In this document: in pieces, positions 1 through 64,000 of the stretch
Layout of the letters: every line of letters begins with the position of its first letter
Position numbering within the stretch: position 1 is the first letter of the stretch
Assembly (NCBI RefSeq): GCF_014495685.1
Contig: NZ_JACTVI010000006.1
Span: 124,001-188,000, forward strand
Direction: 5' to 3'
Length of the DNA stretch: 64,000 nt
Source of the DNA: Streptomyces sp. TRM68367
GTDB lineage: Bacteria > Actinomycetota > Actinomycetes > Streptomycetales > Streptomycetaceae
Notes under the pieces: model-generated
Told to the model about the DNA's origin: nothing
The model's database searches: none
Seen by the model: the letters and a program-made list of their open reading frames with translations, nothing else
Program-made: the position numbers and the translations under genes

Positions 1-1791
<1,791 letters not shown>

Positions 1792-1906
1792 GTGACCCGC
1801 CCTGCGCCGGTCCACGACGGCGGACCGGCGCCCCGCAGGGCCCCGGGCCCGGCCGCGTGCGCGCAGTGTTGCAAGACCGACACAAAGTCAGGAGCCGGAT
1901 GGGCCA

Positions 1907-1929
1907 CTGTCAGCGCCCCTGCGTAGGGT
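1907..1929 (+). promoter_or_regulatory. Possible RecA-NDp/PafBC-type promoter of terD
   Basis: CTGTCAGCG, 8 nt, TAGGGT resembles the actinobacterial RecA-independent DNA-damage promoter (tTGTCRGTg-N8-TAnnnT). It has two departures in the upstream element and an exact -10. The predicted transcript starts about 50 nt before the GTG of the TerD gene. It is weaker than the uvrA and uvrC copies in this window. Confidence 0.4.
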
Positions 1930-1984
1930 TCTGGTCAACCGCGGCTTCGCGGCAACAGGGGACGTCCGAGAGGGGAATCAGCGC

Positions 1985-2563
1985 GTGACCGTCAACATGA
2001 CCAAGGGTCAGGCCATCAGTCTGCAGAAGAACGACGGTGGCAGCCTGACCGCGGTGCGCATGGGTCTCGGCTGGCAGGCGGCTCCCCGGCGCGGCCTGTT
2101 CGGCTCGCGCACACGGGAGATCGACCTCGACGCCTCCGCCGTCCTCTTCGCGGAGAAGCAGCCGGTCGACGTCGTCTTCTTCCGCCACCTGGTGAGCGAC
2201 GACGGCAGCGTGCGCCACACCGGTGACAACCTCGTCGGCGGTGTCGGCCAGGGCGGCGACGACGAGGCGATCCTCGTGGACCTGCAGCGCATCCCGGTCC
2301 ACATCGACCAGATCGTGTTCACCGTGAACTCCTTCACGGGCCAGACCTTCCAGGAGGTGCAGGACGCGTTCTGCCGCCTGGTCGACGAGACCAACGGCCA
2401 GGAGCTGGCCCGCTACACGCTGGCCGGCGGCGGGTCCTACACGGCCCAGATCATGGCGAAGGTGCACCGCTCGGGCCCGGGCTGGACGATGACGGCCCTC
2501 GGCTCCCCGGCCAACGGCCGCACCTTCCAGGACCTGATGCCGACGATCCTGCCGCTTCTCTGA
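1985..2563 (+). CDS. TerD-family stress-response protein
   Basis: A 192-residue single-domain TerD protein of the tellurite/stress-resistance (Ter) group. TerD domains are Ca2+-binding beta-sandwich proteins of unclear biochemical role that are abundant in Streptomyces. The acidic clusters typical of the calcium sites are visible: DLDASAVLF near residue 40 and HTGDN followed by GDDEAILVDL near residues 80-95. The length is standard. The GTG start is preceded by GAGGGG at about 9 nt. A second TerD-type gene and terC follow on the same strand, as in ter clusters. A possible damage-type promoter lies just upstream. Confidence 0.9.
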   Translation: MTVNMTKGQAISLQKNDGGSLTAVRMGLGWQAAPRRGLFGSRTREIDLDASAVLFAEKQPVDVVFFRHLVSDDGSVRHTGDNLVGGVGQGGDDEAILVDLQRIPVHIDQIVFTVNSFTGQTFQEVQDAFCRLVDETNGQELARYTLAGGGSYTAQIMAKVHRSGPGWTMTALGSPANGRTFQDLMPTILPLL

Positions 2564-2668
2564 GAGACGTCTTCCAACAGACGCCGTTCCTCCACAGGGG
2601 AGACCGGTCGGGGCGGGCCGGTGACCGGCGCAGGACACGCAGGACACGCGACAGGGGGGGCGAAGGCG

Positions 2669-4741
2669 ATGACGGCCGAGCTGATGCGGGGGCAGAATCA
2701 CCCGCTCTCCCAGATCCGTCTGGAGATCCGGATCTCAGCCGGCACGCCGATCGTGGCCGGAGCCACGCTCAGCGACGCGGACGGCAAGGTCCACGGCGTC
2801 GAGTGGGTGGCCCACCCCGGCACCCCCACCCTGCAGGGCCTGGAGGTCTCCCGGCAGGCGGCCGCCGACCATCGCCTCGCGGTGGACCTGGGCGCCATGC
2901 CGGAGGCAGTGCACCGCGTCAACGTGCTGCTCGCCCTGCCCGCCGGCGCCGGCCCGGTCCGCTTCGGCGCCGTCGCCGCCCCCTTCGTCGCCGTCACCGA
3001 CCTTGACGGCGCCGAGATCGCCAGATACACCATCACCGGCCTGGACGCCGAGTCGGCCGTCGTCGCCCTGGAGCTCTACCGCAGGCAGGGCGCCTGGAAG
3101 GTGCGCGCCGTCGGCCAGGGCTACGCCGGCGGCCTCGCCGAACTCCTCACCGACCAGGGCCTGCCCGAGGCCCACCAGCTCGCGGGCAGCATCAACGACG
3201 CGGTGGCCCGGGGCCTGTCCCGCTCGGTACAGGCACCCCCGCCGCGCACGGCGGACGGCGAGCGCACCCGCCAGGCGGCCGCCCCCGCGCTCGGCCCGGA
3301 CCAGGGCGGCACCGCACCCCAGGGCACGACCGGCCCCGTACCGCCGACGCCGATGTACGGACCTCAGGGCATGCCCGGCGGCCAGACACCCGAGCAGCCC
3401 GCACCGCTGCCGGCGTCCCCGTATGGGCCGCACGGCGCCCAACAGCCCGCGCATTCCGCGCCGCCGAACCACCAGGACGGGGCGGATGCCTTGTCCGTCA
3501 CTCAGCCGCCGGCCCCCGGCGGCCCGATCGACTACAGCCACCCGGCGCGGCGCAACGCCGCCCCGCCACCGTCTCCGCCGGCCGCACCCCCGGCCGAGCC
3601 CGGGCAGTCCGCGCGGCCCGTCGCGGGCGATGCGACCGGCTGGTCCATGGACGAGCGGCTCTACAACCAGGTGTGGGGCATGTTCGAGGACCTGGCCCGC
3701 ACCACGGCCGCCTACCGCAGCGCCGTCGACTTCGCCGAGTCGCGCATGGACAAGGAGCTGGAGCAGGTCCTTTCCGGCCCGCGTAGCCGGATCGGCGGGC
3801 AGGGCGACGCGGCCCGCGAGGCGGCCCGCGCCAGGCACGCCCAGCTCGTCGACCAGGCCAGGGAGGCCTTCGACCGGGACCTCACCCAGCTCACCGCCGA
3901 GGCCGAGGTCGTCGAGCCCGCGCTGCCGCCCGCGTACGCCGGCTGGGACAGCCCCGTCTGGCACGGCTACCGGGTGCCGGTGGAGATACCCATGGCCCTG
4001 CGGCTGGGCGACCTCCATCTGCCCGAGGCGGCCCAGGTGCGCATTCCGCTGCTGGCCCGGCTGCCGTTGGAGCGCGGCCTGTGGATCGACAGCGGGCGCA
4101 TGGGATCGGTCGACGGATCGTTCGCCGACTCCCACGACCTGGGGCGGCCGGCGATAGAGGTGGCGGTGGCGCACGCGGCCCGGTTGCTCGCGGTCCACCC
4201 GGCGGGCGAGTTCACCGTGCACGTCATCGACCCGGCCGCTTCGGGTGCCCAGCCGCTCGCACCGCTGGTGCAGACCGGGGTGCTCGCGGCCCCGCCCGCC
4301 CTCGGTGCCGCGGGGGTGGCGGACGTACTGGCCCGGCTGACCGAGCGGGTCGACCTGGTGCAGATGGCGGTGCGCGGCGGCGCGGCCGACTCGCTCCCGC
4401 CCGGCTTCGACACCTCGCAGCAGCTGCTGATCGTCAACGACTTCCCGCACGGCTTCGACGACCGGGCCGTGAACCAGCTGCGCTACCTCGCGGACGAGGG
4501 CCCGGCCGTCGGCGTCCACCTGATGATGGTCGCCGACCGTGCGGAGTCCGCGGGCTACGGGCCTTTGCTCGACCCGCTGTGGCGTTCGCTACTGCGACTG
4601 ACCCCGGTGGCCGACGACCACCTCGCCGACCCGTGGGTCGGGCACGCCTGGACATACGAGCCCTCGCTCGTGCCGCCCGGCAGCGAGGTGCTCCAGCAGG
4701 TGCTCCAGCAGGTCGCGACCGCTCGCTTCAAGTACATGTAA
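2669..4741 (+). CDS. TerD-domain protein fused to an FtsK-like, P-loop-less C-terminal domain
   Basis: A 690-residue multidomain protein. Residues ~1-165 form a divergent TerD-like sandwich. Residues ~170-330 are a Pro/Ala/Gly-rich low-complexity linker. A helical segment follows at ~330-420 (YNQVWGMFEDLARTTAAYRS onward). The last ~270 residues resemble the later half of an FtsK/SpoIIIE-type ATPase: LLIVNDFPHGFDD is Walker-B-like and is followed by LADEGPAVGVHLMMVADR. No Walker A (GxxxxGKS/T) is visible, so ATP hydrolysis is doubtful. I chose the ATG at 2669 because AGGGGGG lies about 8 nt upstream; an in-frame start at 2621 has no ribosome site. It lies between terD and terC, which suggests a Ter-linked role. 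Function is unknown. Confidence 0.75.
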   Translation: MTAELMRGQNHPLSQIRLEIRISAGTPIVAGATLSDADGKVHGVEWVAHPGTPTLQGLEVSRQAAADHRLAVDLGAMPEAVHRVNVLLALPAGAGPVRFGAVAAPFVAVTDLDGAEIARYTITGLDAESAVVALELYRRQGAWKVRAVGQGYAGGLAELLTDQGLPEAHQLAGSINDAVARGLSRSVQAPPPRTADGERTRQAAAPALGPDQGGTAPQGTTGPVPPTPMYGPQGMPGGQTPEQPAPLPASPYGPHGAQQPAHSAPPNHQDGADALSVTQPPAPGGPIDYSHPARRNAAPPPSPPAAPPAEPGQSARPVAGDATGWSMDERLYNQVWGMFEDLARTTAAYRSAVDFAESRMDKELEQVLSGPRSRIGGQGDAAREAARARHAQLVDQAREAFDRDLTQLTAEAEVVEPALPPAYAGWDSPVWHGYRVPVEIPMALRLGDLHLPEAAQVRIPLLARLPLERGLWIDSGRMGSVDGSFADSHDLGRPAIEVAVAHAARLLAVHPAGEFTVHVIDPAASGAQPLAPLVQTGVLAAPPALGAAGVADVLARLTERVDLVQMAVRGGAADSLPPGFDTSQQLLIVNDFPHGFDDRAVNQLRYLADEGPAVGVHLMMVADRAESAGYGPLLDPLWRSLLRLTPVADDHLADPWVGHAWTYEPSLVPPGSEVLQQVLQQVATARFKYM

Positions 4742-4783
4742 AATCCGCCGACCAGGGGATTTGGCCGTTCTTTTGCCAAGTGC

Positions 4784-4813
4784 TTTACCTGTTCTTGGTA
4801 ATTGGGGTACGGT
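4784..4813 (+). promoter_or_regulatory. Candidate terC promoter
   Basis: TTTACC, an 18-nt spacer and TACGGT would start transcription near 4820, immediately before the riboswitch aptamer at 4823. An alternative -35 (TTGCCA at 4773) pairs with a poorer -10. Confidence 0.4.
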
Positions 4814-4822
4814 GTCGAGCAC

Positions 4823-4962
4823 GGAGGGGAGTACTCCCTGTCTGCTGCGGCGTACCCGTCAATACGGATCAGGCCAGATCCCGGGGCGTCGGCCCGTCAC
4901 GGGTGGAAGAGACCTCCGGCAGCGAAGTCGCTGACGTTTGCCGTCTAACGAACTGCCGGAGG
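4823..4962 (+). promoter_or_regulatory. yybP-ykoY (manganese) riboswitch controlling terC translation
   Basis: The aptamer spans 4823-4917. It has the conserved 5' segment GGAGGGGAGTA, a central CCGTCAATACGG loop and a 3' segment ending GAGACCTCC. GGAGG (4823-4827) pairs with CCTCC (4913-4917) to form P1. Downstream, TCCGGCAG (4915-4922) is perfectly complementary to CTGCCGGA (4953-4960), which covers the Shine-Dalgarno GGAGG at 4958-4962. The two helices share bases 4915-4917 and are mutually exclusive. A small hairpin CAGCG/CGCTG (4920-4933) could form only with P1. This predicts that Mn2+ binding stabilises P1, frees the SD and switches terC on. The consensus match is by eye. Confidence 0.8.
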
Positions 4963-4966
4963 CGCA

Positions 4967-5968
4967 GTGGATGTTTCTGTGAACCTGTGGGTCCTGACCA
5001 TCGTGGGGCTCGCCGCCCTGATCGCGGTCGACTTCTTCATCGGCCGCAAGCCGCACGACGTATCGATCAAGGAAGCCGGGATCTGGACGGTCGTCTGGAT
5101 CGTCCTGGCCTTTCTCTTCGGACTCGGACTGCTTGTCTTCGGCGGCGGCCAGCCCGCCGGCGAGTTCTTCGCGGGCTTCATCACCGAGAAGTCGCTGAGC
5201 GTCGACAACCTCTTCGTCTTCGTCCTGATCATGGCGAAGTTCGCGGTGCCCTCGCAGTACCAGCAGCGTGTACTGCTCATCGGTGTCCTGGTAGCCCTCG
5301 TGCTCCGCGCGATCTTCATCGCCGCGGGTGCCGCGATGATCTCCAGCTTCTTCTGGATCTTCTACGTCTTCGGCGCCTTCTTGATCTACACCGCCTGGAA
5401 GCTGATCCAGGAGGCCAGGGCCGACGAGCCCGAGGAGGACTGGGAGGAGAACAAGCTGCTCAAGGCCGCCGAGAGGCGCTTCGGTGTGGCCGACCGCTAC
5501 CACGGCACCAAGCTGTGGATCGAGCAGAACGGCAAGCGCGTCATGACGCCGATGCTGGTCGTGATGCTCGCGATCGGTATGACGGACGTGCTCTTTGCGG
5601 TCGACTCGATCCCCGCGATCTTCGGCCTGACCCAGGACCCGTACATCGTCTTCACGGCCAACGCCTTCGCGCTGATGGGCCTCAGGCAGCTGTACTTCCT
5701 CATCGGCGGCCTGCTGAAGAAGCTGGTGCACCTCAGCTACGGCCTGTCGATCATCCTCGGCTTCATCGGCGTCAAGCTGGTGCTGCACGCGCTGCACGAG
5801 TCCGGCGTCCACGTCCCCGAGATCAGCATCCCGGTCTCGCTCGGCGTGATCTGCTCCGTCCTGATCGTCACCACGATCACCAGCCTGCTGGCCTCCCGCA
5901 AGCAGGCGGCCGCCGAGGCCGCACAGGCGCGCGGCGAAGACGCCCCGAAGGACAGCATCGACGTCTGA
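4967..5968 (+). CDS. terC: TerC-family integral membrane protein (Mn2+ handling/export)
   Basis: A 333-residue polytopic membrane protein with about eight hydrophobic segments. It carries the family's acidic intramembrane motifs: IAVDFFIG near residue 20, SLSVDNLFVF near 75 and GMTDVLFAVDSIPAI near 205. TerC proteins (Alx, YceF/YkoY, MeeF types) are tied to manganese efflux or metal delivery across the membrane. The Mn-type riboswitch directly upstream supports that role here. The GTG start has GGAGG at a spacing of 4 nt. An 85-residue cytoplasmic loop with an acidic stretch and a short hydrophilic tail are visible. It lies downstream of two TerD genes and ends at a strong terminator. Confidence 0.92.
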   Translation: MDVSVNLWVLTIVGLAALIAVDFFIGRKPHDVSIKEAGIWTVVWIVLAFLFGLGLLVFGGGQPAGEFFAGFITEKSLSVDNLFVFVLIMAKFAVPSQYQQRVLLIGVLVALVLRAIFIAAGAAMISSFFWIFYVFGAFLIYTAWKLIQEARADEPEEDWEENKLLKAAERRFGVADRYHGTKLWIEQNGKRVMTPMLVVMLAIGMTDVLFAVDSIPAIFGLTQDPYIVFTANAFALMGLRQLYFLIGGLLKKLVHLSYGLSIILGFIGVKLVLHALHESGVHVPEISIPVSLGVICSVLIVTTITSLLASRKQAAAEAAQARGEDAPKDSIDV

Positions 5969-5979
5969 CCATCCCCCGA

Positions 5980-6015
5980 GAACGGGCCCTGCACGACGGC
6001 GTGCAGGGCCCGTTC
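5980..6015 (+). terminator. Intrinsic-type terminator after terC
   Basis: Perfect 15-bp inverted repeat GAACGGGCCCTGCAC / GTGCAGGGCCCGTTC with a 6-nt loop, 12 nt after the terC stop. There is no U-tract, as is usual in Streptomyces. Confidence 0.85.
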
Positions 6016-6139
6016 GCATCTGCGACGACCGCTGAGTGATCACTCGTGTGGTCGCGCTGGAAGCCGGTCCTCGCCGGGTCCGTGCCGGCTGGCGTGCACC
6101 ACGCCGAGGTGGTCGCCCACCGTCACCCGGGCCGCCCCG

Positions 6140-7173
6140 TCACCCCGCCGCCGGCTCCGCCGCCACCGCCCGCACCGGACGGGTCTCCGGGAGCAGCGCG
6201 AAGCACGCCAGGCTGAACAGCGCGACCCCCGTCAGATACGCCGCCACACCTCAGGGCACACAATGCGGCCGCCGCGCACCCGGCCAGGCACAGCGGCCGT
6301 CGCCCGTACCGGTCGCCGAGCAGCGCCGCCGCCGGCGTGAGCGCGCCCTTCACCAGTACCGCGGCCATGATGCAGGTCAGCATGACGCTCCGGCTCACCC
6401 CGAGCCGTTCCGTCGCGTACGCCAGGGACCAGGTCGTCACGGCATAGAAGACCGCGTACCCGACGGCGAGGGCGCCGCCGGTCAGCAGTACCAGCCGCCA
6501 GTGGTCGCGCACGACCTCGGCGAACGGCACGCGCGCGTGGTCGTCGATTTCCAGGAACCGGGGACTCTCGGCGAGCGACGACCGCAGCCACAGTCCGACC
6601 ACGGCCAGCACGCCCGCCGCCCAGAACGGCACCCGCCACCCCCACTGCCCGAACTGCGCCTCCGACAGCGTCGCCGAGAGCCCCAGCACCACCCCGTTGG
6701 CGAGCAGGAAGCCGAGCGCCCGCCCGACCTGCGGGAAGCTCGACCACAGCGCGCGCCGCTCGGCGGGGGGCGTGCTCCGCGGTCAGCAGCACGGCTCCGC
6801 CCCACTCTCCGCCGAGCCCCAGCCCCTGCAGGAAGCGCAGCACCAGGAGCAGCACGGGAGCGGCGACACCGATCGTGTCGTACGTCGGCACACAGCCCAC
6901 GGCGACCGTCGCGCCGCCGGTCAGCAGCAGCGAGCCGACGAGGACCGGCCGCCGCCCCCGCCGGTCCCCGATGTGCCCGAACAGCACCGACCCCAGCGGG
7001 CGCGCGACGAATCCCACGCCGAACGTGCCGAAGGCGGCCAGCGTCCCCGTCACCGGCGAGAACGTCGGGAAGAACAGCGGTCCCAGGACCACCGCCCCCG
7101 CTGTCCCGTAGACGAAGAAGCCGTAGAACTCGATGGCCGTCCCCGCGAGCGAGGCGGTCGTGAGGCGCAGCAT
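6140..7173 (-). pseudogene. Frameshifted, internally deleted MFS transporter (metabolite:H+ symporter type)
   Basis: The minus-strand relic starts at an ATG at 7173 and encodes MLRLTTASLAGTAIEFYGFF, the N-terminus typical of MHS-family MFS permeases, with the loop motif GHIGDRRGRRPVLVGS. At 6765-6770 a run of six C (minus strand) puts the frame out by one base: C5 would join AEHAP to AERRALWSSFPQVGRAL. After RYGRRPLCLAG another break occurs, and roughly 80-100 residues are missing before the C-terminal remnant VAAYLTGVALFSLACFALLP, which ends at a stop at 6140. The intact family length is about 430-450 residues. The protein cannot be functional as read. Confidence 0.85.
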
Positions 7174-7268
7174 GGAGGGTGCCCTTACGGGTCCGTACAA
7201 CGCGCATGCCGCCACAACTACCCACGGTGACCGGCGGTTACGGGGCGCACGGAGGCGCTGGGCGCAGG

Positions 7269-7715
7269 TCAGTACGTGACGGTGATGCGCCGCGCAGGGC
7301 CGTCGACGCGCACGACGCCCCCGTAGGGGATGACCAGTTGGGGGTCCGTGTGTCCGAAGTCCACGTCGAAGACGGTGACGGCGTCGGGCGCGTACGTCCG
7401 CATCGCGGCGTGACGGCCTCACGCTGCTCGGCGGCGTACCGTGCGGCCTCCTCGGGGCTGTGGGGGTGCTCGAAGGACCAGGTCTTCGGGCGGCCCATCA
7501 GGAGCGCGGAGAAGCGTCCGAGCAGCCCGCGCTCGCCCATGTTCCGCAGGGTGCGGAAGACTTCGGCGGCGCTCGGCAACTCCTCCGAGGTCTCCAGGAA
7601 CAGCACGCCGCCGCCGTACTCCGACAGATCGTGCGCGATCTCGCGGTCGGCCATCAGCAGCCACCCGAAGATCTCCAGACAGCCGCCCCAGGTGCGGCCC
7701 TCGGCCGTGATAAAC
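7269..7715 (-). pseudogene. C-terminal relic of an S66 (LD-carboxypeptidase) family protein
   Basis: Only the C-terminal half of an S66 muramoyl-tetrapeptide carboxypeptidase-like protein is left. GRTWGGCLEIFGWLLMADRE is recognisable at the 5' end, and VFDVDFGHTDPQLVIPYGG with a normal stop at 7269 at the other. The two parts are in different frames, with a shift near 7400-7405 after EQREAV. The N-terminal half with the catalytic serine is absent. The relic starts next to a (CCCCG)n repeat, which may mark the deletion junction. Not expected to be functional. Confidence 0.8.
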
Positions 7716-7743
7716 CGGGGATGAGCAGCGATGCCACACCGTC

Positions 7744-7795
7744 GCCCCGCCCCGCCCCGCCCCGACCCGCCCCGCCCCGCCCCGCCTCGCCCCGA
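7744..7795. repeat. Pentanucleotide tandem repeat (CCCCG)n
   Basis: About ten copies of CCCCG/CCCGC, with two or three substitutions (CCCGA, CCTCG), lie between the truncated S66 relic and the aroQ ribosome site. A repeat of this kind can slip and may change aroQ leader length. Confidence 0.9.
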
Positions 7796-7811
7796 CCGGA
7801 CCGGAGGAACC

Positions 7812-8285
7812 GTGCCCCGCACCCTGGCCAACGCCCCGATCATGATCCTCAACGGCCCCAACCTGAACCTGCTCGGCCAGCGCCAGCCGGAGATCTACGG
7901 CTCCGACACCCTCGCCGACGTCGAGGCGATGTGCGCCAAGGCGGCGGCCGCGCACGGCGGCACGGTGGACTTCCGCCAGTCCAACCACGAGGGCGAGTTG
8001 GTGGACTGGATTCACGAGGCGCGGCTGAACCACTGCGGGATCGTCATCAACCCCGGCGCCTACTCGCACACCTCCGTCGCCATCCTGGACGCGCTCAACA
8101 CCTGTGACGGGCTGCCGGTGATCGAGGTCCACATCTCCAACATCCACCAGCGCGAGTCGTTCCGGCACCACTCCTACGTGTCGCTGCGGGCCGACGGGGT
8201 CATCGGGGGGTGCGGGGTGCAGGGATACGTGTTCGGCGTGGAGCGGGTCGCGGCGCTGGCGGGGGCAGGGCAGACCGATGCGTAG
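7812..8285 (+). CDS. aroQ: 3-dehydroquinate dehydratase, type II
   Basis: Dehydrates 3-dehydroquinate to 3-dehydroshikimate in the shikimate pathway (cytosolic dodecamer). The 157-residue length is normal. Family motifs are present: [17 protein letters not shown] with catalytic Tyr29, [13 protein letters not shown], the [16 protein letters not shown] anion-binding segment, and [13 protein letters not shown] with catalytic His107. The GTG at 7812 has GGAGG 4 nt upstream. The frame is open further upstream through the CCCCG repeat, but that extension is only Pro/Arg low complexity. It is intact although it sits between two decayed genes. Confidence 0.95.
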
Positions 8286-8293
8286 CCTCCGGC

Positions 8294-8548
8294 CTACAGC
8301 CGTCCCGCCTCCACGATCCGCCGCAGGAACCGCTGCGTGCGCTCCTGCTGCGGATCGCCGAAGACCTGCTCGGCGCTGCCGCGCTCCAGCACCACGCCCC
8401 CGTCCAGGAAGCACACCTGGTCGGCGACGTCACGGGCGAAGCCCATCTCGTGCGTGGCCAGCACCATGGTCATGCCCTCGTCCTTCAAGTCCCGGACGAC
8501 GGTGAGGACTTCCCCGACCAGCTCCGGGTCGAGGGCGGCGGTGACCCG
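8294..8548 (-). pseudogene. C-terminal fragment of a GlnQ-type amino-acid ABC ATPase
   Basis: About 80 residues remain of a polar amino-acid ABC transporter ATPase. The sequence resumes at the D-loop (ALDPELVGEVL) and contains the H-loop ATHEMGFARDVADQV and the usual C-terminus ERTQRFLRRIVEAGRL. Walker A, signature and Walker B are missing; upstream sequence near 8548 is unrelated. The fragment is tail to tail with aroQ. A fragment of an amino-acid ABC permease occurs at 18.7 kb and could derive from the same lost transporter. Confidence 0.8.
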
Positions 8549-8756
8549 TCGAGCAGCGGCCCATTGCCGCCCAGGAGCCGTCATCCTGTGCGGGGCTCCT
8601 TCCAGTTGACTGCGCAACCACGAAGGTCGGGAGCGCGCACACGGCGTCAGCATGTGCGAAGTGTTCACACGGGGCGCGAACGCGGGGCGCGCCCCCCGGA
8701 GTTCACCACCCCGCGCGTGTCAACGCTGAGGTTCACCACTCCCTGCGCTCTGGCGG

Positions 8757-9413
8757 TCACCACCCGCGCGCGTGCCACTCCGGCAGCTGCGGGCGCTCCG
8801 CGCCCAGCGTCGTGTCGTCGCCGTGGCCCGGGTACACCCACGTCTCGTCCGGGAGCACGTCGAAGATCTTGGTCTCGACGTCGTGGATCAGACTCGCGAA
8901 CGCCTTCGGGTCCTTGCGCGTGTTGCCCACGCCGCCGGGGAAGAGGCAGTCGCCCGTGAACACATGGGGATGCCCGTGCGGGTCGTCGTAGACGAGGACG
9001 ATCGAGCCCGGTGTGTGCCCGACCAGATGGCGCGCGGTGAGTTCCACGCGCCCCACCCGGATGGTGTCGCCGTCGTCGACCAGGGCGTCGGTCGGCACGG
9101 GGATCCCCTCGGCGTCGTGCCGGCCCGCGTACGTGCGGGCGCCGGTGGCCGCCACGACCTCGGCGAGCGCCTGCCAGTGGTCCCCGTGCCGGTGCGTGGT
9201 GACGACGGACGCGATGCCGTCGTCACCGATCATCCCGAGCAGCACGCCCGCGTCGTTGGCGGCGTCGATCAGCAGCTGCTCGTCCGTGGCCCGGCAGCGC
9301 AGCAGATAGGCGTTGTTGTTCATCGGACCGACCGCGATCTTGCTGATCATCAGGTCCTTGAGCTCGTGTACGTCGGCAGGGCCGCCGACCGTCACCTGTC
9401 CGCTGTACGTCAT
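8757..9413 (-). CDS. MBL-fold metallo-hydrolase (glyoxalase II-like)
   Basis: A 218-residue metallo-beta-lactamase-fold hydrolase. The metal-binding motif reads THRHGDHW (HxHxDH type). It is followed by ARHLVGHTPGSI, FTGDCLFPGGVGNT and a terminal YPGHGDDTTLGAERPQLPEW, as in hydroxyacylglutathione hydrolase-like proteins. Such enzymes cleave thioesters; in a mycothiol organism the substrate could be a mycothiol conjugate, which is inference. The neighbouring gene on the same strand is of a mycothiol-dependent type, fitting a thiol-detoxification pair. The ATG start gives the usual length. No signal peptide is seen, so it is cytoplasmic. Confidence 0.88.
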   Translation of the reverse strand: MTYSGQVTVGGPADVHELKDLMISKIAVGPMNNNAYLLRCRATDEQLLIDAANDAGVLLGMIGDDGIASVVTTHRHGDHWQALAEVVAATGARTYAGRHDAEGIPVPTDALVDDGDTIRVGRVELTARHLVGHTPGSIVLVYDDPHGHPHVFTGDCLFPGGVGNTRKDPKAFASLIHDVETKIFDVLPDETWVYPGHGDDTTLGAERPQLPEWHARGW

Positions 9414-9474
9414 GGCCGCAGCCTATAGCGGGGGAGCCAGGGCCCGTCCAGGCTCTCCCGGGGCCTCTCGGGCG

Positions 9475-10161
9475 CTACAGCGGCGGCAGGCCCGGAAGCG
9501 CGCCGCCCGTCACGGTCAGCCCGGATCCGTCGCGGCGGCCCGCGAGCCAGCCGAGCAGGTCGGCGTTGCGGCCGCTGACGGTGCGGGGCTCGCCGTCCTG
9601 GCGGCCCGTGGGGATCTGGTGGCCGTCGTCCTCCTCGATGACCACGGCGGGTACGTCGGGATGGCCCCGGAACCGGTCGGCGAGGAAGTCGATCTCGCGC
9701 TGGGTGAACTCCTCGGGCAGGTCCTCCAGCTCGTACCCGATCCCCAGATCCACGTGGTGCAGCTCCACCTCGGCCCACCGCCGGAACGGCACCCGCGCCG
9801 CCGAGTCGGTCACGCCGTTGCGCAGCTCCACCGTGCGCGACCAGTCCGCCGGTGCGGCTCCCGCCTCCTGGAAGCGCGCCGTGCTCTCGCGCAGGTCGGC
9901 GAGGTGGACGTCCAGGGGGCGCGTGGCGTCGCGCTCTATATCGGCGTCCCGGACCTCGGCGGAGACGTACATGGGTCGCCCCTGGAGGACGTTCACGAGG
10001 GCGTCCGCGTTGCGGGCGATGTGGGCCAGGACGTGGCCGCGGCTCCAGCCGGGAAGCCGTGACGGCTCGGTCACGGACGCGTTGTCCAGTTTGCCGACCG
10101 CGAGGAGCAGCCGCTCGGTAGCGTCACGTACAGACGCCAGGTCATGCGCGTGATCAATCAT
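9475..10161 (-). CDS. Maleylpyruvate isomerase-family mycothiol-dependent enzyme
   Basis: A 228-residue DinB-like four-helix protein of the maleylpyruvate isomerase/mycothiol-dependent family. Candidate metal ligands are the histidines in LPGWSRGHVLAHIARNADAL (residues ~40-55) and VELHHVDLG (~135), a pattern typical of the family. These enzymes use mycothiol to isomerise or transfer thiols; the substrate here is unknown. The MBL hydrolase lies just downstream on the same strand with a 61-nt gap, so they may be co-transcribed. The gene is divergent from uvrA across a 223-nt region that includes the uvrA promoter and a short hairpin. Confidence 0.85.
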   Translation of the reverse strand: MIDHAHDLASVRDATERLLLAVGKLDNASVTEPSRLPGWSRGHVLAHIARNADALVNVLQGRPMYVSAEVRDADIERDATRPLDVHLADLRESTARFQEAGAAPADWSRTVELRNGVTDSAARVPFRRWAEVELHHVDLGIGYELEDLPEEFTQREIDFLADRFRGHPDVPAVVIEEDDGHQIPTGRQDGEPRTVSGRNADLLGWLAGRRDGSGLTVTGGALPGLPPL

Positions 10162-10253
10162 GGAGCTGACCCTAGCCCGGCCACACCTTTGGGTGAAGGT
10201 GGTGAAGGCGTGCCGCTAATCGAAAGCACGTGCTATAAGGTCGGTCGTGGCAT

Positions 10254-10272
10254 CGGGCATCCTGGATGCCCG
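10254..10272. other. Short perfect hairpin upstream of uvrA
   Basis: CGGGCATC, a 3-nt loop and GATGCCCG, midway between the divergent isomerase gene and uvrA. It lies upstream of the uvrA -35 and could be an operator or a barrier between divergent promoters. No family assigned. Confidence 0.45.
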
Positions 10273-10305
10273 GGGATTGTTTGCAACCCGTGAATCCGAC
10301 CGGCG

Positions 10306-10328
10306 TTGTCAGTGGCTCCCTCTAGTCT
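10306..10328 (+). promoter_or_regulatory. RecA-NDp/PafBC-type DNA-damage promoter of uvrA
   Basis: TTGTCAGTGGC, 6 nt, TAGTCT. This fits the RecA-independent damage promoter consensus of actinobacteria (tTGTCRGTg-N8-TAnnnT, controlled by PafBC in mycobacteria) at every specified position. Transcription would start near 10335, about 50 nt before the GTG. No LexA box (GAAC-N4-GTTC) is seen here. Confidence 0.8.
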
Positions 10329-10384
10329 GAGAAAGCACGGGGGCCCCGCCCCTGTCACTTCTCTCAAGAAAGGTGCGGACCGGC

Positions 10385-13408
<3,024 letters not shown>

Positions 13409-13427
13409 CCGGCTCCTGCCGACGCGA

Positions 13428-13469
13428 CGCGCCGTCTCCCCCCAGGGACTCCCTGTGGGACACGGCGCG
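13428..13469. terminator. Bidirectional terminator between uvrA and the YceI gene
   Basis: CGCGCCGT (13428-13435) pairs with ACGGCGCG (13462-13469), extended inward with one mismatch and an inner CAGGG/CCCTG stem. It lies between convergent genes and probably serves both. Confidence 0.75.
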
Positions 13470-13480
13470 GCGTTGTGCGG

Positions 13481-14044
13481 TCAGGCGTTCTTCGGCTCCA
13501 CGAACTGCATGTCGAGCTGGATCTTCACCACTTCCCCGAGCAGACCGGGGGCGAAGTCGAGCCCGAAGTCGCTGCGCCGGATCTCGCCCGTCGCCTCGAA
13601 CCCGGCGTGCCGGCTGCCGTCCATGGGCACATCGACCAGCCCGCCGAACTCCGCGGCGAGCGTCACCGGGCGGGTCACCTCGCCGATCGTCAACTCGCCC
13701 TCCATCGTCCAGTCCTCACCCTCACCCGCCACACGCGTCGAGCGGTACGTCATCGTCGGGCGCTTCTCGACGTCGAGCAGGTCGGAGGCGCGTACATGCG
13801 CGTCCCGGTCGGCGTTGCCGGTGTCGATCGAGGCCAGGTCGACGGTCGCGGAGACCCGCACGTCCTCGACGCGCTCCCCGACGAACAGTTCGGCCTCCAA
13901 CCGCTCGAAGCGCCCCCGGACCTTGGCGATTCCCAGGTGACGGATGGTGAAGTTCACGGAGGAGTGCAACGGGTCCAGGCCCCAGTTCCCCGGGGCCAGC
14001 GGCAGAGCGGTGGCGGAAGCGGCGGTAGCGGTGTCCTTGGTCAT
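13481..14044 (-). CDS. YceI-family lipocalin-like protein
   Basis: A 187-residue YceI-domain protein. These are beta-barrel proteins that bind polyprenyl lipids. Typical elements are GNWGLDPLHSSVNFTIRHLG at the start of the domain, a middle block DAHVRASDLLDVEKRPTMTY, and GEVTRPVTLAAEFGG toward the end. No signal peptide is seen, so this is the cytoplasmic type common in Streptomyces. The ATG at 14044 has GGAGG 2 nt upstream; an in-frame start at 14119 would add an unconserved extension. It is divergent from an Xre-type regulator 101 bp away, a common pairing in which the regulator controls its neighbour (inference). Confidence 0.88.
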   Translation of the reverse strand: MTKDTATAASATALPLAPGNWGLDPLHSSVNFTIRHLGIAKVRGRFERLEAELFVGERVEDVRVSATVDLASIDTGNADRDAHVRASDLLDVEKRPTMTYRSTRVAGEGEDWTMEGELTIGEVTRPVTLAAEFGGLVDVPMDGSRHAGFEATGEIRRSDFGLDFAPGLLGEVVKIQLDMQFVEPKNA

Positions 14045-14145
14045 GGCCTCCACCCTGAGGGGCGCGCGGCCCAAGAGGGAGACCGGCCGGAGCCTGGTAG
14101 TGGCAGGGACACCCTTCACGCGCGCGGGCGGGGTACGTTCGGCGG

Positions 14146-15009
14146 GTGAGCGACAACGAGTTGGGCACGTTCCTGCGCACCTGGCGTGAAGCCGTCAGCC
14201 CCGCCGAGGTCGGCCTGCCCACCGGTACGCGGCGCCGCACCCCGGGCCTGCGGCGCGCCGAACTGGCCACGCTCGCGGGCGTCAGCGTCGAGTACCTCAC
14301 CCGGCTGGAACAGGGGCGCGACCGCAACCCCTCAGCCCAGGTGCTCGGCGCCCTCGCCGACGCCCTCAACCTGTCTCTCGCCGACCGGATGCTGCTGCGC
14401 CGCCTGACCAAGGAGGCGGACGGCGGCGACCCGCTGGTCTGCGCGGCGGCCCCGTCGCTCAGCCGCACGGCGCGCCCCACCATACGGGCCGTGCTGGACC
14501 ACCTGGAGCCGGCTCCCGCACTGGTGGTCAACTGGATCGGCGACGTCCTCGCCCACACTGCCGGTTACGAACGCCTGGTCGGACCCATCGGCCTGCTCGA
14601 CGACGAGCGCCCCAACCTGCTGCGGTACCTGTTCGCCGACGAGCGGGCCCGCAGCGCCTACCGCGACTGGGACCGGGTGGCCGACGACCTCGTCGCCCGG
14701 CTCCGGCACGGCGTCCCCTTGCGGGACCCGCACCTCGCCGAGCTGGCCGACGAGCTGACGGTGACGGCGGGCGCGGACTTCGCCGACCGGTTCGCCGACC
14801 TGGCCGTGGCACCCCGGCGGACGGGCTCCCAGCAGATCGAGCACCCGGAGGCCGGATCGCTGCGACTGCTGCACGAGACGTTCGCGCTGCCCGACGAAGG
14901 CCAGCGCGTGATCGTTCACCTGCCCGCGGACGACGCCACGGCCGCCGCCCTGGACCGCCTCAACGGCCGTCGCCCCGGCGCGCTGCGGGCCGTGGGGGAG
15001 GCCGGCTGA
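14146..15009 (+). CDS. Xre-type HTH regulator with MmyB-like ligand-binding domain
   Basis: 287 residues. An N-terminal Cro/C1 helix-turn-helix (residues ~30-85, with RRAELATLAGVSVEYLTRLE) is followed by an MmyB-like PAS-type ligand domain (residues ~105-275, with PALVVNWIGDVLAHTAGYE). MmyB-like domains of actinobacterial regulators are thought to bind fatty-acid-like ligands. The GTG at 14146 lies 7 nt after a possible -10 TACGTT (14134-14139), so the message may be leaderless; no clear -35 is seen. It is divergent from the YceI gene, a likely target. It faces the PfkB kinase gene convergently. Confidence 0.88.
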   Translation: MSDNELGTFLRTWREAVSPAEVGLPTGTRRRTPGLRRAELATLAGVSVEYLTRLEQGRDRNPSAQVLGALADALNLSLADRMLLRRLTKEADGGDPLVCAAAPSLSRTARPTIRAVLDHLEPAPALVVNWIGDVLAHTAGYERLVGPIGLLDDERPNLLRYLFADERARSAYRDWDRVADDLVARLRHGVPLRDPHLAELADELTVTAGADFADRFADLAVAPRRTGSQQIEHPEAGSLRLLHETFALPDEGQRVIVHLPADDATAAALDRLNGRRPGALRAVGEAG

Positions 15010-15060
15010 GCGACGCGCACGGGACGCGTTCCGTGTCGTCCGTCCTGATCGCGGAAGGTG

Positions 15061-15969
15061 TCAGCCCTCCAGCTCGTGCGCGTACGGCGGTTCCGCCCCC
15101 GCCCGCGAGCAGGTGATCGCCGCCGCGCGGGCCGCGAAACCCAGCAGCCCGGCCCAGCCGTCCGCGCCCAGGGCGGCCACCCCCTGCGCACTGAGTGCTT
15201 CCCGCAGCGCGAGCCCGTGCAGCAGTGCGGCGTTCACCGTGTCGCCCGCGCCGATCGTGTCCACCACCTCGACCCGCTCGCCCGGCACCGCGTACACACT
15301 GCCGTCGCGGGTGAACGCGGTCAGCCCGTCGCCGCCCTGGGTGATCACGACCGCCGCCGGACCGGCCGCCAGCCACTCCCTGGGCGTGCCGCCGAGCCAC
15401 TCGGCGTCCTCCGCGGACAGCTTCAGCAGCGACACCGACGGCAGCCAGCTCTTGAACCGGGCCCGGTAGGCGTCCGCGTCCGGGATCAGTCCGGGCCGGA
15501 TGTTCGGGTCCAGCGTCGTGAACACGCCCTGTGCCGCCGCGGCCCGCATCAGCTCCTCGTACGCGCTCGCCCCCGGCTCCAGCACCAGCGAGCAGGTGCC
15601 GAAGGAGATCGCGCGCGTGCCCGGCGGCAGCGTGGCGGGCGCCGTGAACAGGCGGTCCGCCGTGCCCGCGACGTAGAAGGAGTACGCGGCAGAGCCGTCC
15701 GCGCCGACCGTGGCGACGGCGAGCGTCGTCGGCTCGGTGCCGCGTTGCACCGACGCCACGTCCACGCCGGTCTCGCGCAGCCGGTCCAGCAGGGCCTCGC
15801 CGAAGGCGTCGTACGACACCCGGGAGCAGAACGCGGCGGGGGAGCCGAGGCGGCCCAGCGCCACCGCAGTGTTGTACGGGCCGCCGCCGAGCGCCGGCGT
15901 CAGCGTCGCGAGGGCGCCCGTGCCCTGCGGCACCAGGTCGATCAGGGCCTCACCGGCGACGACGATCAT
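15061..15969 (-). CDS. PfkB-family carbohydrate kinase (fructokinase-like)
   Basis: A 302-residue ribokinase/PfkB-fold sugar kinase. MIVVAGEALIDLVPQ, the first PfkB signature around GGGPYNTAVALGRLG, and the second signature VVDTIGAGDTVNAALLHGLA with the catalytic Asp of GAGD are all visible. It phosphorylates a sugar with ATP; closest in look to fructokinases, but the substrate is not determined. Its ATG overlaps the stop of the upstream LacI-family gene by 4 nt (ATGA), with AAAGGA about 9 nt before the start. The two genes therefore form a translationally coupled operon under the 32-bp operator at 17250. Confidence 0.9.
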   Translation of the reverse strand: MIVVAGEALIDLVPQGTGALATLTPALGGGPYNTAVALGRLGSPAAFCSRVSYDAFGEALLDRLRETGVDVASVQRGTEPTTLAVATVGADGSAAYSFYVAGTADRLFTAPATLPPGTRAISFGTCSLVLEPGASAYEELMRAAAAQGVFTTLDPNIRPGLIPDADAYRARFKSWLPSVSLLKLSAEDAEWLGGTPREWLAAGPAAVVITQGGDGLTAFTRDGSVYAVPGERVEVVDTIGAGDTVNAALLHGLALREALSAQGVAALGADGWAGLLGFAARAAAITCSRAGAEPPYAHELEG

Positions 15970-17051
15970 GAGACGGTTCCTTTCTCGGGCAGACCGGGGT
16001 GATCGGGCAGAGCGGTCTGATCGGGCTGCGTCGGTGCGTCGGGGCAGCCGCACGAGGTGCGGTGGACGAACCTGCAGGGCAGCCGCACGGTCCGGGCGGG
16101 CCGGTCCGCCTCGGCTATGCGATCCAGGAGCACCTGGACCGCGAGGGCGCCGATCTCCCTGCTGGGCTGCGCGATCGCGGTGAGCCGGGGCGCGAACAGG
16201 TCCGCCCAGGCGAAGTCGTCGAAGCAGCACAGCGCGATGTCCCCGGGCACGGACAGACCGCGCCGGTTCAGGGCGCGCAGCGCGCCGATGGTCATCGCGT
16301 TGTTGGCGGTGACCATCGCGGTGGGCGGCGCGGCGAGGGCCAGCAGGGCCGCGGTGGCCTGCTCCGCGCCCGCCGACTCGGAGTCGCCGTGCACCAGAAG
16401 CCGTTCGTCGAAGGGGAGCCCGGCGCTCGCGAGGCCGTGCCGATACCCAGTGATCCGCTCGTCGGTGGTGCTGAGCCCGGGGCGGCCCGCGACCAGGGCG
16501 ATCCGGCGGTGGCCGAGGCCGACGAGGTGAGTGACCAGCCGGGCCGTCGGTCCGGCGTTCTCGGCGCAGACCTGGTCGAAGCGCGGGCCCGCGTCGGTGC
16601 GGGTGTCGACGACCCGGTCGAGGAAGACGGCCGGTACGGCGTGCCGGTCGAGGTAGGCGAGGAGGCCGCGCGGGTCCGCCGAGGGAGCGACGATCATGCC
16701 GTCCACCCGGCGCTCGTGCAGCAGCTGGACGACCTTGCGCTCGTGCTCCGGATCGTCGTGCGGGTCGGCGATGAGCAGGCTGTAGCCGTGGTCCAGGGCA
16801 CTGGCCTCGACGCCCTGGAGGATCTCCGTGAAGTAGGGGTTGCTGATCGCCGACACCGCCAGCCCGATGGACCGGGTGCGGGAGGTCACCAGGGAACGGG
16901 CCAGGGAGTTCGGGGTGTACCCGAGCTCCTCGACGGCGTCGAGAACCGCCTGGCGGGTGTGAGGTAGTACCGGCCGGGTGCCGTTCAGCACATGCGAGAC
17001 GGTCGCCACGGAGACCCCGGCGCTCCGCGCGACATCGGCCATGGTCGGCAT
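15966..17051 (-). CDS. LacI-family transcriptional repressor
   Basis: 361 residues. An N-terminal LacI helix-turn-helix (TMADVARSAGVSVATVSHVL, residues ~3-22) and hinge region (YTPNSLARSL) precede a periplasmic-binding-type effector domain, with SIGLAVSAISNPYFTEILQG and later GDIALCCFDDFAWADLFAPR. The C-terminus has an extra CGCPD motif and a Pro-rich tail. It probably represses its own operon with the sugar kinase, releasing DNA when a sugar or sugar phosphate binds. A 32-bp perfect palindrome sits on its promoter about 200 bp upstream. The 178-nt leader is unusually long and contains no obvious gene. Confidence 0.93.
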   Translation of the reverse strand: MPTMADVARSAGVSVATVSHVLNGTRPVLPHTRQAVLDAVEELGYTPNSLARSLVTSRTRSIGLAVSAISNPYFTEILQGVEASALDHGYSLLIADPHDDPEHERKVVQLLHERRVDGMIVAPSADPRGLLAYLDRHAVPAVFLDRVVDTRTDAGPRFDQVCAENAGPTARLVTHLVGLGHRRIALVAGRPGLSTTDERITGYRHGLASAGLPFDERLLVHGDSESAGAEQATAALLALAAPPTAMVTANNAMTIGALRALNRRGLSVPGDIALCCFDDFAWADLFAPRLTAIAQPSREIGALAVQVLLDRIAEADRPARTVRLPCRFVHRTSCGCPDAPTQPDQTALPDHPGLPEKGTVS

Positions 17052-17229
17052 GGCGCTCCCTTCCCGTCACGGCCCCGGCCTCCCCGTCACGACCCTGGCC
17101 TTGCTGCCGCGGTCTTCCCGTCGCCGTCGCAGGCGCCGTGCTGTTCTCGCAGGCGTCCGCCGCCGTCGCAGGCTCTCCACGCGTTGCCGCCGCGGCATCC
17201 CGTCGATCCCGTCGCGGCTTCAAGCCCGG

Positions 17230-17258
17230 ACCGTATCTCATCCGGCGGCCGACGTAAA
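17230..17258 (-). promoter_or_regulatory. Promoter of the lacI-type/sugar-kinase operon
   Basis: On the minus strand, TTTACG (17258-17253), a 17-nt spacer and TACGGT (17235-17230). The -35 lies inside the right part of the palindromic operator, so repressor binding would block polymerase. Confidence 0.65.
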
Positions 17259-17281
17259 CGCTTGCGCAAGCGTTTACGTCG
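17250..17281. promoter_or_regulatory. 32-bp perfect palindromic LacI-type operator
   Basis: The left half is CGACGTAAACGCTTGC and the right half is its exact complement, with the centre at CpG 17265/17266 as in LacI/PurR-type operators. It overlaps the -35 of the operon promoter. It is far longer than needed for one dimer. Confidence 0.85.
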
Positions 17282-17391
17282 ATCGGGTAAGTCGACCAGG
17301 TTCGTGCCGCTCCAACCGCCCATACCGAGCAGGCTGCGAGGAACCACCCTCGCGCCGGCGCCGGTTCAGACCGGGCAGGAGGGCCGCCCGG

Positions 17392-18342
17392 TCACTCCCA
17401 GTCCCACTCGATCCCGACGACTCCGGACCGAACCCGCGGCACCACGAGATGCACCGATCGGTGCCGTTCGCTGATCGCCAGCTCCTGCCGGCCGCTGCGC
17501 GGCGCCGCCGCCGAGTGCTGCGTGAACCGGCGGCAGCGCACCGGCACGGCCTGCGCGTCGAACCCCACCTGGAGGACGTACTGGCCGCCCGGGGCGCCGA
17601 AGCCGCGCAGATACTCGCGGGACACACCGGCCGTGCCGTCCTCGACGCCGTACCGGAAGAGGAAGGTGTCCCCGGCCCGCAGCCGCGTGTCGAAGAACAG
17701 CTCGGCCGCGAGAACGCCGGTGTCGTGGTGCAGGCGGACGCGTCCCGTACGGCAGTTCTCCAGTGCGCGCACGGTCATGCGCTCCGGCACGCACCCCGGG
17801 TCGCCGTGGTGGACGGCCACGAAGCGGTCGGCGCCGTCCCGGTGGGCGCGCACGATGTACTGCGCCTCGCGCCCCGCGAGCTCCCGGCGCGCCCCGATGC
17901 GGACCCGCTCGTGGTGCCCGAGGTTGTGCAGCCCTCCGTCCGCCGCCCAGTCCAGCTCCGCCAGCAGCTGGTCGAGGACGCCCGAGGCCGCCACCAGGGA
18001 GCGGTAGGACCGGGCGCCGGGCCGCTGTCCGGCCGCGCGCTCGGCGGACTCGGCGAGCAGCCGGATCAGCGACTCTTCGGGCAGGTGCAGGATCTCCTCC
18101 AGCGCCCGTACGGCCCGCAGCGACTCCGGGCGCTGGGGCCGCCGGGCGCCCTGCTGCCAGTAGCTCAGGCTGGTGACGCCGACCTTCACGCCGTGCCGCG
18201 ACAGATGGTGCTGGACGCGCTGCAGCGGCAGGCCGCGGGCGGCGATCGCGGCCCGCAGGGCGACGTGGAAGGGGCCGCCGCGCAGGAGCGAGTCAAGTTC
18301 CGCGGTGGCGACGTCCGCGTGCGGTGTGGCGTGCTGCGGCAT
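17392..18342 (-). CDS. Putative Xre-like DNA-binding protein of unknown function
   Basis: 316 residues, not matched to a named family. Residues ~35-90 (LPLQRVQHHLSRHGVKVGVT, then SYWQQGARRP and a LRAVRALEEILHLPEESLIR segment) look like a divergent Xre-type helix-turn-helix. The remaining ~220 residues are rich in beta-type segments such as ELFFDTRLRAGDTFLFRYG and end SGVVGIEWDWE. The ATG at 18342 has AGAGAGG about 6 nt upstream. There is no signal peptide or membrane segment. It is transcribed toward the LacI operon promoter with 110 nt between. It may be a regulator, but no target is evident. Confidence 0.7.
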   Translation of the reverse strand: MPQHATPHADVATAELDSLLRGGPFHVALRAAIAARGLPLQRVQHHLSRHGVKVGVTSLSYWQQGARRPQRPESLRAVRALEEILHLPEESLIRLLAESAERAAGQRPGARSYRSLVAASGVLDQLLAELDWAADGGLHNLGHHERVRIGARRELAGREAQYIVRAHRDGADRFVAVHHGDPGCVPERMTVRALENCRTGRVRLHHDTGVLAAELFFDTRLRAGDTFLFRYGVEDGTAGVSREYLRGFGAPGGQYVLQVGFDAQAVPVRCRRFTQHSAAAPRSGRQELAISERHRSVHLVVPRVRSGVVGIEWDWE

Positions 18343-18659
18343 GCAGGGCCTCTCTGTGAAGTCCACAACGGCTGGGCAGACCGTTCGCGCGGGCCGGCCG
18401 GGACCGCCCGCGCCGACGCAGGGGAGGACCTCACACCCGTGCGCCGTCGCTCGGGGTCCCGAGCTCCCCCGCATTGAAGCGTGTTGACCAATCCGCGACA
18501 ACACCTGAGATCCAACAACGGCGTGCGACCGCCCCGTCCGTTGCGGGGTTCGGCGCCGGACGGCAGCATGGCGTCGACCGGCCAGGAGATCGAGCAGACG
18601 CGGGAGCCGGGCGCGGGGCGCAGGTCCACTCCTGGGGTGGCGAGGATCGCGTGCAACCA
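18343..18659. other. Gene-free interval upstream of the Xre-like gene
   Basis: No convincing coding frame, terminator or repeat was found. It holds the upstream region of the gene at 17392-18342 and debris next to the ABC permease fragment. Confidence 0.5.
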
Positions 18660-18782
18660 GGAGGCCAGTACGATCCCGCCCGCGATGCCGATGGCCATGG
18701 CGAGCACGGTGAGCAGCAGCGTGGTGCGCAGCCGCTCCAGGACCGCCGGGGCGAAGAGATACTTCCCGGCCGTCTCCCACAC
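18660..18782 (-). pseudogene. Fragment of an amino-acid ABC transporter permease
   Basis: About 40 residues (WETAGKYLFAPAVLERLRTT, then LLLTVLAMAIGIAGGIVLA) match the first transmembrane helix region of a His/Glu/Gln-type ABC permease. Homology stops after GIVLA near 18660. On the other side the fragment begins where the transposase relic begins, as if cut by the insertion sequence. Confidence 0.65.
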
Positions 18783-18785
18783 TGG

Positions 18786-19198
18786 GACTGCTGGACCGGC
18801 TGGCTGCTCAGGGGCTTTCAGTGCCGGTGATCGTGGCCGATGCCGGCTACGGCCGCAGCGTTGCCTTCCGGCTCTGTTGTCCTACGTCATGCGGTAGACC
18901 CCAAGGAGATCGCCCGTTCGGCCAAGGCCGAGCCGTATCAGCCTGAGTACGGAGGGCTGGGACCCGCCCACCACCGCACCTGGCGCGGCTGGCACCACCA
19001 CGTCCCCCTCGTCACCGCCGCCCAGGGCTTCCTCACCCTCCGGCGGACCCGCCCCAAAGCCCACACGCCGGTCTGACGCTCTACCAGGTCCTGGACGCGC
19101 TCCAGGACCTACTGCAGTGCTGGACCGGCACCTGCACCACCTGCGGCCGCCCCCTCCCCACAAGCAGGCCCAGAGCCAGAACCCGACGAAGCGCTACT
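18786..19198 (+). mobile_element. IS701-type transposase relic
   Basis: Three short segments in different frames resemble the C-terminal third of IS701-family transposases: LGLLDRLAAQGLSVPVIVAD with AGYGRSVAFRL; DPKEIARSAKAEPYQPEYGG joined to RTWRGWHHHVPLVTAAQGF; and LTLYQVLDALQDLLQCWTG with CTTCGRPLP. At least two frameshifts and an internal deletion separate them. Terminal inverted repeats were not recognised. It abuts the ABC permease fragment and is not functional. Confidence 0.75.
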
Positions 19199-19364
19199 AG
19201 GAACCGTCGGTTTCCTTCCGCGCCGCGAGCCGCAGGCGCTTGGCGCGCACTATGTCCGGGTCGCGGGGATCCAGGTCCAGAACCTCGGCCGGCGCGTACG
19301 GGTCGTCCGCGTAGCGGCGGGCACGGATCGGCCGCCGTCGTCTGTCGATCCGCGTCTGTCGCAT
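19197..19364 (-). CDS. Small basic hypothetical protein (55 aa)
   Basis: 55 residues, strongly basic at both ends, with an acidic middle DDPYAPAEVLDLDPRDPDIV and ending RAKRLRLAARKETDGS. I have the impression that similar short proteins occur in Streptomyces, but no function is known. The ATG at 19364 has GAAGGG about 9 nt upstream. It converges on the transposase relic. The open frame extends further upstream without coding character, so the start is tentative. Confidence 0.45.
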   Translation of the reverse strand: MRQTRIDRRRRPIRARRYADDPYAPAEVLDLDPRDPDIVRAKRLRLAARKETDGS

Positions 19365-19668
19365 CGGAGCCGCCCTTCGACCGGTGACCGGCGCCTTCTC
19401 GTCCGAGACGGCCGGCCGCTCTGACAACCTGTGTCCGCACCGACACGGCCCCCGCCCGGTGGGCGGCGCCGCGTTGTCGCTACGGAAAGCCTGCATTCCC
19501 GCTTCCGGCGGGCCGTAACCCACCAGGTGGGGCAGGGAGTTGGGAAGCGGTCCGCAGCGGGGGCGCCGGGCGCGGGCCGCTGGGCCGTGCGGGTGACCGG
19601 GCACGACCGCCGGAACGGGCCCGCCGAGCGCCCGTCCGGCGGCCGCCATGCCCGCCGGGGCCGCCGCA
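19365..19668. other. Gene-free interval before uvrC
   Basis: No supported gene. It separates the small minus-strand ORF from the uvrC promoter. Open frames here lack start-site support. Confidence 0.5.
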
Positions 19669-19691
19669 GTGTCGGTCCCCGCCAGTAGGGT
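19669..19691 (+). promoter_or_regulatory. RecA-NDp/PafBC-type promoter of uvrC (leaderless)
   Basis: GTGTCGGTC, 8 nt, TAGGGT fits the RecA-independent damage promoter with TGTCGGT intact and an exact -10. The -10 ends 7 nt before the uvrC ATG (19699), so transcription should begin at or next to the start codon. Confidence 0.65.
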
Positions 19692-19698
19692 GTGAGAC

Positions 19699-21750
19699 AT
19701 GGCCGACCCCTCCAGCTACCGCCCCAAACCAGGAGAGATCCCGGACTCTCCGGGGGTGTACCGGTTCCGCGACGAGCACCGCCGGGTGATCTACGTCGGA
19801 AAGGCGAAGAGCCTGCGCCAGCGCCTGGCGAACTACTTCCAGGACCTTGCGGGCCTGCACCCGCGCACCCGCACCATGGTCACCACGGCGGCGTCCGTGG
19901 AGTGGACGGTGGTGTCCACGGAGGTCGAGGCGCTGCAGCTGGAGTACTCCTGGATCAAGGAGTACGACCCCCGGTTCAACGTCAAGTACCGCGACGACAA
20001 GAGCTACCCCTACCTCGCGGTGACGATGAGCGAGGAGTTCCCGCGCGTGCAGGTGATGCGCGGCCACAAGAAGAAGGGAGTGCGCTACTTCGGGCCGTAC
20101 GCGCACGCGTGGGCGATCCGCGACACCGTGGACCTGCTGCTGCGCGTCTTCCCGGTGCGCACCTGCTCGGCCGGCGTCTTCAAGAACGCCGCCCGCACCG
20201 GCCGCCCCTGCCTGCTCGGCTACATCGGCAAGTGCTCCGCGCCCTGCGTCGACCGGGTCTCCGCCGAGGAGCACCGCGAGCTGGCCGACGAGTTCTGCGA
20301 CTTCATGACCGGCCGCACGGGCACGTACATCCGCCGCCTGGAGAAGCGGATGACCGAGGCGGCCGGGGAGCTGGAGTACGAGCGTGCGGCCCGCCTGCGC
20401 GACGACATCGAGGCCCTGAAGAAGGCCATGGAGAAGAACGCGGTCGTGCTCGCCGACGCGACCGACGCCGACCTGATCGCGGTCGCCGAGGACGAGCTGG
20501 AGGCGGCCGTGCAGATCTTCCACGTGCGCGGCGGACGCGTGCGCGGCCAGCGCGGCTGGGTCACCGACAAGGTCGAGGAGATCACCACCGGCGCCCTGGT
20601 CGAGCACGCCCTGCAGCAGCTGTACGGCGAGGAGAGCGGGGACGCCGTCCCCAAGGAGGTGCTGGTTCCGGCCCTGCCCGACCCGGTGGAGCCGGTCCAG
20701 GAGTGGCTGACCGGCCGCCGCGGGTCCAACGTCTCGCTGCGCATCCCACAGCGCGGCGACAAGAAGGCACTCATGGAGACCGTGCAGCGCAACGCCCAGC
20801 AGGCGCTCGCCCTGCACAAGACCAAGCGCGCCTCCGACCTGACCACGCGCTCGCGTGCCCTGGAGGAGATCGCCGACGCCCTCGACCTGGACAGCGCCCC
20901 CCTCAGGGTCGAGTGCTTCGACATCTCTCACCTCCAGGGCGACGACGTCGTGGCCTCCATGGTCGTCTTCGAGGACGGACTGGCCCGCAAGAGCGAGTAC
21001 AGGCGCTTCCAGATCAAGGGCTTCGCCGGTCAGGACGACGTCCGGTCCATGCACGAGGTGATCACCCGCCGGTTCAGGCGCTACCTCGCCGAGAAGGAGA
21101 AGACCGGCGAGTGGGCCGACGGCGAGAACACCCTCACCGACGAAACCGACGACCTCAAGGACGACGAAGGCCGGCCCAAGAAGTTCGCCTACCCGCCCCA
21201 GCTCGTCGTCGTCGACGGCGGACAGCCGCAGGTCGCCGCCGCCCAGAAGGCCCTGGACGAGCTCGGCATCGACGACATCGCCGTGTGCGGCCTCGCCAAG
21301 CGCCTGGAGGAGGTCTGGCTGCCCGGCGACGACGACCCGGTGGTGCTGCCCCGCACCAGCGAGGGCCTGTACCTGCTCCAGCGCGTCCGTGACGAGGCCC
21401 ACCGCTTCGCGATCACCTACCAGCGCAGCAAACGCGCCAAGCGCTTCCGCGTCGGCCCCCTGGACGACGTGCCCGGTCTCGGCGAGACCCGCAAGCAGGC
21501 CCTGATCAAGCACTTCGGGTCGGTGAAGAAGCTGCGGGCCGCGACCATCGACCAGATCTGCGAGGTTCCCGGCATAGGCCGCAAAACGGCTGAAACCATT
21601 GCTGTGGCACTCGCCCAGGCGACCCCGGCCGCACCTGCCGTCAACACGGCGACTGGGGAGATCATGGAGGAGGAACCCGGAACAATGGGCTCCAGTGGGG
21701 AGCCCGTGAAGACGGGCGCCTCGGACGAGCGACGGGGGCAGGAGACATGA
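19699..21750 (+). CDS. uvrC: Excinuclease ABC subunit UvrC
   Basis: Dual endonuclease that makes both incisions in nucleotide excision repair; 683 residues. The N-terminal GIY-YIG nuclease is seen as GVYRFRD...[14 protein letters not shown] (residues ~15-45). A UVR motif that binds UvrB lies at ~215-250 ([20 protein letters not shown]). The RNase H-like 5' nuclease has [20 protein letters not shown] (~410) and [13 protein letters not shown] (~510). Tandem helix-hairpin-helices end the core ([34 protein letters not shown]). An ~50-residue acidic tail follows. No ribosome site precedes the ATG, consistent with a leaderless mRNA. It overlaps rapZ by 4 nt. Confidence 0.97.
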
Positions 21751-22706
21751 ATGTGAACAAGCACGACGGGCAACAAGATCAAGGCGGAGACGGAGCACAG
21801 GTGAGTACGGGCGCGACCAGCGAGGCGGGCGGGGCCCCCGACGCGGCCATCCCCGAGCTGGTGATCATCTCCGGCATGTCCGGGGCCGGCCGCTCGACGG
21901 CCGCCAAGTGTCTGGAGGACCTCGGCTGGTTCGTCGTCGACAACCTGCCGCCCGCGCTGATCCCCACCATGGTGGAGCTCGGCGCCCGCTCCCAGGGCAA
22001 CGTCGCGCGGATCGCGGTCGTCGTCGACGTCCGCGGCCGTCGCTTCTTCGACAACCTGCGCGAGTCCCTCGCCGACCTCGACACGCGCGGGGTCACCCGG
22101 CGGATCGTCTTCCTGGAGTCCTCCGACGACGCCCTGGTGCGCCGCTTCGAGTCGGTGCGCCGCCCGCACCCCCTCCAAGGCGACGGCCGCATCGTCGACG
22201 GCATCGCAACCGAGCGCCAGTTGCTGCGAGAGCTGCGCGGCGACGCCGACCTGGTGATCGACACCTCCGGGCTCAACGTGCACGAGCTGCGCGCCAAGAT
22301 GGACGCCCAGTTCGCCGGCGAGGAGGAGCCCGAGCTGCGAGCCACCGTCATGTCGTTCGGCTTCAAGTACGGCCTCCCCGTCGACGCCGACCTGGTCGTG
22401 GACATGCGGTTCCTGCCCAACCCGCACTGGGTCCCGGAGCTGCGCCAGTACACCGGCCTCAACGAGGAGGTGTCGGCGTACGTCTTCAACCAGCCCGGCG
22501 CCAAGGAGTTCCTCGACCGGTACGCCGAGCTGCTCCGCCTCGTGCAGACCGGCTACCGGCGCGAGGGCAAGCGCTATGTGACCATCGCCGTCGGCTGCAC
22601 CGGCGGCAAGCACCGCTCCGTCGCCATGTCGGAGAAGCTCGCCGCCCGGCTCGCCGCCGAGGGTGTGGAGACGGTGGTCGTGCACCGGGACATGGGACGC
22701 GAATGA
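21747..22706 (+). CDS. rapZ: RapZ/YvcJ-family nucleotide-binding protein
   Basis: 319 residues. The P-loop is GMSGAGRST near residue 43, with Arg where Lys is usual (GKS/T). It is followed by [13 protein letters not shown], and the C-terminal domain has [20 protein letters not shown]. RapZ in E. coli binds GlmZ RNA and glucosamine-6-phosphate; YvcJ-type proteins bind nucleotides and the role in actinobacteria is less clear. A 35-residue hydrophilic N-terminal extension is present. It overlaps uvrC (ATGA) and the next gene (ATGA). The rapZ-yvcK-whiA block is conserved in Gram-positives. Confidence 0.93.
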
Positions 22707-23770
22707 CCGGACGTACACCACGGCTGAGCCGGCTGCGCCGCGTGGTGCCCGAGGGACGCGGCGGCCGGTCCGTCGAGGCCCGCGGCGCCAGACCACGCCG
22801 GCGCGGCGCCCAGCCCAAGGTCGTCGCCCTCGGCGGCGGCATGGGTCTGTCCGCCTCGCTGGCCGCGCTGCGCCGCATCACCGGCGACCTCACCGCCGTC
22901 GTCACGGTGGCCGACGACGGCGGCTCCAGCGGGCGCCTGCGCGACGAGCTGGGCGTGCTGCCGCCCGGCGACCTGCGCAAGGCGCTGGCCGCGCTGTGCG
23001 GCGACGACGACTGGGGCCAGACCTGGGCCCGGGTCATCCAGCACCGTTTCCAGTCCCAGGGCGAGCTGCACGAGCACGCGGTCGGCAACCTGCTCATCGT
23101 CGCCCTGTGGGAGCAGCTCGGTGACCACGTCCAGGCCCTGGACCTGGTCGGCAAGCTGCTCGGCGCGCACGGGCGCGTGCTGCCCATGTCGGCCGTCCCG
23201 CTGGAGCTCCAGGCCCTGGTCAGGGGGCACGACCCGGAGCGGCCCGACGAGATCGACACGGTACGGGGGCAGGCGACGGTCGCGCTCACCCCCGGCGAGG
23301 TGCAGACCGTGCGCCTCGTGCCGCAGGAGCCGCCGGCCGTCCCCGAGGCGGTGGAGGCCGTCCTCGACGCCGACTGGGTGGTGCTGGGCCCCGGCTCCTG
23401 GTTCTCCTCGGTCATCCCGCACCTGCTGGTGCCCGAACTGCGCGACGCACTCACGGCGACGAAGGCGCGCCGGGTGCTCTCCCTGAACCTCGCCCCGCAG
23501 CCCGGAGAAACCGAGGGCTTCTCCCCGCAGCGTCATTTGGAGGTTTTGGGACGACACGCCCCTAAACTCGCCCTGGACGTGGTGCTGGCCGACGAGGCCG
23601 CCGTGCCCGACCGCGCCTCGCTGACCGACGCCGCCAAGCGGTTCGGGGCCGCGGTCGAGCTGGCGCCCGTGGTCCGGCCCGACGGGACACCGAGGCACGA
23701 CCCGGAGCTGTTGGCCGCCGCGTACGACCGTATTTTTCGGATGCATGGAAGGATCGGCCCATGGCGATGA
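22703..23770 (+). CDS. yvcK: YvcK/CofD-like gluconeogenesis factor
   Basis: 355 residues of the YvcK (CofD-like) family, needed in Bacillus for growth on gluconeogenic carbon and for cell-wall morphogenesis, and binding UDP-sugars. The Rossmann-like start [19 protein letters not shown] (~38-56) and [20 protein letters not shown] are diagnostic, with [17 protein letters not shown] toward the C-terminus. A basic ~35-residue N-terminal extension precedes the domain. The ATG overlaps the rapZ stop by 4 nt; the end overlaps whiA by 10 nt, giving tight translational coupling. Confidence 0.93.
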
Positions 23771-24750
23771 CGCCAGCGGTGAAGGACGAGATCTCCCGGC
23801 TCCCCGTCACCCGGACCTGCTGCAGAAAGGCGGAGGTCTCCGCCAATCTGCGGTTCGCCGGCGGCCTCCACCTGGTGAGCGGGCGCATCGTGATCGAGGC
23901 GGAGCTGGACACCGCGATGGCGGCCCGCCGCCTCAAGCGGGACATCCTGGAGATCTTCGGCCACAGCTCGGAACTGATCGTGATGGCGCCCGGCGGACTG
24001 CGCCGCGGCTCGCGCTACGTCGTGCGCGTCGTCGCGGGCGGCGACCAGCTGGCCCGCCAGACCGGCCTGGTCGACGGCCGGGGCCGCCCGATCCGCGGCC
24101 TGCCCCCGCAGGTGGTCTCCGGCGCCACCTGTGACGCCGAGGCGGCCTGGCGCGGCGCGTTCCTGGCGCACGGCTCGCTGACCGAGCCCGGCCGCTCCTC
24201 CTCCCTGGAGGTGACCTGCCCAGGCCCCGAGGCCGCGCTCGCCCTGGTCGGCGCCGCCCGCCGCCTGCAGATCGCCGCGAAGGCCCGGGAGGTGCGCGGC
24301 GTGGACCGGGTGGTCGTCCGCGACGGTGACGCGATCGGCGCCCTGCTCACCCGGCTCGGCGCCCACGAGTCGGTGCTGGCCTGGGAGGAGCGCCGGATGC
24401 GCCGCGAGGTGCGCGCCACGGCCAACCGCCTCGCCAACTTCGACGACGCCAACCTGCGCCGCTCCGCGCGCGCCGCCGTGGCCGCCGGTGCCCGCGTGCA
24501 GCGCGCCCTGGAGATCCTCGGCGACGACGTCCCCGAGCACCTGGCCGCCGCCGGGCGCCTGCGCATGGAGCACAAGCAGGCCTCCCTGGAGGAGCTGGGC
24601 GCGCTCGCCGACCCGCCGCTCACCAAGGACGCGGTGGCCGGCCGTATCCGCCGCCTGCTCGCCATGGCCGACAAGCGCGCCGGCGACCTCGGCATCCCGG
24701 GTACGGAGGCGAACCTCTCGGAGGAGCTGGCCGACAACCTCGTGGGGTGA
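23761..24750 (+). CDS. whiA: Sporulation regulator WhiA
   Basis: 329-residue WhiA: an N-terminal LAGLIDADG-homing-endonuclease-like domain without nuclease function, and a C-terminal helix-turn-helix ([20 protein letters not shown], residues ~280-300). In Streptomyces WhiA acts with WhiB to switch on sporulation septation genes. The sequence [19 protein letters not shown] and the rest are near-identical, from memory, to S. coelicolor WhiA. The ATG at 23761 lies inside the end of the yvcK-type gene; in S. coelicolor a developmental promoter within the upstream gene is known. A 12-bp-stem terminator follows. Confidence 0.97.
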
Positions 24751-24784
24751 GCTGACACAGCACCAACCTGACACGGAACCAACA

Positions 24785-24823
24785 CGCCGGTGCCGACGCC
24801 CACTTGGGTGATCGGCACCGGCG
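24785..24823 (+). terminator. Terminator after whiA
   Basis: CGCCGGTGCCGA (24785-24796) and TCGGCACCGGCG (24812-24823) form a perfect 12-bp stem, followed by a short T-rich stretch (TTTGCGTGT). Confidence 0.85.
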
Positions 24824-24917
24824 TTTGCGTGTCGTTGAGGCGCTCTTGACCGGATCGCGCGGTGGCATGAGCCTGGCAACCATTCGTCCTTGTGGCGAAC
24901 CACCGCTAGGGGGGTTC

Positions 24918-27872
24918 ATGAGACACAGAGCGAGATCGATCCTCGCTGTCGGCGCGCTCCTGATCGGCGGAGCGAGCCTCGCACCCATCGCCCGGGCAGA
25001 ACCCGGAAGCTCACCCGCATCCGACACCGCCGAAGTCAAGGTCTTCCGCGCCGACGTCACGCAGCAGCAGGTACCTCTGCTGCTGGCGGCCGGACAGGAC
25101 GGCCACGAACTCGGCGAACGGGTGCCCGACAAGGGCACGGGTACCGTCGAGCTCTACCTCACCGACCAGCAGGCGAAGAAGCTGGAGAAACAGGGTGTCG
25201 ACCTCACCGAACACACCCTCTCCACCAAGGCCGAGGCGCGCGTCGAGGACGCGGCGCAGAGCGTGTTCCGCCCGTACGGCGGCAGCGGCGGCCTGAAGGA
25301 GGAGATCCTCAGGGCCGGCCAGCGGCATCCCGGCCTGACCAAGGTCGTCTCCATCGGCAAGACGATCAAGGGCCAGGACATCCTCGCGCTGAAGCTCACC
25401 AAGGGCGCGAAGAAGTCCAAGGACGGCTCCAGGCCCGCCGTGCTGTACCTGTCGGCGCAGCACGCGCGCGAGTGGATCACGCCGGAGATGACAAGGCGGC
25501 TGCTCCACCACTACCTGGACCACTACAAGACCGACAAACGCATCAAGAAGATCGTCGACACGACCGAGCTGTGGTTCGTCCCGACGGCCAACCCCGACGG
25601 CTACGACTACACGTTCGAGAGCGACGACACCCGCCTGTGGCGCAAGAACCTGCGGGACGTCAACGGCGACGGCACCATCACCACCGGGGACGGCGTCGAC
25701 CTCAACCGCAACTTCGCCTACAAGTGGGGCTACGACGACGAGGGCTCGTCCCCCAACCCCACCAGCCAGACCTACCGCGGCGCGGGACCGAACTCCGAGC
25801 CCGAGACCCGCGCGATGGACGCCTTCCAGAAGCGGATCGGCTTCACCTACGGCATCAACTACCACTCCGCGGCCGAACTCATCCTTTACGGCGTCGGCTG
25901 GCAGGTCGCCACCCACACCCCGGACGACGTCCTCTACGAGGCCCTCGCCGGCACCCCCGACGAGCCCGCGATCCCCGGCTACCACCCGCAGCTCTCCTCC
26001 GAGCTGTACACCACCAACGGCGAATCGGACGGCCACGCGGCCAACGTCAACGGCATGGCGATGTTCACCCCGGAGATGTCGACCTGCGAGACCGCCTCGA
26101 ACGCCGACCCGAACGACGCGTGGAAGCCCACCGACTGCCGTTCCATCTTCACCTTCCCGGACGACGAGAAGCTGATCCAGCAGGAGTTCGCGAAGAACAT
26201 CCCCTTCGCGCTCTCCGTCGCCGAGTCCGCCGCCCACCCCGACCGGCCGTCCTCCGCGGTCGGCCTGAGCGCCGCCGACTTCACCCCGGCCGCGTTCACG
26301 ACGTCGTACTCGCGCGGTGCCGACCAGGAGGTCTCCGTCGTCGCACGCAAGTCGGTGCGGGACAAGGAGCTCAAGTACCGCGTCAACGGCGGCCGCACCG
26401 AGGACATGGCGCTGAAGCCGTGGAAGGGCGGCCAGACGTACGGCGGTGACGACAACCTTCACTTCGACGAGTACCGGGCCGAGGTCGCCGACGGCGACCC
26501 GGGTGACAAGGTCGAGGTGTGGTTCACCGGCGAGACGAAGAGCGGGAAGCCCGTCTCCAGCAAGCGCTTCACCTACACCGTCGCGGAGCGGCCCCGGGCG
26601 GACACCCTCGTCGTCGCCGAGGAGGGCCAGGCCGCCACACAGGCGCAGAAATACGTCGACGCGCTCAGGGCCAACGGCCGCAGGGCGGTGATCTGGGACG
26701 TCGCCACCCGGGGCGCGCCCGACGCGCTCGGCGTGCTGAGCCACTTCGACACCGTCCTCCACTACACGGGCGCGAGCGTCCCCGGCGTCGCCACCCAGCT
26801 CCAGCTGCGCGCCTTTCTCAACGAGGGCGGCAAGCTCCTGGAGGCCGGCGAGCAGGCCGGCGGCAGCGTCGACCTCGGCGGCGGTGTCCTGTCCGACGAC
26901 TTCAGTCAGTACTACCTGGGCGCCTACTCGCGTACGTCGACCTCCGGGGCCACCGGCTTCACCGGCGCCGGCAAGCTGGGGGGCTTCACCGGCGCCCTCG
27001 GGGGCACGCCCGGCAACCCGCTGGACAAGGCCGGCACGTACGGGGTCACCTCCGACGAGCTGCCCGCCGACGAGTTCCCCCAGTTCGCGAGCGCGGGCGC
27101 GGGACAGTTCGCCGGGACGGCCAACCCGTACGGGCCGTATGCGGGCTCGTTCATGGCCGCCGCCGTCCACACCGACGATGCCTACAAGCGCCTCACCCGC
27201 ACCATCGACCTCACCGGCACCGGCGCGGCCGACAAGCCCACGCTCGGCACCCGGCTGTTGTGGGACACCGAGTCCGGCTACGACCACGTGCTGGTCGAGG
27301 CCCGCACCGCCGGGGGCGACGACTGGACGACGCTCCCCGAGGCGGGCGGCGCGACCGGGACCGCCGTGCCGGCCGACTGCGCGGGCGGCTTCTACGTCGG
27401 TGAGCACCCGTGGCTGAAGCACTACCTGACCGTGGCGGCCGACGGCTGCACCGCGACCGGCACCACCGGGAAGTGGAACAGCCTCACCGGCGCCTCCGAC
27501 GGCTGGCAGCAGGTGGCCTTCGACCTGAGCGCGTACGCGGGGAAGACGGTCGAGGTGTCGATCAGCTACGTCACCGACCCCGGCACCGGCGGCCACGGCG
27601 TCCTCGCCGACGAGGCCTCCCTCGTCGTCGGCGGCACCGCCACCGAGACCGAGGGCTTCGAGACCTCGCTCGGCGCCTGGAGAGTCGCCGGACCGCCCCC
27701 GGGCAGCCCGGCCGTCCAGAAGGACTGGTCCCGCAGCGGAGCGCTCTTCCAGACCTACGGCGCGGTCACCACGGGCGACACCGTGCTGCTGGGCTTCGGC
27801 CTGGAGCAGATCCCCGCGGCGGCCGACCGAAAGGCGCTCATCAAGAAGGCCCTCGGGGCACTGGAAGGGTGA
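24918..27872 (+). CDS. Secreted M14 zinc carboxypeptidase with immune-inhibitor-A-like C-terminal region
   Basis: 984 residues. An N-terminal signal peptide is clear (basic RHRAR, hydrophobic SILAVGALLIGGASL, then PIARAEP). The M14 domain (~residues 115-440) has HAREWITPEM with the His and Glu zinc ligands, TANPDGYDYTFESDDTRLWRK, GVDLNRNFAYKWG, the third ligand in GINYHSAAE, and catalytic Glu in MFTPEMSTCE. The remaining ~500 residues include a flavodoxin-like segment (TLVVAEEGQAAT...) and a MAM/VEG-type segment resembling the C-terminus of immune inhibitor A peptidases (DGWQQVAFDLSAYAGKTVEV). The ATG at 24918 has AGGGGGG upstream. Probably an extracellular protein degrader. Confidence 0.92.
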   Translation: MRHRARSILAVGALLIGGASLAPIARAEPGSSPASDTAEVKVFRADVTQQQVPLLLAAGQDGHELGERVPDKGTGTVELYLTDQQAKKLEKQGVDLTEHTLSTKAEARVEDAAQSVFRPYGGSGGLKEEILRAGQRHPGLTKVVSIGKTIKGQDILALKLTKGAKKSKDGSRPAVLYLSAQHAREWITPEMTRRLLHHYLDHYKTDKRIKKIVDTTELWFVPTANPDGYDYTFESDDTRLWRKNLRDVNGDGTITTGDGVDLNRNFAYKWGYDDEGSSPNPTSQTYRGAGPNSEPETRAMDAFQKRIGFTYGINYHSAAELILYGVGWQVATHTPDDVLYEALAGTPDEPAIPGYHPQLSSELYTTNGESDGHAANVNGMAMFTPEMSTCETASNADPNDAWKPTDCRSIFTFPDDEKLIQQEFAKNIPFALSVAESAAHPDRPSSAVGLSAADFTPAAFTTSYSRGADQEVSVVARKSVRDKELKYRVNGGRTEDMALKPWKGGQTYGGDDNLHFDEYRAEVADGDPGDKVEVWFTGETKSGKPVSSKRFTYTVAERPRADTLVVAEEGQAATQAQKYVDALRANGRRAVIWDVATRGAPDALGVLSHFDTVLHYTGASVPGVATQLQLRAFLNEGGKLLEAGEQAGGSVDLGGGVLSDDFSQYYLGAYSRTSTSGATGFTGAGKLGGFTGALGGTPGNPLDKAGTYGVTSDELPADEFPQFASAGAGQFAGTANPYGPYAGSFMAAAVHTDDAYKRLTRTIDLTGTGAADKPTLGTRLLWDTESGYDHVLVEARTAGGDDWTTLPEAGGATGTAVPADCAGGFYVGEHPWLKHYLTVAADGCTATGTTGKWNSLTGASDGWQQVAFDLSAYAGKTVEVSISYVTDPGTGGHGVLADEASLVVGGTATETEGFETSLGAWRVAGPPPGSPAVQKDWSRSGALFQTYGAVTTGDTVLLGFGLEQIPAAADRKALIKKALGALEG

Positions 27873-27945
27873 CGACCCCAGTCAACAGGCACTGACACTC
27901 CGTAGCGAAATCGAGTGAACCGACCCCTGTCGCGGGCTCCGGTCC

Positions 27946-27983
27946 GGGCGGTCCGTACCCCTACTGGCGGGTACGGACCGCCC
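27946..27983 (+). terminator. Terminator after the carboxypeptidase gene
   Basis: Perfect 15-bp inverted repeat GGGCGGTCCGTACCC / GGGTACGGACCGCCC with an 8-nt loop. Confidence 0.85.
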
Positions 27984-28033
27984 TGCCGTGTATGGGGCAT
28001 CTAGATGTCACCCCCGACGGCCCGGGGAGGTAG

Positions 28034-29116
<1,083 letters not shown>

Positions 29117-29149
29117 TCAACACCGAAGCAGGCACCTTTGATGTGAGGC

Positions 29150-29189
29150 CAGGGCTCGGGCAGCGCAGGGACGCGCTGTCCGAGCCCTG
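29150..29189 (+). terminator. Terminator/attenuator between gap and pgk
   Basis: A 17-bp stem with a single G-T pair (CAGGGCTCGGGCAGCGC / GCGCTGTCCGAGCCCTG) and a 6-nt loop. Confidence 0.8.
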
Positions 29190-29263
29190 ACTCACGTACA
29201 GCTCGGACATGTTGGATCACGAGCGTTTCCGAGCGATCACGAGCCCTCCTCAGGAGCCCCCTC

Positions 29264-30475
29264 ATGAAGACGATCGACGAACTCCTCTCCGAAGGCGTCG
29301 CGGGCCGGCGGGTCTTCGTCCGCGCCGACCTGAACGTGCCGCTGGACGGCACCAGCATCACCGATGACGGCCGCATCCGCGCCGTGCTGCCCACCGTCAA
29401 GGCCCTCGCCGAGGCGGGCGCCCGCGTGGTCGTCGCCTCGCACCTCGGCCGCCCCAAGGGTGCCCCGGACCCGGCGTTCTCCCTCGCCCCGGCCGCCGCG
29501 CGCCTCGGTGAACTCCTCGGCCCCGACGTCCGGTTCGCCACCGACACGGTCGGCGAGTCCGCGCAGTCGACCGTCGCCGGCCTCGCCGACGGCCAGGTCG
29601 CGGTCATCGAGAACCTCCGCTTCAACGCCGGCGAGACCGCCAAGGACGACGCCGAGCGCGGCGCCTTCGCCGACCGGCTCGCCGCCCTCGCCGACCTCTA
29701 CGTCGGTGACGGCTTCGGCGCGGTGCACCGGGGGCACGCCTCCGTGTACGACCTCCCGGCCCGCCTGCCGCACGCCGCCGGCTACCTCATCGCGAACGAG
29801 GTCGCCGTCCTGAAGAAGCTCACCGAGGAAGTCCAGCGGCCCTACGTGGTCGCCCTCGGCGGCGCCAAGGTCTCCGACAAGCTCGCCGTGATCGACCAGC
29901 TGCTCGGCAAGGCCGACCGGATCCTCATCGGCGGCGGCATGGCGTACACCTTCCTCAAGGCCAAGGGCTACGAGATCGGCAAGTCCCTCCTCCAGGAGGA
30001 CCAGATCCCGGTCGTACAGGAGTACGTCGAGCGCGCCGAGAAGACCGGCGTCGAGCTGGTCCTGCCGGTCGACACGCTGGTCGGGCCCGGCTTCCCGGAC
30101 CTGAAGACCAAGGCCCCGGCCAACCCCACGGCCGTCGCCGCGGACGCCATGCCCGCCGACCAGGAGGGCCTCGACATCGGCCCGGAAACCCGCAAGCTGT
30201 ACGCCTCGAAGCTCGCCGACGCCGCCACCGTCTTCTGGAACGGCCCCATGGGCGTCTTCGAGCACCCCGACTACGCCGAGGGCACCAGGGCGGTCGCCCA
30301 GGCCCTCATCGACTCCCCGGGCTTCACCGTGGTCGGCGGCGGCGACTCCGCCGCAGCCGTCCGCACCCTGGGCTTCGACGAGAACGCATTCGGCCACATC
30401 TCGACCGGTGGCGGCGCCTCCCTCGAATACCTCGAGGGCAAGACGCTCCCCGGCCTCGCCGCACTGGAGGACTGA
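29264..30475 (+). CDS. pgk: Phosphoglycerate kinase
   Basis: Transfers phosphate from 1,3-bisphosphoglycerate to ADP. 403 residues, normal length. The substrate motif RVFVRADLNVPLDG (~18-31), SHLGRPKGAPDP, the conserved ALGGAKVSDKL, and the nucleotide motif VVGGGDSAAAVR near the end are all present. The ATG has CAGGAG about 9 nt upstream. tpiA begins 7 nt after the stop, so they are co-transcribed. Confidence 0.97.
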   Translation: MKTIDELLSEGVAGRRVFVRADLNVPLDGTSITDDGRIRAVLPTVKALAEAGARVVVASHLGRPKGAPDPAFSLAPAAARLGELLGPDVRFATDTVGESAQSTVAGLADGQVAVIENLRFNAGETAKDDAERGAFADRLAALADLYVGDGFGAVHRGHASVYDLPARLPHAAGYLIANEVAVLKKLTEEVQRPYVVALGGAKVSDKLAVIDQLLGKADRILIGGGMAYTFLKAKGYEIGKSLLQEDQIPVVQEYVERAEKTGVELVLPVDTLVGPGFPDLKTKAPANPTAVAADAMPADQEGLDIGPETRKLYASKLADAATVFWNGPMGVFEHPDYAEGTRAVAQALIDSPGFTVVGGGDSAAAVRTLGFDENAFGHISTGGGASLEYLEGKTLPGLAALED

Positions 30476-30481
30476 CCCCGC

Positions 30482-31258
<777 letters not shown>

Positions 31259-31291
31259 GTATGCGGTAGCGGCGGAACGTCGTACCCTGGC

Positions 31292-31318
31292 GGGGTCCAG
31301 CACATTCTGCTGGGCCCC
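31292..31318 (+). terminator. Terminator/attenuator between tpiA and secG
   Basis: GGGGTCCAGCA / TGCTGGGCCCC, an 11-bp stem with one T-G pair and a 5-nt loop, 33 nt after the tpiA stop. Confidence 0.7.
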
Positions 31319-31353
31319 GTCGTCCATCCGAATCCGAGGAAGTTGGTCCAGCC

Positions 31354-31590
31354 GTGGTTCTGGGGTTCTCCATCGCCCTGATCGTCTTCAGCCTGCTGCT
31401 GATGCTGCTGGTGCTGATGCACAAGGGGAAGGGCGGCGGCCTGTCCGACATGTTCGGCGGTGGCATGCAGTCGTCCGTCGGCGGCTCCTCGGTCGCCGAG
31501 CGCAATCTCGACCGGATCACCGTCGTGGTCGGTCTGCTGTGGCTCGCGTGCATTGTCGTGCTCGGTCTGCTGATGAAGGCGAACAACTGA
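31354..31590 (+). CDS. secG: Preprotein translocase subunit SecG
   Basis: 78-residue membrane protein of the SecYEG channel, with two transmembrane helices (FSIALIVFSLLLMLLVLMH and ITVVVGLLWLACIVVLGLL) around a conserved glycine-rich loop GKGGGLSDMFGGGM. The GTG start has GAGGAAG upstream at a rather long spacing (~12 nt). Its place after tpiA is conserved across actinobacteria. A large terminator follows. Confidence 0.95.
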   Translation: MVLGFSIALIVFSLLLMLLVLMHKGKGGGLSDMFGGGMQSSVGGSSVAERNLDRITVVVGLLWLACIVVLGLLMKANN

Positions 31591-31618
31591 CCACTGCGCG
31601 TATTCCGCACGCATTCCG

Positions 31619-31676
31619 ACGCAAGGCCCCATGTTCGGTACGCGCTCGTGAGCGCGGCCTATCATGGGGCTTGCGT
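31619..31676 (+). terminator. Nested terminator after secG
   Basis: The outer stem ACGCAAGGCCCCATG / CATGGGGCTTGCGT (one bulge) encloses CGCGCT/AGCGCG. Confidence 0.8.
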
Positions 31677-31704
31677 CAGAGTGGGGAGCTTGTAACTCCG
31701 ATCA

Positions 31705-31733
31705 CTGGACGCGCGTTGGGCCTTACGTAGACT
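31705..31733 (+). promoter_or_regulatory. Candidate promoter of the RbpA-family gene
   Basis: CTGGAC, a 17-nt spacer and TAGACT. The transcript would have a leader of about 60 nt with a perfect 8-bp hairpin (GCGAAGCG / CGCTTCGC, 31746-31772). Confidence 0.45.
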
Positions 31734-31799
31734 GAGGCGCTCGCAGCGAAGCGGCACGCCGACTCGCTTCGCCGCACCATCACGCAGGGAGTTACGACC

Positions 31800-32135
31800 G
31801 TGGCAAGTGGCAACGCGATCCGAGGAAGCCGGGTCGGGGCGGGGCCGATGGGCGAGGCCGAGCGCGGCGAGTCCGCGCCGCGTCTGCGCATCTCCTTCTG
31901 GTGCTCCAACGGGCACGAGACACAGCCCAGCTTCGCCAGTGATGCGCAGGTCCCCGACACCTGGGACTGCCCGCGCTGCGGCTTTCCCGCCGGGCAGGAC
32001 CGGGACAACCCGCCGGACCCGCCCCGCACCGAGCCCTACAAGACGCACCTGGCGTATGTGCGGGAGCGCCGCAGCGATGCCGACGGCGAGGCGATCCTCG
32101 CCGAGGCGCTCGCCAAACTGCGGGGCGAGATCTAG
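31800..32135 (+). CDS. RbpA-family RNA polymerase-binding protein
   Basis: 111 residues. RbpA binds RNA polymerase and principal sigma factors and stabilises the open complex in actinobacteria. The zinc-type module is intact: Cys35-X3-His39 and Cys57-X2-Cys60 (WCSNGH, WDCPRCG). The sigma-interaction helix region YKTHLAYVRERRSDADGEAI corresponds to the family's HWDMLMERR segment. From memory, the well-studied S. coelicolor RbpA (SCO1421) has a different N-terminus and a longer C-terminus, so this looks like the second paralogue. The GTG start has GGGAG about 8 nt upstream. It ends at a terminator. Confidence 0.85.
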   Translation: MASGNAIRGSRVGAGPMGEAERGESAPRLRISFWCSNGHETQPSFASDAQVPDTWDCPRCGFPAGQDRDNPPDPPRTEPYKTHLAYVRERRSDADGEAILAEALAKLRGEI

Positions 32136-32143
32136 GAGTTGAA

Positions 32144-32173
32144 CCGGCCGGGCACCCGAGGGCGCCTGGCCGG
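32144..32173 (+). terminator. Terminator after the RbpA-family gene
   Basis: CCGGCCGGGCACC / GGCGCCTGGCCGG with one mismatch and one G-T pair, a 4-nt loop, then AGTTGTTTCT, a T-rich tail. Confidence 0.8.
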
Positions 32174-32225
32174 AGTTGTTTCTCCCCTGGCCGTCCTTCC
32201 GGCGGCCGGCTCTTCCGCGGACCGA

Positions 32226-32248
32226 TTGTCAGTGGTGCCCTCTACGGT
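32226..32248 (+). promoter_or_regulatory. RecA-NDp/PafBC-type promoter of the MFS exporter gene
   Basis: TTGTCAGTG, 8 nt (GTGCCCTC), TACGGT. It matches the RecA-independent damage-promoter consensus at every specified position and closely resembles the uvrA copy. The predicted start is near 32255, about 25 nt before the GTG. Confidence 0.75.
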
Positions 32249-32279
32249 TTGTGTATCGGGCGAACCGTGAGGGGGAGTT

Positions 32280-33548
32280 GTGGCGACGGTCGAGGCCGCG
32301 GGTGTGCGCGGGCCCGCGTGGCGCGGGGGTTTCGGACGGTTGTGGAGCGCCGCGGTGCTGTCCAGCTTCGGAGACGCGCTGCGTACGGCCGCGCTGCCGC
32401 TGCTGGCCGTGACGCTGACCGACGATCCGCTGCTCGTCGCCTGCGTCGCCGCCTGCGGCTATCTGCCCTGGCTGGTGTTCGGGCTGCTCGGCGGCGCCGT
32501 CGCCGACCGCGTGGACCAGCGGCGCGCGATGTGGACCGTGGATGCCGTACGCGGACTGCTGGTCGCCGGTTTCGCGGTGGCCGTCGCGCTCGGTCACGCC
32601 TCGATCGGCCTGCTGATCGCGCTGGCGTTCGCCCTCACCACCCTCCAGACACTGTTCGACAACGCCGCCACGGCCCTGCTGCCCTCCCTGGTGGACCGGG
32701 CGGCGCTCGGCAGCGCCAACGCGCGTCTGATGACCGGCCAGCGCGTCGCGGGCGGCCTGCTGGGCGGGCCCGTCGTGCCGCTGCTGCTGACCGCCGGGGC
32801 CGCCGCGCCCTTCGCGGCCGACGCCGTCACGTTCCTGGTGGCCGCCGCGCTGGTCGCCTCCCTGCGCGCCGGCGCGCCCGAGCGGAAGCCGAGACCGGCG
32901 GGCAGCACCCTGCGCCGGGAGATCGGCGAGGGCCTGCGCACCCTGGCCCGGGACCGGGTGCTGCGCGGGCTGTGCGCCGCCACGGCCCTGTGCAACATCG
33001 GCATGGGCGCCCTCATCGCCACGCTGGTGCTCCTCGTGACCGGCTGGCTGGACGCGGGCACCGCCGGATACGCGGCCGCCATGACCGCGTACACGGCCGG
33101 CAGCCTGGCCGGGGGAGCGGCCAATCGCCGGTTGGTGGCCCGCGTCGGTGCCGTCCGCGCGGTGCTCGTCGCCGGAGTCGCGCAGATCGCCGCGCTCCTC
33201 GTGATGGGCTCGGTGCGCAGCCTGGCCGCACTGGTGGCCGCGATGGCCGCCTTCGGGTTCATGGGGCTGGTGTGGAACGTCAACACCACGACGCTCATGC
33301 AGCAGCGCAGCCCCGCGGAGATGCTGGGCCGGGTCAGCTCCGCCTACCGGACGCTGGCGGTCGCCGGCGCGCCCCTGGGCGCACTGCTCGGCGGGACCGT
33401 CGCGACCGCCTGGGGCAGCAACAGCCCGGCGCTGCTCACCGCCGCCTTCTTCGTCCTGGCTGTCATCGCGCTGATACCCGTGCGCAAGCCGGACGTACCT
33501 GTCGTTGTACCGGACGACGGAGCTACGACAGCCCACGTCCACCGCTGA
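32280..33548 (+). CDS. MFS transporter, EntS/MFS_3-type exporter, predicted damage-inducible
   Basis: 422 residues with about 12 hydrophobic segments. It has the MFS loop motif GGAVADRVDQRRAMW near residue 75, and the LPSLVDRAALGSANARLMTG region typical of EntS/MFS_3 exporters (multidrug or siderophore efflux). The GTG at 32280 follows GGGGGAG. The promoter matches the one before uvrA, so expression is probably induced by DNA damage, suggesting export of a DNA-damaging compound or another damage-linked solute (inference). It is not in an obvious operon; pgi follows after 77 nt on the same strand. Confidence 0.85.
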   Translation: MATVEAAGVRGPAWRGGFGRLWSAAVLSSFGDALRTAALPLLAVTLTDDPLLVACVAACGYLPWLVFGLLGGAVADRVDQRRAMWTVDAVRGLLVAGFAVAVALGHASIGLLIALAFALTTLQTLFDNAATALLPSLVDRAALGSANARLMTGQRVAGGLLGGPVVPLLLTAGAAAPFAADAVTFLVAAALVASLRAGAPERKPRPAGSTLRREIGEGLRTLARDRVLRGLCAATALCNIGMGALIATLVLLVTGWLDAGTAGYAAAMTAYTAGSLAGGAANRRLVARVGAVRAVLVAGVAQIAALLVMGSVRSLAALVAAMAAFGFMGLVWNVNTTTLMQQRSPAEMLGRVSSAYRTLAVAGAPLGALLGGTVATAWGSNSPALLTAAFFVLAVIALIPVRKPDVPVVVPDDGATTAHVHR

Positions 33549-33625
33549 TCAATTAGGTTGGGACGGGCAGCGGGGCAAGGTACGCAGCAGCCACAGGCAG
33601 GCAAGGAAGAAGGCGGAAGTCCGAG

Positions 33626-35278
33626 ATGAACGCAGACGGCCGTACCAGGCTCAACCAGATGCCGGAGTGGACCGCTCTGGCCAAGCACCGTGCAGAGCTC
33701 GGCGAGGTGCAGCTGAGCGAGCTGTTCGCCGCCGACCCGGGCCGCGGCTCCGGGTACACGCTCACGGTCGGCGACCTGCACGTCGACTACTCCAAGCACC
33801 TGGTCACCGACGACACCCTGCGGCTGCTGCGCGAACTGGCCGCCGCCACCGGCGTCCTGGGCCTCGGGGCCGCCATGTTCCGCGGCGAGAAGATCAACAC
33901 CACCGAGAACCGCGCCGTGCTGCACACCGCGCTCAGGGCCCCGCGTGACGCCGTGATCGAGGTCGACGGGCAGAACGTCGTCCCCGCGGTGCACGCCGTC
34001 CTCGAGAAGATGGCCGACTTCGCGAACCGGGTGCGCTCCGGGGAGTGGACGGGCCACACCGGACAGCGCATCCGGAACGTCGTCAACGTCGGCATCGGCG
34101 GCTCCGACCTGGGCCCGGCGATGGCGTACGAGGCGCTGCGCGCCTACACCGACCGCTCGCTGACCTTCCGCTTCGTGTCGAACGTGGACGGCGCCGACCT
34201 GCACGAGGCCATCCGCGACCTGGACCCGGCCGAGACGCTGTTCATCATCGCCTCCAAGACCTTCACCACCATCGAGACGGTCACCAACGCCACCTCCGCG
34301 CGCACCTGGCTGCTGGAAACGCTCGGTGCCGAGGCCGCCGTCGCCAGGCACTTCGTGGCGCTGTCGACGAACGCCGAGAAGGTCGCCGAGTTCGGCATCG
34401 ACACGGCGAACATGTTCGAGTTCTGGGACTGGGTCGGCGGCCGGTACTCCTACGATTCGGCGGTCGGCCTGTCGCTGATGATCGCCATCGGCCCGGACGG
34501 CTTCCGGGAGATGCTCGACGGCTTCCGCCTCGTCGACGAGCACTTCCGTACCGCGCCCGCCGAGTCCAACGTGCCACTGCTGCTGGGCCTGTTGGGCATC
34601 TGGTACGGCAACTTCCACGGCGCGCAGTCGCACGCGGTGCTGCCGTACAGCCACTACCTGTCCAAGTTCGCCGCCTACCTCCAGCAGCTCGACATGGAGT
34701 CCAACGGCAAGTACGTCGGCCGGGACGGGCGTGAGGTGGAGTGGGAGACCGGGCCCATCGTGTGGGGCACGCCGGGCACCAACGGGCAGCACGCCTACTA
34801 CCAACTCATCCACCAGGGCACCAAGTTGATCCCGGCGGACTTCATCGGCTTCGCCCGGCCGGTGGACGAGCTGAGCGAGCAGCTCGGCGCCCAGCACGAC
34901 CTGCTGATGGCCAACTTCTTCGCGCAGACGCAGGCGCTGGCTTTCGGCAAGACGCCGGACGAGGTGCGGGCGGAGGGCGTGCGGGAGGAGCTGGTGCCGC
35001 ACAAGACGTTCAAGGGCAACCACCCGACGACCACGATCCTCGCGCGCGAACTGACCCCGTCCGTGCTCGGCCAGCTCGTCGCGCTCTACGAACACAAGGT
35101 GTTCGTCCAGGGCGCGGTCTGGAACATCGACTCCTTCGACCAGTGGGGCGTGGAGCTGGGCAAGGTCCTCGCCAAGCGCGTCGAGCCCGCCCTGACCGAG
35201 GGCGCCGAGGTCGAGGGCCTGGACGCGTCCACGAAGGCTCTGGTCGCCACGTACCGGGAGTTGCGCGGTCGGCAGTGA
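33626..35278 (+). CDS. pgi: Glucose-6-phosphate isomerase
   Basis: Interconverts glucose-6-phosphate and fructose-6-phosphate. The 550-residue length is normal for the bacterial dimer. [31 protein letters not shown], the PGI signature around [14 protein letters not shown], and [20 protein letters not shown] with active-site residues are visible. The ATG is preceded by purine-rich GAAGAAGGCGGAAG. It sits between the glycolytic cluster and the pentose-phosphate operon, at the branch point of the two pathways. A possible -10 TAGGTT lies at 33554. Confidence 0.97.
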
Positions 35279-35340
35279 CCCACGGGTGGGAGGTGGATGG
35301 CGCGCGCCCGTCCGCTTCCCACGGCAGCCCGGCGGCTCTT

Positions 35341-35371
35341 TTGACCTTCGAGTCGCTTGAAGGCCCACAAT
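35341..35371 (+). promoter_or_regulatory. MerR-type promoter/operator of the MerR-clamp gene
   Basis: TTGACC, a 19-nt spacer and CACAAT. The spacer holds a dyad CCTTC-N9-GAAGG (35345-35363). An overlong 19-nt spacer with an internal dyad is the signature of MerR-regulated promoters. The -10 ends 7 nt before the ATG, so the mRNA should be leaderless. Confidence 0.7.
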
Positions 35372-35378
35372 CGCCGGC

Positions 35379-36461
35379 ATGGACTACGACACCGACGGGC
35401 TGATGAGCATCGGGGCGTTCGCGCGCCGGGTGAGGCTGGCACCGAGCGCGCTGCGCTTCTACGACGACTGCGAGGTGCTGCGCCCCGCCCACGTGGACGA
35501 CGGCACCGGCTACCGGTGCTACGCCCCCGAGCAGGAGGCCCGCGCGGTGCTGGTACGGCGGCTGCGCGAGACCGGAGTGCCGCTCGGCGAGGCCGGCGTG
35601 GTGCTGGACGGCAGCCCCGAGGACGCCCGTGCCGCGCTGCGGGAGTACGCCGGGAAGGCCCGGGAGAGCGCGGCGTCGGCGCAGGCGGTGATCGAGGAGA
35701 TCCTGCGCGAGCTGCTGGACTGCGAGCCACGGACCGGGGCGTGGCTCGGCGGTGCGGAGCTGGCCGGTGCCGTGCGGCAGGTCGCGCCCGCGGCGGCCGG
35801 TGCGGCCGTACGGGAGGAGTTCCCCGCGCTGGGCTGCGTGCTGATCGAGATCGACCATCAGGAAGTGCGGCTGGTGGCCACGGACCGCTACCGGCTGGCA
35901 GTCCGGGCGCTGCGGCCCTTGCGCGTCGAGGGCGAGCCGTGCCGCGCCCTGATCGACGTCACGGAGCTGACGGAGGCCGCGGCCTGGGCGCTGCGCCGTC
36001 CCGAGGTCGGCATCGAGGTGGACGGACGGGGCGCGCGGCTGACCGGCGACTCGGGGTCACTCCCTCTGCCCGCCGTCGAGGAGGAGTTCCCCGACTACCA
36101 GCTGCTCCTCGACGACCTGCCGGTCATCCGGCACCGCGTCATCACCGACCGGGCGGCCCTGCGCACCGTCCTGACCGCCGCGCGGCACAGCGGGCCGGTC
36201 ACGCTGCACGCCGACGGGCAGCGGCTGGACGTGGCCTTCCGAGGCGCGGCCCCGACCACGCTCACCGCCGTCCGCACCGGAGCGCCGGTACGCATCGCCT
36301 TCGACCCGGACGTCCTGCTGGCGGCGGTCGACGCCGGTGTCGGCCCCGACGTGCTGCTGGAGATCTCGACACCGGACCGGCCGGTGGTCGTCCGCTCCGC
36401 GGACCAGGGCAGCTTCACGACACTGGCGATGCCGGCCCAGGACACCGGCGCCCCTGTGTGA
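35379..36461 (+). CDS. MerR-family regulator fused to DNA polymerase III beta-clamp-like domains
   Basis: 360 residues. Residues ~8-75 are a MerR winged HTH (MSIGAFARRVRLAPSALRFYD, TGYRCYAPEQ), followed by a dimerisation helix to ~115. The rest matches domains 2 and 3 of the DnaN sliding clamp: EVRLVATDRYRLAVRAL (~165), EEFPDYQLLLD (~230), VRIAFDPDVLLAAVDAG (~305) and PDRPVVVRSADQGSFTTLAM at the C-terminus. The first clamp domain is replaced by the MerR part. No ribosome site precedes the ATG, consistent with a leaderless start from the adjacent MerR-type promoter. It is probably autoregulated. What the clamp-like part senses is unknown. Confidence 0.85.
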   Translation: MDYDTDGLMSIGAFARRVRLAPSALRFYDDCEVLRPAHVDDGTGYRCYAPEQEARAVLVRRLRETGVPLGEAGVVLDGSPEDARAALREYAGKARESAASAQAVIEEILRELLDCEPRTGAWLGGAELAGAVRQVAPAAAGAAVREEFPALGCVLIEIDHQEVRLVATDRYRLAVRALRPLRVEGEPCRALIDVTELTEAAAWALRRPEVGIEVDGRGARLTGDSGSLPLPAVEEEFPDYQLLLDDLPVIRHRVITDRAALRTVLTAARHSGPVTLHADGQRLDVAFRGAAPTTLTAVRTGAPVRIAFDPDVLLAAVDAGVGPDVLLEISTPDRPVVVRSADQGSFTTLAMPAQDTGAPV

Positions 36462-36509
36462 CAGCCGCACCACCGACCACAAATCGATGAATCGAGAAAG
36501 CCGTACCCA

Positions 36510-36947
36510 ATGGACCCGACCAACCCTGTCCGCAGGCTCTGCTCCGACGGCATGCGGGCCGAGGCCGACGGCCGGACCGCCGACGCCCGCGCCCTCTTCC
36601 AGCAGGCGTGGGACAGCGCCACCGACGACTACGAGGCGTGCGTCGCCGCCCACTACCTCGCCCGCCACCAGGCCACACTCGAGCAGACCCTGCGCTGGAA
36701 CCGGGAGAGCCTGGACCGCGCGGACCGGGTGGGCGACGAACGGGTCACCGGCTGCTACGCCTCCCTGCACGTGAACATGGCCACCGCATACACGGCTCTC
36801 GGCGACCACGACCGGGCGCGCGAGCACTGCGAGCGGGCCGCCGCGCGCCTCGATGACGTGCCGCCCGGACCGTACGCCGACGCGATCCGGTCCGCGATCG
36901 CCGAAGGGCTGCACGGCGAGGGGCGGCGAAGGGGAGGAAGTCCCACC
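36510..36947 (+). CDS. TPR-like hypothetical protein lacking a stop codon in place
   Basis: About 140 coding residues, helical and TPR-like: ADGRTADARALFQQAWDSAT, then ACVAAHYLARHQATLEQTLR, and YASLHVNMATAYTALGDHDR. It begins 48 nt after the MerR-clamp gene, with GAGAAAG upstream, and is likely co-transcribed with it. Coding character ends near SAIAEGLHGEG, but no in-frame stop is present; the frame runs through the terminator at 36920-36957 and on, antisense to pgl and opcA, to 38459. The given end is therefore arbitrary. The stop may have been lost by mutation. Confidence 0.6.
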
Positions 36948-36957
36948 TCGCCGCCCC
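36920..36957. terminator. Terminator between the TPR-like gene and pgl
   Basis: Perfect 10-bp stem GGGGCGGCGA / TCGCCGCCCC between convergent genes. The plus-strand TPR-like frame passes through it. Confidence 0.75.
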
Positions 36958-36989
36958 GGGTCGCGCCATGGCGGACTGGCCGCTCGGGC

Positions 36990-37775
36990 TTATGCCAGTG
37001 CCGGCGGGTACAGGGACCGCGGGAGCTGGGAGGCTGCCGCCGCGTCCAGGAGCCACAGGGTGCGGGAGCGGCCGTAGGCGCCCGCGGCCGGGGCCTGGAT
37101 CTCGCCCGCGCCCGAGAGGGCGATCGCCACGGCCTTCGCCTTGTCCTCGCCGGCCGCCAGGAGCCACACCTCGCGGGCCGCGCGGATCGCGGGCAGCGTG
37201 AGGGTCACCCGGGTCGGCGGCGGCTTGGGCGCGCCATGGACGCCGACCACCGTCCGCTCCGTCTCCCGGACCGCCGGAAGCTCCGGGAACAGCGAGGCCA
37301 CGTGCGTGTCCGGGCCCACGCCCAGCATCAGGACGTCGAACACCGGGACGGGGCCGTGGTTCTCGGGGCCCGCCGCCCGGGCCAGCACCTCCGCGTAGGC
37401 GGCGGCCGCCGCGTCCACGTCGGTGCCGTGCGGGCCGTCCGAAGCGGGCATGGCGTGCACGCGCTCCGGGGCCAGCGGTACGTCGTCCAGCAGGGCCTCG
37501 CACGCCTGGGTGACGTTGCGCTCCGGGTCGCCCTCGGGCAGGAACCGCTCGTCACCCCACCACAGGTCCAGCCGGCCCCAGTCGACGGCGTCCCGGGCCG
37601 GGGCCGCCGCCAGCGCCGCCAGCAAGGCGTTGCCGTTGCGGCCGCCGGTCAGCACGACCGACGCCGAGCCGCGGGACGTCTGCGCGTCCACGATCTTCGT
37701 GATCAGCCGTGCCGCCGCGGCCTGCGCCATCAGCTCCTTGTCGCGGTGCACGACCAGCTGCGGTGCCGTGGTCAT
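36990..37775 (-). CDS. pgl: 6-phosphogluconolactonase
   Basis: Hydrolyses 6-phosphogluconolactone in the oxidative pentose-phosphate pathway. 261 residues with SVVLTGGRNGNALLAALA, DLWWGDERFLPEGDPERN and VLMLGVGPDTHVASLFPELP, the last being the DevB/Pgl active-site block (usual form GxGxDGHxASLFP; here Asp-Thr-His). It is the last gene of the tkt-tal-zwf-opcA-pgl operon, with its ATG overlapping the opcA stop by 1 nt. It converges on the TPR-like gene. Confidence 0.95.
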   Translation of the reverse strand: MTTAPQLVVHRDKELMAQAAAARLITKIVDAQTSRGSASVVLTGGRNGNALLAALAAAPARDAVDWGRLDLWWGDERFLPEGDPERNVTQACEALLDDVPLAPERVHAMPASDGPHGTDVDAAAAAYAEVLARAAGPENHGPVPVFDVLMLGVGPDTHVASLFPELPAVRETERTVVGVHGAPKPPPTRVTLTLPAIRAAREVWLLAAGEDKAKAVAIALSGAGEIQAPAAGAYGRSRTLWLLDAAAASQLPRSLYPPALA

Positions 37776-38959
37776 CAGGGGGCCGCCTTCTTGACCGGGG
37801 GCATCTGCGCGGGGGACGGCCGGTCGCCCTCACCGTCGTCCGAGGAGCCCGATGAACCAGGTGAGCCTGACGTACTCGTACTCGACTTACTCGAAGCGCC
37901 CGGCGCACTCGAGGCATCCACCGACCGCGACGAGGACGCAGGCGGCAGCGCCGGTGCCGACACCCGGGCCGGCTCCGAACCCCGGGCCGGCTCGGCAGCG
38001 AGGGCAGGCGCGGTCGGCGGTGTGACCGGCGCCATCCCGCCCAGCCGGTCCACCCCGAACCGCAGCGCCGACGCGTACGTGTCGTCCGGATCCAGTCGCC
38101 GCAGCTCCTCCGCGATCAGGTCGGCGGTCTCACGCCGCTTGAGCGCCACCGCCCGGTCCGGCTGCCCGTCCAGCGACAGCGTGGCCATCGCCCCGTCCGG
38201 CCGGTTCAGCGTGATCGGACCGCAGGTCGTTTCCATCCGCACCTCGGTCAGCCCGGGACCGGCGGAGACCCCGCGCCGCACGTGCACATGGAGCCGGTCG
38301 GCGAGCCACATGGCCAGCAGCTCGACGCTCGGATTGTGCTCCTCGCCGGTCACCGCGACGGAGATGACCTCGCAGGTGACCTGGTCCAGGGCGGCGGCCA
38401 GCATCGAGCGCCACGGCGTTATCCGGGCCCACGCCAGGTCGGTGTCGCCCGGCTGGTAGCTGCCGGCCCGGGCCCGCAGCTCCTCGACGGGCTTCTCCGC
38501 CGAGTAGCTGTCGGTGACCCGGCGCTGGGCCAGCGCGCCCAGCGGGTCCTTGGCCGGGTCCAGCGGGGCGTTCACCGGCCACCACACCACCACCGGCGCG
38601 TCCGGCAGCAGCAGCGGCAGCACGACCGACTGGGCGTGGTTCACCACCTCGCCGTACAGGCGCAGCACGACCGTCTCGCCGGTGCCCGCGTCCGCGCCGA
38701 CCCGCACCTCGGCGTCCAGGCGGGACTGCGTCCGGTCGCGCGGGGTGCGCGAGACGCGCCGGATGACCACGAGCGTGCGCGAGGGGTGCTCGTGCGAGGC
38801 GTCGCTCGCGGCCTTCAGCGCGTCGTAGGCGTTCTCCTCGTCCGTCACGATGACCAGCGTGAGCACCATGCCGACGGCGGGCGTGCCGATGGCGCGGCGG
38901 CCCTGCACCAGTGCCTTGTTGATCTTGCTGGCCGTGGTGTCCGTGAGGTCTATCTTCAT
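37775..38959 (-). CDS. opcA: Glucose-6-phosphate dehydrogenase assembly protein OpcA
   Basis: OpcA is required for assembly or activity of Zwf in actinobacteria and cyanobacteria. The 394 residues include the conserved core: GRRAIGTPAVGMVLTLVIVT at the N-terminus, VVVWWPVNAPLDPAKDPLG (~125-143) and DLAWARITPWRSMLAAALDQ (~190). The last ~75 residues are a Ser/Pro/Ala-rich low-complexity tail (SKSSTSTSGSPGSSGSSDDG) not part of the family core. The ATG overlaps the zwf stop by 4 nt, so the partners are made together. Confidence 0.95.
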   Translation of the reverse strand: MKIDLTDTTASKINKALVQGRRAIGTPAVGMVLTLVIVTDEENAYDALKAASDASHEHPSRTLVVIRRVSRTPRDRTQSRLDAEVRVGADAGTGETVVLRLYGEVVNHAQSVVLPLLLPDAPVVVWWPVNAPLDPAKDPLGALAQRRVTDSYSAEKPVEELRARAGSYQPGDTDLAWARITPWRSMLAAALDQVTCEVISVAVTGEEHNPSVELLAMWLADRLHVHVRRGVSAGPGLTEVRMETTCGPITLNRPDGAMATLSLDGQPDRAVALKRRETADLIAEELRRLDPDDTYASALRFGVDRLGGMAPVTPPTAPALAAEPARGSEPARVSAPALPPASSSRSVDASSAPGASSKSSTSTSGSPGSSGSSDDGEGDRPSPAQMPPVKKAAP

Positions 38960-40494
38960 GGCCGGCGCCAGCTCCGTCCGTCTCGCTCGAGCATTTCGTC
39001 CGCCTCGACGGGTCCCCAGGTACCGGCCGGGTACTGGGCAGGCGTGCCGTTCTTGTCCCAGTACTCCTCGATCGGGTCGAGGATCTTCCAGGACAGCTCG
39101 ACCTCCTCGGTGCGCGGGAAGAGGTTGGCGTCGCCGAGCAGGACGTCCAGGATCAGGCGCTCGTACGCCTCCGGGCTGGTCTCCGTGAACGACTCGCCGT
39201 AGGCGAAGTCCATGGACACGTCCCGGATCTCCATCGACGTGCCCGGCACCTTCGAGCCGAACCGGACCGTGACGCCCTCGTCGGGCTGGACGCGGATGAC
39301 GATCGCGTTCTGCCCCAGTTCCTCGGTGGCCGTCGTGTCGAAGGGGGAGTGCGGAGCCCGCTGGAAGACGACCGCGATCTCCGTCACCCGGCGGCCCAGC
39401 CGCTTGCCGGTGCGCAGACAGAACGGCACACCCGCCCAGCGCCGGTTGTCGACCTCCAGCTTGATCGCGGCGTACGTGTCGGTCTTCGAGGCCGCGTCGA
39501 TGCCCTCTTCCTCCAGGTAACCGACCGCCTTCTCGCCGCCCTGCCAGCCGGCCGCGTACTGCCCGCGCACGGTGTCCCGGCCCAGGTCCTTCGGCAGCCG
39601 TACCGCGCCGAGCACCTTGGTCTTCTCCGCGGCAAGCGCGTCCGCGTCGAAGGAGGACGGCTCCTCCATGGCGGTGAGCGCCATCAGCTGGAGGAGGTGG
39701 TTCTGGATGACGTCGCGCGCGGCGCCGATGCCGTCGTAGTAGCCGGCCCGGCCGCCGATGCCGATGTCCTCGGCCATGGTGATCTGCACGTGGTCCACGA
39801 AGGACCGGTTCCAGATCGGCTCGAACATCTGGTTGGCGAAGCGCAGCGCCAGGATGTTCTGGACGGTCTCCTTGCCCAGGTAGTGGTCGATGCGGAAGAC
39901 CTGGTCGGGGGCGAAGACCTCTTCGACGGTCGCGTTGAGCTCCTCGGCCGACTTCAGGTCGTGGCCGAACGGCTTCTCGATCACCGCACGGCGCCAGGAG
40001 CCCCTCGTCTGGTCTGCCAGCCCGTGTTTCTTCAGCTGCTGGATGACCACCGGGAAGGAACGCGGCGGCACGGACAGGTAGAAGGCGAAGTTGCCGCCCG
40101 TGCCCTGCGCCTTGTCCAGTTCCTCGATGGTGCCGCGCAGCCGCTCGAAGGCGTCGTCGTCGTCGAAGGTACCCTGCACGAAGCGCATGCCCTGGATGAG
40201 CTGCTGCCAGACCTCCTCGCGGAAGGGCGTGCGGGCGTGGGCCTTGACGGCGTCGTGGACCTCGGCGGCGAAGTCCTCGTTCTCCCACTCGCGGCGGGCG
40301 AAGCCGACCAGCGAGAAGCCCGGCGGCAGCAGACCCCGGTTGGCGAGGTCGTACACCGCGGGCATCAGCTTCTTGCGTGACAGGTCGCCCGTGACCCCGA
40401 AGATGACCAGGCCCGACGGCCCCGCGATGCGCGGGAGCCGTCGGTCGGCAGGGTCACGGAGTGGGTTCGCTCCGGATCCGGAAAGGGGAGGCAA
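38956..40494 (-). CDS. zwf: Glucose-6-phosphate 1-dehydrogenase
   Basis: Oxidises glucose-6-phosphate with NADP+; first step of the pentose-phosphate pathway. 512 residues. The nucleotide motif is LVIFGVTGDLSRKKLMPAVY (~29-48) and the active site is RIDHYLGKETVQNI (~200). The start is TTG at 40494: GGAGG lies about 10 nt upstream, at the end of tal, and the conserved GANPLRD...RRLPRIAGPSG block lies upstream of any later start. It is in an operon between tal and opcA. Confidence 0.96.
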   Translation of the reverse strand: MPPLSGSGANPLRDPADRRLPRIAGPSGLVIFGVTGDLSRKKLMPAVYDLANRGLLPPGFSLVGFARREWENEDFAAEVHDAVKAHARTPFREEVWQQLIQGMRFVQGTFDDDDAFERLRGTIEELDKAQGTGGNFAFYLSVPPRSFPVVIQQLKKHGLADQTRGSWRRAVIEKPFGHDLKSAEELNATVEEVFAPDQVFRIDHYLGKETVQNILALRFANQMFEPIWNRSFVDHVQITMAEDIGIGGRAGYYDGIGAARDVIQNHLLQLMALTAMEEPSSFDADALAAEKTKVLGAVRLPKDLGRDTVRGQYAAGWQGGEKAVGYLEEEGIDAASKTDTYAAIKLEVDNRRWAGVPFCLRTGKRLGRRVTEIAVVFQRAPHSPFDTTATEELGQNAIVIRVQPDEGVTVRFGSKVPGTSMEIRDVSMDFAYGESFTETSPEAYERLILDVLLGDANLFPRTEEVELSWKILDPIEEYWDKNGTPAQYPAGTWGPVEADEMLERDGRSWRRP

Positions 40495-40498
40495 GGCT

Positions 40499-41617
40499 TC
40501 AGCCCTCCGTGGGGGCGAGGCGCTCCAGTTCGGCCTCGGTCGACTTGAGCAGGTCGTTCCAGGAGGCCTCGAACTTCTCGACGCCCTCGTCCTCCAGGAG
40601 CTGGACCACGTCGTCGTAGGCGATGCCCAGCCGCTCGACGGCGTCGATGTCCGCGCGGGCCTGCTCGTAGGTACCGGCGACGGTGTTGCCGGTGATCTGC
40701 CCGTGCTTCTCGGTGGCCTGGAGGGTGGCCTCCGGCATGGTGTTCACCGTGTTCGGCGCGACCAGGTCGTCGACGTACAGGGTCGGCTTGTACGCCGGGT
40801 CCTTCACGCCGGTCGAGGCCCACAGCGGACGCTGCTTGTTCGCGCCCGCGTTCTCCAGCTTCGACCAGCGATCGGAGGCGAAGACCTCCTCGTACGCCTG
40901 GTACGCGAGACGCGCGTTGGCGACGGCGGCCTTGCCGCGCAGCGCCTTGGCCTCGTCGGTGCCCAGCGCGTCGATCCGCTTGTCGATCTCGGTGTCGACG
41001 CGGGACACGAAGAAGGACGCCACCGAGTGGATCCTGGACAGGTCCAGGCCCTTGGCCTTCGCCTTCTCCAGGCCGCTCAGATAGGCGTCCATGACCTCGC
41101 GGTAGCGCTCCAGCGAGAAGATCAGCGTCACGTTCACGCTGATCCCGTTGCCGATCGTCTCGGTGATCGCCGGGAGGCCCGCCCTGGTGGCCGGGATCTT
41201 GATCAGGGTGTTCGGGCGGTCCACCAGCCAGGCCAGCTGCTTGGCCTCGGCGACGGTGGCGCGGGTGTTGTGCGCCAGACGCGGGTCGACCTCGATCGAG
41301 ACCCGGCCGTCCTGGCCGCCGGTGGCGTCGAACACCGGGCGCAGGATGTCGGCGGCGTCCCGGACGTCCGCCGTGGTGATCATGCGGACGGCCTCTTCGA
41401 CGGTGACCTTGCGCGCGGCGAGGTCGGTGAGCTGCTGCTCGTAGCCGTCGCCGGACGAGATCGCCTTCTGGAAGATCGTCGGATTGGTGGTGACGCCCAC
41501 GACGTGCTGCTCGTCGATCAGCTCGGCGAGGTTGCCGGACGTGATCCGCTTGCGCGACAGGTCGTCCAGCCAGATCGCGACGCCTTCCTCGGAGAGGCGC
41601 TTGAGTGCGTCTGTCAT
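40499..41617 (-). CDS. tal: Transaldolase
   Basis: Transfers dihydroxyacetone units between sugar phosphates. 372 residues, the length of the longer actinobacterial transaldolases. Visible are [31 protein letters not shown], the Schiff-base region [14 protein letters not shown] with the catalytic Lys, and [20 protein letters not shown]. The ATG at 41617 has AGGAA about 7 nt upstream; an upstream in-frame ATG at 41752 lies inside tkt and is not used. Fourth-to-last gene of the pentose-phosphate operon. Confidence 0.96.
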
Positions 41618-41651
41618 GGAAATTCCTTCTCCTACGTGTCGTATATGAGCG

Positions 41652-43754
41652 TCAGCGCTGGGCTGCGGCGATCGATTCCCGGGCGGCGGAAGCCACGTTC
41701 TCGGCGGTGAACCCGAACTCGCGGAAGAGGACCTTGCCGTCGGCCGACGCACCGAAGTGCTCCAGGGAAACGATGCAGCCGGCGTCCCCGACGTACTTGT
41801 GCCAGGTCAGGCCCACCCCGGCCTCGACCGCGACCCGCGCCTTGACGGACGGCGGCAGGACGCTGTCCCGGTACCCCTGGTCCTGCTGCTCGAACCACTC
41901 CACGGACGGCATGGACACCACCCGCGTGGGCACACCCGCGGCCTGCAGCTGTTCACGCGCCGCGACGGCCACGTGCACCTCGGAACCGGTCGCGATCAGG
42001 ATGACCTCCGGCGCGGTGTTCTGCCCGGAGGGCTCCTCGGCCTCGATCATCACGTAACCGCCGCGCGCCGCATCCTCGTTGGGCTCGTACGTCGGAACGC
42101 CCTGACGGGTCAGCGCGAGGCCGTGTGGCTGCCCCTTGCCGAACTCCTTGGTGTACCGCCTGAGGATCTCGCGCCAGGCGATCGCGGTCTCGTTGGCGTC
42201 CGCCGGGCGGACGATGTTCAGGCCCGGGATCGCGCGCAGCGAGGCGAGGTGCTCGATCGGCTGGTGGGTCGGGCCGTCCTCGCCCAGGCCGATGGAGTCG
42301 TGCGTCCACACGTACGTCACCGGCAGGTGCATCAGGGCCGACAGGCGCACCGCGTTGCGCATGTAGTCGGAGAAGACCAGGAATGTGCCGCCGTAGATAC
42401 GGGTGTTGCCGTGCAGCGCGATGCCGTTCATCTCCGCGGCCATCGCGTGCTCGCGGATGCCGAAGTGGAGGGTACGGCCGTACGGGTCGGCCTCCGGCAG
42501 CGGGTTGTCCGCCGGGAGGAACGAACTGGTCTTGTCGATGGTGGTGTTGTTGGAGCCGGCCAGGTCGGCCGAGCCGCCCCACAGCTCGGGGACGACCGCA
42601 CCGAGCGCCTGGAGCACCTTGCCGGACGCGGCACGCGTGGCGACGCCCTTGCCGACCTCGAAGACCGGGATCTTCTCCTCCCAGCCGGTGGGCAGCTCGC
42701 CCTTGCTGATCCGGTCGAACTCGGCGGCGCGCTCCGGGTTGTTGCCCCGCCACTCCTGGAAGGACTTCTCCCACTCGGCCCTGGCCTGCCGCCCGCGCTC
42801 GATCGCCGTGCGGGTGTGGGTGATCACCTCGTCGGCGATCTCGAAGGACTTGTCCGGGTCGAAGCCGAGGACGCGCTTGGTGGCCGCGACCTCGTCGTCG
42901 CCGAGCGCCGAGCCGTGCGCGGCCTCGGTGTTCTGCGCGTTCGGGGCGGGCCAGGCGATGATCGAGCGCATCGCGATGAACGACGGCCGGTCGGTGACCG
43001 CCTTGGCGGCCTCGATCGCGTTGTAGATGGCGTGCGGGTCGAGGTCGCCGTCCGGCTTGGGGGCGACACGCTGCACATGCCAGCCGTACGCCTCGTACCG
43101 CTTGACGGTGTCCTCGGAGACGGCCGTCTCGGTGTCGCCCTCGATCGAGATGTGGTTGTCGTCCCACAGCAGGATCAGGTTGCCCAGCTTCTGGTGACCG
43201 GCCATCGAGGACGCCTCGGCGGAGATGCCCTCCTGCAGGCAGCCGTCACCGGCGATGCAGTAGACGAAGTGGTCGAAGGGGGAGGCCCTGGGGGCGGCGT
43301 CCGGGTCGAACAGGCCCCGCTCGTAGCGGGCGGCCATCGCCATGCCCACGGCGTTGGCGACACCCTGGCCCAGCGGGCCGGTGGTGGTCTCCACGCCCAC
43401 GGTGTGGCCGTACTCGGGGTGACCGGGGGTCTTCGAACCCCACGTACGGAACGCCTTCAGGTCGTCCAGCTCCAGGCCGAAGCCGGCCAGGTACAGCTGG
43501 GTGTAGAGGGTCAGGGAGGAATGACCGGCGGACAGAACAAAACGGTCGCGGCCTACCCAGTCGGCGTCCGCCGGGTCGTGCCGCATCACCTTCTGGAAGA
43601 GGGTGTAGGCGGCAGGCGCCAGGCTCATCGCCGTACCCGGATGGCCGTTGCCGACCTTCTGTACGGCATCGGCGGCCAGGACGCGCGCGGTGTCGACGGC
43701 CCGCTGGTCCAGCTCGGTCCAGTCGAGGTCTGTGGTGGTCGGCTTGGTGCTCAC
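41652..43754 (-). CDS. tkt: Transketolase
   Basis: Thiamine-diphosphate enzyme moving two-carbon units between sugar phosphates. 700 residues. The N-terminal ThDP domain shows [37 protein letters not shown] and the GDGCLQEG...[10 protein letters not shown] metal-ThDP motif. The Pyr domain has [19 protein letters not shown], and the C-terminal domain has [19 protein letters not shown]. It is the first gene of the operon; tal follows after 34 nt. GTG start. A possible minus-strand -10 (TAGGCT) at 43852-43847 implies an ~85-nt leader. Confidence 0.97.
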
Positions 43755-44169
43755 CCTGAGTCAGGGCTCCTCTCCACATGTTCGGATGCCGGTGCACGTG
43801 GGCGCCCACCGGCTGCCGGCGTATCCGTGCGTCGGCCGGCGGCTTCGAGCCTACCCCCGGAAGTACGTGCGTCTTTTCGAGTCATTCCAGACTGCCGGGA
43901 CTCGTGGAGATCCGCCTCCCCACCAGCCCTGACCGCATTCGGCAAGTGAATACGCAGCCGCTCGTCCGAGTGCTCAATCGAGCTGTCGTGCGCCCGTCGG
44001 ACGACCATGCCGTCGGGCCCCGTCACGTCCGCCGGAGCACGCTCCCCAACACGACCCCACCCCCGCGAATGCCGAGGTATGGGCAACGTCTACAGTGGCG
44101 TGGTACGCGCGAGCCTTTACCGGGACTTCACACGGGGAGGCTTGCTGGGATGTCTCTGTAGGGGTGTGC
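43755..44169. other. Divergent tkt / ctaB promoter region
   Basis: 415 nt without a supported gene. Candidate -10 boxes are TAGGCT (minus, 43852-43847) for tkt and TACAGT (plus, 44091-44096) for ctaB; neither has a clear -35. A hairpin GCCGGTG / CACCGGC (43788-43813), whose loop carries part of a GTGGGCGCCCAC palindrome, would lie in the tkt leader. Confidence 0.4.
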
Positions 44170-45117
44170 GTGACGGCCGTTGAATCCCGTCCAGCGGGGG
44201 TAATCGGTGCGAGCCAAAGCCCGGCCCACCGGCCGTTCGGGGCCCGTGTCAAGGCGTTCGTGGCTCTCACCAAGCCGCGCATCATCGAGCTGCTGCTGAT
44301 CACCACTGTTCCGGTGATGTTCCTCGCCCAGCAGGGCGTGCCGGACCTGACGCTGGTGCTGCTCACCTGCGTCGGCGGCTACCTCTCGGCGGGCGGCGCC
44401 AACGCGCTCAACATGTACATCGACCGGGACATCGACGCGCTCATGGACCGCACCGCGCAGCGCCCGCTGGTCACCGGTATGGTCAGCCCGCGCGAGTGCC
44501 TGGCCTTCGGCATCGCCCTCGCGGTCGTCTCGACGCTGCTGTTCGGCCTCACCGTCAACTGGCTGTCGGCCTGGCTGTCGCTCGGCGCACTCCTCTTCTA
44601 CGTCGTCGTCTACACGATGATCCTCAAGCGCCGTACGTCGCAGAACATCGTGTGGGGCGGCATCGCCGGCTGCATGCCGGTGCTGATCGGCTGGTCGTCC
44701 GTCACGAACTCGCTCTCCTGGGCGCCGGTCATCCTCTTCCTCGTCATGTTCTTCTGGACGCCGCCGCACTACTGGCCGCTGTCCATGAAAGTGCGGGAGG
44801 ACTACGCGCGCGTGGGCGTGCCGATGCTGCCGGTCATCGCCTCCAACAAGGTCGTCGCCAAGCAGATCGTGATCTACAGCTGGGTGATGGTCGCCGTCTC
44901 CCTGCTGCTGCAGCCACTCGGCTACACCGGCTGGTTCTACACGGCGGTCGCGCTGGCCGCGGGCGGCTGGTGGCTGTGGGAGGCGCACTCGCTGATGAAC
45001 CGGGCGAAGGCCGAGGTGACGGGCGCCAAGCTCAAGGAGATGCGGCTCTTCCACTGGTCGATCACCTACGTGTCGCTGCTGTTCGTGGCGGTCGCGGTGG
45101 ACCCCTTCCTCCGGTAG
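44170..45117 (+). CDS. ctaB: Protoheme IX farnesyltransferase (heme O synthase)
   Basis: Attaches farnesyl to heme B, giving heme O for aa3-type cytochrome oxidase. 315 residues with about nine membrane segments. Prenyltransferase motifs: [20 protein letters not shown], the Asp-rich [18 protein letters not shown], and a second acidic loop [18 protein letters not shown] chose the GTG at 44170 because AGGGG sits 5 nt upstream; a GTG at 44164 is also in frame. ctaA, the next enzyme in heme A synthesis, lies 2 kb further on the opposite strand. Confidence 0.93.
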
Positions 45118-45126
45118 CCGGTCCTC

Positions 45127-45167
45127 GACGGGCGGGGGCGTGGCCAAAGCCACGCGTCCCGCCCGTC
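45127..45167 (+). terminator. Terminator after ctaB
   Basis: GACGGGCGGG and GCGTGGC pair with GCCACGC and CCCGCCCGTC (one small bulge) around a CAAA loop. Confidence 0.85.
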
Positions 45168-45201
45168 GCTGTTTGATCTACCCGTGGGTAGCATCCTGAC
45201 C

Positions 45202-45546
45202 ATGGCAGACAGCAAGCAGGCGGACGAGACCGCCGACGGCAAGAAGGCCGCCAAGGCCGAACGCAGCGCGGCCCGGCTCGCCAAGCAGATCAACGCCTTC
45301 GCCAAGGCCCACGGAGGCGCCGAGGGCCAGGTCGCCTACATCGGCCAGCGCGGCGCCCGCATCGTCCTGGTCGGTGAGGACGGCGACTGGGGCGACCTGG
45401 TGGCCCCGACCTACGCGATCGCGGAGAAGGCGGTGGAGAAGTCCGGCATCACCGTCCACGAATCCTTCGACGGCGAGTTCGCGTCAAAGGTGAAGACGGG
45501 CCCGTATGAATGGAAACGCATGGCAGGCATTCAAATCGGCGGTTGA
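45202..45546 (+). CDS. Conserved hypothetical protein (114 aa)
   Basis: A 114-residue soluble protein. The N-terminal ~35 residues are charged and helical (ADSKQADETADGKKAAKAER); the rest alternates strand-like segments (VAYIGQRGARIVLVGEDGDW, then YEWKRMAGIQIGG). Not assigned to a family. The ATG at 45202 lies 7 nt after TAGCAT (45189-45194), suggesting leaderless transcription; an upstream in-frame GTG at 45184 has no ribosome site. It lies alone after the ctaB terminator. Confidence 0.65.
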   Translation: MADSKQADETADGKKAAKAERSAARLAKQINAFAKAHGGAEGQVAYIGQRGARIVLVGEDGDWGDLVAPTYAIAEKAVEKSGITVHESFDGEFASKVKTGPYEWKRMAGIQIGG

Positions 45547-45729
45547 AAGGCGCCGCAAAGGGGCGCGGGTCTGTACCGATGTGCGGCTCCGCCGCGTGGG
45601 CGCGACCGGCCACACAACCCGCAGCCGCCAAACAAACCGGCACTCCCACGAACGGCATGCAACACCTGACACCCGGTTCACCCGTTAGGACGTGTGAGGA
45701 GCACACGGCCCACTCCACGGGGAGCCCGG

Positions 45730-46836
45730 ATGATCGAAACGCCGTCCCTCGTGGACCAGTACTGCCACGGCGTACTGAGAACCGAGCTGGGCCTCGGCAC
45801 CTTCGAGGCCCAACTGGCCCGCACCGAGGGCCCACCCGCCCCCGGCACGACGCTCTTCGACACCCAGACCGGGTTCGCCGTACGCCGCTGGTGCCCCCCG
45901 CTCCTCGGTCTGGAACCGCACTGCGCCCCCGCCCACTACCTCGCCCGGCGCCGTGAACTCGGCGTACTGGAGGCGGGCCGCAGGCTGCTGCGCGGCAGCG
46001 GCATCACGGCGTACCTCGTCGACACCGGCCTGCCCGGCGACCTGACCGGCCCCGCCGAACTCGCCACCGCCGCGGCGGCCGACGCCCACGAGATCGTGCG
46101 CCTGGAACTGCTAGCCGAGCAGGTCGCCGACACCTCCGGCACCGTCGAATCCTTCCTCGCCAACGTCGCCGAGTCGGTGCACGTCGCCGCGGCGCACGCC
46201 GTCGCCTTCACCTCCGTCGCAGGCGTACGGCACGGACTCGCGCTGGCGCCCGAGCCGCCGGGGCCGGGGGAGGTGCGCGGCGCCGTCGGCCGCTGGCTGG
46301 CCGGGCGCCGGGTCGGCGGCGAGCTGAGCGACCCGGTGCTGCTACGGCACCTGCTGTGGATCGCGGTCGCCTCGGGGCTGCCGCTCCAGCTGCACGCGGG
46401 GCTCGGTGCGCCGGGGCTGCGCATCGACCGTACGGATCCGGTGCTGCTGACGGACTTCGTGCGCGCCACGGCCGGGCTCGGCACCGACCTGGTCCTGCTG
46501 CACGGCTACCCGTACCACCGGCACGCCGCCCACCTCGCCGGTGTGTTCCCGCACGTGTACGCCGACTCGGGCGCCGCACTGGTCCGCACCGGCGCCCGCG
46601 CCGCGACCGTCCTCGCGGAGATCCTGGAGCTGGCCCCCTTCGGCAAGATCCTCTTCTCCAGCGGCGCCCAGGTCCTGCCCGAGCTGCATGTCGTGGCGGC
46701 CCGCCTGTTCCGCGAGGCCCTCGCCCGCGTGCTGGGCACCTGGGCGGCCGAGGGCGCGTGGTCCCTGGCGGACGCGCAGCGGGTGGCGGGGATGATTGCG
46801 GCGGGGAACGCGCGGCGGGTGTACGGCCTGGAGTGA
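45730..46836 (+). CDS. Amidohydrolase-family protein (FluG-like TIM barrel)
   Basis: 368 residues, resembling the amidohydrolase part of FluG/glutamine-synthetase-associated proteins. Barrel elements seen are SLVDQYCHGVL near the N-terminus, GLPLQLHAGLGAPG (~220), LVLLHGYPYHRHAAHLAGVF (~255), HVYADSGAAL (~280) and GKILFSSGAQVLPELHVVAA (~310). Histidines and acidic residues at strand ends could bind metal. The substrate is unknown. The ATG at 45730 has GGGGAG 6 nt upstream. The 183 nt before it contain only a short hairpin (CGTGTG/CACACG). It faces ctaA convergently with 23 nt between. Confidence 0.82.
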   Translation: MIETPSLVDQYCHGVLRTELGLGTFEAQLARTEGPPAPGTTLFDTQTGFAVRRWCPPLLGLEPHCAPAHYLARRRELGVLEAGRRLLRGSGITAYLVDTGLPGDLTGPAELATAAAADAHEIVRLELLAEQVADTSGTVESFLANVAESVHVAAAHAVAFTSVAGVRHGLALAPEPPGPGEVRGAVGRWLAGRRVGGELSDPVLLRHLLWIAVASGLPLQLHAGLGAPGLRIDRTDPVLLTDFVRATAGLGTDLVLLHGYPYHRHAAHLAGVFPHVYADSGAALVRTGARAATVLAEILELAPFGKILFSSGAQVLPELHVVAARLFREALARVLGTWAAEGAWSLADAQRVAGMIAAGNARRVYGLE

Positions 46837-46859
46837 GCCCTTTTCGGAGGGCGGCGGGG

Positions 46860-47909
46860 TCAGGCCTTCGTCAGCGTGGCCTCGGCCGCGGGCCCGGGCA
46901 CCCCGGCCACCTCCTCGGATCGCTCCCGCAGCGACAGCGCCACCCGCAGTACCCAGATCCACATCAGGGCCGATCCGAGCATGTGCAGACCGACGAGGGG
47001 CTCGGGCAGGTCCGTGAAGTACTGCACGTAACCGATGACACCCTGCGCAAGCAGGATCAGGAACAGCTCCCGCGTCCGCCCAGGCGGCCCCTTCGGTGCG
47101 TCCACCGCCTTCAGGACGAACCACAGCGCGAACGTCAGCGTCACCACGATCCACGCCAGTACGGCGTGCACCTTGGCCACCGTCTCCCAGTCGACCGGCA
47201 TCCGCTCGACCTCACGGGAGTCACCCGCGTGCGGACCCGCGCCGGTGACCACCGTGCCGACCAGGATCAGCAGCACGGCAGCCGCGACCAGGAACCACAC
47301 CAGCTGCCGCACCGCCTTGCCGACCAGGGGCCGGGGCGGCGCGTCGCCCTCGCGCGTGCGCTGCCACATCACCGTGGCGACGGCGATGAGCGCCGACGTC
47401 GCCACGAAGTGCGCCGCGACGGTGTACGGGTTGAGGCCGACCAGCACCACGATGCCGCCGAGCACCGCGTTGCTCATCACGATCCAGAACTGCGTCCAGC
47501 CCAGCCGGGTCAGGCTGCGCCGGTACGGCTTCTGGGAGCGCGCGGCGATGATCGCCCAGCCGACGGCGGCGCACAGCACGTACGTCAGCATGCGGTTGCC
47601 GAACTCGATGGCGCCGTGCACGCCCATCGCGCTGGTCGCGGTGAGCGAGTCGTCGGTGCACTTGGGCCAGGTCGGGCAGCCGAGGCCCGAGCCGGTCAGC
47701 CGTACGGCACCGCCGGTGACCACGATGATCACCGACATGACGAGCGCGGAGAGGGCCGCCCGCTGGACCGTCCGGGGTGCCGGGGTCCAGCGTTCGGCGA
47801 TGAAGGCGAGGGGGTTGCGCACGGCCGCCACGGCGTCGGCGCGGGTCACGTTTGGCACGCGCCCCATCGTAGGGCGCCGCTTGTGCACGCTTTCACGAGG
47901 GTCCGTCAT
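46860..47909 (-). CDS. ctaA: Heme A synthase (COX15/CtaA)
   Basis: Oxidises heme O to heme A for cytochrome aa3 oxidase. 349 residues with eight expected membrane helices. Conserved elements are TGGAVRLTGSGLGCPTWPKC and histidine-bearing helices VHGAIEFGNRMLTYV, TVAAHFVATSALI, KVHAVLAWIVV and PLVGLHMLGSALMW. The ATG at 47909 is 5 nt after the permease stop, with GGGAG inside the permease end, suggesting coupling to the ABC operon. An internal start near 47867 is also possible and better matches homologue N-termini as I recall them. Confidence 0.93.
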   Translation of the reverse strand: MTDPRESVHKRRPTMGRVPNVTRADAVAAVRNPLAFIAERWTPAPRTVQRAALSALVMSVIIVVTGGAVRLTGSGLGCPTWPKCTDDSLTATSAMGVHGAIEFGNRMLTYVLCAAVGWAIIAARSQKPYRRSLTRLGWTQFWIVMSNAVLGGIVVLVGLNPYTVAAHFVATSALIAVATVMWQRTREGDAPPRPLVGKAVRQLVWFLVAAAVLLILVGTVVTGAGPHAGDSREVERMPVDWETVAKVHAVLAWIVVTLTFALWFVLKAVDAPKGPPGRTRELFLILLAQGVIGYVQYFTDLPEPLVGLHMLGSALMWIWVLRVALSLRERSEEVAGVPGPAAEATLTKA

Positions 47910-47913
47910 GGCC

Positions 47914-48705
47914 CTACTCCCAGCGGAAGAACTTCCCGGCAGCCGCCAGCCCCACGATCGCCCACCCGGCGAGAATCCCCAGGTCGCCCCATGGCATGCC
48001 GGCCCCGTGCTGCAGCACGTCCCGCAGGCCGTCCGAGAGCGCCGAGATGGGCAGGAGGCCCAGGACGTCCTGCGCCCCGCTCGGGAACTTGTCCAGCGGG
48101 ATGATCACCCCGCCGCCCACGAGCAGCAGCAGGAACACCAGGTTCGCGGCGGCCAGCGTCGCCTCCGCCTTCAGCGTGCCCGCCATCAGCAGGCCCAGGC
48201 CCGAGAAGGCCGCCGTGCCGGCAATCAGCAGGAGCAGCACCGCGAGCACGCTTGTGAATGTCCCAGCGCCGTGCGGCGACCAGCCGAGCGCGAACGCGAT
48301 CACCGTCAGCAGGACGACCTGGAGGATCTCGGTGACGAGCACGGACGCCGTCTTCGCGGTCATCAGGCCCCAGCGGGGCAGGGGGGACGAGGCCAGCCGC
48401 TTCAGGACCCCGTACCGGCGTTCGAAGCCCGTCGCGATGGCCTGTCCGGTGAACGCCGTCGACATCACGGCGAGCGCGAGGATGCCGGGTGCGAGGAAGT
48501 CCACCGCGTCGCCGGCGCCGGTGTCGACGATGTCCACGGTGCTGAAGAGGACCAGGAGCAGCGTGGGGATCACCACGGTCAGCAGCAGCTGCTCGCCGTT
48601 GCGCAGCAGCATCCGCGCCTCCAGCGCGGCCTGGGCGGCGATCATGCGGGGGAGCGGGGCGGCTCCCGGCTTGGGCGTGTACATCCCGGTGCCGACGGTG
48701 GTCAC
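47914..48705 (-). CDS. ABC-2-type transporter permease
   Basis: 263 residues with six membrane segments (LLLTVVIPTLLLVLFS, FLAPGILALAVMSTAFTGQA, VLLTVIAFALGW and so on) and the ABC-2 signature region YGVLKRLASSPLPRW. It partners the ATPase encoded just upstream; the GTG overlaps the ATPase stop by 4 nt. A DrrB-like exporter next to ctaA is a conserved actinobacterial arrangement (Rv1456c-Rv1458c in M. tuberculosis); the substrate is unknown and a link to cytochrome oxidase or heme biogenesis is inference. Confidence 0.9.
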   Translation of the reverse strand: MTTVGTGMYTPKPGAAPLPRMIAAQAALEARMLLRNGEQLLLTVVIPTLLLVLFSTVDIVDTGAGDAVDFLAPGILALAVMSTAFTGQAIATGFERRYGVLKRLASSPLPRWGLMTAKTASVLVTEILQVVLLTVIAFALGWSPHGAGTFTSVLAVLLLLIAGTAAFSGLGLLMAGTLKAEATLAAANLVFLLLLVGGGVIIPLDKFPSGAQDVLGLLPISALSDGLRDVLQHGAGMPWGDLGILAGWAIVGLAAAGKFFRWE

Positions 48706-49625
48706 GAGCGCAGCTCCTTGCCGGTGAGCTCCAAAAACACGTCCTCCAAGGTGTGCCGTTCGACCGAGATCTTCTCCGGCATCACCCCGTGCTGCGCGCA
48801 CCAGGACGTGACCGTCGCGAGCAGCTGCGGGTCGACCTTGCCGACGACCCGGTAGGAGCCCGGGGTCAGCTCGGCGGCCGAGCAGTCGGCGGGCAGGGCC
48901 TTGAGCAGTGAACCCACGTCCAGTCCCGGCCGTCCGGTGAACCGCAGCGTGTTCTCGGCGCCGCCGCGGCACAGGTCCTCGGGGGAGCCCTGGGCGATGA
49001 CCCGGCCGGCGTCGATGATCGCGACGTCGTCGGCGAGCTGCTCGGCCTCGTCCATGTAGTGGGTGGTGAGGATCACGGAGACGCCGTCGGCGCGCAGGTC
49101 GCGCACGAGGTCCCAGGTGGCGCGGCGGGCCTGTGGGTCGAGTCCGGCGGTCGGCTCGTCCAGGAACACCAGCTCTGGGCGCCCGACCACGGCCATCGCC
49201 AGCGCGAGCCGCTGCTGCTGGCCGCCGGACAGGCGCCGGTAGGTCGTACGGCCGCAGGAGCCGAGCCCGAGCCGTTCGATGAGCGCGTCCACGTCGAGCG
49301 GCTGGGCGTGCAGCTTGGCGACGTGGCGCAGCATCTCGTCGGCCCGCGCGCCGGAGTACACGCCCCCGGACTGCAGCATCACCCCGATCCGGGGCCGTAG
49401 CGCGCCGGACTGTCTGACCGGGTCGAGGCCCAGGACGCGCACCGTGCCGGAGTCCGGCCGCCGGTACCCCTCGCAGGTCTCGACCGTGGTCGTCTTGCCC
49501 GCCCCGTTGGGACCGAGCACGGCGGTCACACCCGCCCGGGCCACCAGGTCGAGGCCGTCCACCGCGGTCTTCGTGCCGTACCGCTTCACCAGGGCCTGGA
49601 CCTGGACCACGGGCTCGCTTCGCAT
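48702..49625 (-). CDS. ABC transporter ATP-binding protein (DrrA-like)
   Basis: 307 residues. Walker A GPNGAGKTTT (~38), Q-loop MLQSGGVYSG, signature LSGGQQQRLALAMAV, Walker B LVFLDEPTAGLDPQ and the H-loop TTHYMDEAEQLADDV are all intact. The ~80-residue C-terminal domain is typical of DrrA exporters. The ATG is 7 nt after a good -10 (TAGACT, minus strand 49638-49633), so the message is probably leaderless. First gene of the ABC-permease-ctaA operon. Confidence 0.93.
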   Translation of the reverse strand: MRSEPVVQVQALVKRYGTKTAVDGLDLVARAGVTAVLGPNGAGKTTTVETCEGYRRPDSGTVRVLGLDPVRQSGALRPRIGVMLQSGGVYSGARADEMLRHVAKLHAQPLDVDALIERLGLGSCGRTTYRRLSGGQQQRLALAMAVVGRPELVFLDEPTAGLDPQARRATWDLVRDLRADGVSVILTTHYMDEAEQLADDVAIIDAGRVIAQGSPEDLCRGGAENTLRFTGRPGLDVGSLLKALPADCSAAELTPGSYRVVGKVDPQLLATVTSWCAQHGVMPEKISVERHTLEDVFLELTGKELRS

Positions 49626-49770
49626 GGCCCCGAGTCTAGGTACGCGCCCACAGCCCCGGACGGGCGGGTTGTTGATCCCCTCTTCCGGGCCGTTCCTCTC
49701 CGGGTGATTGCCGCAGCCGGGCCAGGCGTGTCCACATCGGCACGGCGCCGCGGCGGCGTTGACTGACCTC

Positions 49771-50427
49771 GTGACGACACTGCTGGCCAAAGTCCTGCCG
49801 CTGGCTCTGGGAGCCGCGCTCAGCCCGACTCTCTTCGTGGCCGCCGTCGTGCTCCTGTCCGACCCGGTCCGCCCCCGCCGGCGAGCGGGGTCATTCACGG
49901 CGGGAGCCGCGGTTCCGCTCGCCGTCATCGGGGCGGCCGGACTCGTTCTCTTCCGTAACGCCCGGGGACAGGACCATTTCAGGGTCTCGCCGGTCGTCGA
50001 CCTCGTCTTCGGCGCGCTCCTGCTGCTCCTGGCCGTGCGCACCGCGCTCAGACCCGCCGACGGCACATCACACCGCCACCCGCGCCACGCCGTCACCAGT
50101 CCCGGGGCCTGTGCCCTGCTCGGGGCCGGCCTCATGGCGGTGAACTTCTCCAGCCTGGCGCTGTTCGTTCCCGCGGTGAAGGAAATCGCCCTCGACGACT
50201 CCGTTTCGACGGCCGACCAGGTCGTCCTCCTGGCCATCGTCGTGGTGCTGGCGCTGCTCGCCGTGCTCGTGCCGCTCGTGCTGTACCTGATCGCCCCCGT
50301 GCAGGCGCAGGCGGTGCTCACCCCGATGCTGGCCGCGGCGAAACGGCATACCCGCGCCATCGGCATGGTCATCTGCCTGGTCTTCGGCGTCTACCTGGCC
50401 GTCAAGGGCGCCGTACGCCTGGTATGA
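49771..50427 (+). CDS. Sap/GAP-like polytopic membrane protein
   Basis: 218 residues with six membrane segments, resembling the mycobacterial Sap/Gap (sulfolipid/glycopeptidolipid-addressing) family of small exporters. LPLALGAALSPTLFVAAVVL and LLGAGLMAVNFSSLALFVPA are the paired motif helices, with a cytoplasmic loop between. The start is uncertain: the GTG at 49771 begins just before the first helix and has no clear ribosome site; the frame is open to 49708. It is the first gene of the accessory island beyond the ABC operon and is divergent from it. Confidence 0.75.
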   Translation: MTTLLAKVLPLALGAALSPTLFVAAVVLLSDPVRPRRRAGSFTAGAAVPLAVIGAAGLVLFRNARGQDHFRVSPVVDLVFGALLLLLAVRTALRPADGTSHRHPRHAVTSPGACALLGAGLMAVNFSSLALFVPAVKEIALDDSVSTADQVVLLAIVVVLALLAVLVPLVLYLIAPVQAQAVLTPMLAAAKRHTRAIGMVICLVFGVYLAVKGAVRLV

Positions 50428-50630
50428 GCCGGGGCGCCGCACGTCTGCGCTGAGACGGCCACGACCGCAGAATCCCAGACTCCCAAATCCCGCGAACCAT
50501 GCAGTTTGGGCCATTCGGGTGAACCGGTTGTATCCGGCGTATGCCGATCTTCTGACGATGCTTCACTGGCCGGGGTCCGCCAGGGTGGGACGCGGACGTC
50601 ATCTTCCTTGCGCAGAAAGGCAGTTGATCC

Positions 50631-51575
50631 ATGATCAGATGCGCCTTGCTCACCCGGATGAGGGGCGTTGCCGCCCTCGTCGTCTCCGGGCTGATGTGCG
50701 CGGCCTTCGCCGTCCACCCCGGCACGGCGACAGCCGCCGACCATGCCTCCGCCCCGCGCGCGGCCGCTCAGCCCGTCGTCGGGCCGGCGCTGTTCGACGA
50801 CTTCAACTACACCGGCTACACGGATCCGCGGCTCACCCAGCGCGGCTGGACCCTGCGGTCCGGCCAGGGCGGGCCGGGCGTGCCCGGTGCCACGTGGAGG
50901 CCGCAGAACATCACCTTCGCCGCCGAGTCCGGCAACTCCGTCATGACGATGCGCTCCGGCACCAACGGCACGGCGACCGGCACCGAGCACACCGAGATCT
51001 ACCAGCAGCGCAAGTTCCTGCACGGCACCTATGCCGCGCGGGTCCGCTTCAGCGATGTGCCGGTCTACGGACCGGACGGCGACCGCATGGTGCAGACGTT
51101 CTTCACCATCTCGCCGCTGAACTACCCGATGGACCCGGCCTACAGCGAACTCGACTTCGAGTACCTGCCCAACGGCGGATGGGGCATCACCGGCAGTGCG
51201 CTGCTCGCCAGCTCCTGGGAGACGTACTCGGAGGACCCGCCCCAGGAGGAGCACGTCACCACACAGGAGCGCGCGAGTTTCGCCGGCTGGCACGACCTGG
51301 TCATCACGGTCGACAGCACGGCCATCACCTACTACATCGATGGCCGGCTCTTCGCCACGCACAACGAGCCGTACCTGCCCGAGTCGACGATGAGCATCCG
51401 CTTCAACCACTGGCTGATCAACCTGCTGGGGATCAACAGCCGGAAGACCCGTGCGTACGAGGAAAAGGTCGACTACGTGTACTTCGTCCAGGACCAGGTG
51501 CTCAGCCCGGCCGATGTACAGGCAGCCGTCGCCGACTACCGGTCGCGGGGAGTGACCTTCGAGGACACCGTCTGA
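50631..51575 (+). CDS. Secreted glycoside hydrolase family 16 beta-glucanase
   Basis: 314 residues. A signal peptide (RCALLTRMRGVAALVVSGLM, cleavage after ATAADHA) precedes a GH16 jelly-roll. The catalytic signature reads SELDFEYL (ExDxxE) near residue 170. GH16 enzymes cleave beta-1,3 or mixed beta-1,3/1,4-glucans and some galactans. The ATG has AGAAAGG about 11 nt upstream. It ends 24 nt from the convergent histidine-kinase gene of the GT2 operon, so an exopolysaccharide-trimming role alongside that synthase is possible. About 200 nt upstream hold no other gene. Confidence 0.88.
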   Translation: MIRCALLTRMRGVAALVVSGLMCAAFAVHPGTATAADHASAPRAAAQPVVGPALFDDFNYTGYTDPRLTQRGWTLRSGQGGPGVPGATWRPQNITFAAESGNSVMTMRSGTNGTATGTEHTEIYQQRKFLHGTYAARVRFSDVPVYGPDGDRMVQTFFTISPLNYPMDPAYSELDFEYLPNGGWGITGSALLASSWETYSEDPPQEEHVTTQERASFAGWHDLVITVDSTAITYYIDGRLFATHNEPYLPESTMSIRFNHWLINLLGINSRKTRAYEEKVDYVYFVQDQVLSPADVQAAVADYRSRGVTFEDTV

Positions 51576-51599
51576 GGCGCCCGCATGCGGCGGGGCGGT

Positions 51600-53699
51600 T
51601 CACGGCGAGGCGGCTGCCCCGCTCGCGGCGGTGAGCGGCAACCGGGCGGTGAAGGTGGTGCCGCGGCCCTCCTCGGAGTCCACCTGCATCTCGCCGCCGT
51701 GGTTCGCCACGATCGTCAGGACGATGGTCAGCCCGAGACCGGTGCCCGGAATGGCCGCGGCGGTGGCGTTCGACGCACGGAAGAACCGCTGGAAGAGCTT
51801 CTCCTGCTCGGCCGGGGGGATGCCGATGCCGGTGTCGCTGACACTCAGGACCGCCTCGCCGTCCCGGGCCTCGGCCCGTACGGTGACCTTTCCGCCCCTC
51901 GGGGTGAACTTGACGGCATTGGACAGCAGGTTCATCAGGACCCGGTCGAGCTGGTCACTGTCGGCCTCCAGCATCAGGGGGCGGGAGGAGGGCCAGTGTG
52001 TCTCCAGGGTGACGGAGGCGGCCTCGGCGGCCGGCCGGAAGGTGTCGACCGCCGACGCCACAAGCCGGCACAGGTCGACCGGTTCCTTCCTCGAGCCGAA
52101 CGCCCCCGACTCGATGCGCGACAGGGTCAGCAGGTCCTCGATGAGCGCCCGCAGGCGGTTGGCGTTGCGGTCGACGACGTCCAGCATGTGCTGGTGCGGC
52201 GGGCTGAGTGGCCCGGTCTCCTCGTCCTTCAGCAACTCGATGTATCCCACGATGCTGGTCAGCGGGGTGCGCAGCTCGTGGGAGACGGTGGACAGGAAGT
52301 CGCTCTTGGCCTTGTCCAGAGCGCGCAGCTTCTCCACCAGGTGTGTCTCCTTCTTGTACAGCAGCGCGGTGTGCAGCGCGCGGCCGACGCCGGCGGCCAT
52401 GGACTCGGCGATTTCGATCTCCACCGGGAGCCAGGGGCGGTCCCGCCGGGTACGCGCCAGGAAGAGGGCACCGAGCGGTTCGTCACCGACGCCGAGCGGG
52501 ATGACGAGCACGCCCACCAGGCCCAGCGCCTCGGCCGCCGCCCGAGCGTCCGGCAGCAGGCCGCCCTCGCCGAAGGAGCCGGGCGCCCCGGGCAGCGGTG
52601 AACCCTCGGCCGGCGCGGCGGACAGATCGTTGCGGCACCATGCGGTTCCCCGCCGGTAGTGGTCGCGCACCACGTCGAGGGGAACGGGCGGAATCGGCTG
52701 CTCCTGCGCGGGGAGCAGCCCTCTGCCCGCACTCCAGGCACGCATGACGCAGACGAGCGGACTGTCCTGCTCGGTGAGGAGAACGAAGGCGTGATCGGCC
52801 TCCAGCCCCTCACCGATTCCGGCGCACGCCGTGTCGAGGACCTGCTCGACGTCGAGTTGCTCCCGGATCTGGACGCCGATGGCCCGTGCGGTGCGCGACA
52901 GTCTGGCGCGCTCCTGCTCGATCGCCCGCAGCCGGTCTCCCTCGTCGGCGAGCAGGTTGACCGAGCGCGCCACCGCCCTGATCTCCTCCGGTCCGTCCTC
53001 CTCGGCCCGCGCCGACTGCTCCCCTGCGGCGAGTCTGCCAAGGGTGCGAGCGGTGTTCCGCAGCGGCCGGGTCAGGGCACGGGTGGTGTGCACCGCCGCG
53101 AAGACGGCCAGGGCCCCACCGGCGGCCAGCGCGACCGCGGTGCCCGCGATGGCACTGTCGACGAGCCTGTGGGCGCGGTCCTCCAGACGCTGGCTCTCCT
53201 CGTTCAGCTGGTTGATCAGTCGCTGGTTGGAGGCCTCGAACGTCGCGAACAGCCGCGAGGCCTCCTCGGTCAGACGGACCCCCTGGCCGCTGCCGGGCGC
53301 CGCCTCGGCCTGCTGGTCGGCCACCCGCACATAGGCGCGCAGTTGCCGCTCCTGCGCGGCAAGGTTCTCCCGCGCTCCGGGAAAGGCGTGGCGCCGGGCC
53401 TCGGCGAGCGTCGCGAACGGCGTGTCGCGTGTGCGGAAGTAGACGTTCAGCTCTCCCGTGTCACCGGTGAGAAGATAGGAGCGCACGGCACGGTGCACAG
53501 CGGCTGCCTGGTCGTGCACGCGCGCGTTCTCGCGCAGGGTCGGCTGTGGTTCCATGGCCCTGTCGTGCAACCGGTTCGCCATCACGGCCGCGGACAGCCC
53601 GCCCGCCCCGACGAGCAGGAGCAGAGCGATCAGCAGTCCGAAGGCAATGGTGAGCCGGCGTGCCACGCAGACGCCAGGCCGCCCTGTGGTGATCCTCAT
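51600..53699 (-). CDS. Membrane sensor histidine kinase (HAMP-GAF-HisKA-HATPase)
   Basis: 699 residues. Two membrane segments (FGLLIALLLLVGAGGLSAAV at ~20-40 and [19 protein letters not shown] near 190) flank a ~145-residue extracytoplasmic helical sensor of CHASE3-like look. Then come HAMP (~205-255), a GAF domain (~270-440), HisKA with the phospho-acceptor His474 in FLSTVSHELRTPL, and a complete HATPase (NLLSNAVKFTPRGG, VSDTGIGIPP, GTGLGLTIV). Last gene of the operon, its ATG overlapping the GT2 stop by 4 nt. Its partners are probably the two stand-alone receivers at the operon's other end. Confidence 0.93.
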   Translation of the reverse strand: MRITTGRPGVCVARRLTIAFGLLIALLLLVGAGGLSAAVMANRLHDRAMEPQPTLRENARVHDQAAAVHRAVRSYLLTGDTGELNVYFRTRDTPFATLAEARRHAFPGARENLAAQERQLRAYVRVADQQAEAAPGSGQGVRLTEEASRLFATFEASNQRLINQLNEESQRLEDRAHRLVDSAIAGTAVALAAGGALAVFAAVHTTRALTRPLRNTARTLGRLAAGEQSARAEEDGPEEIRAVARSVNLLADEGDRLRAIEQERARLSRTARAIGVQIREQLDVEQVLDTACAGIGEGLEADHAFVLLTEQDSPLVCVMRAWSAGRGLLPAQEQPIPPVPLDVVRDHYRRGTAWCRNDLSAAPAEGSPLPGAPGSFGEGGLLPDARAAAEALGLVGVLVIPLGVGDEPLGALFLARTRRDRPWLPVEIEIAESMAAGVGRALHTALLYKKETHLVEKLRALDKAKSDFLSTVSHELRTPLTSIVGYIELLKDEETGPLSPPHQHMLDVVDRNANRLRALIEDLLTLSRIESGAFGSRKEPVDLCRLVASAVDTFRPAAEAASVTLETHWPSSRPLMLEADSDQLDRVLMNLLSNAVKFTPRGGKVTVRAEARDGEAVLSVSDTGIGIPPAEQEKLFQRFFRASNATAAAIPGTGLGLTIVLTIVANHGGEMQVDSEEGRGTTFTARLPLTAASGAAASP

Positions 53700-55183
53700 G
53701 GCCGGTCCTCCCGGCTCCGCTCGGGCGGGCCGAATCCAGTGCGGGTCATCGAACCCCACACCTGCGGGGCGCGGTGCAGCGCGTCCCACATACCGCGCAG
53801 CCGCCACCACGCCGTGAACTGGCGGTAGCCGATGTTCTCGACGACCACGCCGACGAGGGCACCCCACACGTCCCGCCACCGTGAGAAGCGGTGGTAGGCG
53901 TACTCCTCCACCGCGACCGACACCAGGCTGACGACCATCGCGTAGGCGTAGGCGGCGAGCAGGAAACGCCACATGAAGTCCACTTCGACGGCGCCGATCA
54001 GCGCGCCCAGGGGCACCAGCACGAGGCCGGCGAGTTCCACCAGTGGGGCCACCAGTTCGAAGAGCACGTAGAACGGGAGGGCCACCATCCCGATGCGGCC
54101 GTAGCGGGGGTTGCCGATCATGCGGCGGTGCTTGATCAGGATCTCGGTCAGACCACGGTGCCACCGACGCCGCTGGCGCCCCAGGACCCGGAGGCTGGAG
54201 GGTGCTTCGCTCCAGGCGATCGGCTCGGTGACGAAGACGACGCGGTAGTCGCTGTGGCGGCGGCCCTGCTCGCGCAGGTGCCGGTGGAGGCGGACGACGA
54301 GTTCGGCGTCCTCGCCGATGCATTCGGGGTCCATGCCCCCCGCCGCCACCACCGCGTCCCGGCGGAACAGGCCGAAGGCGCCGGCGATGATCAGCAGGCC
54401 GCCGACCTTGGACCATCCGGTACGGCCGAGGAAGAAGCCGCGCAGATACTCGATGACCTGGGCGCGTCCGAGCAGGTCCGCAGGGACGTGTGCCTCGACC
54501 ACGCGCCCGGCCTGGACGGTACAGCCGTTGGCGACGCCGACCACGCCACCGGTCGCCACCACCCGCAGCGGGTCGTCGCTGAACGGTTTCGCCACGGCCA
54601 GCAGGGACTGGGAGTCGAGGATGGAGTCGGCGTCCACCATGCACAGCAGCGGATAACGCGCCAGGTTGATCCCGACATTGAGCGCGTCGGCCTTGCCGCC
54701 GTTGCCCTTGCGTGCCACCACCAGGGGCACGGGGCCTCCCCTGGGCAGATGCAGCGAGGTGACGCTGCCCCGCACGGGGACGTCCTCGGGTACGACGTGA
54801 TCCACCTCGGCGAGGTGGAAGGCGTCGGCGAGGGCGTCGAGCGTGCCGTCGGTGGAGCCGTCGTCGACGACGATGATCTCGAACACCGGATAGTGCAGCA
54901 GCAGCATGGCCCGTACGGCCTCTGTGATGCCCGCCGCTTCGTTGTACGCGGGCATGATCACCGAGATGGGCGGGGTGAAGGGACTGCTGGAGGCGTCCTC
55001 GTAGCCGGCGAAGGGAGCCCGGCGCAGCCTCCTGACCAGCTCGGTGAGGGCGAAGAGGATCAGCACCAGATGGCCGGTGTTGATGGCCAGGAAGTAGAGG
55101 ATGACCGCGGTGTCGCACAGCGCGATCAGACCGTGCAACGTGCCCAGCAGTCCCTCCCACATCTCGACGCCCGCCGCGCTCAC
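53696..55183 (-). CDS. Membrane GT2 polysaccharide synthase (cellulose synthase/PgaC-like)
   Basis: 495 residues. N-terminal hydrophobic segment (TAVILYFLAINTGHLVLILF), a cytosolic GT-A domain, then about four C-terminal membrane segments. All processive-synthase motifs are present: VVDDGSTDGT (UDP binding), MVDADS (DxD), GEDAEL (catalytic TED-type) and RQRRRW (QxxRW). It would polymerise and export a beta-linked glycan; cellulose, PNAG, hyaluronan-like and beta-1,3-glucan products cannot be distinguished by eye. GTG start overlapping the HEAT gene stop by 4 nt. No PilZ domain is visible, so c-di-GMP control is not evident. Confidence 0.92.
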   Translation of the reverse strand: MSAAGVEMWEGLLGTLHGLIALCDTAVILYFLAINTGHLVLILFALTELVRRLRRAPFAGYEDASSSPFTPPISVIMPAYNEAAGITEAVRAMLLLHYPVFEIIVVDDGSTDGTLDALADAFHLAEVDHVVPEDVPVRGSVTSLHLPRGGPVPLVVARKGNGGKADALNVGINLARYPLLCMVDADSILDSQSLLAVAKPFSDDPLRVVATGGVVGVANGCTVQAGRVVEAHVPADLLGRAQVIEYLRGFFLGRTGWSKVGGLLIIAGAFGLFRRDAVVAAGGMDPECIGEDAELVVRLHRHLREQGRRHSDYRVVFVTEPIAWSEAPSSLRVLGRQRRRWHRGLTEILIKHRRMIGNPRYGRIGMVALPFYVLFELVAPLVELAGLVLVPLGALIGAVEVDFMWRFLLAAYAYAMVVSLVSVAVEEYAYHRFSRWRDVWGALVGVVVENIGYRQFTAWWRLRGMWDALHRAPQVWGSMTRTGFGPPERSREDRP

Positions 55184-56280
55184 AGAGCCACCTCCACCAG
55201 GACGTCGTGACGCACGCCTCCGACGGCCGCCTCCCCGAGGACTGCCCTGGCCTGGGCTGCGGCCGGTGCGTCCGAGCGGCCGTCCGCGGCCTCGCGGAGC
55301 GCCGCCTCACCCACGGGGCCGAGCCGCAGCAGCGCCCGCGCCGCCGTGCCCGCCACATGCGGGTCCGCGTCGCCGAGCAGCTCCGTCAGCGGGCCTGTCG
55401 CGGCGCCGGCCCCCAGACTGCCCAGGGCCCCGGCCGCCACGATGCGCAGGGCGCCCGGCTGACCGGTCCTGATGGCCGCCAGCAGCGGTTCCAGGCCGTC
55501 GGGCATGCCCAGCCTGCCCAGCGCGCGTGCCGCCCGGACCCGGACTTCGGTCGCCGGATCCTCGCGCAGCGCACGGACGACCTCGGTGGTGCGGGCAATC
55601 GCTCTGGTCACGCCGAGCACCTCGATGGCCACGGCCCTGACGAGAGGCGTCGGGTCCTGAAGGCCTGCCGCGACCCGGAGCTGCGCGGCAGGGCCGAGGG
55701 AGGCCAGCGCCGCGGTGACAACCTTGTACGGCACGGTACGCGGCCCGTGCAGGCTCCTCAGCAGATACGGTACGGCCATCGGATCACCCGTCCGTCCCAG
55801 CGCCCGTGTCGCGGCCAGCCGCACCTCCGGGTCACGGTCGTCGAGCAGACGGCACAGTGACGGGGCCGCCGGGCGGTGGCGGAGCTGACCGAGTACCTGT
55901 GCGGCGCGCCCCCGCCGGGCCGCGCTGCGGCTGCGCAGCTCGGCGACGGCCTCCGCGGGGGACCCCCGTCGCTCGCACAGAAGGACCAGCGCCGCGCGCG
56001 CTCTTCCGGAGACCTTGACCAGCATCGCCGTGACGGTCGGCTCCAGCGCCGCCCAGGTCCGCCTGTCGATCTGCGCCAGGCGGTCCAGCAGCTCGCTCTG
56101 CCCGTCCTCCTCGGCGCACAGGAGTTCCAGCAGCAGGCCGCGTACGGGCGCCGCAACCCGCTCGCGTCTGCGCCTCTGGTATGTACGCACACAGCGGATC
56201 GAGGCGGTCAGCAGGCTCAGCGCCAGCACGACGGCCAGCAGGTACAGCAGCGCATCGGTGACGAAGCCGAGAGGGATCAC
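55180..56280 (-). CDS. Membrane-anchored HEAT-repeat protein
   Basis: 366 residues. One N-terminal membrane helix (ALLYLLAVVLALSLLTASI, ~9-28) is followed by a basic stretch and about seven HEAT/PBS-type helical repeats (for example LLDDRDPEVRLAATRALGRT, LREDPATEVRVRAARALGRL, LLGDADPHVAGTAARALLRL). HEAT arrays are protein-binding scaffolds. Its place between receivers and synthase suggests it relays the phospho-signal to the GT2 enzyme at the membrane (inference). GTG start overlapping the previous stop by 4 nt. Confidence 0.88.
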   Translation of the reverse strand: MIPLGFVTDALLYLLAVVLALSLLTASIRCVRTYQRRRRERVAAPVRGLLLELLCAEEDGQSELLDRLAQIDRRTWAALEPTVTAMLVKVSGRARAALVLLCERRGSPAEAVAELRSRSAARRGRAAQVLGQLRHRPAAPSLCRLLDDRDPEVRLAATRALGRTGDPMAVPYLLRSLHGPRTVPYKVVTAALASLGPAAQLRVAAGLQDPTPLVRAVAIEVLGVTRAIARTTEVVRALREDPATEVRVRAARALGRLGMPDGLEPLLAAIRTGQPGALRIVAAGALGSLGAGAATGPLTELLGDADPHVAGTAARALLRLGPVGEAALREAADGRSDAPAAAQARAVLGEAAVGGVRHDVLVEVAL

Positions 56281-56651
56281 CGCTCGACCCGGGTGAGCAC
56301 TGCGTTGACCCGGCTGGACAGCTCGCGCGGGCTGAAGGGCTTGATGATGTAGTCGTCGGCGCCCGCCGCGAAGCCGAGTTCGACGTCTCCCTCCTGCGAC
56401 CGGGCCGTGATCAGGATGACGGCGAGCGACGCGGTGTCGTGGGCCGCACGCAGTTCCCGGCAGACGTCCAGTCCCGACATTCCCGGCATCCGTATGTCGA
56501 GGAGTGCGAGATCCAGCGGCTGCCCCCGCGCCACGTGCAGCGCGGCCAGGCCGTCCTCCACAGCCGTGACCTGGTGACCGCTCTGACTCAGCTTGAACGC
56601 CACGAGGCCGCGAATGTCGGCGTCGTCGTCGGCTATCAGGACACGCGCCAT
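56277..56651 (-). CDS. Single-domain response regulator (CheY-like), second of two
   Basis: 124 residues, a receiver only. Acidic pair DDD (8-10), phospho-acceptor Asp52 in LALLDIRMPGMSG, ITARS and IIKPFSPREL are all present, so it should be phosphorylatable. There is no output domain, so it must act by protein contact. AGGAGG precedes two adjacent ATGs (56654 and 56651); the second has better spacing and touches the upstream stop (TGATG). Confidence 0.92.
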   Translation of the reverse strand: MARVLIADDDADIRGLVAFKLSQSGHQVTAVEDGLAALHVARGQPLDLALLDIRMPGMSGLDVCRELRAAHDTASLAVILITARSQEGDVELGFAAGADDYIIKPFSPRELSSRVNAVLTRVER

Positions 56652-57037
56652 CATTCCTCCTGCGAGACGGCGTTCCGGTAGGAGGCGAGGAGCCGTGCCA
56701 CCGCCGCCTGCCGGAACGGTTTGGCCAGCAGTTCGTCCGTCGCCAGCTCCACCAGTTCGTCCGAGTCGAGCACGGAGGAGACCACGAGGTGGCACCCCTT
56801 CGTCCGCTCGTCCGCCCGCAGCCTCCGGATGACTTCCCGCCCGTCGATCCCGGGCAGCAGCACATCGATGATCGCCATGTCCGGGGGGTCGGCGAACGCC
56901 CGGTCCAGGCCCTCCTCACCCGAGTCCGTCACCGTCACGCGGCAGTCCAGACCCCTGAGATACCGCTCCAGCAGCGCGCTCACGTCCCGGTCGTCCTCGA
57001 TGACCAGTACGTGAACGGGTACGTGCGGAGAGTCCAT
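56651..57037 (-). CDS. Single-domain response regulator, first gene of the GT2 operon
   Basis: 128 residues, receiver only. IEDDRD (acidic pair), Asp58 in AIIDVLLPGIDG, SSVLD where T/S is expected, and AKPFRQ are visible. It differs strongly from the second receiver, so the pair is not a recent duplication. The ATG at 57037 has AGG 6 nt upstream; another ATG at 57043 is in frame. It heads the five-gene operon, just below a 13-bp palindrome. Confidence 0.9.
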   Translation of the reverse strand: MDSPHVPVHVLVIEDDRDVSALLERYLRGLDCRVTVTDSGEEGLDRAFADPPDMAIIDVLLPGIDGREVIRRLRADERTKGCHLVVSSVLDSDELVELATDELLAKPFRQAAVARLLASYRNAVSQEE

Positions 57038-57058
57038 CGCCATCCTGGAAAGTAGGGC

Positions 57059-57071
57059 CTTTGTGACAAAG
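57059..57071. promoter_or_regulatory. Palindrome and repeated -10 boxes upstream of the GT2 operon
   Basis: CTTTGT-G-ACAAAG is a perfect 13-bp palindrome. On the minus strand a TACTTT box lies on each side of it (CCTACTTT twice), so it could be an operator between alternative -10 elements. Confidence 0.5.
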
Positions 57072-57236
57072 TAGGATTCATGCGCACCATCCGCCACAGG
57101 AGGCTGCCCCCGCACAGCGTGGCGCACCGGCCTCCGGGCCGGCGAATCACCATGTGAGGATCACCCAGGCGCCGTCGGTGCGCGGGTCGCGTCCGAGGTC
57201 ACACGGGCGGGAGCCCAGGCGGGCGGGGCGAGCGGG

Positions 57237-58094
57237 TCAACAGGACTGTTCCTTGCGGGGCCGGCGCGGTGGCAGCCACCGCTCGGCGTAGTCCACCGCG
57301 TCCGCCACCGGGAACAGCCGTACGTCGGCCGCACCGACCTTCCCTCGTACGACGACGGGACGGTCCCGTTCGAAGTCGCGGCCCAGTTCCTCGAACCCGT
57401 CCGAGCTGATCGACACCTCGGTCACTGTCTCCCAGCCTTCGGGTCCCGGACGCCCCACCGCGACGAGCGGGGACGGTATCCGGTACTCGGCCAGGTGGAA
57501 GCTGGTGCAGGCGTCGTATCCGGCGCCCAGCAGGAGCACCCGGGCGCCGAGCCGCTCCAGCTTCGCCAGCGGGCTGTGCTCGCCGAGCCGGCAGTCGGGC
57601 GCGTGTTCCTCGGTCACCTCACGCGCGCGGGGACCGACGGCCGCGAACGACGTCTGCGGATGGGTGCTGCGCAGGGCGCCGGGCCAGGTGCGCACGGTCT
57701 CCGGGATGACGCCGACCCCGCGTGTGGGAGTGAGCCGGGGGTCGTAGACGGGCATGGTGGCCCGGATCGTCTCCCACCACTCCTGGGGCACGGGCGGATA
57801 CTGCCACCAGGCCGGGTCCGAGAGGTCGGCGGACTGGGCGGGAACCACGAGCGTGCCGTCCGGGCCGAGCGCGTCGAGCAGTCCTTGGACGACCGCGACG
57901 GGGCCGCCGCACACCCAGCCGAGGGAGCTGAGGGAGGAGTGTGCGAGGAGGGTCTCGCCGGGGCGGACGCCCAGCGTGCGCAGGTCTTCGGTCAGCGTGG
58001 CGCGGGTGACGAGTGGGCCGGTCGGAGGGGGTGTGGGCATGGTTTGGGAGTGTTCCGGAGGATCCCTGGGCGTGCCACCCATTTGATCGGTCAA
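57237..58094 (-). CDS. AAC(3)-family aminoglycoside N-acetyltransferase-like protein
   Basis: 285 residues of the AAC(3)/YokD fold. LAHSSLSSLGWVCGGPVAVV (acetyl-CoA region), GTLVVPAQSADLSDPAWWQ, GVGVIPETVRTWPGALRSTH and LLLGAGYDACTSFHLAEY are characteristic. Family members acetylate the 3-amino group of aminoglycosides; many Streptomyces homologues have unproven substrates. The start is uncertain: TTG at 58094 has GGGAA upstream; ATGs at 58082 and 58040 are alternatives. Divergent from sufR; a minus-strand -10 TAATCT lies at 58118-58113. Confidence 0.85.
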   Translation of the reverse strand: MTDQMGGTPRDPPEHSQTMPTPPPTGPLVTRATLTEDLRTLGVRPGETLLAHSSLSSLGWVCGGPVAVVQGLLDALGPDGTLVVPAQSADLSDPAWWQYPPVPQEWWETIRATMPVYDPRLTPTRGVGVIPETVRTWPGALRSTHPQTSFAAVGPRAREVTEEHAPDCRLGEHSPLAKLERLGARVLLLGAGYDACTSFHLAEYRIPSPLVAVGRPGPEGWETVTEVSISSDGFEELGRDFERDRPVVVRGKVGAADVRLFPVADAVDYAERWLPPRRPRKEQSC

Positions 58095-58188
58095 AGATCG
58101 TTCCCGCTGGTCAGATTAGGTATGCCTAAGTGACGCAGGGCACCACCCGGCGCCCCGGACGCGGCTTGCCCGTATCTGAGGAATTACG

Positions 58189-58202
58189 CAACAATGGCGT
58201 TG
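58189..58202. promoter_or_regulatory. SufR operator (CAAC-N6-GTTG) at the sufR start
   Basis: CAAC-AATGGC-GTTG matches the CAAC-N6-GTTG site I recall for Streptomyces SufR. Its last base is the first base of the sufR GTG. With TTGCCC (58166-58171) as -35 and AACAAT (58190-58195) as -10, it covers the -10 and start of a leaderless transcript. Confidence 0.75.
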
Positions 58203-58954
58203 TGAAAAACGTCGGCGCGGCTCAGGAGACCCCCTCGGGGACCCCTCAGGAGGAACTCGCGACCGGGGAGCGGTCCACCCGCAACCGGGTCGCGCGGTCC
58301 ATCCTGGACCACGGGCCGTCGACCGTCGCCGAACTCGCCGGGCGGCTGGGCCTCACCCAGGCCGCCGTCCGCCGGCACCTCGACGCGCTGGCCGCCGACG
58401 ACGTCGTAGAGGCCCGTGAGCAGCGGGTGTACGGCACGCGCACGCGTGGCCGTCCCGCCAAGGTCTTCGCGCTCACCGACTGCGGCCGCGACGCCTTCGA
58501 CCAGTCGTACGACACGCTCGCCGTGGACGCCCTGCGCTGGATCGCCGCGCGCGAGGGCGGGGATCAGGCGGTCGCCGCCTTCGCCCGCGCCCGGATCCGC
58601 GCCCACGCGAGCGCGTACCGCAAGGCGGTCGAGGCCGCCGCCCCCGAACAGCGCACAGAAGCACTGGCCAAGGCCCTGAGCACGGACGGGTACGCTGCCA
58701 CGGCGCGCAGTGCGCCCCACCCGCAACAGGGGCAGCAGCTGTGCCAGCACCACTGCCCGGTGGCCCACGTCGCGGAGCAGTTCCCGCAGCTGTGCGAGGC
58801 GGAGACGGAATTTTTCGCCGAGCTGCTCGGTACGCATGTGCAGCGGCTGGCGACGATCGCCCACGGCGACGGCGTCTGCACGACGTTCATCCCTCAGATT
58901 TCCAAGACCACTACCAAGGCATCTGCTAGCACGGCCGGGAGGAACCCCGCATGA
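58202..58954 (+). CDS. sufR: Fe-S cluster-sensing repressor SufR
   Basis: 250 residues. N-terminal winged helix ([20 protein letters not shown], ~38-57; [12 protein letters not shown]) of the ArsR/DeoR type. The C-terminal cysteines [20 protein letters not shown] (~180-200) are the likely cluster ligands. Holo-SufR represses the suf operon; loss of the cluster derepresses it. The GTG at 58202 overlaps its own operator, consistent with autoregulation and leaderless translation. It overlaps sufB by 4 nt. Confidence 0.94.
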
Positions 58955-60372
58955 CTCTCCCCACGGAGACTGCCCACCCTGAGCTTGAGGGGCTGGGCAA
59001 GTACGAATACGGCTGGGCCGACCGGGACGAGGCCGGTGCGTCCGCGCGTCGCGGCCTGGGCGAGGACGTCGTCCGGGACATCTCCGCGAAGAAGGACGAG
59101 CCGGAGTGGGTGACCAAGCTCCGCCTCAAGGGCCTGCGGCTGTTCGAGAAAAAGCCCATGCCCAACTGGGGCTCGGACCTGTCGGGCATCGACTTCGACA
59201 ACATCAAGTACTTCGTGCGCTCCACGGAGAAGCAGGCGGAGTCCTGGGAGGACCTGCCCGAGGACATCAAGAACACCTACGACAAGCTGGGCATCCCCGA
59301 GGCCGAGAAGAAGCGCCTCGTCGCCGGTGTCGCGGCCCAGTACGAGTCGGAGGTCGTGTACCACCAGATCCGCGAGGACCTGGAGGAGCAGGGCGTCATC
59401 TTCCTGGACACCGACACGGCGCTGAAGGAGCACCCGGAGCTCTTCAAGGAGTACTTCGGGACCGTCATCCCGGCCGGTGACAACAAGTTCGCCGCGCTGA
59501 ACACCGCCGTGTGGTCCGGCGGCTCGTTCATCTACGTGCCGAAGGGCGTGCACGTGGAGATCCCGCTCCAGGCCTACTTCCGGATCAACACCGAGAACAT
59601 GGGCCAGTTCGAGCGGACCCTGATCATCGTCGACGAGGGTGCCTACGTGCACTACGTCGAGGGCTGCACCGCCCCGATCTACAAGAGCGACTCGCTGCAC
59701 AGCGCGGTCGTCGAGATCATCGTCAAGAAGAACGCCCGCTGCCGCTACACGACCATCCAGAACTGGTCGAACAACGTCTACAACCTGGTCACCAAGCGCG
59801 CCGTGGCCTACGAGGGCGCGACCATGGAGTGGGTCGACGGCAACATCGGCTCCAAGGTGACGATGAAGTACCCGGCCGTCTACCTGATGGGCGAGCACGC
59901 CAAGGGCGAGACCCTGTCCATCGCCTTCGCGGGCGAGGGCCAGCACCAGGACGCCGGCGCGAAGATGGTCCACATGGCGCCGAACACCTCGTCCAACATC
60001 GTGTCGAAGTCCGTGGCGCGCGGCGGCGGCCGTACGTCCTACCGCGGTCTGATCGAGATCGGCGAGGGCGCCCCGGGCGCGAAGTCGAACGTGCTGTGTG
60101 ACGCTCTGCTGGTGGACACCATCTCGCGGTCCGACACCTACCCGTACGTCGACGTCCGCGAGGACGACGTCTCCATGGGCCACGAGGCGACCGTCTCCAA
60201 GGTCTCCGAGGACCAGCTCTTCTACCTGATGAGCCGCGGTCTGTCGGAGGACGAGGCGATGGCGATGATCGTGCGCGGCTTCGTCGAGCCGATCGCCAAG
60301 GAGCTGCCGATGGAGTACGCGCTGGAGCTCAACCGGCTGATCGAGCTGCAGATGGAGGGCGCGGTCGGCTGA
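58951..60372 (+). CDS. sufB: Fe-S cluster assembly scaffold SufB
   Basis: 473-residue scaffold on which Fe-S clusters form in the SufBC2D complex. Conserved blocks: [20 protein letters not shown] (~190), [40 protein letters not shown] with the conserved Cys, and [19 protein letters not shown]. The ATG has GGAGG 7 nt upstream and overlaps the sufR stop (ATGA). Length normal. No intein interrupts it, unlike mycobacterial SufB. Confidence 0.97.
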
Positions 60373-60382
60373 CGCGTCAGCC
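60367..60382. other. 16-bp palindrome across the sufB stop codon
   Basis: GGCTGACGCGTCAGCC is a perfect palindrome that includes the TGA stop. Confidence 0.55.
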
Positions 60383-60396
60383 CTCCGAGCAGCAGG

Positions 60397-60420
60397 CGGC
60401 CCGCCTTCCGGGGCGGGCCG
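60397..60420 (+). other. Intercistronic hairpin between sufB and sufD
   Basis: CGGCCCGCC / GGCGGGCCG, a perfect 9-bp stem with a 6-nt loop and no U-tract. It could be an attenuator or mRNA-processing site that makes sufB more abundant than downstream genes. Confidence 0.65.
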
Positions 60421-60459
60421 ATGGTCGCAACGTATAGGAAAGCGAGCACTACGACAGCC

Positions 60460-61680
60460 ATGGCTGAGGCTCAGAACTCCCCCACCCTCGAATCCGCTCG
60501 GGCGGGGGGACCATCACCGGTGGGTTCCACCACCGCAGGCGCGGTCGCGGTCGCGGCCGAGTCGACCGTCGCCACACGCATGAGCGCGCCCCCGTCCTTC
60601 GACGTGGCGGACTTCCCGGTCCCGCACGGCCGCGAGGAGGAGTGGCGGTTCACGCCGCTGGAGCGGCTGCGCGGCCTGCACGACGGCACGGCCGTCGCGA
60701 CCGGCGACGGCGTGAAGGTCGACGTGCAGGCCCCCGAGGGTGTCACCGTCGAGACCGTCGGCCGCGACGACGCGCGGCTCGGCAGGGCGGGCACCCCGGT
60801 GGACCGCGTCGCCGCCCAGGCCTACTCGGCGTTCGAGAAGGCCGGTGTGGTCACCGTCCCCAAGGAGACGGTGCTCGCCGAGCCGATCCGGATCGCCGTG
60901 CACGGCGAGGGCGGGGTCGCCTACGGCCACCAGGTCATCGAGCTGGGCGCCTTCGCCGAGGCAGTCGTCGTCATCGACCACACCGGTGACGCGGTGCTCG
61001 CCGCCAACGTCGACTACCTCCTGGGCGACGGCGCCAAGCTGACCGTCGTCTGCGTCCAGGACTGGGACGAGAAGGCTGTGCATGTGGCCCAGCACAACGC
61101 CCTCGTCGGCCGGGACGCGTCGTTCAAGTCGGTCGTGGTCACCTTCGGCGGCGACCTCGTACGGCTGCACCCGCGCGTGTCCTACGCGGGCCCCGGTGGC
61201 GAGGCCGAGCTCTTCGGCCTGTACTTCACCGACGCGGGCCAGCACCAGGAGCACCGCCTCCTGGTCGACCACAACACCCCGCACGGCAGGTCGAACGTCG
61301 CATACAAGGGCGCGCTCCAGGGCGACGACGCGCACGCGGTGTGGATCGGCGACGTGCTCATCGAGGCCAGGGCCGAGGGCACGGACACGTACGAGATGAA
61401 CCGCAACCTCGTGCTGACCGACGGCGCCCGCGTCGACTCGGTGCCGAACCTGGAGATCGAGACCGGCGAGATCGTCGGTGCCGGCCACGCTTCGGCGACC
61501 GGCCGGTTCGACGACGAGCAGCTGTTCTACCTGATGGCCCGCGGCATCCCGGAGCACGAGGCCCGCCGTCTGGTGGTCCGCGGCTTCTTCGCCGAGCTGG
61601 TCCAGCAGATCGGCGTCCCGGACATCGAGGAGCGCCTGATCGCCAAGATCGAGGAGGAGCTGGAGGCGTCGGTCGGATGA
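60460..61680 (+). CDS. sufD: Fe-S cluster assembly protein SufD
   Basis: SufB paralogue and partner in the SufBC2D complex; 406 residues from the ATG at 60460. Typical elements are FDVADFPVPHGREEEWRFTP (~48-67), SYAGPGGEAELFGLYFTDAG and GHASATGRFDDEQLFYLMAR near the end. An in-frame ATG at 60421 would begin inside the 3' edge of the intercistronic hairpin, so 60460 is preferred although its ribosome site is weak. Overlaps the ferredoxin gene by 4 nt. Confidence 0.95.
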   Translation: MAEAQNSPTLESARAGGPSPVGSTTAGAVAVAAESTVATRMSAPPSFDVADFPVPHGREEEWRFTPLERLRGLHDGTAVATGDGVKVDVQAPEGVTVETVGRDDARLGRAGTPVDRVAAQAYSAFEKAGVVTVPKETVLAEPIRIAVHGEGGVAYGHQVIELGAFAEAVVVIDHTGDAVLAANVDYLLGDGAKLTVVCVQDWDEKAVHVAQHNALVGRDASFKSVVVTFGGDLVRLHPRVSYAGPGGEAELFGLYFTDAGQHQEHRLLVDHNTPHGRSNVAYKGALQGDDAHAVWIGDVLIEARAEGTDTYEMNRNLVLTDGARVDSVPNLEIETGEIVGAGHASATGRFDDEQLFYLMARGIPEHEARRLVVRGFFAELVQQIGVPDIEERLIAKIEEELEASVG

Positions 61681-61997
61681 CCGCATACGTACGCGTCTGT
61701 GGGCTGAGCGAGCTGGAGGACGACACCCCCAAGCGGGTGGAACTCGACGGCACGTTCGTCTCCGTCGTGCAGACCGAGGGCGAGGTGTTCGCGATCTACG
61801 ACATCTGCTCGCACGCGAACGTCTCGCTTTCGGAGGGCGAGGTGGACGACTGCCACATCGAGTGCTGGCTGCACGGCTCGCGTTTCGACCTCCGTTCCGG
61901 CAAGCCCGACGCCCTTCCGGCGACGCGCCCCGTCCCCGTATACCCCGTAAAGATCGAAGGGGACGACGTGCTCGTCTCCCTCACCCAGGAGTCCTGA
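61677..61997 (+). CDS. Rieske-type ferredoxin of the suf operon
   Basis: 106-residue non-heme (bphF-type) Rieske ferredoxin with the 2Fe-2S ligands Cys-X-His (CSHANVSLSEG, ~45) and Cys-X2-His (CWLHGSRFDL, ~64). A ferredoxin between sufD and sufC is typical of actinobacterial suf operons and may supply electrons for cluster assembly. ATG overlaps the sufD stop (ATGA); sufC starts 7 nt after its stop. Confidence 0.93.
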   Translation: MTAYVRVCGLSELEDDTPKRVELDGTFVSVVQTEGEVFAIYDICSHANVSLSEGEVDDCHIECWLHGSRFDLRSGKPDALPATRPVPVYPVKIEGDDVLVSLTQES

Positions 61998-62004
61998 GGC
62001 ACCC

Positions 62005-62765
<761 letters not shown>

Positions 62766-62769
<4 letters not shown>

Positions 62770-64000
62770 CACAGCTGCCGGGCCTCCTCGACACCGAGGC
62801 GATCCGCAAGGACTTCCCCATCCTGGACCGTCTGGTCCACGACGACCGGAAGCTCGTGTACCTGGACAACGCGGCGACCTCGCAGAAGCCGCGTCAGGTG
62901 CTGGACGCACTCAGCGAGTACTACGAGCGCTACAACGCCAACGTCCACCGCGGTGTGCATGTGCTCGCCGAGGAGGCCACGGCGCTGTATGAGGGCGCGC
63001 GCGACAACGTCGCCGAGTTCATCAACGCGCCCAGCCGCGACGAGGTGATCTTCACCAAGAACGCCTCGGAGTCGCTCAACCTCGTGGCGAACATGCTGGG
63101 CTGGGCCGACGATCCCTACCGCGTGGACGACGAGACCGAGATCGTCATCACGGAGATGGAGCACCACTCCAACATCGTGCCGTGGCAGCTGCTGGCGCAG
63201 CGCACGGGCGCGAAGCTGAAGTGGTTCGGCCTGACCGATGACGGCCGCCTCGACCTGTCCAACATCGAGGAGATCATCACGGAGAAGACGAAGATCGTCT
63301 CCTTCGTGCTGGTGTCGAACATCCTGGGCACGGTCAACCCGGTCGAGGCGATCGTGCGCCGCGCGCAGGAGGTAGGCGCGCTGGTCTGCATCGATGCCTC
63401 CCAGGCAGCCCCCCACATGCCAGTGGACGTGCAGGCCCTCCAGGCCGACTTCGTGGCCTTCACCGGCCACAAGATGTGCGGTCCGACCGGCATCGGTGTG
63501 CTCTGGGGCCGCCAGGAGCTGCTGGAGGACCTCCCCCCCTTCCTCGGCGGCGGCGAGATGATCGAGACGGTGTCGATGCACTCGTCGACGTACGCCCCGG
63601 CGCCCCACAAGTTCGAGGCGGGCACCCCCCCGATCGCCCAGGCGGTCGGTCTGGGCGCGGCGGTCGACTACCTCTCCTCGATCGGCATGGACAAGGTCCT
63701 GGCCCACGAGCACGCGCTCACCGAGTACGCGGTGAAGCGGCTGGGGGAGGTCCCCGATCTGCGCATCATCGGCCCGTCGACGGCCGAGGACCGTGGGGCG
63801 GCGATCTCCTTCACCCTCGGCGACATCCACCCGCACGACGTGGGCCAGGTCCTCGACGAACAGGGCATCGCGGTCCGGGTCGGCCACCACTGCGCGCGGC
63901 CGGTCTGCCTCCGCTACGGAATTCCTGCGACCACGCGAGCGTCGTTCTATCTGTACTCCACGCCGGCCGAGATCGACGCCCTGGTCGACGGCCTGGAGCA
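62766..64000 (+). CDS. sufS: Cysteine desulfurase SufS (3' end outside window)
   Basis: PLP enzyme that takes sulfur from cysteine for Fe-S assembly. 411 codons are visible and the frame is open at the window end; only a short C-terminus is missing. YLDNAATSQKPRQVLDAL, EMEHHSNIVPWQLLA, the PLP-Lys236 in TGHKMCGPTGIGVLWG and catalytic Cys376 in RVGHHCARPVC are visible, identifying the type II (SufS) form. The GTG overlaps the sufC stop. sufU would be expected next. Confidence 0.97.

Follow-up and report, generated by a model that had tools for sequence, protein, structure and literature searches.

A HEAT repeat protein paired with a processive-type glycosyltransferase in bacteria and haloarchaea: a candidate receiver-controlled polysaccharide synthase

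We analyzed a window of 64,000 nucleotides from the soil bacterium Streptomyces sp. TRM68367 (contig NZ_JACTVI010000006.1, positions 124,001 to 188,000), in which a single operon encodes two receivers (RR1 and RR2), a HEAT repeat protein (HEAT), a family 2 glycosyltransferase (GT2) and a histidine kinase (HK). The deepest conserved unit is the HEAT-GT2 pair, and the pairing of the two genes across genomes is well supported. Based on the gene layout, the intact motifs, the membrane anchor, the wide co-conservation and one fusion of HEAT and GT2 in a single frame, we suggest that the two proteins probably constitute a two-subunit membrane polysaccharide synthase, which would be switched post-translationally by a stand-alone receiver acting via HEAT.

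The five-gene operon

The five open reading frames are located on the minus strand in the order RR1 (57037-56651, 128 aa), RR2 (56651-56277, 124 aa), HEAT (56280-55180, 366 aa, GTG start), GT2 (55183-53696, 495 aa, GTG start) and HK (53699-51600, 699 aa). Consecutive genes overlap by 4 nt at the RR2/HEAT (GTGA), HEAT/GT2 (GTGA) and GT2/HK (ATGA) junctions, and by 1 nt at the RR1/RR2 junction (TGATG), where a start of RR2 one codon upstream would make it 4 nt. The reading of the frames and junctions bears out the layout with 1-4-nt overlaps that an earlier note had described for this DNA. A promoter-like block, TGTGGCG...CTACTTTG, is found 5' of RR1 on the minus strand (57067..57098); it is a variant copy, which is missed by the strict pattern.

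Analysis with Pfam identified Response_reg in both receivers (58 and 97.9 bits) and nothing else over the cut-off. RR1 is a stand-alone receiver with phospho-acceptor D58, which is invariant in an alignment of 14 relatives, and RR2 is a stand-alone PhoB-like receiver in which T82 and K104 are kept and the phospho-acceptor D52 is invariant among 17 relatives. HK contains HAMP, GAF, HisKA and HATPase_c domains, with CHASE3 below the cut-off; visual inspection suggested a weak CHASE3-like sensor flanked by two hydrophobic segments. The HisKA-HATPase_c kinase and the phospho-Asp receivers are those of a classical two-component system, but the output domain of such a system, DNA-binding or other, is absent, RR1 and RR2 being receiver only. 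As the earlier note had stated, none of the five proteins has a DNA-binding output or a PilZ domain scoring above the Pfam cut-off, and the operon contains no GGDEF or EAL gene.

The HEAT protein matched HEAT_2 (100 bits), and its structure model (mean pLDDT 93.7) displayed an N-terminal transmembrane helix continuing into a HEAT superhelix, in agreement with the membrane anchor previously claimed. The superhelix should face the cytoplasm. A fold search with the model mostly retrieved general HEAT/ARM proteins, such as importin and designed alphaRep.

Conservation of the HEAT-GT2 pair and its receiver

Loci were collected with GT2 alone, yielding 38 actinobacterial loci, and surveys of the phylum and of plasmids brought the number examined to 110. 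HEAT was located directly upstream of GT2 on the same strand in all 103 informative loci (36/36, 55/55 and 12/12 by set), a count that leaves out seven loci cut by contig ends (L009, L036, L149, L161, L166, L167 and L168) and takes in two in which HEAT is only partly present (L033 and L129). Six of the 103 HEAT calls were missed by our own profile and are based on Pfam or on record annotation. Besides actinobacteria, the pairing spans haloarchaea, Deinococcus, proteobacteria, Bacteroidota and Bacillota, the evidence outside Actinobacteriota consisting of 12 plasmid loci from 14 records; the other two of these records, both from Mesorhizobium, have GT2 and HEAT under the match. In one genome (G524), HEAT and GT2 are found within one open frame.

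The tight packing of the genes is also shared. A 4-nt overlap was observed for RR2/HEAT in 30 of 34 loci and for HEAT/GT2 in 27 of 35 loci of the first set, and the packing is similar on the haloarchaeal plasmids, with a small intervening ORF in one of these. The gene order in Haloarcula is RR-HEAT-GT2-GAF-HK.

Three explanations of the linkage were considered and rejected. The PF13646 cut-off is exceeded at one place only in the Streptomyces sp. TRM68367 genome, namely at the window HEAT. Of 26 PgaC-like GT2 places in the Streptomyces genome 15 were taken as loci, and our own profiles identified no HEAT or separate RR gene within approximately 1.5 kb of the 14 other than the window locus. Together with the 103/103 count, these results rule out chance adjacency of HEAT and GT2. 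A conserved chromosomal neighborhood is also rejected, since ten flanking proteins scanned at six loci fall into a variety of families (including subtilase, Rho, MFS, T2SSF and pro-kumamolisin), which suggests that it is the cassette rather than its surroundings that is conserved. Finally, HEAT does not accompany just any membrane GT2: by profile, it is missing within 3.5 kb on either side of three distant plasmid GT2s, which have 29-30% identity to the Mesorhizobium protein and frames of about 1,100 codons.

The proteins upstream of GT2 mostly share the membrane anchor, an N-terminal transmembrane segment being present in 80 of the 84 proteins scored, a set that differs slightly from the 84 loci of the receiver count below. 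With a cut-off of E<1e-3, a profile of the membrane-proximal cap matched 40 of the 85 proteins upstream of GT2 but none of those on plasmids, and did not reach the remote HEAT proteins. Shared ancestry of the latter is thus putative outside the repeats.

Of 84 loci, 69 have a nearby receiver, in which the phospho-Asp is kept in 68 cases of the 69; the Emticicia receiver has Asn in its place. These counts cover loci among L003-L040, L096-L107 and L108-L147 with more than 2 kb upstream, with L149-L168 outside, and receivers were accepted within 3.5 kb upstream, or within 4.5 kb when encoded on the opposite strand. The remaining 15 loci have no receiver within this reach, suggesting that HEAT-GT2 either works without a receiver or uses a distant one there. 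In most of the receiver-bearing loci, the receiver is a short separate frame. A receiver was also observed within a 765-codon frame in L153.

RR2 is the best conserved of the three core proteins, with a mean column identity of 76% as compared to 65% for GT2 and 49% for HEAT (17 rows each), and its position before HEAT is kept while the neighbors vary. RR1 adjoins RR2 in 19 of the 38 actinobacterial loci, in one of which (L005) its frame looks broken; three other loci are cut by contig ends. HK lies 3' of GT2 in the same orientation in 26 of the 38 loci, is convergent in four and precedes HEAT in two. RR1 and HK are thus variable across loci; RR1 is an optional partner and RR2 is the receiver conserved with HEAT-GT2. 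The five genes can therefore be rejected as a single conserved unit, and of the co-occurrence anticipated in the earlier note only that of RR2, HEAT and GT2 is strong.

Proposed receiver control and its alternatives

According to our model, HEAT and GT2 would assemble as a two-subunit synthase of the inner membrane, in which GT2 would polymerize a nucleotide sugar and export the chain. The long single transmembrane helix would anchor HEAT beside GT2, such that the cytoplasmic superhelix is held at the catalytic face. In one of its phosphorylation states, RR2 is predicted to dock on HEAT, or on the HEAT-GT2 interface, thereby turning synthesis up or down, and the co-transcribed membrane kinase with its CHASE3-like, HAMP and GAF sensor would set the phosphorylation of RR2. 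RR1, where present, may act as a further receiver, either competing for phosphate or supplying an additional input. In this scheme the receiver switch, with phosphotransfer from HK to RR2, binding of RR2 to HEAT and either sign of the effect, is the presumed part. Post-translational control via HEAT predicts that RR2, HEAT and GT2 are co-conserved in differing neighborhoods, as observed, and is consistent with the missing DNA-binding output; this part of the earlier proposal is supported, whereas the five-gene unit is not.

The receivers could instead be phosphate shuttles or sinks for a distant regulator, with transcription setting the amount of synthase and the operon merely co-expressing signal and target. 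The single-domain receiver MrrA of Caulobacter acts on holdfast via hfiA transcription, as described in PMC9980756. Hpt and PAS-kinase genes, which equally suit the receiver switch, are added in two alphaproteobacterial loci, HTH genes are found some kilobases upstream at two of the haloarchaeal loci, and the loci with no nearby receiver also agree with a shuttle. HEAT and GT2 distances correlate with r 0.964 (partial 0.78 given RR2; 33 loci), which speaks for the two-subunit synthase. A shuttle is favored by the weak partial correlations of RR2 (0.24 with HEAT and 0.38 with GT2). Among the 24 loci with a kinase, the correlations of the kinase core are no lower than those of RR2 (r 0.96-0.98), and the distance numbers therefore indicate co-inheritance, not contact. 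The distance test left out L017, where the HEAT frame looks broken, and loci missing one of the three genes; the locus tree was a quick one with long branches, in which divergent receivers were pooled with same-strand ones. Against a shuttle role stand the strong conservation of RR2, its constant place before HEAT and the lack of a DNA-binding regulator among the five proteins scanned, and we consider such a role unlikely.

Most known cases of direct control over polymer synthases involve c-di-GMP. Here, the receiver might tune a diguanylate cyclase, with GT2 or HEAT binding the dinucleotide at an unrecognized site. A GGDEF protein whose C-terminus is a receiver adjoins HEAT in L135, L137, L138 and L139, and a similar protein with three receivers precedes HEAT in L131, suggesting that c-di-GMP may be an output at these five actinobacterial loci. 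In addition, HfsJ, a glycosyltransferase of another system, binds c-di-GMP (PMC9980756). However, GT2 has no PilZ domain, the window operon has no GGDEF or EAL gene and most receivers are short separate frames, which makes general control by c-di-GMP quite improbable.

Returning to the receiver switch, we tentatively suggest that RR-HEAT-GT2 represents a widespread class of bacterial and haloarchaeal synthases that are set directly by an aspartyl-phosphate receiver on a membrane HEAT protein, as a phosphorelay counterpart to the c-di-GMP/PilZ control of cellulose-type synthases. CheY and DivK are single-domain receivers without an output domain. RR1 and RR2 resemble these and MrrA in this respect, whereas the receiver partner here would be a membrane-bound HEAT protein belonging to a polysaccharide synthase. 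No description of an RR-HEAT-GT2 system was found in the open-access literature searched, including passages of PMC6599016, PMC12419801, PMC3826837, PMC8594841, PMC10434189, PMC7159879 and PMC11450739, and the earlier suggestion of an undescribed system holds for that literature. The cassette of three genes is compact and would represent an apparently undescribed way of switching surface-polymer production directly, in bacteria and in salt-loving archaea. If a receiver does switch the synthase via HEAT, surface-polymer output in both domains could promptly track a kinase with no need for a second messenger or for transcription, and the genes annotated as "HEAT repeat domain-containing protein" next to "glycosyltransferase family 2" would be given a function.

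The glycosyltransferase and related synthases

GT2 matched Glyco_tranf_2_3 (79.6 bits) and contains the DG, DAD, GED and QRRRW motifs; its motif set is complete, in line with the earlier note. The DxD, ED and QxxRW motifs, which together with the membrane location characterize synthase-dependent processive GT2 enzymes, are invariant in 17 aligned sequences. Since the structure model was poor (mean pLDDT 57.8), the topology was taken from the sequence, in which the GT2 domain is flanked by one membrane segment on its N-terminal side and by about three on its C-terminal side. Judged by its sequence, GT2 is a membrane family 2 glycosyltransferase of the processive type; processivity, export and the identity of the polymer are predicted.

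Alternatively, GT2 might be non-processive and make a glycolipid or a cell-wall decoration, with HEAT as an assembly or localization scaffold that has no switching role. The membrane segments are few, the structure model failed and there is no known polymer product. The invariant motifs argue against this, as do the top NCBIfam equivalog, which is the PNAG synthase PgaC/IcaA, the matches of the GT2 profile to cellulose and hyaluronan synthases, and the YaiO outer-membrane barrel genes that accompany three Gram-negative copies and fit polymer export. We thus give a non-processive enzyme only a slim chance.

The likeness to the poly-beta-1,6-GlcNAc synthase PgaC/IcaA includes the membrane GT2 and the same motifs, but with 113 bits the window GT2 is far below the TIGR03937 equivalog cut-off of 422 and was rejected as a member; the operon also adds a HEAT subunit and receivers. 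Streptomyces MatAB makes PNAG (PMC5972031). As compared to both systems, a deacetylase is absent among the five genes of the window operon. The bacterial cellulose synthase BcsA is a processive GT2 that is regulated through PilZ, its activity being under allosteric control. The window GT2 is likewise of the processive type but has no C-terminal PilZ, which excludes it from the c-di-GMP-regulated BcsA type; the best stretch common to the GT2 profile and BcsA structures is profile positions 256-380. The GT2 of E. coli yaiP-yaiO is distantly related (26% over 226 residues) and has a YaiO gene at its side, which is also seen at some HEAT-GT2 loci, but HEAT and receiver genes are absent from the 12-kb stretch there.

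A GH16-like hydrolase with an ELDFE motif and, by eye, a signal-like N-terminus is encoded on the plus strand (50631..51575), convergent with the operon. It is found at the same place in seven of 15 Streptomyces loci and is a possible accessory of the operon.

Operon layout and protein anatomy in the window

In the 9.67 Mb host genome, five minus-strand ORFs follow one another in the window with overlaps of 1-4 nt. They encode the stand-alone receivers RR1 (57037-56651) and RR2 (56651-56277), each with a receiver domain and no other domain over the Pfam cut-off, a protein with HEAT repeats (HEAT, 56280-55180), a family 2 glycosyltransferase with GT2 domains (GT2, 55183-53696) and a histidine kinase (HK, 53699-51600) with HAMP, GAF, HisKA and HATPase_c domains and a sub-threshold CHASE3 sensor match. 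No PilZ or DNA-binding domain passed the Pfam cut-off in the five proteins. ORF coordinates and Pfam matches confirm the layout described in the earlier note, including its lack of a PilZ or DNA-binding output.

GT2 carries the processive-type motifs DG (residues 108-109), DAD (184-186), ED (291-292) and QRxRW (337-341), all invariant across an alignment of 17 relatives. Its profile matched cellulose and hyaluronan synthase structures weakly; its structure model was poor and left unused. The HEAT model (mean pLDDT 93.7) predicts an N-terminal single helix of 52 residues containing the transmembrane segment (model residues 7-58, numbered with three extra residues), followed by a continuous HEAT solenoid. 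The sequence RRRRER comes after the transmembrane segment, which predicts a cytoplasmic position for the solenoid. RR2 retains D9/D10, D52, T82 and K104 and resembles the PhoB receiver without its DNA-binding half; RR1 retains D15, D58 and K106.

Directly upstream of the operon lies an Antibiotic_NAT gene (aminoglycoside 3-N-acetyltransferase family, 57237-58094, minus strand, 293 bits), and a GH16-like glycosidase with an ELDFE motif (50631-51575, plus strand) is convergent to HK. The glycosidase, which may trim the polymer, occupies the same position in 7 of the 15 Streptomyces loci described below; at one locus (L007) a relative of the Antibiotic_NAT protein is located beyond it. A 32-nt promoter-like block, TGTGGYGRRA...CTANTTTG, begins 53-77 nt ahead of RR1 in five Streptomyces loci, the sole matches to the strict pattern on both strands of 1.46 Mb of fetched loci. 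Within 57059-57098 (minus strand), the window copy is a variant that escapes this pattern and overlaps the inverted repeat CTTTGTCACAAAG.

Distribution and linkage of HEAT and GT2

A search with GT2 alone against one genome per species (84,980 species) returned 38 loci, all actinobacterial: 15 from Streptomyces, 2 from Streptacidiphilus, 1 from Kitasatospora, 9 from Micromonosporaceae, 5 from Lentzea, 2 from Nocardioides and 4 from MAGs. Within Streptomyces the protein is rare, and among the matches listed 9/295 genomes, the window's included, reached at least 51% identity; the next best E-value was 2.6e-37 and further matches showed 33-42% identity. A sample of the actinobacterial phylum contained close relatives (E<=1e-80) in 58/396 genomes and 43/236 genera, at 61 places, of which all except the window itself (60) were opened. 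Of 72,556 plasmid records, 14 matched at E<=1e-30 and 12 were opened (Haloarcula, Salinirubellus, Halosolutus, Deinococcus, Mesorhizobium, Erythrobacter, Devosia, Emticicia, Bacteroides, Paenibacillus, Planococcus and Legionella), giving 110 loci for the three surveys combined.

HEAT was found directly upstream of GT2 on the same strand in 36/36, 55/55 and 12/12 loci of the respective surveys, counting loci with upstream DNA at least partly present. Six of these calls fall outside the HEAT profile and rest on Pfam matches below (L142, L143, L103) or over (L106) the cut-off, or on the record's own annotation (L097, L147). Overlaps of 4 nt were observed between RR2 and HEAT in 30/34 loci and between HEAT and GT2 in 27/35 loci of the first set. 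In one genome (G524), HEAT and GT2 share a single 935-residue frame with an Arg-rich linker, although GT2 translation may begin at a GTG on its boundary.

The PF13646 cut-off was passed at one place in the host genome, the window HEAT. Of 26 PgaC-like GT2 places in this genome, 15 were taken as loci for a neighbour check, and of these the window GT2 alone had HEAT nearby, within about 1.5 kb. Three more distant plasmid GT2s lacked HEAT by profile within 3.5 kb, and the genes flanking the cassette vary from lineage to lineage. Another host ORF (L082, C208:247911-248684) encodes a PgaC-like GT2 of another group and contains a degenerate receiver domain (residues 63-163, 24 bits, below cut-off).

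Receivers and kinases across loci

Receivers were sought at 84 loci with >2 kb upstream, reaching 3.5 kb upstream and 4.5 kb on the other strand. One was in reach of HEAT-GT2 at 69 loci, with the phospho-acceptor Asp intact in 68. Deinococcus, both Bacillota, Bacteroides and Legionella are among the 15 loci that lack one. Mapped onto a tree built from 90 GT2 rows, the receiver label requires 8 changes across the 84 rows that carry it. In the first set a receiver was present in 34/35 informative loci, the exception being Actinoplanes L027. At L135, L137, L138 and L139 a GGDEF protein ends in the receiver that adjoins HEAT, and at L131 the GGDEF protein carries three receivers; two of these five GGDEF proteins have Hpt. 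All five proteins are encoded directly upstream of HEAT-GT2, which suggests a c-di-GMP link in those lineages.

The five-gene set of the earlier note is not the conserved unit: in the first set RR1 adjoins RR2 in 19/38 loci and a same-strand kinase follows GT2 in 26/38. The kinase is convergent in four Dactylosporangium loci and ahead of HEAT in two Actinoplanes loci; in Actinoplanes L032 it sits between RR2 and HEAT. The kinase and the second receiver differ among lineages. What is conserved is RR-HEAT-GT2, built around a HEAT-GT2 core, and it extends far beyond Streptomyces.

Proposed mechanism and known systems

The most likely chain is that the membrane kinase would set RR2 phosphorylation, RR2 would contact the cytoplasmic HEAT superhelix, and HEAT, anchored beside GT2, would alter polymer synthesis. 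The earlier note's reading of post-translational control is partly right: the co-conservation of RR-HEAT-GT2 and the lack of any other operon output fit it, but the five-gene unit does not hold. Of these steps, the pairing of HEAT with GT2 has the strongest support, from adjacency throughout, the fused frame and matched rates: across 33 loci, HEAT and GT2 distances correlate at r 0.964, with a partial correlation of 0.78 after accounting for RR2. Where a kinase is present (24 loci), every pair, kinase included, correlates at 0.96-0.98. The putative receiver step draws on co-conservation, on phosphorylation residues that are intact and on the absence of another output in the operon. The partial correlations of RR2 are weaker (0.24 with HEAT, 0.38 with GT2; 33 loci), as would be the case for a receiver that partners only transiently and is replaced at times; they also leave room for the receivers as phosphate sinks or shuttles feeding a distant regulator.

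By its sequence, the cassette may work in the manner of regulated synthase-dependent polysaccharide systems. Membership of the PgaC/IcaA and BcsA types failed: PgaC/IcaA, the top NCBIfam equivalog, scored 113 bits where the cut-off is 422, and the PilZ domain that defines BcsA is absent from the window GT2. In Streptomyces, the polymers attributed to CslA and MatAB (PMC5972031) appear to be made by other enzymes. Searches of open-access full texts turned up no account of a receiver-HEAT-GT2 system. E. coli YaiP is a distant GT2 relative (26% over 226 residues); HEAT and receiver are both absent from the yaiP stretch shown, and a YaiO gene lies nearby. YaiO outer-membrane barrel genes also adjoin HEAT-GT2 in the Gram-negative loci L100, L103 and L147, where the barrel might serve as the pore that exports the polymer.
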